A stretch of 64,000 nucleotides of DNA. It comes from Symbiotaphrina buchneri. Taxonomy: Eukaryota; Ascomycota; Symbiotaphrinales; Symbiotaphrinaceae. The position numbers were made by a program, and so were the translations under genes. Below, piece after piece: positions 1-64,000 of this stretch (the stretch's first letter is position 1; every line of letters begins with the position of its first letter). Location of the stretch: NCBI GenBank assembly GCA_001599915.1, contig BCIG01000022.1, positions 1-64,000 of the forward strand, written 5' to 3'. The notes under the pieces were generated by a model. The model saw only the letters and a list, made by a program, of their open reading frames with translations, was not told where the DNA came from and made no database searches.

Positions 1-110
1 GCCCGAAACGTATTTTTCGTCCCTCACACAGGAGCGCTATCGCCCGAAACGTATTTTTCGTCCCTCACACAGGAGCGCTATCGCCCGAAACGGATTTTTC
101 GGCCCATCAG
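1..110. repeat. 41-bp tandem repeat at the left edge
   Basis: Two identical 41-bp units lie at 1-41 and 42-82, followed by a diverged partial third copy from 83 to about 110. The array probably continues left of the window. No coding sense is apparent. Confidence 0.9.
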
Positions 111-609
111 GTACCCCGGTACCGCCGCCCGACCGGCCACCGCCTTCGCGTCCGGCCCGCCCATTGGCTCCCCGCCGGCGAGGCCGTCGATTCTGCCGCC
201 AAACCCGGACCCCGTCATGCTCCTTCTAGTGGCTCTTGGGAAAAGGCCGCGTCTGGTACAGCGTACGGCTTGTCTCGGGGGAGTATGAGCAGGTAGAGCC
301 AGCAAAAAGGGAGCTGGACTGGCAGCCAGATAGCATTTCTAGATCAGATCTAGAGGAATGCATTGAGTAGATATACATATACGTGTATGCCAGAGAAAGA
401 ATTTGATGCAAGGGTGCTTTCTCAGTCCGTGAAGTTGCAGTGGAGATGGGATGCTCTTCTGTAGTGGCTCGATCCACACATCCACTGACTTATGCAAGTA
501 GTAAGCACATGTCATCACGCACTCCCTCATCCCGGCGTCATCACTTCCTAGCACCCAATCCCGCCACGCCATTCCGTTCTTTCCTTTCTCATCTCTCTTC
601 CCCCTTCTC
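111..609. other. Gene-free stretch downstream of the carboxylesterase
   Basis: About 500 bases 3' of the minus-strand carboxylesterase. I see no conserved protein or RNA here; the short open frames are not protein-like. It probably holds the esterase 3' UTR. Confidence 0.5.
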
Positions 610-2935
610 TCAATCTTCCATAACCTCACTCATCCTCCACCAAAACTCACACTCCGCTCTCAACTCCCCTCCCACCATCTGCGCAGGCACACCCACCCGT
701 CCACCCCCCGCACGCTCATCATTTCCCCTTCCAAAGACCATAGCCCTTCCCCTCTTCCCATCTCCCCCACCCTCCTCCTGTGCCTCCACATCCCCATCCC
801 CATCCCCACCCCCATCCCGCACAGCAGTATACCTCTCCCATCGCGGCCTCCCACCCCAGCGTCCAGCAAGCTTATTCGGATCCCCGGAAACAATAAAACT
901 CGTCCAGTACGCATGCAGCACCCCCACAACCTCGTCCTGCGCGGGGGAGATACTCCGCACGTCCGCGTCATAGGTTTCGTACGCCATGTTGTCGGCGTGG
1001 TTGGCGCCGTTGCGGACGGTTTTGTTGAGTGCCCAGTGGTAGAGCCAGACATCCGCTCCCGCACGCGGCTCCTCACCCGCGGCAGCAGAGCTGGAGGAGG
1101 AGGAGGAGCTGGAGGAGGACGAGGAAGAGGCGCGGGCGAGGAACTCGACCGTCTGCCTCACAGGGCACGAATACGCATAATGCGCATACGCCTGCTCGAC
1201 GCGCTTAAACTGCGGTCCCACACCAATAGCTCTCAAATCGCGGGTATCCACATACTTCGAGTGCGGCTGCGTAAGCGGGTCCGGATACAGCGCGTCGAGA
1301 TGCGCGAGCGCCGAGGCGTTGAAGTGCGGGAGCAGGGTCGTCCAGAAGGCTCGGAAGTCTGCGTCGGTAGCCAGATTAGATGGGACGTAGTATGAGCCTT
1401 CGTTGGTGTTGTGGCCTGTCAGCACGGGGATGGGGGAGGAGGGGGAGGAGCGGTGGGAGAGAAGCGTGTGCCAGGCTGAGATGGGTGGGAGCAGGATGTA
1501 GGATCCGTCGATGACGGGCTGGAAGGACCACCGCAGAGAGGGGTTGTAGGTGCTGAAGATGGAGAAGGAGGCGTGCGTTATGTTCCGCGAGGGAAGGGCA
1601 CGCAGGCACGGTAGGGTGGAGGCGGATGGGAGGTTCGAGCAGCCGGTTGAGTGGAGGAAGAGCGCGAATTGCTCTTCGTGCAGAGCGGCGTTCGGCGGGT
1701 GGATAGCCCGCGCGGTGGGCGCGCCCGATTCGATGATGGCGCGGTGGAAGAGCTGTGGTGTGGCGTTGGTGAGGTGTTGGTGCTGCAGGTGGTGGCCGAT
1801 CTGGAAGGGAGGGCGTGTCAGTGAGGTGCTGTTGAGAAGGGAGGGGGGAGGAACGTGGATGGAACGCACTGAGTGTGCACCGGCACTCAAGCCAATTAGA
1901 GTCACGGTATCCTTGTCACCGCCGAAGAAGCCTATGTTGTCCCGCACCCATTCTAGAAGGAAGACTTGGTCATGCAGACCGAGGTTCAGGATGCCTTCTT
2001 TGGCGGTCAAGGCCGAAGGCAGGAAACCGAGAGCGCCGATGCTAGAGCAAACATTAATGTCCGTTGCAACGCGAACAAGTCCACTCCGATAGAATCCCAA
2101 TTGTGCCAATACACTTCACGTGAAGACTTACCGATAGTTAAAGCTCACACCAACAAACGGCTCAGTCGACCATCCAACCATCGAAGCCGTATTGTGCATT
2201 TTCGCTATCAGCAGCAGGCGTCATCAGCACCCACCTTCCATGTCTATCGAATTTTCGACAGCCAAGCATCAGGCGGGTCGACTTACCACTTCCGCGATTA
2301 AACGCGCCTCCATGTGCATAGACCGCGACGGGCACTTTCGCTCCCTCCTTGATCCCTTTGGGCCGGAAGATATTCACCGTCAGGCAATCCTCGCTCGCGT
2401 CCGTGTCGCCGATGTCAAGCAGCTGCTTGCCGGGGCATCTACACGCCGACACACGAAGTCAACACGGTCCATCACGCTTTCAGAACCTTCAACTCTTCCA
2501 TTTCCCGTCAAAATAAAGGTTGTACCAACGACAGACACAGCTGGTCATGCAAAATGCAAGAAGAAAAGGAAAGGCGAGGACTCACATCGGCCCCCACGCT
2601 CTCGCATCCACCTCCCGGCTACCATTCCGCTCCAGCGGGAGCAAGCGTCTCAGCCTACGCTCGCCGACCGGCGGCTGCGCATATGGCATACCTAGAAAGG
2701 CCTCTACAGGCTGCGGGAATGTTTCTGAAATGACCGTTCCTGTAGCGACGCCCTCTGTGAAGTGGACCCGTGGAGGCGACGATTTGGAGGGCAGAGACGG
2801 GAGCCGTGACAGGGCGGATTGTATGAGGGGTTGCTGGTAGATTTGGGAGAGGAGAGAATGGTAGAGGATTGGATAGAGGAATGGAAGGAGGAGGAGGAGC
2901 AGCAGAGGCGTGCGGCCGGGCATGCCGGTGGTCAT
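610..2935 (-). CDS. Type-B carboxylesterase/lipase, membrane-anchored or secreted
   Basis: Alpha/beta-hydrolase of the carboxylesterase type B (cholinesterase-like) family, hydrolysing carboxyl esters; the true substrate is unknown. Reading on the minus strand I join five exons: 2935-2586, 2438-2287, 2204-2132, 2041-1870 and 1800-610, with GT-AG introns. This gives 645 residues, somewhat longer than the usual 540-600. A leucine-rich hydrophobic segment near residues 10-25 is a signal anchor or signal peptide. The oxyanion region YAHGGAF, the nucleophile elbow GLSAGAHS (Ser about 244), Glu about 383 in HNTNEGSYY and His about 517 in GANHADN make a complete catalytic triad. The last intron (69 bp) has no stop and is a multiple of three, so retention would add 23 residues; conserved GAHS-IGHH continuity argues for splicing. 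A 14-serine run lies near residues 475-488. No obvious partner gene is adjacent. Confidence 0.88.
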
Positions 2936-5900
2936 GGTTGGGCAGCCTCACGTAGGGATTGTGGATTATGACTTTGGAGGTGGATTATGGGGAAGCATAT
3001 ATATGCAGGGACAACGGCAATGGCAGTAGAGGCAATGGCAAAGCGTCCTATCTTTGGCCGTCTGCTCCTGTGTTGAGGTAGACTCGACGTCGATCCGGGG
3101 TGGAGCCTTTTCGGTCCATCTCCGCCCGGTGCGACCACGACGATCGGCCAAGTCCGTTATCTGGTTCTCTGTCACCAACCGCCACTCTATCAATCTACCG
3201 GAAAAAGAAAGAATAGAAACTGCGTATAATAAACGTCTACGTTATGGCAATCCACTGGTGATGGACTGCTTCAGTCAATAATGCAGCGAGCGGAGCGGTC
3301 TCGACGTAACCGGGCAGCGCCATATTTCTGCAATGGGCTACGAGACAGCGCCTGCTCGAAGGCAGGTAAAGAGCATGAAGTCCGAGGTCGAGTCGATGTG
3401 ATTCGCGCTGCAAATATAATTCTATCGACGAACTATCTCGCTGCTGACCCCGTCTGAGATCCGCTCCTGACTGAGCACTTCCGTTATAAAACCTGGTCCT
3501 CCGTCCCAAAGGCCTGCCAGACATGTTAATACTTCTCAATCGCGCCGTCCTGATGGAAGTCACGGTTTGCACTGAGGCTCACAGAGTGCAGGTTGAAGTG
3601 TTATCCTGCGACAAGAAAGGGCTTTCACAGCAGTGGCTGCAACCTCGTGTGGTTGTCAGAGGTGCCTTCTTACGATATTACTGAACTTCCTCGTCTGCAA
3701 CTGCAATATCAGTGTACGGATTCCACTGCGCTGCGGACCGTAGACGGGACCCGCCCGGCTCCTGCAGAAGCAAGCACAGATCGCCACTGCGCCCGCGCCG
3801 GGCCTGCTGTAATTTTGGAATATGCAAGATGGGCTTTTTCATTTTCACACGGATCGCGCTGAGGCCGCGCTGCTGCTGCCTGGAGGCGAAGCTGCGAGCT
3901 CCACGAATAACAGCGCGTCGAACATCTGCCGTGAGGGTTTGGATGGTCGCTTTTTGCACCTTGCATGCATGCATGCATGCAGGCGTGAATCTATCTCATC
4001 TTACCTTGCTTTAGGCGGGACGCCTGTACACGTCCTGCGCTTTCCATTTCCCGGGCGTTCGCACCTGCCGGATTGAAATCTTCTAAGTCGACACCGACAC
4101 AGGGGCTGCAGCAGCGAGCTGCAGGTTTCCAGCACGTGTGGTACCATCTCTCAAGCACTGGCACAGCAAGCGATGGCGTGCTTGCCAACGAAACGGGGAT
4201 TCCACAAAGTCCGATGCAGCTGTGCAACGGCCACAGCTTGTACAGGGCCTCGGCTAGACATGGAAGGTTCTGAGAGGCGGGAACAAACGTGTCTTTGCGG
4301 GTTGGGCGGGTCGGGTTGGGCCGCCCTGCGGATGTGGCGTGTGCCAGGATGGGAAGGTGCATGTGCTCCGCGCACCATGGGGCCCCAGTCACTCAATCTG
4401 TTATCAGATGTCATGGGTGCCGTCGTATCTGGCCGTCGGAGCGGGAGCGTGGCTGATCATGGTGTGGGACAAGATGGCGGCTGATGGTGAAACGCAGATT
4501 GTGGGCCCGGAGAGCTGAAACAGGCGCGCTAGGCCAGAGGGTGGAAGATTGATGCCCGATGCTGGATTGACGACAGATAAGGATGTGATATCTGCTGTTC
4601 GAGGTATCATATTATTCCGACCAAATGTGAGAGATGAACACGAACGTCCATGTTCTTGAAGCTTCGTGTAACGCCAAAAGTGAGCTCGGACGAATGGACT
4701 TTTGTCAAGCTAGCATCGCCGTTTCAGTATGTGCTGGGATGGCCATTCAAGGTCGAGATTAAGCTATCACCAGATATGCCAGATGCAGATGTCAAGGTAT
4801 CGAATAGGGTCTGCATCCACTGACATGCTCACGGTCCTCTCGCTATCCGTCCCGGAAAGCTGAGCTAACGTTCACCGCCATAAGCACTTACAGCGGTGAA
4901 GTGAAATTCAGGGGGAAGAGTGGGCCCCTGCAGGACAACGAAGGCCTAAACGCGTAAGACATATGGAAGAGACCGGTGGGTGGAAGAAGGGTTCCTCGGA
5001 CGACCACGTTAAAGGCAACGGCGAGCAACAATGAGAATTATGGTGTCCAGTTGCTGTTGGATTCAAGTTCCACATTTCAGCAGGGCTAGAGCGCTCGAAA
5101 GATTGAAGCATAAATATGGGGACGGCTAGGGTAGCTGCAAGGGAGCATTGTCTGCAATCATTGGATTGGAATCAAGGGATGCAGGACAGGACGCAGGAAA
5201 CGGCAGTTCAATATCAATTCTAAGATCTCATTCCGAACTTCGTACCTTATGCTCGCCGTCAAAGGAGAGTCAGTGCTCAAGTGCCTTGTACGTAGTACCT
5301 TACTCTTACGTTTATGAGAGGACAACCGGTACGTATCAGATACTCGTACACTGTTCCAATCTGCATCGACTGATCACATTTCTTTTCCTCGGATCGGCAG
5401 GCAGTTCTGCTTGATTGGGGCTAGAATGACTCACTATGGCTTGGGCTAGCATGTGAATATTGGCGTCTCGCTAGGCCGCTTGCGGGGCCAGAAGCGGGCC
5501 AGACCAACTGGGCACGGCGGTGATTGGCGGGATTGTCATTGCACAGCCCGTTTGCCGTCGTCTCCCCGCGTGACCCAAAGCGCCGATGCCCTGGACAACC
5601 TGCAAGCTGCTTCCTGTAGCCTTTTTTCTAGGACAAACCCTCACGTCAGAGATTTAATATTTGGTAAAGATACCTAGACCGCACCTTTGCATTGGGCCAG
5701 ACCAAGGCTCCCCTGACTGCGCCCGTCTTTCCTGGCTCTTTCCAGTTGTGCAACTGGCTGTGGGTACATGTATTCGTAAATATCAACGTCGTACGCCTGT
5801 CGAACCTTCTGCAACAGCCAATCATCGCCCTCCCTGTACGCCCAGTTGGTTATCAGGTGACGGAATCGTTGGGTTGTGAATCCTCACCGTGTGCCAAGGC

Positions 5901-6142
5901 CAAGCGATACGACACTACCGCTATCTTACCTTACTACCTTACGTCGTCGCCCGCTTACCTTACTCATACATATTTTGCTCTCGCCAACCCCCGTCATCTT
6001 TCCCTTCACACACCATCCATCACGAGACACTCCATCCCCAAAGCGACCATTTCGTCAACACAAGTTTGACGTCGACAGCCTACCGTGCCTCCAAATCCAT
6101 CGTCGCAGAACATCATCCACAAATCGACGCGACTTAACCACA
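2936..6142. other. Long intergenic region (3.2 kb)
   Basis: Lies between the divergent carboxylesterase and the Ser/Arg-rich gene. I find no conserved coding sequence on either strand. It contains a short GCAT microsatellite at about 3962-3981. The stretch from about 5880 to 6142 is pyrimidine-rich and is probably the 5' UTR of the downstream gene. Confidence 0.5.
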
Positions 6143-6745
6143 ATGGCGGACACTCAGAATTCCCAACTTCCTCCTGAGCGTCTTGACGCCTATCACGCCA
6201 CCGAGCCTCAAGTCACCGGCAACAATGGCGCGACGTCCATACAATTCCATGACTCCTCCGCAGCAGTTGGTTCGTCCCCTCATCTTCCTTCTTCTATCTC
6301 TTCATCTTCCAATACCATGGTCGCAGCAGGAACTACAGGCCCGACCGAGCCCACTGCACCCAACACCACTACTACTACTCAGAGGACCACAGCGACTAAA
6401 CCATCCATCACAGACCAACCCTCCTTGAGCAACGGCAGCGGTCATTCTTCTGACAACTCCAACAACGTTTCCCCCGGTCCTGGCAAGAAAGAGAAGCAGT
6501 CGCGTGTCTCTCGGTTCTTCATGTTCGGTGGCTCCAAGGACCGCAAAGATTCTCAAGAGCGTCGCTCCAGCTCCGTCCAGCGAAGGAAGAGCACGCAGAG
6601 CAGCCGTTCTAAGCGCGGCAGCATCTACAGCCAGAGCGCCTCTCGTCGCGGATCCATGAGCAGCCAGAAATGGGATCGTCGCCCTTCGGTTCCTGACCTC
6701 CAGAAAGTCAAGACTCCCCAGAGAGATCATTACGTCGGTCTGTGA
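6143..6745 (+). CDS. Small Ser/Arg-rich protein with basophilic phosphosite motifs
   Basis: Intronless 200-residue protein. I chose the ATG at 6143 because of its strong fungal context (ACCACAATGG) and the long pyrimidine-rich leader; an upstream in-frame ATG at 5876 would add an unconvincing N-terminus. Residues 1-110 are low-complexity Ser/Thr/Pro/Asn. Residues about 115-200 are basic, with repeated R/K-R/K-x-S motifs (RRSSS, RRKST, KRGS, RRGS, RRPS), the consensus of PKA/AGC-type kinases, and a short hydrophobic-basic patch (SRFFMFGG). There is no catalytic domain. I do not recognise a characterised family; a disordered, phosphorylation-controlled adaptor is inference. Confidence 0.7.
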   Translation: MADTQNSQLPPERLDAYHATEPQVTGNNGATSIQFHDSSAAVGSSPHLPSSISSSSNTMVAAGTTGPTEPTAPNTTTTTQRTTATKPSITDQPSLSNGSGHSSDNSNNVSPGPGKKEKQSRVSRFFMFGGSKDRKDSQERRSSSVQRRKSTQSSRSKRGSIYSQSASRRGSMSSQKWDRRPSVPDLQKVKTPQRDHYVGL

Positions 6746-8733
6746 GGGACACCACTCAACGAGCTCCACGATGGCTTTCGCGATCTACGATAATCGACGC
6801 ATGGTGGATACAGTGACGCAGATGGTGGACTGAGGTGGTACTTGCACTTGTTCATACCCTTGACGATTGTTTTCCTTTTCGCGCTTGAGAGAGCTTCTAT
6901 TTCTGCGATTTTTATTGTCGGCCCGTCACGCCTCTGGGGCCTGGACTTTCTACAACCGGGTGGATCGCGTTTTCGCACTTTGTCGACGACACGGCGGCGC
7001 CCATGCGCTGCTGTCAGTGGTGGAACTCCTCATGTCACATGATGACGGCCTAAAAGTGGGGATATGGGAAAACGGCATTTGCTCAAGGGCGATGCCGGTG
7101 GCAGGGAAAAGGATGGATGAGACAGGAAAAGACAATGAACTTCAATCATCATCTTCTTTGTTAGCTTTGTGAATAGGCTAGATTCCTCTCCTTTTCTCTG
7201 CGCTTCTCTTCTTCTGCGTCGATTCATTTGATGATGATTGATCCATCCGGTCGGTCGGCCGATTTGATAGTCTGAGTAATGCCCCCTTCAAGAAAGACAT
7301 GGGTTGATAATTACATGTGATGTTTTCATCCTGAATTTCTGCCGCCACGAAGAGTGAATGGCTGAACTGGTGTTTGACAAAGCCGTTTACTGGCGCGTGT
7401 AGATTAACATTCAGCCACCACTGATGACGCCATCCATCCTCCCTCTCAAGCTGCCCCCACATGCTTGGAAGAAAAGCTTCATTCACCCCAATCTACAATC
7501 ATAGATCTACAAATCACAGAAATCCGTGTCAAAAATCCGTTATTCATCCTCTTATTCAATTGATCTACGAAATAGTAGTCCTACTTCCTTCCATCACTTT
7601 CCCAGACCAATGGTCACTCTCCTTCTTGAAGTACCCTTACGGGACTTGCTCATCCCGAGTCCTGGCCAGGCCTAACAACGATCAGCATATGCGTCAGGTC
7701 ACTCAGGTGGGTGATAAGGGGTTACCTCGGTTCGGTGGGGGCCAGACGCTTGCTTGGGTAAAGGTAGTGGTAGGGTATGACGTAGGATTGATGACCGAAC
7801 AGACACACCGTACGGTGGTACGAAGCGTAGCAGTACCCCACAAATTTACAGTACGGAGTTACACCCCCTTTCTCCGCTCTTTTTGTTGCTTTGGTGTGTA
7901 AGCAACCTGTAAAGTACAGTAGCGAGTGAGGTGGAGCGATGGGTGGTGGGGATCGGCGAACTGGCGGAGAAAGCTAGTCGCACTGCTTGCTACCGCTGCT
8001 AGTGCGCAATGTGAGATGGATGAGGAAGGAGGGCGGGTGATACTTGCTGCAGCTATGATGGGGATTTGCACAATAGATAGGGCGGGAGAGAAGTCTGGAG
8101 AAAGGTGGACCCACTTGGCGTTTGGCGCAGCTGTTACTTTCCAGGGTGCTTTGCAATGATCATCATACCTTGTCCCGCTGGTGGTATCTGCAAGGGACGG
8201 CAGAGAATGGAGTGCTGGAAGAATAACGTCACTGCCTGCCGTGAGTGTCTCGTTCAAAATTGTGCGTTCCTGGTCTGCTCCTCATCTGCCAGTCTGTCTC
8301 AAGGAGCAAGTGAATGCCACTGTCACGCTTCGCTTTTCTTACCAACAGCAATACCACAGTAGCTCATGGACTGTGACCATAATCCGCGCTTTATCCTGCA
8401 AGGAAAGTGCTAATTTGCGTTTGTCTCGCTGTCCGCTGTTGATGATGACTCTCTCTGGTGCTGTGTGCGGGTCCGCCAGGTCTTGGGACTGCGATATGTC
8501 CAGCACGAAGATTATCACCGGCTTATGAGTGCCTTTGAATGAATAGCATGGTCGGCTCCCGATTTTTCCTTCCTTTTCGTTGTCCATGTACCTTGATATT
8601 CGTTATTGAATCTAAACGTGAAATAAGCCCCTGGCCCTCGCGCCCACGAGCGCAGAAGCTTAATTCTATTGTCTCCATCGTGCAGCATCCTTTCACATCC
8701 ACCCCAACCCTCTCAGACCAACTTCCGATACCC
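6746..8733. other. Intergenic region (2.0 kb), convergent side
   Basis: Between the 3' ends of the Ser/Arg-rich gene and the XanA-like gene. Several short open frames occur on both strands, but none has recognisable motifs or sensible exon structure. I see nothing further. Confidence 0.5.
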
Positions 8734-10113
8734 TCACACACGCACCTCCTCCCACCTCGCCGCCTCAGGCGCGCGTTTACTCTCCATAGTGCACTGCCAC
8801 AACAACCTCCTCTGTCCCTCCAAGTTCCCCGTGATGCTATGCCAGACACCTCGATTATGGAAGATGACCAAATCGCCCTCCTCCCAGGCATGCGCGTAGA
8901 CGTGTTCCGGCCTTACAACCTTCTTCTGCAGCGAATGGCAGATCCGCCGCACCTCGGCCAGGTCCGAGATCGTCGTCACCTGGCCCGTGGCGGGGTCGGT
9001 CGTGTGCAGCGCGTACACGCAGCAGCCGAGGATTTGGAGATGCGGTCGCGAAGGGTGGTGGGGGTTGCGCCAGACCATCTGAGGAGGAGGTTGGGTTTAG
9101 TTTGGGGTGATTGATGAGAGTGCAATTGGCTGAAGGGGCGGGGGAACCAATGGAGGGATGGACAAGAGGAGGAAACATACCGGATGGCTCTGCACCTTGT
9201 CCCAGCTGAACTCCGCCAGCTCCTCGAGCTTCTTCTCATTCCCCACCTCCGCGATCGTGATCCCGTCGTCCGTCGCCTTGCAGTCGCGCATCCACTCATA
9301 TACCCTGGGCGCGTACTGCACCGTCGTGTTCAGCGCAAACTGTTTCTCCTCGGGGCTCAGCAGCTCAAACGCTCGTGCGCCAGATACAACTATTCCCATA
9401 GGCAGTCAGCACACGCACCAGCATAAAAGACCACCAGCATAAATGAAAACACCGGAACAAACCAGCAAAGACTTACACGCCGTCGCCCCCGCATCCATCT
9501 CCAGCGCCGCGCCATCCTCAAACCTGACCACCTGCTTCGGCGCCCTTGGCGCCACGACGCAATGCAGCTGCGTGACCACACCGGGCAGGCGCTCATACAG
9601 CGGGGCGTCCATATGCCAGCGATAGAACCTCGTCTCCCCCCGCTCCAGCTGGGCCTCGGACAGCGGGCACGCATGGAACTCCTGCGCCGTGACGTGCTTC
9701 AGCTGCAGCGGCGGCAGGCCCTCGTAGTCGGTGAAGCGGCCCGCGCCGATGACCTGCACCTGTGGCGCGGTGGGTAGGCGGGCGCCGTAGTTCTGCGAGA
9801 GGATGTCCGCTGGGTTGGTGTTCTGCTTGGAGCCCCCGGAGTGCGTGGGTTTCATGTCCGGGTCGAAAAGAGAGGCGAGGAGGGGCAGGATGGTGGGGTC
9901 GAGGCCCTGTTGGGATTTGAAGACCAGGATGGAGTGTGTGAAGAGCGCGCTTTGGAGAAGGGAGATGTCGGAGGTGGAGAAGGTGGATGGGTGGGGGATG
10001 AGTGTGCTGTTGTTGAGATGCACAGTGGCGCCTAGGGAGCTGTCCTTGCGCAGGTGAGTCGGTAGCGGCCGGATGGTGAAGAGAGGAGAGGAAGGATCTG
10101 TTGCGGAGGGCAT
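8734..10113 (-). CDS. xanA: XanA-like xanthine dioxygenase (TauD/TfdA family, 2-oxoglutarate/Fe(II))
   Basis: Fungal XanA converts xanthine to uric acid with O2 and 2-oxoglutarate, a molybdenum-free alternative to xanthine dehydrogenase in purine nitrogen use. Minus-strand exons 10113-9477, 9389-9181 and 9078-8734 give 396 residues, close to Aspergillus XanA (about 370). Visible features are the iron-binding HxD in FYRWHMDA (His about 167, Asp about 169), the distal His about 362 in FHNRGVWHS, and an Arg pair near 372 positioned to hold 2-oxoglutarate. The VRFEDG segment, the WRNP stretch and the YAHAWEEGDLVIFHNRG region are typical of XanA homologues, from memory. It is divergent from a second 2OG oxygenase, and the shared promoter carries GATA-factor sites, consistent with nitrogen control. 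Substrate is inferred from family resemblance; another TauD-type substrate is possible. Confidence 0.8.
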
Positions 10114-10236
10114 GGTGGGCGATGCTGAGGACAGAATATGCGTTGTGGATGCTGATGGACAGAAGACAGCATCGGGGCTGACGGCAGGTGGATTATAATC
10201 TGGTGTTGCACATCTTACATTTGGGGGTCTGCATCT

Positions 10237-10329
10237 TTATCTCTGGGCGGGAGCGGACGCTTATCAGTAGCATGGCGGGGCGAGCAACAACCGGGCCGAA
10301 CGAGGGATAGATAAGGCTGATGTCTATCA
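10237..10329. promoter_or_regulatory. Cluster of four GATA-factor (AreA-type HGATAR) sites in a divergent promoter
   Basis: The 331-bp interval between the two dioxygenase starts contains TTATCT (10237-10242), TTATCA (10261-10266), AGATAA (10309-10314) and CTATCA (10324-10329). Read on the appropriate strand, all four fit HGATAR, the binding consensus of the fungal nitrogen regulator AreA/NIT2. Four in under 100 bp is well above chance density. Function is inferred; occupancy is unknown. Confidence 0.6.
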
Positions 10330-10444
10330 GCTGTGGTCAACATCACAGTCACTGGTCCCTGATGCCTCCTAGAACACTTACCTCGACCGTCTCTACCTTG
10401 ACCGTCTGTTACTCCCTCTGCAATCCTTACACATAAATCCCATC

Positions 10445-11715
10445 ATGTCCTCCGCGACTCCAGCCGCCTACATCCCCACGGTGGACATCTCGCCCTTCTT
10501 CAGCTCCTCCCCTCCCACAACGCCCGACCTGACACCCACGCCGACCAAGACCGCAGTCCTCGACCGGATCCGCACCGCATGTCTCGACTGCGGCTTCTTC
10601 CTCATCACGGGACACCCTATCGCCAAGAGCCTGCAACAGGACGTCCTCAGGCACGCCGCGGCCTTCTTCGCCCTCCCGCTCGCGGACAAAGTTCAGCTCG
10701 ACGAAAGCAAGTCCTATGGGCGCAGCCATCGCGGATATCAAATCCTCGGTGGCGAGGGGAATCGGCCTGGTAAAGGTCCGGATTTGAAAGAAGTATGCCA
10801 ACCTACCACGTTCTCCCTCGACGCCATAATCGGATTGTTTAAAGTTTGACATCTGACAAGCGCAGGCCTTCCAAATCGGTCGCCACCGCCCAATCTCACA
10901 CCCACACGTCGCCGCGCAACGCATGCTCGTGGGGCCCAACCAATGGCCCTCTCCAGCCGCTCTGCCGGGGTTCAAGGAGACCATGGAAGTCTACTTCGAG
11001 CAGGTGCGCGAGCTGTCCATCTTCATCCTGAAACTGCTGGCGCAGACGCTGGACCTGGATTTCGAGCGCGCGTTTGCGGGCTTTACGGATCAGGAGTCGG
11101 ATCTGAGCGCGGTCCGCTTGCTGCATTATCCGCCCATGCCCAGGGAGAAAGTCGAGCAGGGGTTGATGGGCACGGGGGCGCATACGGATTTGTGAGTGGC
11201 GTCTTTCTGAGCTGATATACCCTCCGTTTGGCTAGGGGTGAGATGTTGGGAACGGAGGTGCTGATGTGCCTGAATAGTGGTGCGGTGACGCTGCTCCTTA
11301 CAGATGACGTCTCCGGTCTGCAAGTCTTCAATGGCAACACCTGGACCGACGTGGTCCCCAATCCAGACGCATATGTACGTTCCCCACCTCCTCCCTCACG
11401 AAACCGCAAAGCCTTCTGACCTCCCCCTCCCCGCAGATCGTCAATCTCGGCGACATGTTCACACGCTTCACCGGCGGGCTGTACAAATCCTCGCTGCACC
11501 GCGTCATCAACACCTCCTCCAAAGACCGGTACAGCGTGCCGTACTTTTATGACGGTGCTCTTGATACGGTTCTGAAACCGCTGATTGATGTCCAGCAGAT
11601 CGATAAGGAGCGTACGGTTGAGGAGTATATGGAGATGAAGTTCCGTGAGCAGAGGGAGAGAGGCGTTTATGGCGGTGGTGGTGGAGATGTGGCTGTGGCT
11701 GCGGGCGTGCATTGA
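10445..11715 (+). CDS. 2-oxoglutarate/Fe(II) oxygenase, isopenicillin-N-synthase-like (DIOX_N)
   Basis: Cytosolic non-haem iron dioxygenase of the IPNS/flavonol-synthase/gibberellin-oxidase superfamily. Exons 10445-10792, 10866-11191, 11278-11374 and 11437-11715 keep phase and give 349 residues, standard for the family. The N-terminal DIOX_N domain covers about residues 8-125 (CGFFLITGHPI, FFALP). The 2OG-FeII core shows HxD in GTGAHTDFG (His 222, Asp 224), distal His 278 in KSSLHRV and Arg 288 in RYSVPYF. A Gly/Val-rich tail closes the protein. The gene is transcribed away from the XanA-like gene from a common promoter, suggesting joint regulation and perhaps a purine or other heterocyclic substrate. 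The true substrate cannot be read from sequence. Confidence 0.9.
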
Positions 11716-12753
11716 AGGGGTGGACTGGGGCATGTGCAGGTGTTGAGATTGGGTCTGGCCTTTGTTGTGTTAGAGGTGGTGTTACGTGGTTTGGCCCAGG
11801 GGACAAGCACGATTCTTGCGCACTATTTATCCAGAATATCGAATTTTGATCAACTTCATCATGGCCTGTTGGTCCGGAGAACCATGGTCTGGCTGTAAGC
11901 CTGTAACGTGTAGGGTGTAGGTCAGACTGTGTAATCTTGAGAACCCTGACCATTGTGGATAATTAAATATTGCTTTTGAAGCAATAAGAATATGCGGCAG
12001 TCCATACATATGCTCCAGTGTGTTGCGTGCTGTGACCTTTGTCCATGATAGATATTTGTAGCATCAGAAATCCCCATCCCTGCAAACGCCAATTCAAATA
12101 CGAAGGTCAGACGAGACAGCACGCCTTAGCCTATCACAATTTCAAAACCGCCCTTTCAACAACCTTCTCCACCTCCCTGCATCGGCCTTGCCCATCCGCT
12201 GCAACGGTCTCAATTGGGTAGCTGTCTCATCCAAAACAGTCAACGCCAAGTGCTCATCTCATCAACGGTCCAAACTTTAACTGAGCCCTTCGTCGACAGC
12301 GCCGAGGCACCCACCTCATTCTTCGACGTGCGCCTAACACGCCTAACACGCCTAACAGTCATTATGGGCGAAGATCAACGTGACGGTTATCTCGGCATTC
12401 TTTTCCTGGCGCCCTCCCCCCTTGTTATGGCACGAACGCCCTGCCGACGACCGGCCCGCTCGCCCGTCGTTCTTGACAGCTGCGGCGTGGCTCCTTTACA
12501 CACCACCACCACCATGCACCGCCTCGTGCCTGAAAGAGGCGCCCCGACCGCGGGAAAATCAGCCGTGGTGACCCCACCTTCGTCATCGCTGAAGTTCGTT
12601 GTTTTGCGATAATTTCAGACCTGAGTTTTCTAGCATATTCATTTGGTTTTTTCGTGCCTGCGTTTGGGTTCATAAAGTTCTTGGGGGCTTGTGGTATCGT
12701 CTGGTATTATCCACGCGTTGCTCTAAGCATACCACACCATCGCGACCGGCATC
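11716..12753. other. Intergenic region with a short 9-bp repeat
   Basis: About 1 kb without recognisable genes. A 9-bp unit (gcctaacac) is repeated nearly three times at 12332-12357. The remainder presumably holds the 3' UTR of the oxygenase and the promoter of the methyltransferase. Confidence 0.5.
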
Positions 12754-14623
12754 ATGGCGAGCGAGCAGCCCACGCCGTCGGCCGGCCCCACTCATGCGGA
12801 GCCATCCGCCGAGTCCTCAAACCCAAACGTCGAAACCGGGCCTGTGGCAGGTGGTCATCAGTTCGCGAACGTGTCTGGCGATGACGGCGTTTCAGTTGAT
12901 GCAAGTCCATTCCCACCGACCTCTTCAGCTCCTCAACGGGTCTTGCTACTGTTGTGTGATTGTTGTGGCCTGGGATGTCAATGCTAATGCCCGGTTTCTT
13001 TGTGTATAGGTCAGTTCCCCCGAAAACAGCGACTACTACAGTGATGCGGGCTCGGATTTTACGAGTTTGTCCAGCGGCGCGGTGGATTATACATATGAGA
13101 ATGGCAGGAGGTGAGCGAAGCCCTCGCTGAAGTTATGAATAATGCTCACGGAAGAGGATAGATACCACGCTTATAGTCGGGTGAGTTGATGCGGTTCAAA
13201 GCTGTTTTGAGGTTGCTGAAAGCTCATTGACCGTGCGATAGGGCAAATATGTGTACGCTGTTCAATTATCGGCAATGAAACGAGGCATGTTCGAGCTGAC
13301 AAGGGCAGGCTCCCAAACGACGAGGAAGAGAAAGACCGGCTGGACCTCGTGAGCTCCATTGATCCACCGATTTCTGTCATGCATTGACGAGCGTGCCATC
13401 GCAGGTGCACCACATGTATACTCACCATACCACAGCTTGCTGACCGAACAGTATTGCTGACTGACTACTTGCAGCTTCAAGCTCATTCTCTCCGGAGAAT
13501 GTCACCTTGCCCCTCTCAGTAACCCGCAGAGAATCCTCGACATGGGCACAGGGACAGGCATCTGGGCATTAGATATCGCAGAGTATGTACTCTGTTGTTT
13601 CCAAGTTGTTCGAGTCATGTCTATTGACTATGAATCACGCAGCATGTATCCTTCTGCTCAAGTGACCGGGACGGACCTCTCGCCTATACAACCACGTTTC
13701 GTCGCCCCGAACGTGGAATTCCTGGTTGATGACTTCGAGCAAGACTGGGTGTTTGGAAAGAAGTTCGATTACATACACGGTCGAACTCTGCTAGGGTCGG
13801 TATTGTAGGAGGATGTAAAGAGGAGTCCCAGTGCTAATGAGTTCATGTAGATCAGTGAAGGACTGGCCAGAGCTCTTCTCGAAGGCTTACAAGTACGTCA
13901 TCTGAATCTGAGTGATGAGGCTCTCTAATTTCTCGACTATTTAGCCACCTAGAACCTGGAGGATGGGTAGAAATGCAGGAAGGTAAGCTACCCGCTCATC
14001 GCCGTCGTCGAGCCCGGAGTAATGAAACCTCAACAGCCCCCATTTGGTGCTGGAGCGACGACGGATCTCTCAAGCCCGACTCAGCACTTGTCCAATTGTG
14101 AGTTCCCTACATCCCGACCGCCTGCCAACCAACGCCCAATGCCCCAATCCAGCTAACCCAGCGCAGCCTCCAAATCCTCAACGAAGAATCCTCCAAAATC
14201 GGGCGTAGCATGACCGTGGCCGACAAACTCGCAGGATGGATGCGCGACGCAGGCTTCACCTCGGTCACAGAAAAACAATACTTCATCCCGTGGGGCACAT
14301 GGCCTAGGGACAAGCGGCTGAAGAACATCGGCATGTACCAGTACCACAACGTGCTGGACAGCATCGATGCGTATGGCCTGGCGCTGCTCACCCGTGGCCG
14401 AGGGTATACTGAGGATGAGGCGGGGATTTTCATTGCGCTGGTTAAGGAGCAGTTTAAGAGTAAGGGATTGCATGTTTATGGCATCATGTGAGTTTGTCGT
14501 GGCTTTTCTTTTCTTTGTTTCTTGGGGTACGTGTTATGGAGGAGGGGGAGCAGTGCTGACTAGGGGGATAGATATGATGTTTATGGACAGAAACCGATGG
14601 CTTCGACGGAGGGCCCGACATGA
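12754..14623 (+). CDS. LaeA-like SAM-dependent methyltransferase, 13 exons
   Basis: Class I methyltransferase of the LaeA-like family abundant in Pezizomycotina. I join 12754-12900 (or -12939), 13010-13110, 13162-13180, 13242-13252, 13309-13348, 13405-13415, 13475-13582, 13643-13795, 13851-13892, 13945-13982, 14037-14097, 14167-14487 and 14572-14623, giving about 367-380 residues. The disordered acidic start is followed by the family sequence ENGRRYHAY..GKYVLPNDEEE..RLDL, then SAM motif I in [27 protein letters not shown], the acidic-loop segment VDDFEQDW, and [11 protein letters not shown]. The reading frame survives only if exons of 19, 11 and 11 nt are used. The first donor is ambiguous: GC (12901) or a weak GT (12940). 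The donor of exon 8 (GTCGGT) is also non-standard. Target (small molecule or protein) is unknown. Neighbours are a P450 and a Zn2Cys6 regulator. Confidence 0.85.
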
Positions 14624-15639
14624 TGGAGCGGGATCTCTTTGTGGGGTTTGAGCAGGACGGCGATGGAGAGTAATTCTGCACTGCGGACACGACGTAATGA
14701 CATGGCATTAATCATGGGATCTGGCACGTATGCCTTGAGAGACTCGGAACATGGAGAGACGAATCATGAACAGTCGCGCAACTGAGAATTGGCAAGTTGA
14801 GCAGTTGAGCAAGCGTGGCATTATGCGAACCTGATGGCAAGTCGCATGCATGGAATTCCTTTTCTTTCAGCATTTTGAGCAGCATCACCTTGGTCGATCA
14901 TAATTCCCATGAGACACGGCCCTAAGGGGGACGGATAATGATAGCACAATATGAGCACTGCTAAAGTTTCTCTATGACCTCGATCTTCACTATCTGTCTG
15001 CCTTGCACAAGTCTCGCCCAATTGTTCTTCCTCCCTTAGCCCCCAAACGGGCAACAAGGAGTAGGGACCCATATCTTCTCCCACATGCCACACCCCTCAA
15101 GAAGCCCAGCCGATCCTAAGCAGGAAGGTACGATGACTACAGCCCGCTAAGCCGGCGCCGTCTCTCGGTTTATTGACTTCCGGACCACGCTTCGGCTTGT
15201 TCCCGCTCTCCCGCGCACCAATGATCGTTGATTATATTGCTTTACGAGCGCATTGGAGCTCGTGGGAGGTGGATGCCGCGCAAAGCGAGCTCTCCGTGCA
15301 AATGCTGACCTGCAAGGTATTGTTCGTCCAAGCCTGTACTGAACACCCCTGAAGCTCTAGTTATTCTTCTGCGGGTAATGCGTATCCCGCTTCACAGCAG
15401 CGGATAACAGGCACCACCCAAGTCAGGACCCAGCACGCTGGGACACCGTCGTCTCATCTTCACCCTTACTGCTCCCTTTTCCGCTCGCCCTACAATTCCC
15501 AACCTTCCGGGACTGGGGAAGCTCTGTTCTGTTTTTGAGCCTTGTTTTACGTTGCACCCGGGACCCCACGCAGCACACTAGAACTGTGCACGTCCATTCC
15601 GTCCAATTGCCGTTGTCAATTGACTTTCCCCGCCCCGCA
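14624..15639. other. Intergenic region (1.0 kb)
   Basis: Between the methyltransferase and the P450, both on +. No conserved coding or RNA feature seen; it probably contains the P450 promoter. Confidence 0.5.
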
Positions 15640-17670
15640 ATGGCGGTTTCACAATGGGGCCCGCTCCCGCTCCCGGTCTCTGTGCCACTAACACTCCCGT
15701 CGATCTCGTTGCTATTCCTGCTGCTATGTGTCACCTACATCTCCACACGCGCCTTCTACCGGCTGTACCTGCATCCGCTTGCCGGGTTCCCGGGCCCGCG
15801 GCGGGCCGCGCTGTCGAACTACTATGAGTTCTACTACAACACGGTCAAAGACGGCGGTGGTCAGTGGATATGGAGGGTGCGCGAGATGCACCGGGAATAT
15901 GGTACTGTACCGTAGCTTTTCTTTCTATACAAAAGAGGCAGATATGTCGAGGGTCTCATGTCGGAAAACCAATTGATGTTGACGCCGTGTCTTCCTCGCA
16001 GGCCCGATCGTTCGCATCACGCCGGACGAACTGCACATCGCGGACCCGGCATTCTACGACGAGATCTACGCCTCCTCCACACGGCCACGGGAGAAATACT
16101 GGCGCTTCGTAGCGCATTTCGGTGCGCCAACCAGCATGGTCGCGACAGTCGACCACGAGCACCACCGGTTGCGGCGGGGGATCCTCAATCCCTTCTTCAG
16201 CAAGCGCAGCGTTTCCTCACTCGAATCCGTGATCCACTCCAAAGCCGCGCAGCTATGCAGCCGTCTGTCTTCGCTCGCGGGCACGGGCGCAGTGGTGCGG
16301 CTGGACGTGGCGTTCACGGCGCTGACGATGGACGTCATCACGCACTACTGCTACGGCGCCAGCTACGGGTACCTGGCCGAGCCGGACTTCAAGGAGAGCT
16401 GGAAGACGGGCGTGCTGGAGGCTAGCGCGAATGGAGCTACCCTCCGCCAGTGGCCCTGGCTGCTGCCCGTCTTTCGCGCGCTGCCGCCGTGGTTGCTGAA
16501 GAAGATCGATCGGAATGCTGGTGTATTGCTGGAGATCCAGCATATGGTCCGCAAGCAGAGCGAGGAGAGCATCGCCGCGATGCAGCAGCAGCAGCAGCTG
16601 GAAACCAACAGCAACCCAGCTGTTTCGTCCGACCTGGCGGCGGCAGGGAAAAGGCGTGAGACCATCTTCGACGCGCTCCTTCACAACGACCTCCCGCCCG
16701 CCGAGAAGACCATGGCCCGCCTGCAGGACGAGGGCCAGCTGCTGCTCGGCGCCGGCAGCGAGACGACAGCCAAGACGCTGACGGTGCTGAGCTTCCACGT
16801 GCTGCGGCAGCCGGCACTGCTTGCGCGGCTTCGCGCCGAGCTGGCAACGGTCATGCCCAGCCCAACCAGCGTGCCGGCGTGGTCCGCGCTGGAGCAGCTG
16901 CCGTTCCTCTCCGCGGTCATCGCGGAGGGATTGCGCCTCTCGCATGGTGTCGTGACAAGACTGCCGCGCGTCGCGCCCGCGGAGACGCTGCGGTATCGTG
17001 ATGAGAGTAGAGGGGGGAAGGAGTGGGTTATTCCGAAGGGGGTGAGTCCTTTCTTTGCTCTGCCAGCTTTGCCTTTTTCCCCGTTCTTGTTCATTTGGCC
17101 TTGGAACCCTATTCTCTGACCCGTGCTTTCTTCCTTGATACGTATAGACGCCCGTTTCGACAGCCTCGTACTTCATCCACATGGATGCCTCCATCTTCCC
17201 GGATCCGCACGCATTCAACCCCTCGCGCTGGCTTGACGAAGAGGGACGCCTGCACCGCCGCCTCGATCGCTACCTGGTCGCTTTCACCAGGGGCAGTCGG
17301 GCGTGTTTGGGTATCAAGTATGTGGTTCCCGTTCCCCTTGTTTCCTCTCCCCTCGAACAAAACATCTTCTCTGCTCCCTTTACGCTGGCTTTTCCACCCT
17401 TTCCATCAACACACCCGGCATATTCAAGCCTGGTTGCGCGTGTGCGAGATATGGATAAGTCAGCTAATCTTGGATTCCGTTTCTCATATCCCTAGTCTCG
17501 CATACGCAGAACTATATCTCACCGTGGCGGCGGTATTTCGGCGCTTCGATCTGCAGCTATTCGAGACGGACGAGGGTGACGTGGAGGTCGAAAGGGACTT
17601 TTTCTTTGGATGGGGCAAGGACGGGAGTTTGGGCGTGAGGGCGACGGTGGAGGGCGTGGTTGGGAGTTGA
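15640..17670 (+). CDS. Cytochrome P450 monooxygenase (Tri4/CYP58-like)
   Basis: ER-anchored haem-thiolate monooxygenase. Exons 15640-15901, 16002-17041, 17148-17317 and 17496-17670 give 548 residues, slightly long. An N-terminal membrane anchor lies near residues 17-36, followed by the hinge HPLAGFPGPRR. The I-helix shows GAGSETT, the K-helix EGLR, and the haem loop FTRGSRACLG with Cys about 487. The segment DHEHHRLRRGILNPFFSKRSV resembles fungal P450s of the trichodiene-oxygenase group, but family assignment from memory is tentative. A short Gln-rich insertion occurs before the I-helix. It sits 750 bp before a Zn2Cys6 regulator on the same strand and is a plausible tailoring enzyme of an accessory pathway. 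Substrate unknown. Confidence 0.92.
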
Positions 17671-18422
17671 GTGGAGACAGTTGGGCAAGAGATGAGGGGT
17701 TGAGAGGGGGTGGACTTGGAGGATGAGGACAGTGAGGTGGAGAAAGCGAAGTTTTGTTGAGAGTGATTGGATATATGCGTGCAGGAAGGATAGGGTATGG
17801 TAGGAGATGTAGTGATGTAAGGTACACCGCGGGGTGTGGTTGTTGGCTAGTACTGGATGGTTATTATACATCCTGCGTTGGATGAAGTTGTTGTATGGCA
17901 AATATCCTTCCTGCTGGGGCCTTTTGGTAATGGGTTTCGAAGTTATCTCAGCGCTCCGCTCTTGTAATTGATACAAAACAACGGGGCGCAGAGCTTGCGT
18001 ACCTTGTCTTGCCAACGGGAAGTCGCATTCTGCCTCCATCGGGCCGAAGCTCCAACAAAAGACTTGCGCGAGACATCTGTACAATGGACATTATTTTCTC
18101 TGATATAGGATTTACAAAAGTATGAATCACTGTCATTCGACATATTATCGTCTAGCCGTGAATTTACCTATTTTCATGTCTCTGATCATTTGTTGTCCGT
18201 CTCGCTCCAGTTTCTCCGGCCAGTATGACTCCATACAGAGACAGCTGGAAAGCGCCATGCGCTTTCCTATTTCGGGACGCTCGGCCCGTTTGCGGAGACG
18301 TCGATATCTCTTTCTCTCCCGTCACACTCGCAGCACCTCCTCTTACGCAACGCTCTCGCACCGAACTGAGTGCTTAGTAGTAGTTTCTCAAACGAGCGAG
18401 GGTCTCATGCAAGCCACCCGTC
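17671..18422. other. Intergenic region between P450 and regulator
   Basis: About 750 bases on the transcription path from the P450 to the regulator. No additional gene is supported. Confidence 0.5.
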
Positions 18423-20729
18423 ATGGCGGATTCAGGAACGGACCGAGAAAGCGGGTCGACTAAGCGCGCGCGTTTGGCTTGCACGGAATGCCGGCAGGCA
18501 AAGGTACGTTGCACCAAAGATCGCTTCGCCCTCTAGATCTTCCATCATCATCTTGAGTGGATATTTGTGCTCACAGACTGAATAGTTGCGATGTGATGCT
18601 CCAAAGAATCCCTGTTCGCGATGTGAGAGGATGGGTCTGAAGTGCGAAACCGTGGTTGGTTATAAGCGTGTAGAGAAGAAGCGGTATGGTTCGGGCCGGT
18701 CGGCTCGTCATCATCATCACATGCGATCTTGTTCTGACACGTTCCAAGGAAACTGGATGAGCTCGAAAAGCAAGTCCAGCAGCTCCGATCCGCTGTTGAT
18801 CAGGGCAGAGCGTTCCCGCAGGATGTCATCCCCGGCGGTGCGGGGCTATCTACAGTTCCGCCTTATCAGAGGACTCCGAGCCTGTACGGGAAGCAGACTC
18901 CTTCGTATCGAGGATCCAGTATCATCCTAGGAGATGAGATGCAATCGCCAACGCCACCTCTCGCGAGGACCAATGGGACAGCGCCTTTACACACTGCTGC
19001 TGAGCCTGCTCCACCACTGGTTCCTGTTGTCGACCCGGCCGTCCAATATCAGGAAAATTCTGAAAGCAGGCCATCTGCTGCTACTTCTCGCAGCATTGAC
19101 GGCATTGAGTTGATGCCTAATTTAATCGACGAATTATTTTACACGTAGGTACATTTCCATGTGATCGCCCTGTAAAGTTGCTTACCAGATATAGTTATTT
19201 TCAACACTGCCATCAGTTCCTTCCTTTCCTCGACAAGTCTCGCTCTCCAGATCAATACTACGAGTCCTCACCGCTCCTCTTCTGGGTCATTGTGGCCGTC
19301 AGCTCGCGCACATATGAGGCCGATCCGGCTCTATGTAATAGACTATATGACTCCACGATGAAGCTCGCTTTCAACACTATCACTCTGCCTCCGCTTTCTC
19401 TTCCAAGCGTTCAAGCAATTGCACTGATTTGCACATGGCCGCCACTACGGACGTCGACGTGGCAGGATCCTTCTGAATTGCTGAGCGGCCTGGCAGTCAC
19501 TGCGGCCCTGCACCTAGGACTGCACCGCCCGGGGGATGTACTGGCGTTTACGCGCATGCGTCCGGATATCGAGCTTAGGTTGAATCTCAGCGAAGTGGAG
19601 AGATGCGAGAGACTGAAGACATGGGCCGCCTGCAACATTGTTGCTCAAAGGTGAGTCTGATTCCCATGGCCTTGGTCTCAGCTTGGTTGACAGGTATGCA
19701 GAATTAGCATCGAACGTGGCTATCCACCCACATCCACCCTCTTTGACTGGACCATTGACCGTGCCTGCGAGTCCGGAACAGGCTATTATATCCCCGAGGA
19801 TCTAAGACAGCATTTGATTGTCCATCGATTCATCAATCGCGTTGCGCACGCGATGTCGAGCAACCGAGCTGACTACCTTGGTTTGCCTTCGGAGAACGAG
19901 CGCGAAACACTTATCAAGGTACTGGAGGATGACATAGATATCATCGAGGGGCAGATTGGAAAACAGGCTACTCGTAAGTATTCCCTCCATACCTTACACC
20001 TGCGAGCGGCCCTCAACATGTAGCTGACTACCTATTGAAGCCTCCGGCCAGCTAGATCTCCTTTTCGCTCGTCTCTTTCTCCACTGTTTCGCCTTCTTCC
20101 CTTCGAGCCTACCTTCGCGTCAAACCGGCATCCTAAAAGCATACGCCAACGCCACGACACTCATGTCCCGAGCCATCGGCTTCGAGACCTCTACCCGCCT
20201 ACTACATCACGGATGCGACTTCGTTCTGCGGCAACTCCTCGTATGCGGCTCGGTACTTTTCAAAGTCCTGACCTCTTCTCTCTCACGCTACATCGACATC
20301 GAGGCCGGCAAGGCGCTATTCAACACCACGACATTCGCCATGCGCTGCATGAGCGTGCAAGCCGAGGACCTGCCCTCCCGCGGGGCGGATATGCTCGCCT
20401 GCGTATGGAGGACGTATTTCAGCTTTGACGGCGTCCCGCAGCAGCCGCAGTGGCGGACGCAGTTGCAGCAGCAGGATGATGCGGGGTTGTTTATTAAGAG
20501 TCGTGGTGGGGCGAGTGTGATGTATGATTGCATGTGGCTGTGGAGAGAGGAGAGGGCGAAGAGCGATAAGACTGGCAACAAGGGTGGAAAGGCCTCGACG
20601 TCGAAGGAGGCTCCTGTGGAGGAAGTGACCGTGGACCAGCAGGTCTGGCCGGGGTTTGATGATACATCGTGGCTTTGGGACTTTGATCTGCCGCAAGAGC
20701 TTTTCGGAGAGCCAAGTACAACAACATGA
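18423..20729 (+). CDS. Zn2Cys6 transcription factor with fungal middle homology region
   Basis: Nuclear GAL4-type regulator. Exons 18423-18503, 18586-18683, 18749-19144, 19189-19650, 19702-19973 and 20041-20729 stay in phase and give 665 residues. The binuclear cluster is complete (Cys 20, 23, 30, 37, 40, 47), with an intron splitting it after residue 27, a common position. A short coiled coil (KLDELEKQVQQLRSAVDQ) follows as dimerisation element. The fungal_TF_MHR-type region runs from about residue 190 to 560, and the tail ends in an acidic/aromatic patch (DDTSWLWDFDLPQELF) typical of LEU3-like activators. Acceptors of introns 2 and 5 are AAG, which is acceptable but less usual. Position between a P450 and an FSH1 hydrolase suggests a pathway-specific regulator; this is inference. 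Confidence 0.88.
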
Positions 20730-21214
20730 TGTTAAGGCTCAATTCCTGTCCCTCTTCTGCAACTGCGTTCCTGTATATGTTTAGATGGCACTCGTTGTTC
20801 TATGATTGGAATTCCCATGGAGGAAGTTGGAGTGGGTACGGAACGTGGTGTTTGGCGGCAGCTATATCAACGCAGACGTGAAGAAGAGAGTATTATGCAG
20901 AGCTAACAACTCGTGATATTATATTCGAGCTTTGCTGATGCCGTATATATAGGTCACTGGAGGGATGTGGACTCTGGGGCTTCATGTGATGATTGGCTTA
21001 TGCTATCGTTGATAAGTCTTAACGGGAAGGCGGTTTACAGAGCTTGCATAAAGAGTCCAAGTCAAATGATAAGGTATCTGAGGGCAAACACTTGATCATC
21101 TCAAAACGGAATGTACACAAAGGAGTTTGATGGAACGATTGTCTCCGATGTTCAATCTTATCTATTTCGATCTATTCTGGATGTCATTAAGTCCGTCTAC
21201 CTCAGATATCTGGT
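20730..21214. other. Convergent intergenic region
   Basis: About 485 bases between the 3' ends of the regulator (+) and the FSH1 hydrolase (-). Presumably two 3' UTRs; nothing else seen. Confidence 0.5.
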
Positions 21215-21928
21215 CTACCTCGCCTGCTCTTCGTGCGTATTTATAATCCAGTCCACCAAGCGCAGTAAATCTTCCTTCCGTCTAGGCATCTCATGGCCAC
21301 CCGCCACATCCAACACTGTTGCCGTCGTCTTGTCACAATACCCTATCTGCACATCCTTGTTCTGCTGCACGAAAGCATCATCTTCGCCATGCACATGCAC
21401 CGTGGGCACTTGCACAACACCATCCACATACTGCAACCACCGCTCATCCGCCGCCGATATCCTCTCCTGCAAACCCTCCGTCAACGGTATCGGCGGCCGC
21501 GAGCCACCCACCAAAACTGCGAATTTATATCCGGCTGACTTCTCTCCTCGCTGCACACGTGCCTGATCCCGCAGCAACAAGCCCAGCGCAACCATCGTCC
21601 CCTGGGAGAACCCTAGGACGCCTACAAAGGGGCCTTCGTTCAGCTCGACGCGGTCGAGCAACTTGATCGTGTCCTCGAGGCCGTAGGGCTTCTTGGTCGC
21701 CTCGTCGACCTTGACCCACATGTAGTAGGGCCCGACCGACTCGAAGACGGGTAGCACGCCCGGTCCCGGCGCGGATTCTAGCGGCGCAGTTACAAAGACA
21801 AAGCGGAAGCGATCCCGGAGGTGATGCCGCAGTTGGATGGTTTGCAGCTGGAAGATGAGCGCAGAGGTGCCCCCGCCATGGAGGCAGAGGATTGCGGGGA
21901 GGTGGGCCGTTGAGGGGTCATCGGACAT
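21215..21928 (-). CDS. FSH1-family serine hydrolase (LovG/CitA-type)
   Basis: Intronless 237-residue alpha/beta hydrolase of the FSH1 family. The catalytic triad is visible: Ser about 108 in LGFSQGT, Asp about 183-184 in VHGEDDAF, His about 212 in AGGHEMP. The N-terminus AILCLHGGGTSALIF and the YYMWVKV region are family hallmarks. Members include yeast FSH1 and cluster-encoded hydrolases such as LovG and CitA that release or edit polyketides. No polyketide synthase lies within the window, so a housekeeping esterase role is equally possible. Neighbours are a Zn2Cys6 regulator (convergent) and a TmpA-like reductase (divergent). Confidence 0.93.
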   Translation of the reverse strand: MSDDPSTAHLPAILCLHGGGTSALIFQLQTIQLRHHLRDRFRFVFVTAPLESAPGPGVLPVFESVGPYYMWVKVDEATKKPYGLEDTIKLLDRVELNEGPFVGVLGFSQGTMVALGLLLRDQARVQRGEKSAGYKFAVLVGGSRPPIPLTEGLQERISAADERWLQYVDGVVQVPTVHVHGEDDAFVQQNKDVQIGYCDKTTATVLDVAGGHEMPRRKEDLLRLVDWIINTHEEQAR

Positions 21929-23918
21929 GTTGGCTTACGGAGTGGCGTATTTGGGAATGTGCTCCTTGATACCCTTGGAAGGGGGATACAAGCCAAGGTC
22001 GGGATGATTGCTACTCTCTAGCTGTCGTGGTGCCTATCATTTTGGAAGGCTGATTTCGTTCGTCCGATTTCCGCCCCCAACAGTCGACATTTCAGTTTAG
22101 CGCGCAACTGGCCACGTTGGCGGAAATCAGCATCTTTCACGTGATGTCCTTTCTCCTCCACCGCCAATTACAGAGAACAAGGGAAACATTCCCTCTGAAA
22201 GAGAATGATCTTGATTGGCTCTTCGATGCAGCAATCCGCCGTTACTCGACCTCATGGTCTTGTGAGAGGCAAAGCATCGCCCCAGCCAATCATCTAGTTT
22301 CCGCGCTGCACATTCCCCGCCCGCGGCAATTAGGACACAAACAAAAGCAAGATGGCGATCGTTCTGGCTCTCTGCTCCGGCTAAAGTTCCAGAAGAGTCA
22401 AGATGAAGCGGATGTACCACCAAACCCGTCGCGTCATACAAACGACCATGTATGACAGTTGCCCGAGCAAACCCAAGGATATATCAATTGATCGACGTAA
22501 GGAATCGTCAGATCATACCCAGAATGTTCTTTACGGGCTCGGCGGCTCTCTCGGACTCTCAAAGAAAACATCATCAATATGCAACGATCCGGAGATATGC
22601 CTCCCTTTGCATCGATCCTCATCGAGAACGGAATGCATATCAATGACTCCTTGAACAACGTACGTCCGGGCCTGTAGGAAGCCATGCCGACCGACACCGA
22701 GTGCCGGGGAAGCTCCTTCAGCCTCCCCCGTGGCATCCACAACGATGCAGTAACCCATCACGAATCATGTACGGTCCTGCAACCTCTTCTCTTTTGTCTT
22801 CTTACATCGACGCCCAAAGACCATCGGTGGGCGGCCACTGGTCGCCTCGAGATGGCGACAGCCAATAAGGACAAACGAAGGCAGCATGAGTGCGATGCAA
22901 GGTGCCCGTGCCATTTCAATGTTCCGCTTCCGCTGGCTACGTTACACACACATACAGAACTGATCCATCACCCCTGTAGATCAGATCTGACGCATCAGAG
23001 TGGTTTGGATTCGGCTCAGATCCGATCGTCCAGCGGACAGCATCGACCAAGAGAGCAGCAAGCCACCTGCGTCCGTTTTGGGACATGTGGCGCTTCTGGC
23101 AGGACCAGCTGAAAAGCCAATTGGACGTCGAGGCCCCAACAGCCCCAAAGAGGCCCCAACAGCCCCAAAGAGGCTGAATCCACCAAGCTCTTCCGAGGAA
23201 GCCGATGCGAGCGAGCACGCCTCTCGCTGTCCTGGGCCAAGCTGGAGCGTACCAAAATAACATCAGTCTAATGCGCTCCAAGTAAGGTGGGGTCTGTGGA
23301 CGTCTTCTGGCTGCCTGTTTCGAAGCCGCAAAACTTTGTGGACCTGAACTAACCCCGTCTCAGCGCTCGAATGTTCCTTCCCCAGGGGACAAGCGCAGAG
23401 TCAATGGGGGAATGTGGCTTACGCCATGGAATGCCTCGTTAGCCCTATGACCGGAAAAAAAAAGAAATCGACCCAGCAACCGGGCCAAGTGCAGCACGCG
23501 CCCCCCAGGTCATCGCTTTGACGATTTGAACAGGTGCCACGGACCATTATTTGACTGCAGAGAACCTTACGTGGCTGGCTTATTTACCCAGCTTTCAACA
23601 GGTCTCCTTGGCTGTCGCTTTTGATGGCTGCAGATGTAACGTTGTCAATGTCAAGTCTCCACATTTGTGTGATTTTGGATGGTTTGATGTTGGGGAAGCC
23701 CAGCTCAAGCCCAAAGCCGCCTGATGCTGAGGTGCGATGTCTTTATGCGACCTGTAAGACTTAAATAGGCCCTTTCATTCCTTCCAGTTTGCATTGTTTC
23801 TTCAGCAAGAGCATTTGTATATCGCCGTCGAAATAATTGGTGCTCGTGTCGTTGCTTCCTTCCTATCTTGCGTCACTTGCTCCACCTTCCTCTGCATCCA
23901 GCCTCAACCTCTCACACA
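21929..23918. other. Intergenic region (2.0 kb) with a 20-bp duplication
   Basis: Divergent promoter region of the FSH1 hydrolase and the TmpA-like gene. Two exact 20-bp copies of a C/A-rich unit lie at 23131-23150 and 23151-23170. The last 250 bases before 23919 are pyrimidine-rich and probably 5' UTR. No protein family is recognisable here. Confidence 0.5.
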
Positions 23919-25520
23919 ATGTCTCCTGACCTCGCCCCGGCAGGATGCATCCCGTCTCGCGACGACGCACAAGACTACCGATTCCTGGATCTGGAGAAGG
24001 GCTTGCAGCACAAACCTCGTTGTCAAACACCAAACTCGTGCTCGTCCTCCGAGACATTGGTAAAGCCCCCAGCTGCCGCACTTGCAGGAACCTCGTGGCA
24101 CCTGCATCCGGTGGATACGCACGATACCATATCCACCACCTCTACGCTCGATAGTCTACATCTCTCTCCGCGGAGAGAAGACTGTCCGCTCGGACCAAAG
24201 CATGGTTCCCGAGCCTCCCGTTTCGTCCGACGGACCCTCTTCTCCCTCTATCGACGGCTGTTCTGCTTCGCATTCTTCGCCAACCTGATTGTTTGCATAA
24301 TCCTATTATGCATCCCGGGCGACCGGAAAGGCTTCACAGCACCGAACCTGGCAACCGCAACCTCGGCCAACCTCATGGCCGCGATTGTCTTCCGGAATGA
24401 GCATGTGGTGAACTTGCTATTCGCCATCTGCACATCCATCCCTGTCTCATCGCCCCTCTGGATCCGACGGATCGCCGCCAAGGTCTACGAATACGGCGGC
24501 CTCCACAGCGGCTGCGCCGTGGCAGCCGTCTGCTGGTACATATTCTTCACCGCCGTGGTGACGCGCGACTTCATCATCGGCGTCCCGATGGTGCGGGCCG
24601 ACCCCGCGGTGTTCGCCATCACCTACATCATCCTGGCGCTGCTCCTGTGCATCGTCGCCGTCGCGCATCCCCGGCTGCGTGTGCTAGCCCACGACTACTT
24701 CGAAGCCATCCACCGGTTCGCCGGCTGGAGCGTCGTCGCCCTCTTCTGGGCCTTCACCATCCTCGTCGCGCGGTCCGTCGCACACAGCTCGCACCGGCCG
24801 CTGGGGCTGCAACTCATCCGCACGCCCGACTTCTGGATGCTGATCACCATCACCTGCTTCCTGATCTACCCGTGGGCGCGCCTGCGCCGCGCCGCCGTCT
24901 CGCAGGAACACCTCTCGTCGCACGTCACGCGACTGCACTTCGGCTACGCAGCCATGCGGCCGTTCGTCACGCTGCGCATCTCCACCTCGCCGCTGACCGA
25001 GTGGCACTCGTTCGCCACCATCCCATCCCCGGACCCGGCCACCAAGGGCTTCTCCCTCGTCGTCTCCAACGCCGGCGACTGGACGCGCCGCATCATCGCC
25101 GCCGCGCCGCCAACAACGCACTTCTACATCCGCGGCACGCCGACCGAGGGCGTGCTCCGCTCGGCGCTGCTCTTCCGCCGCATCGTGCTCGTCACGACAG
25201 GCTCCGGTATCGGGCCGTGCCTCAGCCTGCTCATTGGCGCGCCGCAGATCCCTGCCCGAGTCCTCTGGAGCACCCCCGCGCCGCTGGAGACGTACGGCAA
25301 GGACGTCGTCGAAACCGTGCTGAAGGGCGATCGCGACGCTGTCATTGTCGATACCCGCAAGCAGGGCCGCCCGGATATGGTCGCGCTGACGTGGCGCCTT
25401 GTCCAGGAGAGTGGTGCTGAGGCGGTGTTCTGTATTAGTAACCCGAAGGTTACCCGCAAGGTGGTTTATGCCATGGAGACGCGGGGCGTGCCTGCCTTTG
25501 GACCTATCTTTGACTCGTGA
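23919..25520 (+). CDS. TmpA-like integral-membrane flavoprotein (ferric-reductase-like)
   Basis: Intronless, 533 residues from the ATG at 23919 (context CACACAATG); an in-frame ATG at 23868 would add 17 residues. Residues 1-110 are soluble. Several hydrophobic helices follow (about 120-340), e.g. LFCFAFFANLIVCIILLCI, FAITYIILALLLCIVAVAH and WMLITITCFLIYPWA. The C-terminal third has the LxFGYAAMRPFVTLRIS flavin-type strand and a nucleotide-binding glycine motif in VTTGSGIGPCLSLL. This matches fungal TmpA-like proteins; A. nidulans TmpA regulates asexual development and the same module caps some NRPS-like enzymes. No adenylation domain is present here, so it is the stand-alone form. Cofactor use and electron acceptor are unproven. 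Confidence 0.8.
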   Translation: MSPDLAPAGCIPSRDDAQDYRFLDLEKGLQHKPRCQTPNSCSSSETLVKPPAAALAGTSWHLHPVDTHDTISTTSTLDSLHLSPRREDCPLGPKHGSRASRFVRRTLFSLYRRLFCFAFFANLIVCIILLCIPGDRKGFTAPNLATATSANLMAAIVFRNEHVVNLLFAICTSIPVSSPLWIRRIAAKVYEYGGLHSGCAVAAVCWYIFFTAVVTRDFIIGVPMVRADPAVFAITYIILALLLCIVAVAHPRLRVLAHDYFEAIHRFAGWSVVALFWAFTILVARSVAHSSHRPLGLQLIRTPDFWMLITITCFLIYPWARLRRAAVSQEHLSSHVTRLHFGYAAMRPFVTLRISTSPLTEWHSFATIPSPDPATKGFSLVVSNAGDWTRRIIAAAPPTTHFYIRGTPTEGVLRSALLFRRIVLVTTGSGIGPCLSLLIGAPQIPARVLWSTPAPLETYGKDVVETVLKGDRDAVIVDTRKQGRPDMVALTWRLVQESGAEAVFCISNPKVTRKVVYAMETRGVPAFGPIFDS

Positions 25521-26200
25521 GGAAGCTTGAGAGTAGACATGTGTGTTAAGAGTTTGAGGTCCGCTGTACGAATGGCTTGCTTTTCTTTGTGGTTCCACAG
25601 CATGGGATAGGTATTCTAGAACCCGGAGGTCTTGGCTCTTTGCTTTGTCGTCCTATTTGATATCCCGGCTTAGTCCCGTTGTTTTGTCACGTCTTACTTA
25701 TGCATGCTGTCTATTGTCGTCTTGGACATCTCTTTATCAAAACTAGGGTGAGGTTGCACTTGTTTTACGAGTGGGGCATGGTCATCTCGAGCATATTATA
25801 CCAGCTGGCTAATGGGGCATTTATTTACTTTTTGCATTCAAAATGGGATGGTCGGGTGGTCGCTCGTTGGGCATTGTTTGGTGATTTTCTATATATCCTG
25901 GGACGGTGGGCATTAATGCAGAATTTCGATCAATTGACATTCTTATGAAATCAAACTATAATATGCCTTTCGTGGGGTAACTTACTCTGAACCTAGCCTT
26001 GCAACTATCAGACTCCCAAGTCTAGTCCCATATGTCCTAAAACGTGAACCTTGAATAACTTTTGATTTAGTAAGTTGTAGATATCTACTCAAATATTCGT
26101 CAAAATTCCACCAACAGAAGACATACAATCTAATGACATCTCTCCTTACATTCCTTCTTCATCTGGCATACACCGATCCCGCCGCCACCAAAGCAGCCGG
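25521..26200. other. AT-rich convergent intergenic region
   Basis: Between the TmpA-like gene (+) and the GH16 gene (-). Visibly more AT-rich than its surroundings from about 25650 to 26140. Likely 3' UTRs; nothing else seen. Confidence 0.5.
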
Positions 26201-27727
26201 TTATGGAGCTGGATGAGGCCGCACTGGCGGATAATGAGGAACAGGCGGAGGAAGATGGTGCGGGGCTCGGGTAACGTATGGAAATGGTCCCACGGGTGCC
26301 AGCGTCGCAGGCGGTATCTCCTTAGGCCGCACGGAGGAAGACGTCTCGAGGTGCTGCTTACGCTGATCATGCTCTGAACGCTGCCTGTATCTCTTTACAA
26401 GCGTTGTAGGAACAGTTGCAGGCGTGATGGCAGTGAGATTCAATGAAGGGATGGATGTCGGCGTTGGCGTCTCCGTTACGACCACTGTCGTGTATTCCGT
26501 GACGGTTGCGATGCCGCCGGAGTGATTGGTAGCGGTGCCATTGGTAGGAAGCGGTCGAAGAGGCGGGTAAGCCGTGCCGTTCCCTCCAGCTGTCCCAGCC
26601 GTGCCGTTAGGGCCGACTCCAGGCGTCAGGGGACGAGGAAGTGTGTCATTGCCAGCTGTGCTGTTACCAAGCGGGTACGGCGGTGTGAGCGTCGTATTCC
26701 CGCCCGCAGTCGCATTGCTTGGTTGAAGAGTATAGACATCAATCTCATTGATGAGCCAAAACGCATCCTTGAACGCAGCGGGGCTATTCTGAACAAACGC
26801 CTCGCACGTCGCAGCTTTGCTCGCGCAACTGCTTGTGCCCCAAACCGCGCCAGCCCAGTCTCCGCAGAAAGTCGTGTCTATTACAATCTGCTGGTCTGTG
26901 AAGTGCTGGCTGAAATCACAAGCTCCAGCAAAGAGTGCGGTGGGCGGACCCCAGCCGGTTGGGTGTGGGGAATCGCTGGTGATATCTGCGGGTATAGCAT
27001 TGCGAGGGAAGAACCAGATCTTGATGCTCTCGGCGGTGAGCTCCGTTGTGAACACGCCGCCGCCTTGCGTGTTGAAGGCAGTGCCGAAAGAGGAAGCGCT
27101 CGGGTCCGTGAATTGGCATCCTGCGTTCTTGTCTTGGTTGGCGGCGTCGATATAGCAATTTTGGTTTCCGAGAAGACCAGTGGCTGCGGTTGTGTTTGTC
27201 TTCGATATGGCACAGCCGTCGCTCGTATGCAATGTCATTGCATTGCCGATTTGTTCATTGACTCCCTCAATGATATCGATCTCGCCCTGAGTAGGCCAGT
27301 TCGGTCCGACGGTCCAGAAAGCGGGCCAGACGCCGCAGATGCCGCCGGGCATGTGCGCGATGTCGGCGATGATGAGGCTCTGGCCGTACGATTTCTTGCT
27401 GGTGACGCGTACGCTCCTACGGCCGTTTGGATCTGTGCTGTTGTAGTCCACGCCGAGGTAGATGTTGTTGTCGTTCTCTTGGAAGAGGCCATTCTTGAGC
27501 GCTGTGGTGCCATCTTGATAGGAGACGAAGCCGTGGGTGGGATCAGGGCTTGTGAAGAAGTCGAATTCGTTGTAGAAGTTATCTGGATGATAGCAGTCTT
27601 CAAGGATATAGCTAAGAGTGGTTTGTTGGTCGTAGCTGGCGCCGGTTAGTTGCACAACCGTTGCTAGTCCCAGCGCCCCCAAAAAGAGAAAGTTGGAGCT
27701 GTTGTTATGCATGATGGCGATCTGCAT
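26201..27727 (-). CDS. Secreted GH16 endo-1,3(4)-beta-glucanase
   Basis: Intronless, 508 residues from 27727; an internal ATG five codons later is an equally good start. A signal peptide covers roughly residues 1-30 (FLFLGALGLATVVQLTGA). The GH16 beta-jelly-roll domain spans about 31-330, with the catalytic signature GEIDIIEG (Glu about 149 nucleophile, Asp 151, Glu about 154 acid/base). The first half (YHPDNFYNEFDFFTSPDPTHG) is typical of fungal mixed-linkage glucanases acting on cell-wall or plant beta-glucan. The last 170 residues are a Thr/Pro/Asn-rich, probably glycosylated linker ending in a Pro/His-rich tail. I see no hydrophobic GPI-attachment tail, so free secretion or wall trapping is likelier. 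Single-copy and unclustered here. Confidence 0.93.
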   Translation of the reverse strand: MQIAIMHNNSSNFLFLGALGLATVVQLTGASYDQQTTLSYILEDCYHPDNFYNEFDFFTSPDPTHGFVSYQDGTTALKNGLFQENDNNIYLGVDYNSTDPNGRRSVRVTSKKSYGQSLIIADIAHMPGGICGVWPAFWTVGPNWPTQGEIDIIEGVNEQIGNAMTLHTSDGCAISKTNTTAATGLLGNQNCYIDAANQDKNAGCQFTDPSASSFGTAFNTQGGGVFTTELTAESIKIWFFPRNAIPADITSDSPHPTGWGPPTALFAGACDFSQHFTDQQIVIDTTFCGDWAGAVWGTSSCASKAATCEAFVQNSPAAFKDAFWLINEIDVYTLQPSNATAGGNTTLTPPYPLGNSTAGNDTLPRPLTPGVGPNGTAGTAGGNGTAYPPLRPLPTNGTATNHSGGIATVTEYTTVVVTETPTPTSIPSLNLTAITPATVPTTLVKRYRQRSEHDQRKQHLETSSSVRPKEIPPATLAPVGPFPYVTRAPHHLPPPVPHYPPVRPHPAP

Positions 27728-28524
27728 ATTTTCGTGTGTTGAAAAGATGAAAGTTAGATGTTCGCAGAGAAATACACTGTTCCATACAGCGTAAGAAAGT
27801 CACCTATTTCGAATTTGCTCTTTTCTCGAAAGAGGTAGGACGATCAAGAAGGCCGCTCCAAACGCTTTATGCTCAGTAAGACAACTGCAGAACAAAGACT
27901 GAAGAAGGGTGGAACAAAGTAGTGGAAAGGTCCAGCCTCGAGTGAAAAGAAAGGGTGGTATAAAGAACTCTAATGGAGAAGTAGAACAAAGACAATCAAT
28001 GAAACTGCTAGTAAGACAAGGAAACTGATTTGAATAGCAAAGAGGGTTTTCCTTATTGTAGGAGCGACAAAGCATGATTTGACAACAGTCACAATAGCCA
28101 CACCCTGACAATAGGACCATCACACTTTGCAGGGACGCGGCAGATGTGTGACCCATACGCACGCGTCGACGATTTTCCACATAAGCGCAGACGTCATGCT
28201 GGTCTTATCAGATCAGATTGTGTATTAGACTTCAGACGGTCCAACAACGTGTTCTGAGTAAGTTATGTGGGTGACTGCTCATGTGTACGGGTGTTCAATA
28301 TCTTTGCAGTGAGATGTCGGGCAGTCACAACTCGCCAGCAAGGTGACAAACGACACATGAGCATATCAACCAAGCGTCCTGCAATAACTTTCACACTTAA
28401 TCACAATGATCACATTGAACGGACCACGACTTGCCACGATCACACAGCGCAATGCCCGTTACACTCCATCCCTCCACAGTCCCCGTCAAATCTTACACAC
28501 TCTTCAAGAAGCAGCACATCCCAT
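27728..28524. other. Intergenic region (0.8 kb)
   Basis: Upstream of the GH16 gene and downstream of the minus-strand regulator. No conserved coding sequence seen. Confidence 0.5.
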
Positions 28525-31164
28525 CTAAAAATTCAAAATATCCTCTCCATTCCAAAGATCAAACATGCCAAGATCCAAATCATCAGTGAACAGATCAAAT
28601 CCCTCCGGCGTCGTCTAGACAGAGCATAAGCATAAGCACGGGCGAACCAACCATCGAACAAGTCAACCAGAGGACATACCTGAAAGCTTCCCGCTCCACC
28701 ATACTGCCGTACCGGGGCATTATCCAACAACCCATCCACCGTCATCGGATCCGGCACGAGCGAGGGTTGCGTCTAGCACACGCGATCAGCACTGTTGTCG
28801 AAAAAAGAACCCCAGAACCCCGACGCGGAAACGACTTCGACAACCCACCTTTTCTCTCTCCGCAGTATCTTCCGTCCCCCTCGGCGTCGGTTGATGGATC
28901 TGCAGCGAGCAGAAGCGGAAGCCCATGTTGCAGACATTGTCGACCGCCTGTCTGCGATAAGTTTCAGCCGCCTCGGGCCAGAGGCGGGACTTGACGAGGC
29001 CGAACACCATCGAGAGGAAGTAGTATTCCTTGGAGCCGCGGCCGAGGGTCATGAGCCGTGTCTCGAGCACGGAAAGGGCTACTTCAGCGGCGGTTATCAA
29101 CGCGTTTGCGAAGCCTGGTAGGGTGAGGCGCACGGATGGCTGGACTGTGGATGCGGTCAATATCTCCGGGTTTGGGTGAGACGAATGATGGGAGAGCACA
29201 TACCTAGCCCCAAGTCCTCTTGGTATAGTTCCTTACAGATGACAAGCGCCGCTTGTAATGTATCACTTCTGGTGGCACTCAATATCAGGTCTCCGGCGTT
29301 CAACATCTCCTGGTGTTTTGAAAGGACGAGCGAGGCAATCTCCAGGCATGCCCTTCGCGAGTGGATGAAACGCGGATCATTCTTGGCCTGAAGTGCAAAT
29401 GGAAGATGGAGATTGAGATGATATCTCAGCAACGTGAGTTCTAGCTGCGAGCGCCAGTATATGGAGCGCGCAGTTGCTATGCCGGACATTTCACGTGGTA
29501 TCGCGGCAAGGGCTTGGATGAGATGCTCATCCATTCGCAATACATCCGCATAGGGCATCGGGATGCGAGTCCCGTTCACCGTCGCGCAGATCTTCAGCCT
29601 CATAGACAAGGAGAGCAGCGAGAGGGTCTGGAATGAACAGTCTGTTTCAACGTCTGTTGGTTTCGGCTCCGGCAATTCTAGCAGGTCCTCATGAATGTCA
29701 TCGTCGTTGATATTGCGGGGTGGCAAGCAGTCATAATCCGTTTCTCGCCCGCCACTGGATGGCGGCATCCCGCAGACTATTGAGGCCTCCAAGTCCAGTT
29801 CAACACTGGTGGTCCAAATCCTGCGGCGCATCTCTCTATTGAAAGCAGAGATTCTCGCCAGCTTACTGGGCTCGCGATGGTAACCTGCGGACATGGCCTG
29901 GCGAACAATTGTTCCACATTCGGTCCATACGGCATTCAGGTCAATAGCATTAATAACCCGTGCTCGTACAAGGAGACATCGAAGCTGCAAAAGCGGAAGG
30001 TCTATCCTCTTCTGCGGGGCTAGTCGGAGGTAATGTTCAGCAGCTTCAACCCATTCGCTGGCTCTGGTACGACCTGGCGAGCTCTCTCCCGTGAAGCCAG
30101 AGGTCGAGGTATTAGTACTGTGAAAGCTCGAGGCACAAGCCATGCTGAGCAGGACCTGAAGGATGATGTGATTATCTGTAGTATGAGGTGAATCCCATAA
30201 ACTGAGATACTGTTTCTCGAGTGTAGGAATATGGAAGATGCGGTGAGTAGACTCAAAGCTGCGGATATAGATATTGATCAGGTCATCTGCCAGATCCCGA
30301 GGCGGAAGAAGTTCAAGTAACTGTTGCTTCTCGATGACCGATAACCCAGTTTTGCACGACTTCCGCTCTGGATGATTCTTGCCCTTCCTCGTGGCTTCGA
30401 TTTCACGTCTCAGTCTCTCCAGGACTGGGTTGTGGTTCTTCGTCTCCATGACAAATTGGCCAAGATCAGAAAACTTGAGAAGTTAGAAGAATTACCGCCC
30501 GAAACAAACGGCAACCTACCTGCGTTAAGAGACTTTTCTCGTGGCTGCGTCCATAGAACCGGGTCTTGGTGTTCTTTCCTCTCAGCAGCGTCATATCCGC
30601 GGCGACGACATTGTGATGCTCGTGCATAAGCCAGTCTCTTCTCCTTCCTGGCTTGTCCATTATACCGATGGAGGGTGCATTGCCGTCAAAAGGACAACCG
30701 GCAGGTTGGTCACCAGCGTCGTCTTCATCTCTTCGTGACTGCGCAAGATCTTCAACAAGTCGCTGCAGATTTTCGATCTTTCTTTCTAAATGCGCGGAGC
30801 TCGACTCTCCGAAACCAGGCTGACCGGATACGGCGACGTTTTGGCCGCTTAATCTTGGGCGCGCGTCATACGTCCATTCCCTGCTGAGTCCGCCGGGCGT
30901 AGTTGACAGATCGCGCTCGGAGCGATCTCGAGGCGCAGTGTTATCTTCATACGCACAGCTTTCGGGATGTCCGGATTTAGTGCAGCGCAAGCATGCCGGT
31001 ACCGTCCGGTCGCATTTGACCTTGCGATTTCTGCATTGAACGCATGAGAGCGCCGGTCTTCGCCGTTTCTTCTTCGGCGGTTGCAGAGGAGAGAAATCAA
31101 GGGAGGCCGCCCTGCGATGCTTGGTCTGCTCGGATCTTGGACTCAGCGGGTGCGATGGATCCAT
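28525..31164 (-). CDS. Zn2Cys6 transcription factor with MHR domain, five exons
   Basis: Nuclear regulator read on the minus strand through exons 31164-30520, 30473-29204, 29144-28849, 28772-28680 and 28614-28525. All joins keep phase; introns are 46-76 bp and the first has a clear CTAAC branch site. The product is 797 residues. I chose the ATG at 31164 for its context (AACAAAATGG) and because it places a basic NLS (KKKRRR) just before the cluster Cys 41, 44, 51, 58, 61, 70. A coiled-coil-like linker and a long fungal_trans MHR (about 290-640, YLRLAPQKRIDLPLLQLRCLL; MRRRIWTTSVELDLEASI) follow. The last two small exons encode an acidic, Asp/Leu/Phe-rich tail that looks like an activation domain. 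It is divergent from the MFS gene and may control it. Confidence 0.88.
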
Positions 31165-31980
31165 TTTGTTATGGTGGTCGTGGATTTGCCAGGGATCCGG
31201 CCGAGATCGGGGTTTGGCGGAAGTGATGGAAGTGCAGATGGAGCGGAGTTGAGGAGATTTCGGCCAAGGAGACAAAAAGACCGAGAAAGTGCGAGGGCTG
31301 TCATCCAATGGCATGGCAGTATTGAACTTTGATCTAGCCTCTTCAGGACTGCACTCTCGAGCTTCGGCTGCTGCCATTTCGGCCGATGATGCATCCTCTC
31401 CCTCTGCTGCTTCTACTTCTATCCTCAGTTGTCTTGCTGCAACGGTCAAGAGCAATCTCCAGTAAAGGGACATCCAAAACCCTTATATTGTTGACGTCCA
31501 GTAGTCAAATTTTGGCTTCACCTACACAAAGCATACTTTATGCGCAACACTCCTGTTGCTGCTACACTCGGCGGTGATCTACGATCAATGTCAGACTCAC
31601 TCTGGGGGGTTTATTCATTCTGTCTGATGATTGGTTGCGCAGAATGCCTGCGTAGCTTACACCGTAAAAGGCACCTCATAGCGATGTATATTTCGCGGCT
31701 TCGGCTCTTCTCGCGCTCCGAGCAAAGCCGGGGTCTCCCCGCATTATCTCCAAACCATGGACCGGAGCGATCGCAGCTTCGCAATAGCCGCTATCTCCAT
31801 CGAAAATATCCGGCTTCTGCGGCTTGTTTGACGTTATCTTTGTTTCAAGGGACATGTCCACAGAGCATATAAATCCTTGCATGAAATCAGGGTCTCTAGC
31901 TGACAACATTTGCGACTGTGTTACACTGTACTGTTCATTTAGAAACAGCACTGTGTGGGGTAATCTGATTATCAGCCATA
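31165..31980. promoter_or_regulatory. Divergent promoter region of regulator and MFS transporter
   Basis: About 816 bases between two start codons facing away from each other. It holds both 5' UTRs and promoters. I cannot point to a specific operator. Open frame continuing upstream of 31164 lacks family similarity and is probably leader. Confidence 0.5.
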
Positions 31981-33459
31981 ATGGATGCGGAACACGACAA
32001 CGGCGGTCAAGAAAATGCCAACCAGGACAGGGCTGAAGAGACGCAAAATGATGGATTACTAGGACAGGAGACAGCAGAATCTGGTTCAGCAGGAGACGCT
32101 GAGAAGGCAGAGGATGCTTCGAACACAGCGCCCTCAAAAGAAGCGCCCTCAACCCCAACCTTCCCTGAAGGCAGTTTTATGGGCTGGATGGCAGTCGTTG
32201 GCAGCTTCTGTATCATGTTTGTGACGTTTGGCTATATCAATGCGTTCGGGTATGTCGTCCTAGATGTTGGCGGATTCTCATCTGGCGCTGACTAGAAGCT
32301 GTTCAGTGTCTATCAGGCGTACTATCAAGATACGTTTTTGAAGGATTATCCGCCGTCAGACATTGCTTGGATAGGTTCGATACAGGTCCTCTTTCAATTC
32401 TCCGCAGGCCTGATATCGGGGCCCATGGCAGATCGTTTTGGACCGCACGTAAGTCGCCGGAGGACCATTTCTGCCGCCACAACTATAATGCTCATTCTCC
32501 TCGTAGTTTATCCTCACACCATGCTCTATCGTCTACGTATTTGCAGTTATGATGACAAGCTTATACCGGAAATATTATCAATTCATTCTTGCGCAAGGCA
32601 TCCTCGCCGGATTGGCAAATGGCTGCCTCTATACACCCGGCGTGGCAGTTCTAGGACAGTACTTCCACCGACGCCGACCACTCGCCATGTCCATCGCCGC
32701 AGCCGGCTCGTCCCTAGGCGGTGTGATCTTCCCGCTTGCACTCGAGCGCATGCTCTACCGCACCGACCTCGGCTTCGGGTGGTCCGTCCGCGTGCTCGGG
32801 TTCCTCATCCTGTTCATGTGCATCATCGCCTGCACGACCATCTACCCACGCATCAAGCCTCGAAGCGGGCCACACTTCCTGCTCGAGGCATTTCGCATCC
32901 CAGCTACACGCTCCAACTGATCGGCATGTTCCTAGTCTACTTCGGGCTTCTGTTCCCATTCTTCTATATCCCCTCCTACGCGCAATCGCACGGCGTCTCC
33001 ATCGAATGGGGCAACAACCTGATCGCCATCACGAACGGGCTGTTCCTCGTCGGGCGGCTCCTCGCAGGCTACGCCGCGCGCTACGTGCGCACGTTCCTCG
33101 TGCTGGCCTTCTGCAACGCCATCTGCGGCCTGCTGATCCTGTGCTGGATCGCGATCACGTCGCGCGGGGCGCTGATTGCGTTTTCGGTCCTGTATGGCTT
33201 TTTCTCGGGAGGCGTCATTGCCCTGTTTCCGGCCACGACGGCGCAGACGGCGCCGCATCCGAGTAAGATTGGCACGTACCTGGGAATGGCGATGGGAGTT
33301 TATAGTATTAGTGGCTTGACGGGAAACCCTATTGCCGGGGCGATGATTACGAATGATGGATATCATGCGGCGATGATCTGGAATGGGGTTATTGTTATAG
33401 TGGGAGCGGCGTTTATTGTCGCGGCGGATTTCTTTGATCGGGAAAGGAAGAAGGCATAG
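31981..33459 (+). pseudogene. MFS transporter, monocarboxylate-porter type, with apparent frameshift
   Basis: Twelve-helix transporter of the fungal MCT-like MFS group, probably plasma-membrane. Exons 31981-32249, 32307-32448 and 32507 onward join cleanly. An acidic N-terminal tail (about 60 residues) precedes helix 1 (MGWMAVVGSFCIMFVTFGY) and family motifs such as YTPGVAVLGQYFHRRRPLAM. At about 32895-32900 the frame changes: the preceding frame ends within 15 codons, while the next frame carries seamless family sequence (HPSYTLQLIGMFLV to the stop at 33459). One missing base explains it. A splice event (GT near 32818, CAG near 32905) could restore frame, but only by deleting the conserved cytosolic loop RIKPRSGPHFLLEAF. 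It is therefore either a recent pseudogene or a sequence error; protein otherwise looks intact. Confidence 0.72.
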
Positions 33460-33946
33460 ACAGGGGGTGGTCGAAAATAGCAAGATGACCTCTGGGGTTT
33501 GTGGAACCCACTGTATATCTTCGGATGAAGATTCGAAGTCGTCGGTGATCCAGGAGAAGCGAGGAGATGGTTAAGCAGTGCATTTTCTTGGAGTTACAAC
33601 GATCAATCGAAGTAAATATACAGGTCCTACCTTAGTTACTCGCAGAACAAAAAGATGTAGTCCATTTCTCTATCATACGTTGCCTTCACAAAGAGATCTC
33701 GAGGACCGGCATGTACCTTCCTCTTCAGTAAGTGGGTCCCGCGGGCGCTATCGACGATGAACCATCGGCCGAGTCGCTTGGACTTTCCTCGTCCTCTACT
33801 CGCCGTCATCCTTCCTTCCCATCAAATAAATATGTTGCGAAGACTCTAGCAGATGAAGTGACCCTGGACCGTTGTCGTACAACAGCGTTCCTCGACATTG
33901 GCGATTTCATCAAATAGGACACCACGTCCTTTCCTTCCACAGCACC
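33460..33946. other. Intergenic region before the amadoriase
   Basis: About 490 bases between two plus-strand genes; presumably 3' UTR of the transporter and promoter of the oxidase. Nothing else seen. Confidence 0.5.
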
Positions 33947-35417
33947 ATGCCAACCCCTCTCTCTTACTCCTCACACATCCTCATCCTCGGCGGCGGCACC
34001 TGGGGTTCGTCCACAGCACTACACCTCTGCCGACGCGGCTACACGCACGTCACCGTGCTAGACACCTACTCGCTCCCCTCACCTATCTCCGCCGGCAACG
34101 ACGTGAACAAGATCGTGGACTCCTACTCACCCAACCTCGACCCCTCCTCGCCGGACTACGCGCTCAACAAATGCCTGTACGCCGCCTCCAGAGCCTGGGC
34201 CGAGGACGCCGTCTTCAAGCCCTTCTGGCACGACAACGGCTACGTGCTGGCGGCGAGCAGTCCGGCGGGGCTGGAGAAGTTGCGGGAAGAGGTGCCACCG
34301 AGCGAAGAAGGGAAGTTTGTCCGCCTTGAGACGGGCGAGGCGTTCCGCGCCACGATGCCTGACGGCGTGCTTACGGGCCCGTTTGATGGCTGCAAGGGCT
34401 GGTGGAAGAAGAGCGGGGCCGGCTGGGCGCATGCTCGCAAGGCGCTCGTGGCTGCCGCGACGGAGGCGCAGCGGTTGGGCGCGCGATATGTTACGGGGGC
34501 GCAGGCGGGCAAAGTGGTGAGTCTTATTCTTGAGGATGGCGATGTCAAAGGCGCGAAGACGGCGGATGGGAAGGAGTATCGCGCGGACAGGACGATACTG
34601 TGCGTGGGCGCGAATGCGGACCTGCTGCTGGATTTCAAGAAGCAGTTGCGGCCGACGGCGTGGACGTTGGCGCATATCAAAATGAGCGAGCAGGAGACGG
34701 AGCTATACAAGAACTTGCCGGTGCTGTTCAACATCGAGAAAGGGTTCTTCATGGAGCCGGACGAGGATCTGCATGAGCTGAAGATCTGCGATGAGCATCC
34801 CGGGTGCGTTCCTTTCCTCGCTTCCTCTTATCCTAGGGTGCTCTTCTCAGCTAATGCCCGCCTTGTGGCAGTTACTGCAACTGGATCACTCTGCCCTCGG
34901 GAGAGAAACGCAGCGTGCCCTTCGCGCGGCATCAGATCCCTAAAGAAGCCGAAGAGCGCGTGCGCGGCTTCCTGCACGAGACAATGCCGCAACTGGCCGA
35001 GCGGCCCTTCGCATTCGCGCGTATCTGCTGGTGCGCCGACTCGCCCGATCGGAATTTCATTATCGACGTGCACCCGGAATATCCGAGCCTGGTGATAGGT
35101 GCCGGTGACTCCGGGCATGGTATGTCTAATCCACTTGCTTTCCGATTCTTGGAGGAATTCTCGCCGGCTGAACTAAGGCTTTGGTAGGGTTCATGCATAT
35201 ACCGACAATAGGGAGTTTCATTGCGGATGAACTAGAAGGGAAACTGGATGATGAACTGGCGTATGCGTTCCGGTGGCGGCCGGAGACGGCGGTGGATCGT
35301 GATTGGGATGATACGCAGGGGCGCTTTGGTGGACCTAATAAAGTCATGGATTTTCAGAAAGTTGAGGAGTGGACTGATCTGCCGGAGAGAGCAACTCATG
35401 ATGGGCAGGAGATTTGA
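33947..35417 (+). CDS. Fructosyl amino-acid oxidase (amadoriase)
   Basis: FAD enzyme that oxidatively deglycates fructosyl amino acids (Amadori products), giving amino acid, glucosone and H2O2. Exons 33947-34803, 34872-35119 and 35188-35417 give 444 residues, matching the 437-440 of fungal amadoriases. The Rossmann motif ILILGGGTWGSSTALHL is at residues 11-27, followed by the family segment SPISAGNDVNKI. The covalent-flavin cysteine lies in ARICWCADSPDR (Cys 338 or 340) and the C-terminal FAD motif in GAGDSGHGFMHIP. An upstream in-frame ATG at 33872 gives an unconvincing extension. Unlike many relatives, it does not end in a peroxisomal SKL-like tripeptide (ends DGQEI). Context with a transporter and dehydrogenase fits use of glycated amino acids as nutrient. 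Confidence 0.93.
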
Positions 35418-35778
35418 GTGTAGAGCACTCCTTGATATTATATCTATAGCTACTGTGATTGGAGAGCACCCATCGACCCCAGCTTGCCCTTAGTTATAGA
35501 GCGAGCAATTGCATCGGGATGCCACAGCATGTCTACACAGGTAGTGCCCTTGCTTGGACCGGGAAGATGCTATTGCGAACTTAGACTGACCCCATGGGGC
35601 GCCCGGCAGTTGTGTTTCCGTGTGGGGCTTGCGGGGCAACTTTCCTGGAGCCAACCTTCTCCAACTGCCGATCCCGCTCGCGGCGTCGCCGTCCAGTGAG
35701 TAGAAGACTTGCAGTTCATCCAAGTGGCCTTGTTGAAATAGTATCGTCTGAACAAGTTTGCAGTATATATCCGCGAGA
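35418..35778. other. Intergenic region before the SDR gene
   Basis: About 360 bases; no separate gene supported. It should contain the amadoriase 3' UTR and SDR promoter. Confidence 0.5.
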
Positions 35779-37020
35779 ATGGCGTCGCATCCCGAATTCA
35801 ACCAAGACACCACGTCCGACGAGGTCGCGCGCGCATTCGCAGACCAAATCCAAGGCAAGAATGGTGCGCTTCGCTCTCACCTCCCTATCCTCACCCTCCA
35901 ATCTCACCTCATCCCAACCACGAACTAACCCCAACAGTCCTCATAACGGGCATCTCGCCCCTCTCCCTGGGGGCAGGCATGGCCATCTCCATCGCCTCGC
36001 AGAACCCCGCGCACCTGCTCCTCGCCTCACGCACACCCACCAAAATCGCCGCCGTCATCGACGCACTACAAGAACTGCACCCGCAGGTTCCCGTGACCGC
36101 CATCCCGCTCGACCTCTCCAGCCAAGCCAGCGTGCGCGCCGCGGCCGAGGAAGTAAAGCGCACTGTGTCGAAGTTAGATGTGCTCATCAACAACGCCGGC
36201 GTCATGGTGCCGGACAAGCGCCTCTCGCCCGAGGGGATCGAGTGGCAGTTCGCGACGAACCATCTCGGGCCGTTCCTCTTGACCGCGCTGCTGGCGCCCT
36301 TGCTGCTGCGTGCCGCGGCTGCGGCGGAGGCGGGAGGGGCGCAGGGGGGTTCCACAAGAGTGGTGAATCTGACGAGTCAGGGGCATAGGTTAAGTCCAGT
36401 ACGGTTCCACGATTATAATTTCGACGGCGGGGAGTTGCCCGATGCGGAGAAGCCGTTTCCGGGCTTGCCGCCCGTGATGATGCCGAAGGAGGGAGAGAGC
36501 TATAGTGGCTTTTTGGCGTATGGGCAGAGTAAGAGCGCGAATGTCCTGATGGCGGTGGAGTTGAGTCGCAGGGGGAGGGAGAAGGGTGTTGTGGGCTTTG
36601 CGGTGCATCCTGGGTGTAAGTTACCCTGTTGTCGTCCTCTCTCTGTGGTTCTCGCTTGAAGGGAGCAGGGCATTTGTTGATCTGATGTTGTCTTCTAGCC
36701 ATCTGGACTGACCTCAGCCGCAATCTGGACGATGAGCTGCAAGCCGTCATCAGCAAGACGGGCACACACTGGAAGAATCAAGCACAAGGCGCTGCACCTG
36801 CGCTTGTAGCGGCTTTTGATCCGGCTTTAAGTGGTACAGTCGCCCTTTTCTCGCACGTGTCATGGGTGTGTATATGCTAATTAGGGGTGCAGATGCTAAA
36901 GGCGTCTATATCATGGATTGTCAGCTTGAAGAGGCAGCTCCGCATGCCACGGACCCCGAGATTGCGAAGAGGCTTTGGACGTTGAGCGAGGAGCTTGTGG
37001 GGAAGAAGTTCGATTTATGA
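35779..37020 (+). CDS. Short-chain dehydrogenase/reductase (retinol-dehydrogenase/WWOX-like)
   Basis: NAD(P)-dependent oxidoreductase of the classical SDR fold. Exons 35779-35863, 35938-36615, 36699-36833 and 36893-37020 give 341 residues. Cofactor glycine motif ITGISPLSLGAGMA is at about 31-44 (slightly unusual, with ISPLSLG spacing), NNAG at about 113-116, catalytic YxxxK in AYGQSKSAN (Tyr 223, Lys 227), and HPG after it. The C-terminus (YIMDCQLEEAAPHA) resembles fungal SDRs related to retinol dehydrogenases. It follows the amadoriase on the same strand by 361 bp and converges on the FAD oxidoreductase. Substrate unknown. Confidence 0.92.
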
Positions 37021-37161
37021 GTTGGAGATTAGAAGGCAGCATAGAAAAGTAGAATGATAGTGCTAGGAACGAAGGTTATTACATACAGCAACAGTATATC
37101 AGAACGCACATGAGAGGAAACACTGGGGATTGATACAGGGTTGCCCTTCCTGTACTATGCG

Positions 37162-39102
37162 TCACGTCGAGTTGCCCCTGCTTTTCTCTTCCCTCCAGGT
37201 CGTCCTTTCCTCCGTAGCAACGCCCGGGCCTCTATACACGCTTCCATATATGCCACTAGCCCAATCCTCACCTTCCCCTCCCTTCGGCGCCTTCCTGCGG
37301 TACCATTTCCCGTACGCGAGGAGATAATACAACCTAAAACTCAACAACGCAAACCTATCTCGTTCCAGATCCTCAGGGTACCGCGCGCCCAGATCAACGG
37401 CAGCCGCGATGCCGCTCATGATCGCCACCTCATGCGCATTAACCATTGTCCACGCAGCCGCGAACCGGGTATGGCGCCGGCCCTGAAGCAGCCACATCCA
37501 CGGCACGACAAAAAGATAGTGCGTGAATGAGTGACAAAGCTGATGCCACCAGTCCTTGCGGATAATCTTGCTCTCGTCGATCTCGTCGATGCTCCAGAGA
37601 TGCGAGTCGCGGGCCTTATTCAGAAATATCGTCTGGAATACGTGGTTCTCGAATGGGACTTCCGGTGGAAACTGCCCCTGGTAGTTGGTGCAGTCGAAGC
37701 ACATTTCGAGCTTTGACCTGTCGGCTGGGTACTCTTTGATGTAGTACATGGGACGGAAGTTCGACTTGCCCATTTCGACGCGCGCGGTTTGGTCTACGCC
37801 TGATAGGGTGGTGACGGCTTGTTGGGGGTTGTAGAAGTTCTCGTAATGGCGCTTCATGTAGTCACTATCCCAGTGGGTGACAGTGATGTCGTCGGAAAAC
37901 TTGGCGCTGCCGAGGACTTTACGTTCACGGAAGGAAGACGTCTTGGAAAGGATTTTCTTGGCCGTGTCCGCACTGTAAAGCTCATGAGCCCAAGTTGTAC
38001 AGCATGGACGATGCGGGGAGGTCCACTTACAGTGTGCACAATACTAGTTCATCGTACCATTCCTCCCATTCCTCCGCATTTGGGTCGCCACCAACGGGAT
38101 TGTGGTGGTCCGCGGCTGGTGTCCTCTTCTTCAACCTTACCACAACACCATGATTGTCTCTCCTGACCACTTCAGTCAACTCGGTCGACAAGCGTACGTC
38201 AACGCCTGATTTGATCAAGCTCTTCCTCCACGTCTCGTAGAAGTCACTGAACTTCGGGAAGACGACCATGGGAGGTAGGTTACTGGCCACACTTTGCTTG
38301 TCGGCCGGATACCACATGCCGTAGGTTGGGCTGGTGCACAGCCTCTCCAAGACAATGCTGGGAACTTCTGGAGTAGCGTTCCCCGTTCCAAGAAATAGAG
38401 CAACCATGGGTAGAACGACCGTGTTGGTGAACTCATCCGAAAAGAAGAACATCTTCATCAAGTACTTGATCGGCAAAACCGCGAAGAACAACTCAAACCA
38501 TCTGACCAATTTCAACACCATGACGAAACGTTTGATCTCCTTGGCGTGCCTCGCAAGAAGCTCAGTGGGGAAGACGTTCGACCAAAATGTCTCATCCTTG
38601 CCAAAGGACACCTGTGCATCAGGTAAGTAACGCTACAATAAAGTTTTACAAGCATAATGACGATTTGAAACCTTACCTGCAATTTCACAGGATCAGCATG
38701 ATAGCCTTGGCGAGCGAACATGGTCATCGTATGGTGGAAGATATAGCTGCCACCTTGGACACCTTGATTGAGCCAGCTTGCTCCATGCCTGTCTTTGTCG
38801 AGCGGGATTGAGAAAGCCTGCCCGCCGCAGTAATCAACTGCATCAATCAGGGTAACATCAAACTTTTCGGGATGCTGCGCAAGATGATGGGCACAAGCCA
38901 TGCCTGTGACCGAATTAGTCCTCTCGTCGTATTATACCCTTTCCAGACCAAAGAACTCACCAGCAGCACCAGCCCCTACAACCAGGACTTTCTTCCGCCC
39001 CTGACTCTCAACATCGCGGTGCTTTAGTATTTGATCCTGGCTACTGGCTTCCATTTCGGTATTTGACTTTCTCCTTCTGAGTGTTGCTGTAGAGGGAGAC
39101 AT
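37162..39102 (-). CDS. FAD-dependent oxidoreductase (NAD_binding_8, COG2907-like)
   Basis: Flavoprotein with an N-terminal Rossmann motif in KVLVVGAGAAGMACAHHLA. Minus-strand exons 39102-38961, 38903-38677, 38611-38031 and 37972-37162 remain in phase and give 586 residues. Landmarks are the amine-oxidase-type DAVDYCGGQAF, WLNQGVQGGS, the FFFSDEFTNTVVLPMVALFLG stretch, a substrate-domain segment YDELVLCTLADTAKK, and a long C-terminal region (SFTHYLFVVPWMWLLQG; WTMVNAHEVAIMSGIAAAVDLG). It resembles COG2907-type predicted FAD/NAD-binding proteins; no activity is established that I can name. The hydrophobic C-terminal part could associate with membrane. Convergent with the SDR gene, only 141 bp between stops. 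Confidence 0.85.
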
Positions 39103-39622
39103 GGTCGTGGTATTGGGATACAGAGTGTTATAGGGGAAGAGAGAGGGCAGAGATCATGACATTGTACATTTCCGGCTATCCTGATGTCATTGACTCGGAA
39201 AGAGACAAAGACACGATCGGGTCTATGGCTCAGGGGGTGCTAGTGCGAGATTAGCGAACGATGGGCCGCCAGCCGAGATCTGCAAGATCGATCGACGACT
39301 AACCCGTGTCTTCACCTCTGAATTGCACGAGATTGTGAATGTATATCAACTACCTTACCTTACCAGCTACCTAAAGGATCAATATAATGTACTATAGAGT
39401 CCAGTTCGTGATGTACTTGTCGTTTCGCATAATGTTCTAGTGACTGACTGGCCTGCGTGCTAACCAGGCCCAAACTACATCGCCGTTATCTCGGAGATTT
39501 ATTACCGTTGTCCATCACCAGGTAGTTTAAATCAGACTAAAATTACTACTTGGCCTGAGTTCTTCCCTTTAAGATCTGCCTTGTATGAGCTGCCCCACGT
39601 CAGGTCTTCCCGCGGATTGTCA
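39103..39622. other. Intergenic region (0.5 kb)
   Basis: Between the promoter of the FAD oxidoreductase and the 3' end of the DUF7580-like gene. Nothing recognisable. Confidence 0.5.
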
Positions 39623-41312
39623 TCAGCCAGCAATGACGCTCCAACTCTTCTGAAGCTCGCAAACTACTTTCATATAGAATTCTTCCTGCATATCTTCAGA
39701 GGAGAGGTCGTTGGCAGAGCTGTCGAACGAGCAAAGTAGACACTTGGAGACCGCCTTGCCGAACCGTGCACCCATAGAGGTTGTAGCAAGTTTCTGTTCC
39801 TCCAACCGTTTGACGACCAGATATTCCGCGAATCTCCCCTCCGCCGTCTCCTGTGCTGTGGCTTTTGCCAAGATCGGCTCACCCAAAGCGAGCTCAACGA
39901 GGATCACACCAAGAGCATAGAGCTGAGGGTTTTCCGCAAGGGAACTGGAAGTGTATGCCCCATGGTCGCTCCGCTGTTGGTTTGAAAGACTGCTCATTTC
40001 AGGGGTGGACAGAAACGGCGTAATGGGACTGTTGGGACATAACCTAGGGAAGAATCTTATATCACTGCTCGACCAGTACGCATGCTCAGCCAGCCACGGC
40101 GATGAATAAAGCCGGAGCACAGATAACGCAAGAATGTAAGCCAGATGATATCGAATCACTGGACGCAAAGCTAGTGCTCTCTCTTCCTGGTTTCCCTGGC
40201 CCATGAGAATATCCGCGAGAGAGGGCGCTGCTTGTCCTGCACCATTATGGTAAGATGACAGGTACACCTCGAAACGTAGGGGTCCACGGAGCATATGTCC
40301 AAGATGCTGATTTGTTGTGGTCTGCTGACCTGCACTCGCAGATTCCAAGCGTTTGCATATATCAGAAATTGCTGCAACCGGTAGAGGTACGTTTGAAGTA
40401 TTTCCAGCATTTGCAGTGACTTCCTGACGTTCATTTGGTCTTTGGCAACTTTTGAACTCGATCTCCCATTGCTGCCAGGTAGGTTCCTTACTAAAGACAA
40501 TGTGGAAGACGTCCTGTATCCCCGAATATGTTCCTAAATGCATCGAGGGCATTTGGGCCTCCTTGGTCGTTGAGTCAAGATCCAAAGCCAATTGGTGACA
40601 ATTGCATGACCAGACATCGCTCAAAGCTTGGTATAATTGTACATAGCTCTTTTGTATAGTTTTGAACTCCCTCCATGACACATCTGGGCGAGCTAGCTCG
40701 GGGACAGCAGCGTCCTTCCGACCTTCACCCCGAATACCAAGTCGTTCGCTCTGGGCTTTCAGGTCTGTGTAGTATCCCTTCAACTCGTCCAGCACCTTTT
40801 CGACTGCTGGCTTCTTAACCGGCCTCCACCGCACTCTTTGCACCCAAAATGAAGAGGAAGCTGGCTAAAGAGGTGCCCGTCAGTAATCTTCGGATACCTG
40901 ATGACATCAAGGCCACGTACTGTCTCTCATCTGACTGAAACAATGCCGGGCATTCTTTCTCAATTTCCTGGAGAGTTTCATCGTATAATAGTACGACCTC
41001 CTTGAATCCTTCCACTGCTTGCATTTGAGTTCCCAGCTTCTGGCAAAGGTCTTCAAACAGCACTTGGTCTTGCCACATCCCTTGGCTAGGATCCTTTAGC
41101 AATATCTCTAGCTCTTCGGGTTCCACCAGTCCACGAAGTAATAGAGCGACCTCTTCTTGGAAGAAACACCTCTGCATGGACAGGCGACGGCGAAGCTTGC
41201 GCTGTTCCTTTTTGAGCGTACGAGTCGTGCAACACACTTGCTCCACTTTGTTGAAACTGGTGAGCACTGGTATGATTGCTAACACAAGTCCGACAACCTC
41301 GATGCCTGACAT
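39623..41312 (-). CDS. DUF7580-like protein with HeLo-type hydrophobic N-terminus
   Basis: Family found in large numbers in filamentous ascomycetes and of unproven function. I use the ATG at 41312 (MSGIEVVGLVLAIIPVL), which begins with the short hydrophobic helix usual for these proteins. Exon 1 41312-40917 and exon 2 40864-39623 with a 52-bp intron (donor GTGGCC, acceptor TTTAG, branch TACTGAC) give about 545 residues; the donor is weak and other joins lose the frame. Residues about 30-140 are helical (RTLKKEQRKLRRRLSMQRCFFQ). The C-terminal half (LAYILALSVLRLYSSPWL; LYALGVILVELALGEPI) resembles a degenerate protein-kinase fold without catalytic residues. Head-to-head (200 bp) with a broken C2H2 gene. 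A role in self/non-self or stress sensing is only inference. Confidence 0.75.
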
Positions 41313-41512
41313 CTCTGCAATGTGGTAGCCTTCGGCGACTCTGCGCATCAGAGCTTACCATCAGGCTGTGCCCGGCAGGGGTACTTATATATTACCCCGC
41401 TTGAGGCTCAAGTCACCTGAGCGGCTGCTGCAGCCTCACATTAACATTGTCCACAGGCCGTCATCACCGAAGCTAGTGGAGTTATTCACTCCGCAGAGAC
41501 GGCGTGAGCACA

Positions 41513-43257
41513 ATGGATCCGAAGGTGGACTCCAACCGCAGAGATGCTCCAGGATTGCTCGCAGGCCTGTACTCAGCGATCTTGGAAGCCGCGAAAGCGA
41601 TTTCCCGGAGTCTACATAATGAAACAACCCGCTGTACAGCCGACTTTGACGACTGTGCCGGTCGCCTGCGGATCTTTGATGATAGCTGCTCCATCACAGT
41701 GGGCGAGCTGGATTCCTTGCTAGATGGGAATTCACGGATGCTGGAATGCTGCCTTATCCTCATTAACGGCATCGGTCACATGTCGTCCCAAAGTTCGTCC
41801 TTCCTAGCCGTTGCGACCATATGTAAAACTGCTAACCGTGCAGTCGTGGGATTGCTGTCTTCTCACTCCATCGAACAGCAGAAGGATGATGCTTTTTCAG
41901 AACTTAGAATATGGCTGGAAGAGCCGAGAATATTTGCCCAGCCAGTCAAGGCTATTTGGAGCAAATAGAGATTATTGAATCTGGCGACGAAATTCTTGCA
42001 GAGTATATGGATGAATTGACTGATATGATAGACTGTCTATTCGAACTTATTGCGCCTTTGCAAGACTGTCCTTATATTGACACTACGAGGGAGAAGGTTG
42101 TTGGAAGGCACGAAACTTAGCCAGGACATCAAAATCTATCCAGCAGCGAGACCATACTACCGCCATATCATGGACAAATTCCCACGCGCTGCTGAGTATC
42201 TGGCGATCAGGATGGCCGAAGCCAATCTAGGCAGATTCCTGTCACTCCACTCTAAACGAAAAATGCGGCCCTGGGGATCAACGACAGTGAAGGCAAGGGT
42301 GATGGGAGACGTTTGCTAGAGACGCAGACCGTTGTCAGTGGCACTACGAAGACGAGTTTTATGGAGAAATCAATCTTCTCAAGCGTAAGCCGTTTTCGCG
42401 CTCCATGAGTCGGTGCTGAGTGTTTGTCAGGCCACCGGACAGTGACTTTACACAGTCAGATATAGGCCAAGGCTCTAACATCAACCGGCCTATCCGAGAC
42501 GATGTGTCCTTCACGACTTATAGCACACGTAGTAGCGGGTTTGAAGGTGACCAACCGGTAGTTGAGGGAAGATCGTTTCCAGAGCCTCCGATGGAACTGG
42601 GGTCGGGCGAGTCATTCACATGCACCGTTTGTAGCCGGAAGATCTCTGAGATAATGAACATGCATCAGTGGAGGTTGATCGCTTGTCTCTATGTCCGTTG
42701 ATACAGCAGCTAACTATAAAAGGAAACACGTATGGGCAGATTTGGAACCCTATATCTGCACCACCGAGACCTGTGTGGACGCATCAAGGCTGTTCCGTAC
42801 CCGGCGGGAGCTTATTGAACATGAGATTCAATTCCACCGGGTTGTCTACCAATGACGCTGTATGGCTGGCTGCACCGAAAGCTTCTCAAGCCCGGACGAA
42901 CTAAAGCCGCATCTGCTCGAACACCACACTGATCGAACGGTTTCTCCTGAAGAGCTGGAAGGATATATTGCCAAAGGAAAGAGGAAGACCTACTCTCTGG
43001 AGGACTTGACTGCATGTCCGTTATGTAGGGCAGAAGTCCAACCACAGAAGCGTGAGTTGAGTCGGCACCTCGGCCGCCACATGGAAGCTATTGCGCTGTT
43101 TGTGATTCCACCGGCATTATGGAATGACTCAGAAGAGATTGATATCGCGCTGAGTGATGACAGCGGGGAAGGTTCAACAATTCAAAACTCAGACACCCAT
43201 GATTCAGAGGGTTCATTCGACGAAGGCATGTCTACGAGGCGTGCATTATTTTTCTGA
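41513..43257 (+). pseudogene. Broken C2H2 (AcuF-like) zinc-finger gene
   Basis: Protein-like sequence continues from an ATG at 41513, but in changing frames. Frame 1 runs to 41968. A second frame carries on (about 41930-42120, IESGDEILAEYMDELTDMI), a third from about 42090 (YRHIMDKFPRAAEYLAIRMAEANLG), and a fourth from about 42260 (TVVSGTTKTSFMEKSIFSS). After a probable intron near 42385-42430 comes a C2H2 block (FTCTVCSRK; PYICTTETC; CMAGCTESFSSPDELKPH; CPLCRAEV; SRHLGRHMEAIALFVIP) interrupted by an in-frame TGA at about 42855. No splice sites explain the shifts, so at least three frameshifts and one stop are present. The pattern matches fungal proteins annotated as AcuF-like C2H2. Clustered errors in poor sequence near the assembly gap are the alternative. 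Confidence 0.7.
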
Positions 43258-43392
43258 CACTGATTTCAACAGACTTTGAAGACTTGCCCGTGTGTCTTCG
43301 TCAGACTGAGCAAAGTGAGCGATACAGAGTTTTACATCTTCATAGCGAACAGCCGTCGTTTTCTATTGCTAATCTAACTCTGCACATTACAG

Positions 43393-44506
43393 AGATTCAC
43401 GAAAAATTCTAAGAGCTCGAACGCCGTCAACGTGATCGCATCTTGCAAGGGCAGACGACGACCGATGGCCGCAAGAGAAATCGGCGGAGATAAGGTCACG
43501 GGACCGCGACTTCAACGAGAAACCGTGGTCAACACGTCGGATTCGCCTCCAGGTGGCTGAAGATGAAAGTCATTACATTAATGCCACGCCAATTGAGTTC
43601 AGAGACGGTATGCAAAAGTATATTGCCACACAAGATCCCAAGGAGCCTGACCTTTTCTGGCAAATGGTTATGCAGGAGACTTCAGAAATAGCGGTGATTG
43701 TTATGCTTACTCCTCCACTACAAGAAGTGCGCCGTCAAAAGTGTTTCCCATACTTTCCGTTCAATGTAGACGATGGTCCAGTAGCTTTCAGAGCAGTTGA
43801 TGGGTCGCAAGGAACGGTGGAGCTCTTGACCCTTTCAGAGGACTTTGGAACGTCCATTCGGGAGCTGAAAGTCCAAGCTCAGCAGACGACCAAAGTCGTC
43901 CATCATTTCCTTTTCCATGAATGGCCAGATTTTAGCGTTCCGGACCCGCTACAGGAAACAGATCTTCTGCAACTGATAGATTTCACGAAACAGATCAACG
44001 CAGATCCGAAAAAGGCCATCATCGTCCACTGCAGTGCAGGTGTGGGAAGGACCGGTACTTTCATTGCGTCATCCTATCTGTTAGAACAGCTCGAGGAAGG
44101 TGCATTCGAAGAATTGCCAGAAACCGTCGATCCGATATTCCTAGCAGTGGACCATCTCAGGGAGCAAAGAATGTCCATGGTCCAATCACGAGAGCAGTAT
44201 AAATTTCTTTATAGGGTCGTGAAAGGAAGATTGCTGCGGATAAAGGGGTCCCTTTCAGGAATGAGGGCCCCAAATAGGATGCAGACCCAGACGACCGAGG
44301 AAGAGTTCTCAAAGAAACTGGACGGCATCCCCTGGGGGGCAAAAGGTACGCCAGCGGAGGATAAGAATCCTTTTGCAGAGCCCCGAGGTGTCTATCCGCG
44401 AGCACGCGACGACATGGTCGTTGGGAATCGGAAAAAGGACTGGGGTCCGCGAGCACTCGACGACATGGTCGTTGGGAATTGGAAGAAGGACTGGGGGGTG
44501 GCTTAA
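43393..44506 (+). pseudogene. Protein tyrosine phosphatase with intact catalytic core and disrupted 5' part
   Basis: Classical cysteine-based PTP. An open frame from about 43480 to 44506 contains ESHYINATPI, KYIATQDPKEPDLFW, the WPDF loop (HEWPDFSVPDP) and the P-loop HCSAGVGRTGT near 44030-44060. Upstream, ELERRQRDRILQGQ is the normal PTP N-terminal helix, but it lies in a different frame and is preceded by an in-frame TAA at 43410-43412. So the 5' end carries one stop and one frameshift, unless an unseen splice form bypasses them. The C-terminus carries a 51-bp tandem duplication (44396-44498). A shortened protein starting at an internal Met would lack the N-terminal helix. It lies just after the broken C2H2 gene; whether they were ever one gene is open. 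Confidence 0.68.
44396..44498 (+). repeat. 51-bp in-frame duplication in the PTP tail
   Basis: Two consecutive 51-bp units (period from 44396 to 44447) encode two 17-residue copies sharing DDMVVGN and KKDWG. The copies differ at a handful of bases, so the duplication is not brand new. It lies outside the catalytic domain. Confidence 0.85.
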
Positions 44507-44689
44507 CAAGGACTTCAGGGGAGGGCATGACACTGCAGTAGGCATCTTCAGGTAGCCTTGATAATTTCCTCAACTGTAACGGCTCTTTGGAGATTGAATG
44601 CGCGAGAGGTCGATCACCGGTCCCCAAGTACATCAGATCGTCAGATATAAACAGAGATGAGATTAGCCTTTTTCCCGCCTTGTTCTCCT

Positions 44690-45165
44690 GTCCGATCTGT
44701 TCCTGATCTGTGTTTCTGATCTCCGTTCCTGATCTCTGTTGCTGATCTCTGTTCCTGATCTCTGTTCCTGATCTCTGTTCCTGATCTCTGTTCCTGATCT
44801 CTGTTCCTGATCTCTGTTCCTGATCTCTGTTCCTGANNNNNNNNNNNNNNNNNNNNNNNNNNNNNNNNNNNNNNNNNNNNNNNNNNNNNNNNNNNNNNNN
44901 NNNNNNNNNNNNNNNNNNNNNNNNNNNNNNNNNNNNNNNNNNNNNNNNNNNNNNNNNNNNNNNNNNNNNNNNNNNNNNNNNNNNNNNNNNNNNNNNNNNN
45001 NNNNNNNNNNNNNNNNNNNNNNNNNNNNNNNNNNNNNNNNNNNNNNNNNNNNNNNNNNNNNNNNNNNNNNNTCCTGATCTCTGTTCCTGATCTCTGTTCC
45101 TGATCTCTGTTCCTGATCTCTGTTCCTGATCTCTGTTCCTGATCTCTGTTCCTGATCTCTGTTCC
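44690..45165. repeat. 13-bp minisatellite interrupted by an assembly gap
   Basis: Units of tgatctctgttcc repeat head to tail on both sides of a run of N at 44837-45071 (235 bases). Early units are slightly diverged; those next to the gap are identical. The gap is almost certainly unresolved array, so its true length is unknown. Every unit carries a GATC. Confidence 0.93.
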
Positions 45166-45274
45166 TCACATCGGTCCTAAGATCTGTTTCAAAGATCTGT
45201 TCCTCACATCGGTCCTAAGATCTGTTTCAAAGATCTGTTCCTCACATCGGTCCTAAGATCTGTTTCAAAGATCT
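45161..45274. repeat. Three exact 38-bp tandem repeats
   Basis: Copies at 45161-45198, 45199-45236 and 45237-45274 are identical. Each begins with the same gttcct start as the neighbouring 13-bp unit and contains two AGATCT palindromes, suggesting that it grew from the same array. Confidence 0.95.
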
Positions 45275-45650
45275 GTTCCTAAGCTATAGGTTATTCCTGA
45301 ACGTACGATCCTATAGGTCGATCAATGGCCCCCGGTGATCGATCAGCAGCAAGCCGGAGTGACTTACCGAACCCCCTCTTCCCCCCGGGCCCTCCACCCT
45401 TCCCTTCCTCCTCATCTTAATACAGTGAAACCTCCATGACCAGAACCCGACTCCCATTGAGGACGAATGAGAGTCTGGGATTCTAGCCTGGGGCCTCTCT
45501 ACTCAATGCCGAATTGTGGAGATAGTCTGCTATCTACAAATGCATGCATGCAATAAAGTACCTAGAGCTACGATCAGATCAGGGCAGATCAAGCACATGA
45601 GATCGATCCCATGGTGTCGAACCAAACCACATCGGGGACGACAAGATGGA

Positions 45651-45675
45651 TCAGATCAGATCAGATCAGATCAGA
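45651..45675. repeat. TCAGA pentanucleotide microsatellite
   Basis: Five uninterrupted copies of tcaga, again creating a series of GATC sites. Confidence 0.9.
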
Positions 45676-45850
45676 TAGGCTTTTGGTCAGCTTACCTACT
45701 TAAGGTACCTACTATCCTGCCTGTCTCAATCTGTTCCCTCGATTGTGTACCGTGGATCGCCGCTGATGGATCAGGGGAGTTGCAAGCCACTGGGGCCCCT
45801 CACGCAGGGACGGATATCCACCTTCACCTCCGAGATCTCTATGCCCTCCT

Positions 45851-45915
45851 GCCCTGCCCTGCCCTGCCCTGCCCTGCCCTGCCCTGCCCTGCCCTGCCCT
45901 GCCCTGCCCTGCCCT
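45851..45915. repeat. GCCCT pentanucleotide microsatellite
   Basis: Thirteen uninterrupted gccct units, strongly strand-asymmetric in C versus G. A 65-bp pure array of this kind is prone to length change. Confidence 0.95.
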
Positions 45916-46537
45916 ACTGTGCCCTGCTCCTGTCCTGTCCTGATCCGGAGAGAGAGATTATGTGTATACTAACCCCTTTCTGCCATACGAGGAGAAGACG
46001 TGGAGGGGCTCGCGTCTACTTTACGTGGACCTTGGACCTAACGACTCTACCCCTGATCTACCCCTGATCCAACCCCACCACCCCAACCTTTCACCCAGTA
46101 ACGAGTGCCGAGGTCCAGATACTATTATTACCCACTACGGTCCATGGTGCACCAAGAAAGTCATCGACAATTCAAGATTTCGATCACATCACACAAAGAC
46201 AACAAAAAAAAGTCCGTATTAGGGCTCGTTCGATCGCTATCTACTCGTAAGGACACAAAAAGGCTAAGCTACAACCCCCGCAACAGCGCAACAAGGCGCG
46301 GATACACTTCCTGCCGGGCGTCCCCTCTTGCTTCCTTCCCCATACTCTCTCTCCCTTCAAAGCTTGGTATCTCATCTCGCATGCAATGAACGAAAAGAGC
46401 GGCATCGTCAACAGCAGAACAAAAAAACAAGGGCGGCGGGGAAAGGGTGTAAAACGACGAGAACAACCCCAGAGCGGAAATGATGACATGCGCGGTGGCC
46501 AGGACCCGGCAACAGCTAAGCGTAACATCCATCAAGC

Positions 46538-49504
46538 TCAGTCGTCATCCTCGAACACGTCCAAGATGGCCTTGATCCCCCTGGGACCCAGTCCGCGCGG
46601 GGGGTAGCAGACATACGTCGGGTCCTCCTTAGCGCCCAACTTCTCACGGAACTCGCCCTTAGCGACCAAGCGAAGATTCGTCGCGATGCTGTGGTACGCC
46701 TTGCTGAGGGCTCTGATGCTGACGCCCGAGAGGTTATGCACGGGGGTGAGGTGGGCCGTCGCAGAGCCGCCGAAGGTCACGCTCTTGGCGCCGGCCTCGG
46801 CCGCGGCGCGTAACGCGTGCCGGGAGATGGCTTCGATGGTGCCGCTTGGAGCGCCGGGGAAGTCGAGCGAGTATTTGACTTGGTAGCCGTGCTCGGGCGA
46901 GAGCTGGGCGAGCACGCACAGCGCGCAGATGGTGCCGTCTTTGTCGACGGCGTAGAAGTACTTGCGATGCTCCATGTCCACCCATGGGTTGAGGTTCGTG
47001 AGATGGACCTGCTTGCCCTTGCGGTTCTTCAGCCAGTCCTGCATGCGCTGGTTGCATTGCTCTTGAATGTCCTGCGGAACGGGATTCGGGCAGTCGACAA
47101 CCTTGACGCCAGCGTTGGCGGCCTGGCGGATCTTCCGGGAAACCTCGCTGTCTCGGTTATGTGCCGGGTCGTTGGTAGGGTCCGCGCGCTCCTCGGCCAC
47201 ACAGGTCAATGTCCTCCAGTTCCACCGGTTTGCAAGAATCTCCTCCATGTCCCCGGAGACAAGAAGCCACACAGGCTTGAGACGGAGCTCCTTACGAACA
47301 AAGGTCAGGAACGCAGAGGAGATCATACCATACTGACTCTTATCGCACAGCGGGTTGCCGAGGATAACACAATAAGACCCCGAAGGAATGTAGCCCACCG
47401 CAGCCCCCGTGGCTTGATGCCGCCAGATGTGGTAACGTTCCTCAAGCCATGCTGTATTGGTTGCATCACCATAATTGGCGATAAGCTTTTCAATCGGTTG
47501 CAACTCCTTCTGATAACCTTCCTCGTACTCATGGCCCTCCCATGGGGGATGTAGGGTGCTGGCCTCCGGGTGTCGAAGCTCGAACCGCGGTGGTTTTGCG
47601 GGCAGTGACTTCGGATCCCGAGGCCAGAGTGATGCCCAACGAATGTCGCCCAGATTGAGGAGAAGCATGACCACACGTTCCAGACCAATACCACCACCGG
47701 CATGTGGAGGAGCTGCCCATTTGAAACCGGACATATATTCCTCCATACCATCGAGGGACATGCCTAGGTCTTTCATTTTCTTTTCGAGGATCCTGGCATC
47801 ATGAATACGCTGGCCACCGCTATTGAGATGTCAGTAGGATACCAATAGGAGAGAGCGAAATGCTGACCTCAAAACTTCTTGACCGCGAATAAAGATGTCG
47901 AAAGAGTTGGTGACCCTATTATCCACCGGATCCGGCATTGCGTAGAAAGGCCGCGCCCCAACAGGAAACTTGTCCAAAATGTAATAATCAGTCCCGTACT
48001 TCTCCTTCACCAGTTGACCCAGCCGGATCTCCCCTCTTGTATGTAAATCTTCGAACTCATTGGGCACAGAACCGTCCTCCTCCGTGTAACCCGAGTCTCT
48101 CAGTAACTTAATACCATCCGCAAATCGAATGATCGGTGTCTCTTCTAGCCATACCAGATCCTCATGAGGAAAATGCTTCTTAACTGTGTCCAACTCGGCT
48201 CTATACCGGTCGTAAATGCCCTTGAAAACAGTCTTGAACATGCCGTCAATCACCATTAGACACTCGTGATAATGCTCTTCAATGGCCATCTCAATATCTA
48301 AGCCAGTGTACTCTGTCAAATGTCGGTGAGTATTACTGTCCTCCGCACGGAATACAGGGCCCACTTCGTACACTCTCTCAAAGTCCGCGGCGATACACAT
48401 CTGTTTGGCCAACTGCGGGCTTTGAGCCAGATATGCTGCACGTCCAAAGTACTTAACTTCGAAGACGCTGGCACCTGACTCGGTTGCAGCGCCTTGTAGT
48501 TTCGGCGTGTGGATCTCTGTGAAGTTTTGTACATCAAGGCTCGAGCGGAAGAGATTGCAGATACCTGATTGAATGCGGAAGATCGCTTGCGAGGATGTTG
48601 TACGAAGATCTAGTATGCGGTTGTTAAGACGCACACGCATACCGATCTCAGGCAAGCCTTTGGTGTGCTCGCCCTCGTCTTCGCCCTCTTCGTCTTGTTG
48701 TCTCGCAATTTCCGCTTCGTACACATCGAACGGGAGGGGTTCCGTTCTTTGAGAAACAACGTGGAGCTCCCCTATCTGAATCTCAACGTCATGTATCGTC
48801 GTGCCTTTGACCTCCTGCTTCGGTCTCTGCGCGACGCCTTTCACAATGACAATAGCCTCCGGTGCTATACGTTCAGCCCAGCGCACCATATGCAACGAAA
48901 CTGTACCTTCTTGTTCCTGCAACACCCCTTGTATTGTAATGTTCCTCTGACGCAAAACTAGGAAGACCAGGTGGGCGCTCAACTTCCGCAGTGCATGGAC
49001 CCTGGCGCGAAAAGTAATTGTCTGACCGATAGTCATCGTATCCACCTTGGCCAACTCAAATCTTTGTTCGTGCCTCCAATCTTGAGACATGTTCAGCGGT
49101 CGATCTCCATATCGCGCGCGCATTTCTGGGCTCTCCTCCTGCTCGGCACGAGCATCAGACTCTTTCCGCCGCATTTCGATCTCTCGTTGCCGTTTTTCGT
49201 TCTCTCGCCGATGCATTTCCTTGCTCTGTTTCCGCTCCTCCTTGCGCTGATGATGGTTCGAAATACGTTCGTCGTCTCCATCTCTGCGGCCGCGTTCCCG
49301 GGATCGGCTGCTCTCGGAGGAGTCCCTCATGTGCGAGGTAGCGGCAGCAATGATTTTATGTGGATTGAAGTGGTCGGCGATTCGATCACTACTGGCTCGA
49401 GGTGAGCGTGTAGGCGAGCTTGCTCCGGAAAGCTCATCTCCGTCGACGTCGACACTGCCATGGCGCGGGTGACGGATCTTGCTAAGTGCTCGGCGAAGCG
49501 ACAT
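46538..49504 (-). CDS. erdS: AspRS-DUF2156 fusion, ergosteryl-3-beta-O-L-aspartate synthase (ErdS)
   Basis: Bifunctional enzyme of higher fungi: the AspRS part charges tRNA-Asp and the DUF2156 part transfers Asp to the 3-beta-hydroxyl of ergosterol, making Erg-Asp. Exons 49504-47868 and 47819-46538 are joined by a 48-bp intron with a TACTGAC branch site; the product has 972 residues against about 550 for ordinary cytosolic AspRS. Residues 1-140 are a charged extension rich in Arg, Lys and Glu. An OB-fold anticodon-binding domain spans about 155-265. The class II core has motif 1 near [11 protein letters not shown], motif 2 [15 protein letters not shown] (about 385) and motif 3 GGGIGLERV (about 587-595). 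The DUF2156 (GNAT-like) domain fills about 630-970 ([31 protein letters not shown]). All synthetase motifs look intact. The divergent hydrolase at 51346 fits ErdH. Function is by domain architecture and published ErdS work. Confidence 0.93.
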
Positions 49505-51345
49505 GGTGACGACGAAGCCCCGGAGTGCGGGCTGTCTAATGCGCCTTCAATGGCGAATGAAATGGTAAGGGAATTTTGAAGTTGAGAGGATGTTTGCACT
49601 GGAAGAAAAGACACCCGCGAGTCCGCAATGTGGGCACACGACGTCGCCTCCCAGCCAAGTGGATGGGCGAGGCACGTCAAGAATTATGACACGGTGATGG
49701 AAAGCCAAGCCACTTGCGCCCGGCGAGCTTGTTGCTCTTGTTCAAGGGCCGGTCGCGCAGGGGTGGACGAAGCAAGCGTCTTGACGTCTCTCGGGGGAGA
49801 GTTGCTTGCAGGGTCTTGTGTTGTTGTAGCTGGCAAAAGTGAAACGAGATGATGTCAGAGAAATGCAGGGAGAAATCCCTCGGCTCCGGCGGTTGGGCGA
49901 GTTGTGCTCCTCCGTTTTGGAGCTCCGACTCGTGCGCTCTTCGCTTTTGCCGTAGTCCGAGCACGGCCAATGCGGCGTTGCAATTCGCCTGGAGACTGTG
50001 ACGAGTGGGACCGCCCAGCGAAACGAGCTGTGAGACTGGACGGGAAGCTGCTGCGTCAGGGCTCACTAAGGCTTACATCGAATTGGCATCCCTTTAGGCA
50101 GCAAATGACCATCCCATCAGACATGGACTTTCAAGTTACGTCTGCATTACCCCTATAATCGGACGCAAATCTTACAGTGTCTACTCCGTACCACTTGAGC
50201 CTGCAACGTCCCTGTCAATCCAAAATACCTTTCGCGACATACAATTACGATGTCTACTCCAGGCTCCACCTCACTGATCATCGCCCACTCCTGGTCACGC
50301 AAGAATGACTGCTGCCGGAAGTGAGCGGAGGTTCATACCGGTCCGTCGGGCTTGGCAGTGGATGTCGGTGTGAAACTTTGCAGATTCCACGGCTGACCTG
50401 TTAGGCGGAATCTCAACATTGAATAATCCTCTGAGCTTGATTGGAGAATGATTGCAGGCCTTAAGAAGAGCAGTACAGAGACGTTACTAATGTTGAGTGC
50501 TCATACTGGTGCCTGGTGCTGACTTAAATGGTTTTAAGCTTAACACTCTGGCAGGCCTTTGCAGAGGGACGAACGTCCTGCCAGCTGTGACGTCAGCGCT
50601 TGTGATGCTGAACAGCTCATATCCGGGCGACAATGATGAGAGACCCTCGTCCCTCAGGCTATGATACTCAAACATGTCTCCTTCGGATACATAGTGGCGC
50701 TTCTTCACATAATCGATGGAAATGTTACAGAGAAGATACGGAGCATTCTGAAGCATTGCCGTTGGCAGCAAAATTCTCTCTGTTTTTATCACGTGAAAGC
50801 GAGCGAAAAATGCAGTCACGCATTTTACGAGGTAGCCTTGCTCGCAGTTCCTGCATACCAAACAGTATGCAATTTTGTGCTTTTTCTTTTTCCTTTTCCC
50901 TCTCTCCGACTTCGTTCATCACTCGAAATTCTTTATTTTTTTTCAAATATCACATGAAACGGCCTATCAGGAGTCAGCTCCGGGCCACTTTTACCTCTGC
51001 CGTTTTCTATCCACTTTACTTCGATAAGCGAGTTTTGGCGCAGCAACTTTCCCTGTTTCGTCGTGCCGAGCACATCTTCCAGGTTCCACGGTGACCCGGA
51101 GCATTTGCTGCAGGGCTTCTAGGCATTTTAATTCGGCCTCGTCGACACCACATGGCCCCTAGTCGTCTCCGCCGAAGGGATCCGGACTTGCCGACTGGCC
51201 AACCCAAGCATCTCCAGATGCATTTCATCTCATCTCCTCGAGCTGCTCGATCATGTCCATCAGATAACAGCATACCAACTCTTCCACGTCCATTGTTCAG
51301 AGCCAGCTTCCTTCTCTGCTTAGAAGCAGCGCCATCAACACCCCC
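49505..51345. promoter_or_regulatory. Divergent intergenic region between erdS and the ErdH-like hydrolase
   Basis: 1.84 kb separating two start codons that point away from each other. It must hold both promoters and leaders. CCAAT-type pentamers occur (for example near 49966 and 50081 on opposite strands), but I cannot assign regulators. No gene is supported inside it. Confidence 0.5.
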
Positions 51346-52506
51346 ATGGCCAATCCCCGATGGTGGCTGCGGCTGAAGCAGGTGTGGTGGCAGACCCTGA
51401 TGCACATCGGCATGGTCCTGCATCGTTTCCCCAGTCCCCGACCTGCATCGCACAGTTTCACCCGCAAGATCCAATCGACGTTGTCGAACTACAAGGGCTC
51501 CATCAAGCTCATCTTCTACACCCCGCACGGCTACGACCGCTCCAAACTACATCCTGTCGTCGTCAACTTCCATGGCGGTGGGTTTACCCTGGGCCGGGGC
51601 ACCGATGACTCGAGATGGGCCACTGTCTGCACACAGGACCTACAGGCGGTCTTCGTCTCGGTCGAGTACCGTCTCGCGCCCTCATACCCCTTCCCGACGG
51701 CCGTGGAAGACGGCGCAGACGCAATCCTCTACCTGTCCGATCACGCCGAGGAATTTGGCCTGGACCGCACCCGCTTCGCCATCAGCGGCTTCTCGTCCGG
51801 CGGCAACCTCTCCTTCACCGTCCCGCTCCGTCTTCAACAAGAACTCGATAAGCAGGGAAAGATGACACCCAGCTCATCCCCCAGGCCCTCTTCACCGACC
51901 ATATCTTCCTCCGATCCATCCCCAGAGCCCTCCGTCTCAGATCAAAGCCCACCATCCGAGCTCCACAACCTCAAATATCGCCCATTCCACCTCCGCGCCA
52001 TCGTCGCGTGGTACCCCACCGTGGACTACACGCGCAGCCGGGCCGACCGCCGCGCCACCAGCCGACGGCTAGACAAAGCGCTCCCCAAATTCTTCGCCAA
52101 GCTCTTCGACGAAGCGTACCTCTACCCGGTCGGGGGCAACATGGCGGACCCCGTCCTCTCCCCCGCCGCCGCGCCCACCGAGCTCCTCCGTGCCGCTTTA
52201 CCAGATGATATATTACTCTTCACGTGCGAGTGGGACATGCTGCTGCACGAGGCGGAAGCGTTCAAGGAACGCCTCGTGCGGGATGTCGGCAAGCGCGTGC
52301 GCTACCATATGGTCGAGGGCCAGCCGCATGCGTGGGATAAGAAACCCCGTGTGCTGAGACCGCCGCATATGGCGAAACGCTATTATCATGATGCGTGCCT
52401 GGAGCTGAAACGCGTCTTTGAGGAGGGCGAGAAGCATGTCCAGGAGGAGCAGGGCGATGATGGGATTGGTGAGCCGGGGGAGACGCCTGGCGGGGAGACG
52501 GAGTAG
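51346..52506 (+). CDS. erdH: Alpha/beta hydrolase, probable ergosteryl-aspartate hydrolase (ErdH-like)
   Basis: Intronless, 386 residues. Alpha/beta_hydrolase_3 (HSL-like) family: oxyanion-hole motif NFHGGGF (about 75-80), nucleophile elbow ISGFSSGGN (Ser 150), Asp 297 in CEWDMLL and His 328 in GQPHAWDK complete the triad. A hydrophobic/aromatic N-terminus (RWWLRLKQVWWQTL) could bind membrane, suitable for a sterol-linked substrate. A Ser/Pro-rich insertion (about 174-203) and an acidic Glu/Gly-rich tail flank the core. The partner enzyme of ErdS in fungi is an alpha/beta hydrolase that removes Asp from Erg-Asp, and adjacency to erdS here supports that role. The sequence alone would also fit a general esterase, so the specific name is moderately supported. 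Confidence 0.72.
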   Translation: MANPRWWLRLKQVWWQTLMHIGMVLHRFPSPRPASHSFTRKIQSTLSNYKGSIKLIFYTPHGYDRSKLHPVVVNFHGGGFTLGRGTDDSRWATVCTQDLQAVFVSVEYRLAPSYPFPTAVEDGADAILYLSDHAEEFGLDRTRFAISGFSSGGNLSFTVPLRLQQELDKQGKMTPSSSPRPSSPTISSSDPSPEPSVSDQSPPSELHNLKYRPFHLRAIVAWYPTVDYTRSRADRRATSRRLDKALPKFFAKLFDEAYLYPVGGNMADPVLSPAAAPTELLRAALPDDILLFTCEWDMLLHEAEAFKERLVRDVGKRVRYHMVEGQPHAWDKKPRVLRPPHMAKRYYHDACLELKRVFEEGEKHVQEEQGDDGIGEPGETPGGETE

Positions 52507-55500
52507 ATCCGACCGGATCTGCTTGTGGAGGCGGGGTGGTTATATGTTTCTTTGTGCATATATGGGGCATGGGTGTTCTTGTGTGTGGTTCTCCAGCGAG
52601 GCGTTTGGGCGACTGGGAAAATAAGGGATGAATTTCTGGCGATATACCTATGCATACATGGCTGTTTTTGAACGGGTTGGGATGGAATGGAGGTGCAGGA
52701 CCTTATGCGTAAGGTATTCTTCGGAGTGATCATCGACACGGATGTGGGAACGGTTCTGGACAGGGACAGTTGAAGGCTGGCCTGCGAGCTCATTGTATAT
52801 ATAGCCATATATGGCGATATATATCTCTATATTATCCAAGATCTCAGATCGATCGAAATACATCTGTGAAATCACAAACGTTGGTCGAGTTTGTTTCTGC
52901 AATTATATCAAGCCCCCAGAAGGACTCCATCCCATCTCAGGCTGCCTGTCCCATGATAGCGCCTAAGAGCGGAGGAAGTCATGATATAGCATCTACGCGT
53001 CTCCTGGCGAACATCTACCAAATATCCGCTATCCGCCAATGGTCTGCCGAATATCTAAGATAAGATCTATCGTCCCGGGGATATCTGTCAAACTCCGCCG
53101 GGGCCATATACCTACTACCTTTATAAGCATTATCTCTTCCAGAGATAATCAGCAGCATTCGGCAAGCGGTTCATGCTCCGTTCCTTAAAAGGCCTTTCTC
53201 AGTGTCCTCATCCCGTCATTCATGGCTGCAGTCACCGGGGTGCATCATGTACAGAATTTGGATCCAGCTACCACACCAAGATGTGATTGGGAAAAGGTAG
53301 GTTATATTCATTCATTCGTTCCAGCCTTTCCAGCCTACCCTATCCGTCCGCAACAGCATCTGCAACTTACATCTCCTTCCACCGTGGAACGATTGTACCC
53401 GGCGAGAGGTTTATATACTCCGCAATAGCATGGCACCTGATTTCGTATGTGCCAGCCTTGCCCGACTCAGCGGGGAAGATGGGGCCGTATAAGCGATCTC
53501 TGCAGCGCTATCAAGCTTGCGCCCTAGTAGCGGTGACTGGCAGTTAGTTCCTTCCAGCTCATAGCAGGGAAAGTCGATCTCAAAGGGCCTTTGTGCTTGA
53601 GCCTGCTGAGGATCACATATCCATAGACGGCTTGTAAAGGTCCGATAACGTTGTAATAGCTAGATGGATTAATTCGATCGAGGCGTTGTCGGCCGTTGAG
53701 TACGGCCAGTGCCTCCGAGAAATGAGTAGTCTTAGCTCACCGATTGTGCAATGCGCTAACCGGGCACCATCGACACGCTGAGGTGCCAGCCCCTGCCGCA
53801 GGTTACAGGCGTACCGTCTCCAAGAGACCGCAAGCTGTAGACTCCCGACATGCACGCCAATGAAGTCAATTCCAACCTGATCCTTCCCTCGGTTACTTTG
53901 GACGTCAGAAAAGTCCAATATCAATGATCTCCGAGCATGAGCACAAGATCCCAGGTACCTCATAAAGGGCGTACGGTCCGGCATCCACCCCTGTTCCGCG
54001 GGTAAGTGGCCCTTGTATCTCCGCGCACGGCAGCCTCGGTCCGTCATCAGCAAGCGTCCCAAACGAGCCAAAAGAGGGGTTGATGCGGCCCTGAGATGTC
54101 GATCTGGCGCTGGTGCTCCCGCCCGCAGACCCTGGACAGTGAGGGGAGGCTTCTTTCTTTCCGGCATCTCATGCCGACCAATGGGAGGAAGACCCGGCGT
54201 GGTTTAATGAGTACGGGGCGTTCCTGTCCTTCGTATGGTAATTGGAGGAAGGGCATGGCGCGGAGTTGCTTCGGAGCTTCGTCCCGGGCGAATCAGAGCA
54301 CCGCCCGGCAGGAAAGTCCAAAACCAAGGATTGCAATCCCTCGAGCCACGATCTCTTTCCCCGCCAGCTGATGAGAATACTCACTGAAGCGCGGATGCTG
54401 CTTCCGCACCAAACATACCCCTTACCGCCAGCTGTCTCTTTAACTCTTTTAATGCCCGTCCCTTCAGGTAGGCACCACATACGCAGCCGTTGGAACGTGT
54501 CCAGATGTCAATGCCGCCGCAAAGGCCACACTACTCCTCGTATTAACCCGCGCGGAGACCCTGATTTCCACTCGGCCCGGTCCCTGCAGCACCCTGTCGT
54601 GCTGCGGTCCTTTCCGCCAAGTGCACTTCTTTGTGTATCCGAGCTCGTCCTTGCAGCCGATCAGGGTATCAGGTACGTCGCCTTTGCGAGACTCTTGGCG
54701 GGATCGATGATCGTGGTTGCATCGCGGTGTCGGCCAGTCTCCCGCCGGCCTCGATCCCGGCACCCCGTCGCGAAAATATCCCCTTTTTCGATCGAACCCA
54801 CACAACGCAGTGGTTTCGGGGCTTCGGACGTGCTCCGCCAGGAACTGCTTCATGTGACGGGTTGCTGTCACCGCAACTGTCCAGATGTGCTATCGTGTAA
54901 GGTCTTTCAGCGTAGTACTGCCGATGCTTCTTCGACGTCGGTGGCGAGTTCTCCTGTCCAGCTATGAGGTCAGCTCCCCGGGGCCGCGGATCGGCCACGT
55001 AAATCATAACTGTATGAAGAGTTATCTGACTCCATCGAGAACCAAAGGTACCCACGGAGTGAATTGACGTCAAAAGAAAATCTAGACGTTCAACGACTCA
55101 TTGACAAAACGGCAACTCGAAAACACTGCTGAGATATGTCAAGTGGGTCCTTGTTGAAAAGTATGAGAGCCAAAGAAGGCAACGAGCTCCTCGAGCAATG
55201 CTTCGAATGAGACATCAGATCAAATGAGAAAAAAAATTCCGTGGAGAAGACCCAGTTGTACAGGTCTTCCACATTTAAGACGCGTGGATGTCAACCCGAG
55301 GCTGAGATCGGATGAGAAGACGAGAAGGCCCAGCACACTGTTGTTGGCCGCACCAGGTAGAAGTATGTGTCACGTCATGAGAGTAATTCAGCCGAGTCAA
55401 AGCTGTCACGGCTGCTGCTCAATTCGCTGGTAGTACGGGGTGGTCTCTTGATGAATCAGCCGGTCATGAGCAAAATGTCCGACGCGCAAGCAAGCAGCAG

Positions 55501-58500
55501 CGGTCGAAGAACAAGAAAACCTCCGGCCGGGACAGCCGGGCTACCGGATCTGCAAAGCCCCGCAGCGCCCATTTGATCATATTTCTCGTACTGCTTGAGT
55601 TACCTTCCATAAAGAGGTGCTGGTGGGTGTCTCAAGAAGAAGATCTTCGAACATTCTCCGTGGTGGAGGTGAGCGTCAGTACGGCTTGCCTGGTGGCAGT
55701 CGGAGAGCTGTCCGGCTCCGACAAGCGAAGGTCACCCCCTTTGACCGAGTGGGGCGGGACGTGTTTTCTTGGCCACTCGTACACACGGGCAAACAGGATT
55801 TACCACGCAATGATTCGGTATTTACGGAAATATGCAGATACTTGTACGTACTTCAGCTCGTCACCTCACAGCCTTCGGTAGGAGTATGTATGAGGCCGGA
55901 AGCAGCAGGGCGCCCTACCTGTGGGCGCAGTCTTCTAGGGAACACATTCCGGTCGCTCTCCACAAAAGTTTGCCTAAGCAATTCAGGGCGTCTGATGTTG
56001 GCTGTTTGAATGCCTTAATCATGGGGATGATTTTGAACAGTCATCATCTCGCCCGGGAGGCACATCCAGCGGCATGGCAATCAGCAGACATTCGCATGCA
56101 GGTGTGCTGCTGGGTGTTCGGATACGGGTACTCTGTACCCGGCCGAAAGCCCCCCTCCGGAGCAGCCTCCTTGTGACGAATCACGATACAGAGCGTAGTG
56201 CGGCCGTTTCTGTACGGAGTTTGTGGCGGGAACCTATACTTTGTACGAATACTCCCCTAGCACAAAGTATCGGTCGCCAGCCTATTCTTCAGGCAATCCT
56301 GACCGTACGCGTCAACCTTCCCCGTACCCCATACCTCTGATCTGTTGGGTCCCTTACCTGGTCAGGAGGGGAGTCGCAAGACATTGTTTGTGCATTTGCT
56401 CGCGTTTCTCTGAGGGCTTGGGTTTCCATGGCGCATGAAAAACGACTGCAAGTCGTCAAATCAATATTGTCGCGATGAGACCGCAGACCAAAGAACCATG
56501 GTTGTGATTTAGCGCCTAGTAATGTAAGGGACGCCTGTATCGAGACAACCGCTGGAGATCGAGAAGTAATCAATCATGTGGGAATCATCTCCGCCTGATA
56601 TTTCCTTGCTAGGTTCATTGCTGGAGGGTTCAAGAGGCATTCTCTGCGGTCCATAATAACCAATTGGACCAGGGACAATGACAAGAGGCACGGACTGTCC
56701 ATAGTATGGCCTGGATCTCTGACATCCCTTGGACAACAACTAGTAACTTGACCTCGACTGATCATCTGCATGGATGAGCGGGTCATGCGGTTCATTGAAT
56801 ACATGATCGAAGATGCCCACAAAGCCATATAGCTGGCGACAACCCGAAAAGCCTCCGCAAGAGATGTCACTTATACAGAGGACCTCATGCAGCATCTGGC
56901 GCTACTTTCGTGGCACACGCGTTGCACACCAGACCGTCCGCGGGAAGAGTTTCAAACGTTCCATATGTTCTTGGTCTGGGCGAGGTACCTTTGCAAGTGG
57001 AAAATCACGGATCGGCAGGGTCTGCGAGGAAATGAGACCCTGAATGACGTATCGTGTCCGAACGCTTGCCTCAAATGCCAATGTTAAGAAGCATTTTTCT
57101 GAAGATCAAAGGGTCGAAAAGCGGGCTCCAGACTGAGCTGTCCTTTGCCGCACCATAACTAGTAGATCTGCAATGTACAGAGCGGCCGAGCGGTGTGCAG
57201 TCTCGGCCCAGTTTATGCGAGTAAAGAGAATGTAAGGTAAAGTGGGTGTAGCTTACCCGATTCCCTGCAAAGTCTATGAACGCTTCAGTAATCTTCCATC
57301 CTTTCGCAGTGTTCGTGCACTGTATCTGTACCTGTATTTAGTGGTACAAGGGTGTGTTTGTACTTCGAACTCTGTGCCTTGAGTGCTCATCCTTCTCCTG
57401 TGCTGCATAGCGTACGAGTACTGAATTGCCGATGTACGAGCAATTTCTCTCGACCTTTAGGCGCGGGCAACTCTTCTCGAGCGTCACCGTTGCAGACCCG
57501 GCGTGAGAGGGCAATCGGGACTTTGGCCGTCGATCGCGATTGTCAGGGAAGTGGATCGTGCACCGGTCTCGCTAAGCGACCGAATGGCCGAACCGCGAAT
57601 ACCAAAGGGTCAGGTCGACCATTCCAGTCTCGCACTTCGGTCCGGCAAGAGTGGTTCCAAGCAAGTCCTTTTGGATCGAGTTTGGGTTGGTTGCCATCGG
57701 GCGGGATTCGATACCACCAATGGAACTCTTGTGAGCTACGGTCAGAACGGGCCTGCCTAGAGCGGGCGCGTTGTGGCACTGCACCTAGAGATGACAGCGA
57801 AAAGTAGTGGTGATGGCGCGAGGATCACATCGATCACGTAGCACGGGGACCAGTATCACGAAGGAGAAAAGACATGGGTCGAAGGCGTCCGTATCCAAAA
57901 ATCAAGATCCTTAAGATTTCAGTATGAACATTCCCATCTCTTGAAGACCGATATGTCCTAGGCAAGGCGCCTCCTCGATACAAGCGGCGGTAACGAGAAA
58001 TACGGTACAATACTGGAAATAACCAGCACCGGAGACATATCCGAAGGCGACAGACCTCGCAGGTGATCTGGTTGCCGGAGACTTTGGGGCGGCGTGCCAA
58101 GGAGGGTAAGGTCGGGTTGATCTGACGTATGGCTAGTGGCAACTAACCGGTTCCCTTTGGCTCCATTCATGGGAGAATTAGGGCAAAATGACCTTGTATT
58201 CGTGGAATCGCCCGCGAGCCCCATCGCAAAGCTCAGCCGTCCACAGACCACTTTGAAAGGGAAAGGTACGGTAGGGTAGGGTACACCGGGGAGTAGGGCG
58301 ATTTCGTAGCTTACGGTAGTGAGGTGTGTAGCGTGCGATACGGTATATATACGAAGGATACACGCCCTGGCGGAGCCGGACCCTACATCCGTTACATCTT
58401 CACCACCGCGCCCCCCTTCTCCCCGAATACTTTCCCATCCCAGCGGAATCTCTTAGGTTAGGTTCAGACCCGTCCGCTTCGCCACGACCAGTCACAGCTG

Positions 58501-59223
58501 AGAAGTGATCAGAGTTCTGCCAGCAGGAGTGTCCAGAGCTGGTTACAGCGCCAGAGGCGGAGACCGCACCACCCCCCCGAGCTAGGCGTACGACTCGAGT
58601 ACGGTGCAAGAAAGAAAATGCTAGCCCTCGAAGGCTGGATACAGTAACAAGCATTAAGGCGTGTGCCTGACAACTCTTTACAGGGTACCTGGCTCCGTCC
58701 TCTTTATTTATTCAGGGAGCGCCCGCGATTTACGCTCACTATTCCTCGTACGCTCGGATCCAACATCCGTTTCAATTACCTTGCTGCCTGCGAAGGCTTG
58801 CTTTCNCCCCGCCTCGGACACACTATTCGGCTCCAGTCTGTATCCGTCACCATCAAACAGGGTCCAAGATGCTACTGCAGTGAGCGCTCGTTGTGCGTGC
58901 ACGCCGGTGCATCTCAAAGATCAATTGGGGTTGAAGATCTCATTGGGTTGCAGGTGAAGAGCCAGGTCAATGCAGGCCATTCGTGTGGCTCTTGGGTTAC
59001 AGTAAGGTCGCGAAGTGTGCCATTTGACCCTGCACCGGATATCACATCCTAGCGCAAACTCAAGGACGTGCGAGGGCTAGTATCACGAGCTTGGTCCGCC
59101 TGGTTCCCGCAACATCGCGTTTGTGTCCCCTTGCCCGGCCCGTGGCCCATGCCATGTCCCTCATATTGACCAAGACAAGGGAAGTTCCGACACGTTCTGT
59201 TCTGGACGTTAAGCAGATTGACG
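52507..59223. other. 6.7-kb stretch without recognisable genes
   Basis: Both strands show only short, overlapping open frames with arginine-, serine- and cysteine-rich translations typical of non-coding DNA. The base composition is balanced, not the AT-rich state of RIP-mutated repeats. I see no transposase, reverse transcriptase or terminal repeat. One undetermined base lies at 58806. It may hold a diverged repeat, a non-coding RNA or unresolved multi-intron genes. Confidence 0.5.
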
Positions 59224-61523
59224 ATGTCGAGCGGTCGTGTTATAGTCCCGAAGGTCGGAGGTGCCGATGAACAGCGCGGCGCGACATGGTGGGACGAACA
59301 TGCTGCGGGCAACTCTGCCAGGGTGAAGAAGCAACGAAGAACACCGCATGCCTGTGAACCCTGTAGACACAGAAAGGCGAAATGTAGTGGAGAACACCCA
59401 CGATGTCAGCCATGCAGCAACCTGAATTTGAATTGCCGTTATGTTGATGGAAAGAGAGAGCGGGCAAGAAGGTGCGTTTCGACGCCAATCTCTTTTATGC
59501 GCGTGACGATGTATGCTCATCACTTGGCCGCAGAGAGATGAGCGACCTCTCCGACAGAGTGAAAATATACCAGCAGTTGCTAACCGACGTGTGTTCGAAA
59601 GTCGACGACGAGACAAGACGCAGTATTATCCAAGCGTTGGGAAGTGTAAGCTCTCATACCTCGTGGACATTGGCTTTGGCTTATCCCACAGTCTCTATCT
59701 CCCGGTCCTGATGAAAGAGCGTCCCCTGCTTCGGAGCAGAGCGCTCAATTCTCAGAAGCCTTGAGCCCGGATTCTGGCTCCAGGTCTGCCTGGGCTCCCA
59801 TCAATAATCGTCCCCGTAGTGTCAGTGTGGATCAGTATGGGCCTTATCAAACGCAGCGGGATGAGCTCGGTCCCAGCTTTAACAGTTTCCATGTTATGAC
59901 AGCTAGCAAAGGAGAAGCATTTCTGCAAGGCCTTGAGGTACTGGAAGAGGCGCTGCTTTACTCTCCCTGGATACCGCCAAAGAGTGTCAGTGCACCGTAC
60001 TCTGACAATGACATGTATGATATCGCGCTGCCTCCGGAGAGGGCGGTCGACCAGTTGTTGCAGATGTATTTCAGCACCGTCCACCCTTCATTTCCTCTGA
60101 TCTCAAAGCCCCAATTCTTTCAGCAGTATGAATACTTCCGCATGGACCCGCAGGCTCAAGCAGATCGTGGCTGGCTCGCCATCCTCCATTTCATTCTGGC
60201 TATCAGCGCCGTATATGCGGACTGGATCGACACATCTGTCATACTGGAGGGTTACAACGACTCGATTTTCTTTTCGCAAGCTGAACGGCTAAGTACCAGG
60301 TATTCACCGTTGTACAATGGGCCGGACTTGCAAGACATACAAATCGCTATGCTGGCGGCGTTATATTTCACTGCAAAACATGAACTACAGAGGTTAGTGG
60401 ATGATAGAAGTGAAGCTTATTGGAGCTAACCCGGTCATTCAGTGCAACCGTAGCAGTGGACAGTGCGCTTCTGAAAGGACGTGCACTTGGACTCCATATT
60501 GAAGAGCCCGGTTATACCCTAGCAGACGCAAGGAAGGCCCATTCATTGCGTATATGGTGTTCGGTCCTTTCCTTGAAACATCTTCTTGAAAAGACGTCCA
60601 GGAGTTTGCCATTGATGGAAATGATCGACCCTGTGGGTTTGCTTGCACTGGAAGTTGAAGAAGAGCAACCCATCCATGAGCACAGGATGCCCCTCCTGAC
60701 TCCCGAGGATTCGGAAGAAAAGGATTTCCAGACAGACGCGGGGACCGAAAGTATCTACCACAAACCCAGGGAACGTTTGTCGCAGTTGTCCATCCCTTTC
60801 TTGCTAGCGTCACCCACCACCAGAGCTACCCCGTCGGAGGACCGTGGGAGAAGCTCGCATGCGACGAGAACCCCACTGATCGATAGTCAATTATTCCTAG
60901 CTTTGACAGAGCTGGGGACAATAGGCAGGGCGTTCCTTCGAGTTTTCAGATGTGCGAAAGTTCTCGAATCTCCCTGGAATGATGTGCAAAGAGCCATCCA
61001 GCGATCGGACGCAAAACTCCTATATTGGAGATCAGGCCTCAAGGATCTCTCGTTTCATCGAAACCAAGCACAAGACTTCAGCCATCAGCGCCGATCCCTC
61101 AGTCTTTGTCTGTCCTACTACAGCACCCGTATGGTCATCAACCGCCCATCTCTCTGGCGGCTGGCGAACGGCATTCGTCCCGACTCTGACGAGTCCCAGC
61201 AGCAGGACCGACGTTCAGCGGACGAGTGTGTCCAGGCGGCTCTGGATTTACTGACTATGGTCCCAAATGATGGCCACCCCATCGATTTCTTCAAGGTGGC
61301 CCCTTGGTTCTGTCTTTTACAATACTTCGTCCAAGCCGCGGCAGTCCTCCTGCTCTATCTCAGTATAGCGGGTGCGCAAGCGCCAATCCCCGCGGTGAGC
61401 GATGCAGTGGCTTCGACGAGGAAAGCCATTCGCTGGCTCGGTGAGATGGGTTCGAAAAGCCGGGTTGCTGAGAACGCTGCGGTCAGAGTCGGAGAGATAT
61501 TGCAAGTTGTATGCAATGGTTGA
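59224..61523 (+). CDS. Zn2Cys6 transcription factor with fungal_trans domain
   Basis: Nuclear regulator. Exons 59224-59471, 59534-59645, 59692-60392 and 60443-61523 are in phase and give 713 residues. The binuclear cluster uses Cys 44, 47, 54, 61, 64 and 71, preceded by a basic patch (RVKKQRR). A helical dimerisation stretch (DLSDRVKIYQQLLTDVCSKV) follows, then a Ser/Pro linker. The fungal_trans region spans about 200-520 (MYFSTVHPSFPLISKPQFFQQY is its typical opening) and helices continue to the end. It is followed on the same strand, 1.5 kb away, by an ATP-grasp enzyme that it could control. Target genes unknown. Confidence 0.9.
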
Positions 61524-63023
61524 TGAGCACATTGTGTGCCAAAGTGACATATCACGAAGCGGGGTTTATTGAACGGGTTGCTGAATGAACAGCATTGGGA
61601 TGAGAACGGACTTTGGCGTGCCGGGCAGGGCGAGAGTCGCCTGGCTCATCGCATGGGCTTGCAGTGTGCTCCATCAGAGACACAGGATTATGAACAAGCG
61701 CGACACCGACATGTGTGTCCGAGCAGAGTCTTCTGGGCATGTTGATGTTATTGGTGTTATATCGGTTGAGAAGCTACGAAATAGCCCCTTCAGCGCGTTG
61801 GCTTCTCAGCAGTCGGGGGGTGGGGGGCTCCCTAGAAAGGAGTGTGCACATATGCTGCCTTTACCGAACCGAAGGATCTACGCAAGTGGGGCCCTTCGCC
61901 CGCCGTAATATTGGCGGATGGCCCGAATTTCAACGACGTCATCACAAACTTCACACTGCACCATGCACGAACGAAAAGGCGAATCGCCAGAATACTTCAT
62001 CATCTACGAATTAAATAACAGAACGAAGGCAGGAGCTGTGCGACGCCAGACCAGAGAACGGAAGTAAGTACCCTAACGGCAAGTATAATTTTGTTGCAAG
62101 AGATATCAACTCAGGTATGACTACTGAATAAGTGCTCATCGGTTGCCATCCTCCGCTCGAGGATTAATGGGCAACCCATTCATAGACGGTGACCAGATAA
62201 AGCATTGTATCGAACAGCACAAGAGCTCTCGATCTCTCGACCATTGATTATTATTGCTCCGATATACCTACGTACATGAGGTATACACTACCATGACAGT
62301 CACAGACCTGTCATCATCGGGCACAGTCCGAATATTACGAATATCATGTCATACTACATTGACGTATCTTATCATAAGTACTGTACGAATATATACAATA
62401 ATGGCAAAGGGACAATAATCACGAAACAAAAAGCGAGCCGTGTCGCGGGTAAGATGATGGTCTTTGTGAAACGCAGCCAAAACTACCGATGCTGAGCTAC
62501 AAGTCTTCACCCAATGACACGATGGACATTGGCGGGTAAGGGAGCCGAGGCCAATAACCAACAACCCCAGAATATCAATACATAGTGATACTTTTTATAA
62601 CAAACAGTGTGATTCAAACAAATCGTGCATACCCTGTCTCAATTCATTATCCCATATTCGCACGTTGTAGGGGTCCTGAAGCCAAGTCATTGGCTCCCGC
62701 CCGGCACCGTCGGAGGCCCCTGATGTGCCGAGCCTGTCAACGCAACGTCATTTCGTCATGGCCTTGCTTCAGAATACGATGTGCCCCCAACATGCAATTC
62801 TGACAGGAGCCAGAACAATATATTCTTAGCAACCGCAACTTCCTACAGCGTCGCTGCCGTTTCCCATTCACCTCCACACTCATGATACCCCAATAATCAA
62901 TTACTTGCAAACATCATCACACGCCCTGTACGAAGTAGCTGACAACTACACTTTGTCAGCTCGCAGTTGATACAATATCGCAATTTTCGTTGTACTGGAA
63001 AATCCGCTCTGGTTACCAATAAA
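61524..63023. other. Intergenic region (1.5 kb)
   Basis: Between the regulator and the ATP-grasp gene. AT-richer after about 62200. No conserved coding or RNA feature seen. Confidence 0.5.
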
Positions 63024-64000
63024 ATGCATGGCTGTTTCTGCTTCCCACAGGCCGCCAACCATAGAAAGAATCCAGACCAACCTCATCTCAATATCCTCCT
63101 GACCAATGGCCGCTTCCCCGTCACCCTCGATTTGGCCCGCCAGCTCTTCCTGGCCGGGCACAACGTCTACGTCGTCGACCCCATGCACTACCACGTCGGC
63201 TACTTCTCCAAGGCCGTTCGGGGCAGCACCAAAGTGCCCGCCCCGTCCATCGATCCTCAAGGCTACATCCAGGGCATGCGGAAAGCCATCGAGAAGCACC
63301 ACATCGACCTGATCATCCCGCTGCACGAGGAGATATTGTACCTGACGCAGTGCACCGACGAGGAAATCTTGAAGCGATTGTTTGCGCCCAAGTGGGACGA
63401 CATTATCCGCCTGCATAACAAGTGGAGCTTCTCTACGTTGCTGCCATCCCTCGGCCTCGACGTCCCCGAAGCACATCTCGTGTGTACCTATTCCGACGTC
63501 GAGGCGCTGGACCACAGCAAGGAGTGGGCCTTGAAGCCGTGCTACGGGCGCGCCAGCACGAGCGTCTTCCATCTGAAACCGAACGAGGACCTGCCCTCGC
63601 CCGAGGAGGTCGGCCTTTCCGACACGAACCACTACATAGCGCAGGAATGGCTCAAGGGCAATCGCTACTGCAGCTACGGCGTCTTCCGCGAGGGCCGGAT
63701 GCAGGCCTTTGCGCTGTACCCGGTGCTGGACACCATCGACGGGAGCTCCTCCGTGTACTTCGAGGCCATGGAGCACGAGGGCGTGCGCCGGTACGTGTCA
63801 CAGCTTGCGAAGAAGCTGAATATCACCGGCCAGCTGGCGTTCGACTTTGTCGAGACGGACGACGGCCGTCTGTGCTCTATCGAATGCAACCCACGCGCCA
63901 CGAGCGGTATCCATCTCTGGACGCGCACTTCAGACCTCGGCCACATCCTCGCCGGCACGTACGACCGCATGCAATCGCAGCGCTTCTCCGCGCCGCGGAG
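63024..64000 (+). CDS. ATP-grasp enzyme, 3' end beyond the window
   Basis: Open frame without interruption to the window edge, giving the first 325 residues. The pre-ATP-grasp Rossmann-like half begins ILLTNGRFPVTLDLARQLF and includes VVDPMHYHVGYFSKAV and LIIPLHEEILYLTQC. The ATP-grasp half shows the lysine strand KEWALKPCYGRASTSVF, the adenine-binding region AQEWLKGNRYCSYGVF, and the metal-binding end FDFVETDDGRLCSIECNPRATSGIH (Glu and Asn of the ECNPR motif). Such enzymes ligate a carboxylate to an amine or similar through an acyl phosphate; the group is common in fungal accessory metabolism. The start is uncertain: the CAG at 63048-63050 could instead be a splice acceptor. Substrate cannot be predicted. 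Confidence 0.82.
   Translation, partial: MHGCFCFPQAANHRKNPDQPHLNILLTNGRFPVTLDLARQLFLAGHNVYVVDPMHYHVGYFSKAVRGSTKVPAPSIDPQGYIQGMRKAIEKHHIDLIIPLHEEILYLTQCTDEEILKRLFAPKWDDIIRLHNKWSFSTLLPSLGLDVPEAHLVCTYSDVEALDHSKEWALKPCYGRASTSVFHLKPNEDLPSPEEVGLSDTNHYIAQEWLKGNRYCSYGVFREGRMQAFALYPVLDTIDGSSSVYFEAMEHEGVRRYVSQLAKKLNITGQLAFDFVETDDGRLCSIECNPRATSGIHLWTRTSDLGHILAGTYDRMQSQRFSAPR

Follow-up and report, generated by a model that had tools for sequence, protein, structure and literature searches.

Aminoacylated sterols are a young topic. Ergosteryl-aspartate is reportedly hydrolyzed by ErdH, the subject of a 2020 PNAS study, and the pathway is said to be widespread among higher fungi; we take ErdH to be an alpha/beta hydrolase with a catalytic triad. 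The synthase, ErdS (ergosteryl-3beta-O-L-aspartate synthase), has been described from fungi including Aspergillus fumigatus as a single chain that charges tRNA-Asp and transfers the aspartate to ergosterol, with an AspRS and a DUF2156 part in one enzyme (PMC9437257). In A. fumigatus, erdS is AFUA_1G02570 (PMC11619415), and both aspartate and glycine are described as being attached to ergosterol (PMC12186260). The aminoacyl-phosphatidylglycerol synthases of bacteria, including MprF, act on glycerolipids, unlike ErdS, according to the account in (PMC9437257). In Agrobacterium, the synthase and the hydrolase of an aminoacylated lipid, LpiA and AcvB, are described as acting in tandem (PMC13135905). 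Say1, a steryl acetyl hydrolase, is a fungal sterol ester hydrolase with the PF10340 family, which BbSay1 of Beauveria is described as carrying (PMC8953178).

Here, we analyzed a locus in a 64,000-nucleotide stretch of fungal DNA, the whole of which we call the window. Its minus-strand gene is best read, from its sequence, as that of ErdS, the published ergosteryl-aspartate synthase, which it resembles by description in joining AspRS and DUF2156. We estimate at roughly 90% the probability that this gene would encode a working ErdS and that its plus-strand neighbor would be a serine esterase of the hormone-sensitive-lipase type. We file the locus as an additional member of the ErdS family with a candidate partner. 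With a clean erdS found whole in another fungus, there is a further case from which to ask how widely ergosteryl-aspartate is made.

Structure of the locus

On the minus strand, one ORF runs from 49546 to 47831 and a second from 47830 to 46538. Joining them across a short predicted intron, with the ATG at 49504, gave a reading that was gap-free across the splice in the alignments with PDB chain 9w9f and with yeast AspRS. Most of the AspRS catalytic core is encoded by exon 1 (Table 1). The preliminary description had placed two genes here, and both proved real: they are present, intact, and divergent within 46538-52506, its coordinates were correct, and the matches of both products lie far above chance level.

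Table 1 Features of the erdS locus, in positions of the window
Feature	Position	Strand	Basis
erdS, AspRS-DUF2156 fusion, 972 aa, one intron	46538..49504	-	ORF joining, Pfam, and PDB match
erdS exon 1: N-terminal extension without Pfam match, weak OB-fold, class II motifs 1 and 2	47868..49504	-	
erdS intron, 48 nt, GT..AG, splice predicted from sequence	47820..47867	-	restores AspRS reading
erdS exon 2: class II motif 3, together with entire DUF2156 (LPG_synthase_C) domain, including stop	46538..47819	-	
DUF2156 aminoacyl-tRNA transferase part as modeled, 349 residues	46541..47587	-	
Gap between start codons, 1841 bases	49505..51345	.	
Alpha/beta hydrolase, hormone-sensitive-lipase type (Abhydrolase_3), 386 aa, single ORF, candidate ErdH	51346..52506	+	
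Hydrolase triad	Ser150 at 51793, Asp297 at 52234, His328 at 52327	+	by motif

The erdS product

Pfam and the PDB alignment place an AspRS catalytic domain ahead of a DUF2156 domain in one chain, the order found in ErdS. The class II core, tRNA-synt_2 (PF00152), was matched at 8.6e-72 and LPG_synthase_C (PF09924, the former DUF2156) at 6.3e-15, while an OB-fold scored 22.9 bits (8.3e-05), under the curated cut-off of 27. When compared with all PDB sequences, the protein aligned over residues 36-970 of 972 with 9w9f (947 aa) at 1202 bits; this chain and its companions 9w9e and 9w9g, deposited under the title "Aspartate--tRNA ligase, cytoplasmic," share the two-part build of the window protein and differ from it in a DUF2156 part that is 57% identical. 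The next matches, 1asy and 1eov, which we take to be yeast AspRS, and 4j15, another cytoplasmic AspRS, covered the AspRS part alone.

The AspRS part shares 229 of 446 aligned residues with yeast AspRS. We checked 16 yeast positions, taken from the class II motifs and the aspartate site, and the window protein has the same residue at every one. They include Pro273, Arg325, and Arg531, which we take, with the roles and the chain-number offset of yeast AspRS assumed, to stand for class II motifs 1, 2, and 3. This identity at 16/16 positions bears out the earlier description of an AspRS-DUF2156 fusion with its class II motifs intact.

The DUF2156 part is identical to that of 9w9f at 196 of 342 aligned residues, and the two have the blocks RKIR, QVHL, PW-D-EHR, and KYS-DFPG-P-G in common. 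Its identity to the corresponding part of a second erdS locus, L001 (see below), is 52%. Where 9w9f and L001 agree (173 columns), the window protein keeps 134 and departs in 39, the latter a point against its activity. These figures bear on the alternative that the fusion serves as an ordinary cytosolic AspRS only, its DUF2156 part being idle or active on another lipid. The AspRS half is indeed the stronger of the two by Pfam, and the 9w9f chain is itself titled as an aspartate--tRNA ligase; an idle domain would, however, be expected to drift, and what is found is 57% identity with shared blocks. We consider this alternative very improbable.

A structural model of the DUF2156 part, built from two sequences only, was of low confidence (mean pLDDT 48.1). 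In a Foldseek search against the PDB, ranks 1-17 were bacterial L-PGS, A-PGS, MprF, or DUF2156 chains, with TM-scores of ~0.3 and identities of ~13-17%, and FemX, likewise a transferase that uses aminoacyl-tRNA, followed directly. The nearest solved folds to this low-confidence model were thus the aminoacyl-phosphatidylglycerol synthases and MprF of 4v36, 5vrv, 6lv0, 7duw, and 4v34, and 9w9e-g were absent from the 50 matches listed. Since the TM-scores are only ~0.3, the ranking speaks for the kind of fold and nothing beyond, and it lends weak support to a transferase.

Because the match to 9w9f is intact and almost whole-length, we infer that the erdS product would have the function of ErdS: the AspRS part would charge tRNA-Asp with aspartate, and the DUF2156 part would pass this aspartate from the tRNA onto the 3-beta hydroxyl of ergosterol, yielding ergosteryl-aspartate. 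The preliminary description had predicted ErdS together with ErdH. The ErdS half of that prediction stands, with its almost whole-length match, its conserved active-site positions, and its 57% identical DUF2156 part; the ErdH half is reduced to a candidate role, as set out below. The window ErdS thus appears to be an ordinary, well-kept further copy of the published family.

A second erdS locus

A DUF2156 alignment search of bacterial and archaeal genomes gave 116 pattern matches, one of which encodes a relative. This locus, L001, lies on contig NYXK01000071.1 of a MAG that the GTDB set lists under Deltaproteobacteria. Its product is a third protein of AspRS-DUF2156 build, with the AspRS part present too, and the main exon and the window erdS agree at 61% of columns (425/701). 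PF04082, a fungal transcription factor family, had 25 matches in this MAG, 24 of them over the cut-off, and was found in 0/14 control genomes, so we took the contig to be fungal contamination and rejected L001 as a bacterial erdS. Protein, alignment, and pattern searches of viral_contigs returned no further erdS or hydrolase loci.

A tblastn search of the DNA flanking the L001 erdS (upstream, ~7.8 kb; downstream, 10 kb) yielded no relative of the window hydrolase (E 1.6 or worse), so adjacency of erdS and the hydrolase outside the window stands at 0/1 loci (n=1). Five L001 ORFs put through Pfam comprised erdS, two amino acid permease pieces, one FAD-dependent enzyme, and one without a match. 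The whole MAG (7.3 Mb, its fungal share incomplete) holds three partial relatives of the hydrolase at 32-35% identity, two of which were found again at E 1e-3 or better. Given that incomplete share, an ErdH may lie elsewhere in the fungus concerned.

In the erdS of L001 (8984-11086), the motif 2 loop reads SNTPRH, compared with SNTHRH in the window, 9w9f, and yeast AspRS; this is either a variant or a sequence error.

The neighboring hydrolase

The plus-strand gene extends from an ATG at 51346 to a stop codon that ends at 52506, and its product is matched by PF07859 at 7.8e-41. It carries HGGG at 76-79, Ser150 in GFSSG, Asp297 in TCEWD, and His328 in QPHAW, and a complete alpha/beta hydrolase triad, as had been proposed, can be read from these motifs. 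The triad rests on the motifs, the protein modeled alone having given a mean pLDDT of 39.5 (low confidence). A membrane helix was sought at the N-terminus: the hydrophobic moment there reached up to 0.5, and over the whole protein no 19-residue segment exceeded 0.86 on the Kyte-Doolittle scale.

Among the best 60 of 120 PDB matches, the relatives were EH1AB1, LAE6, and other esterases at up to 76.7 bits, mainly over residues 53-160, with hormone-sensitive lipase (8zvq) at 68 bits, and none was a chain named ErdH. Among NCBIfam models, the top match was LipP1, a hormone-sensitive lipase family, whose score of 118 bits falls well short of its cut-off (350), and the remaining nine NCBIfam matches fell further under their own cut-offs or were weaker. 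PF10340 (Say1_Mug180) was absent from the matches at E up to 10, a range in which HMMER filters drop most matches above ~0.1; in having no listed PF10340, the hydrolase differs from Say1. The sequence thus points to general esterases, and a sterol substrate is singled out by none of these results.

The window hydrolase may nonetheless remove aspartate from ergosterol, which makes it a candidate for the role of ErdH. Its PF07859 match and motifs agree with the general build of ErdH, the aspartate-removing enzyme of the ErdS pathway, as an alpha/beta hydrolase with a triad. It may be that ErdH is a DUF2424/Say1-type protein; the window hydrolase would then be something else. That the hydrolase would split ergosteryl-aspartate back into ergosterol and aspartate, as ErdH does, seems to us plausible at slightly under even odds.

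The rival explanation is that the neighbor is a general esterase of the hormone-sensitive-lipase type, with an unrelated substrate, which came to lie beside erdS by an accident of gene order. The best PDB relatives and the NCBIfam matches, LipP1 first and all far under their cut-offs, agree with this, as does the L001 erdS, which has no such hydrolase in the flanks searched. The same 64 kb moreover holds two further alpha/beta hydrolases, a carboxylesterase and an FSH1 (from 50 other ORFs put through Pfam, of 190 listed), so genes of this fold are not rare here. Against an accident stand the place of ErdH, itself a hydrolase, in the ErdS pathway and a chance of less than 1% of finding an Abhydrolase_3 gene as the direct neighbor, a post hoc figure that assumes 5-40 such genes in 9,000-12,000. 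We regard the accidental explanation as an even bet.

Pairing and regulation

LpiA and AcvB make a synthase-hydrolase pair reasonable in kind, and we treat the hydrolase as a candidate partner of erdS. Core promoters shared by two genes are usually shorter than the 1841 bases seen here. Six ORFs lie wholly inside the gap between the start codons; four of them were tested for Pfam families, and these four had none. Scanning the 1841 bases with two patterns for a sterol-regulatory-element consensus, without a chance control, revealed no site; three CCAAT boxes were present, which is unremarkable.

Co-regulation had been read from the divergent layout. With the starts 1841 bases apart and no sterol-regulatory element found, the layout is all that speaks for it, and we downgrade co-regulation of erdS and the hydrolase to a guess. 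The label "complete locus" given to the pair was likewise too strong, because the best PDB relatives of the hydrolase are general esterases, the pair is absent in the L001 stretch searched, and co-regulation depends on layout. A fuller scheme, in which an esterase of the hormone-sensitive-lipase type rather than the Say1 type would remove the aspartate and the shared 1.8-kb region would set the balance between a divergent synthase and hydrolase, strikes us as rather unlikely. If the hydrolase role is true, the two genes form a simple unit for studying synthesis and removal side by side; without proof of that role, the locus is an ordinary further example of erdS.

Surroundings of the locus

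Beyond the 3' end of erdS, a CCTGC repeat of ~19 copies lies at 45848-45942, ~600 bases past the stop codon. Within 44696-45283, tandem repeats with 13-base (such as TCTGTTCCTGATC) and 38-base units lie on the flanks of 235 consecutive Ns (44837-45071), which probably mark a break in the assembly within a minisatellite. Further out, at 43436-44503, is an ORF for a protein-tyrosine phosphatase (PF00102, 2e-49), close to the end of which a 51-base repeat occurs twice.

Elsewhere in the window, one 20-kb stretch (15983-36656) holds ORFs for a P450, the FSH1 hydrolase, an MFS transporter, an FAD oxidoreductase, and a short-chain dehydrogenase, together with fungal transcription factor domains at 19121, 29160, and 30469. 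This mix of genes resembles a secondary-metabolite region.
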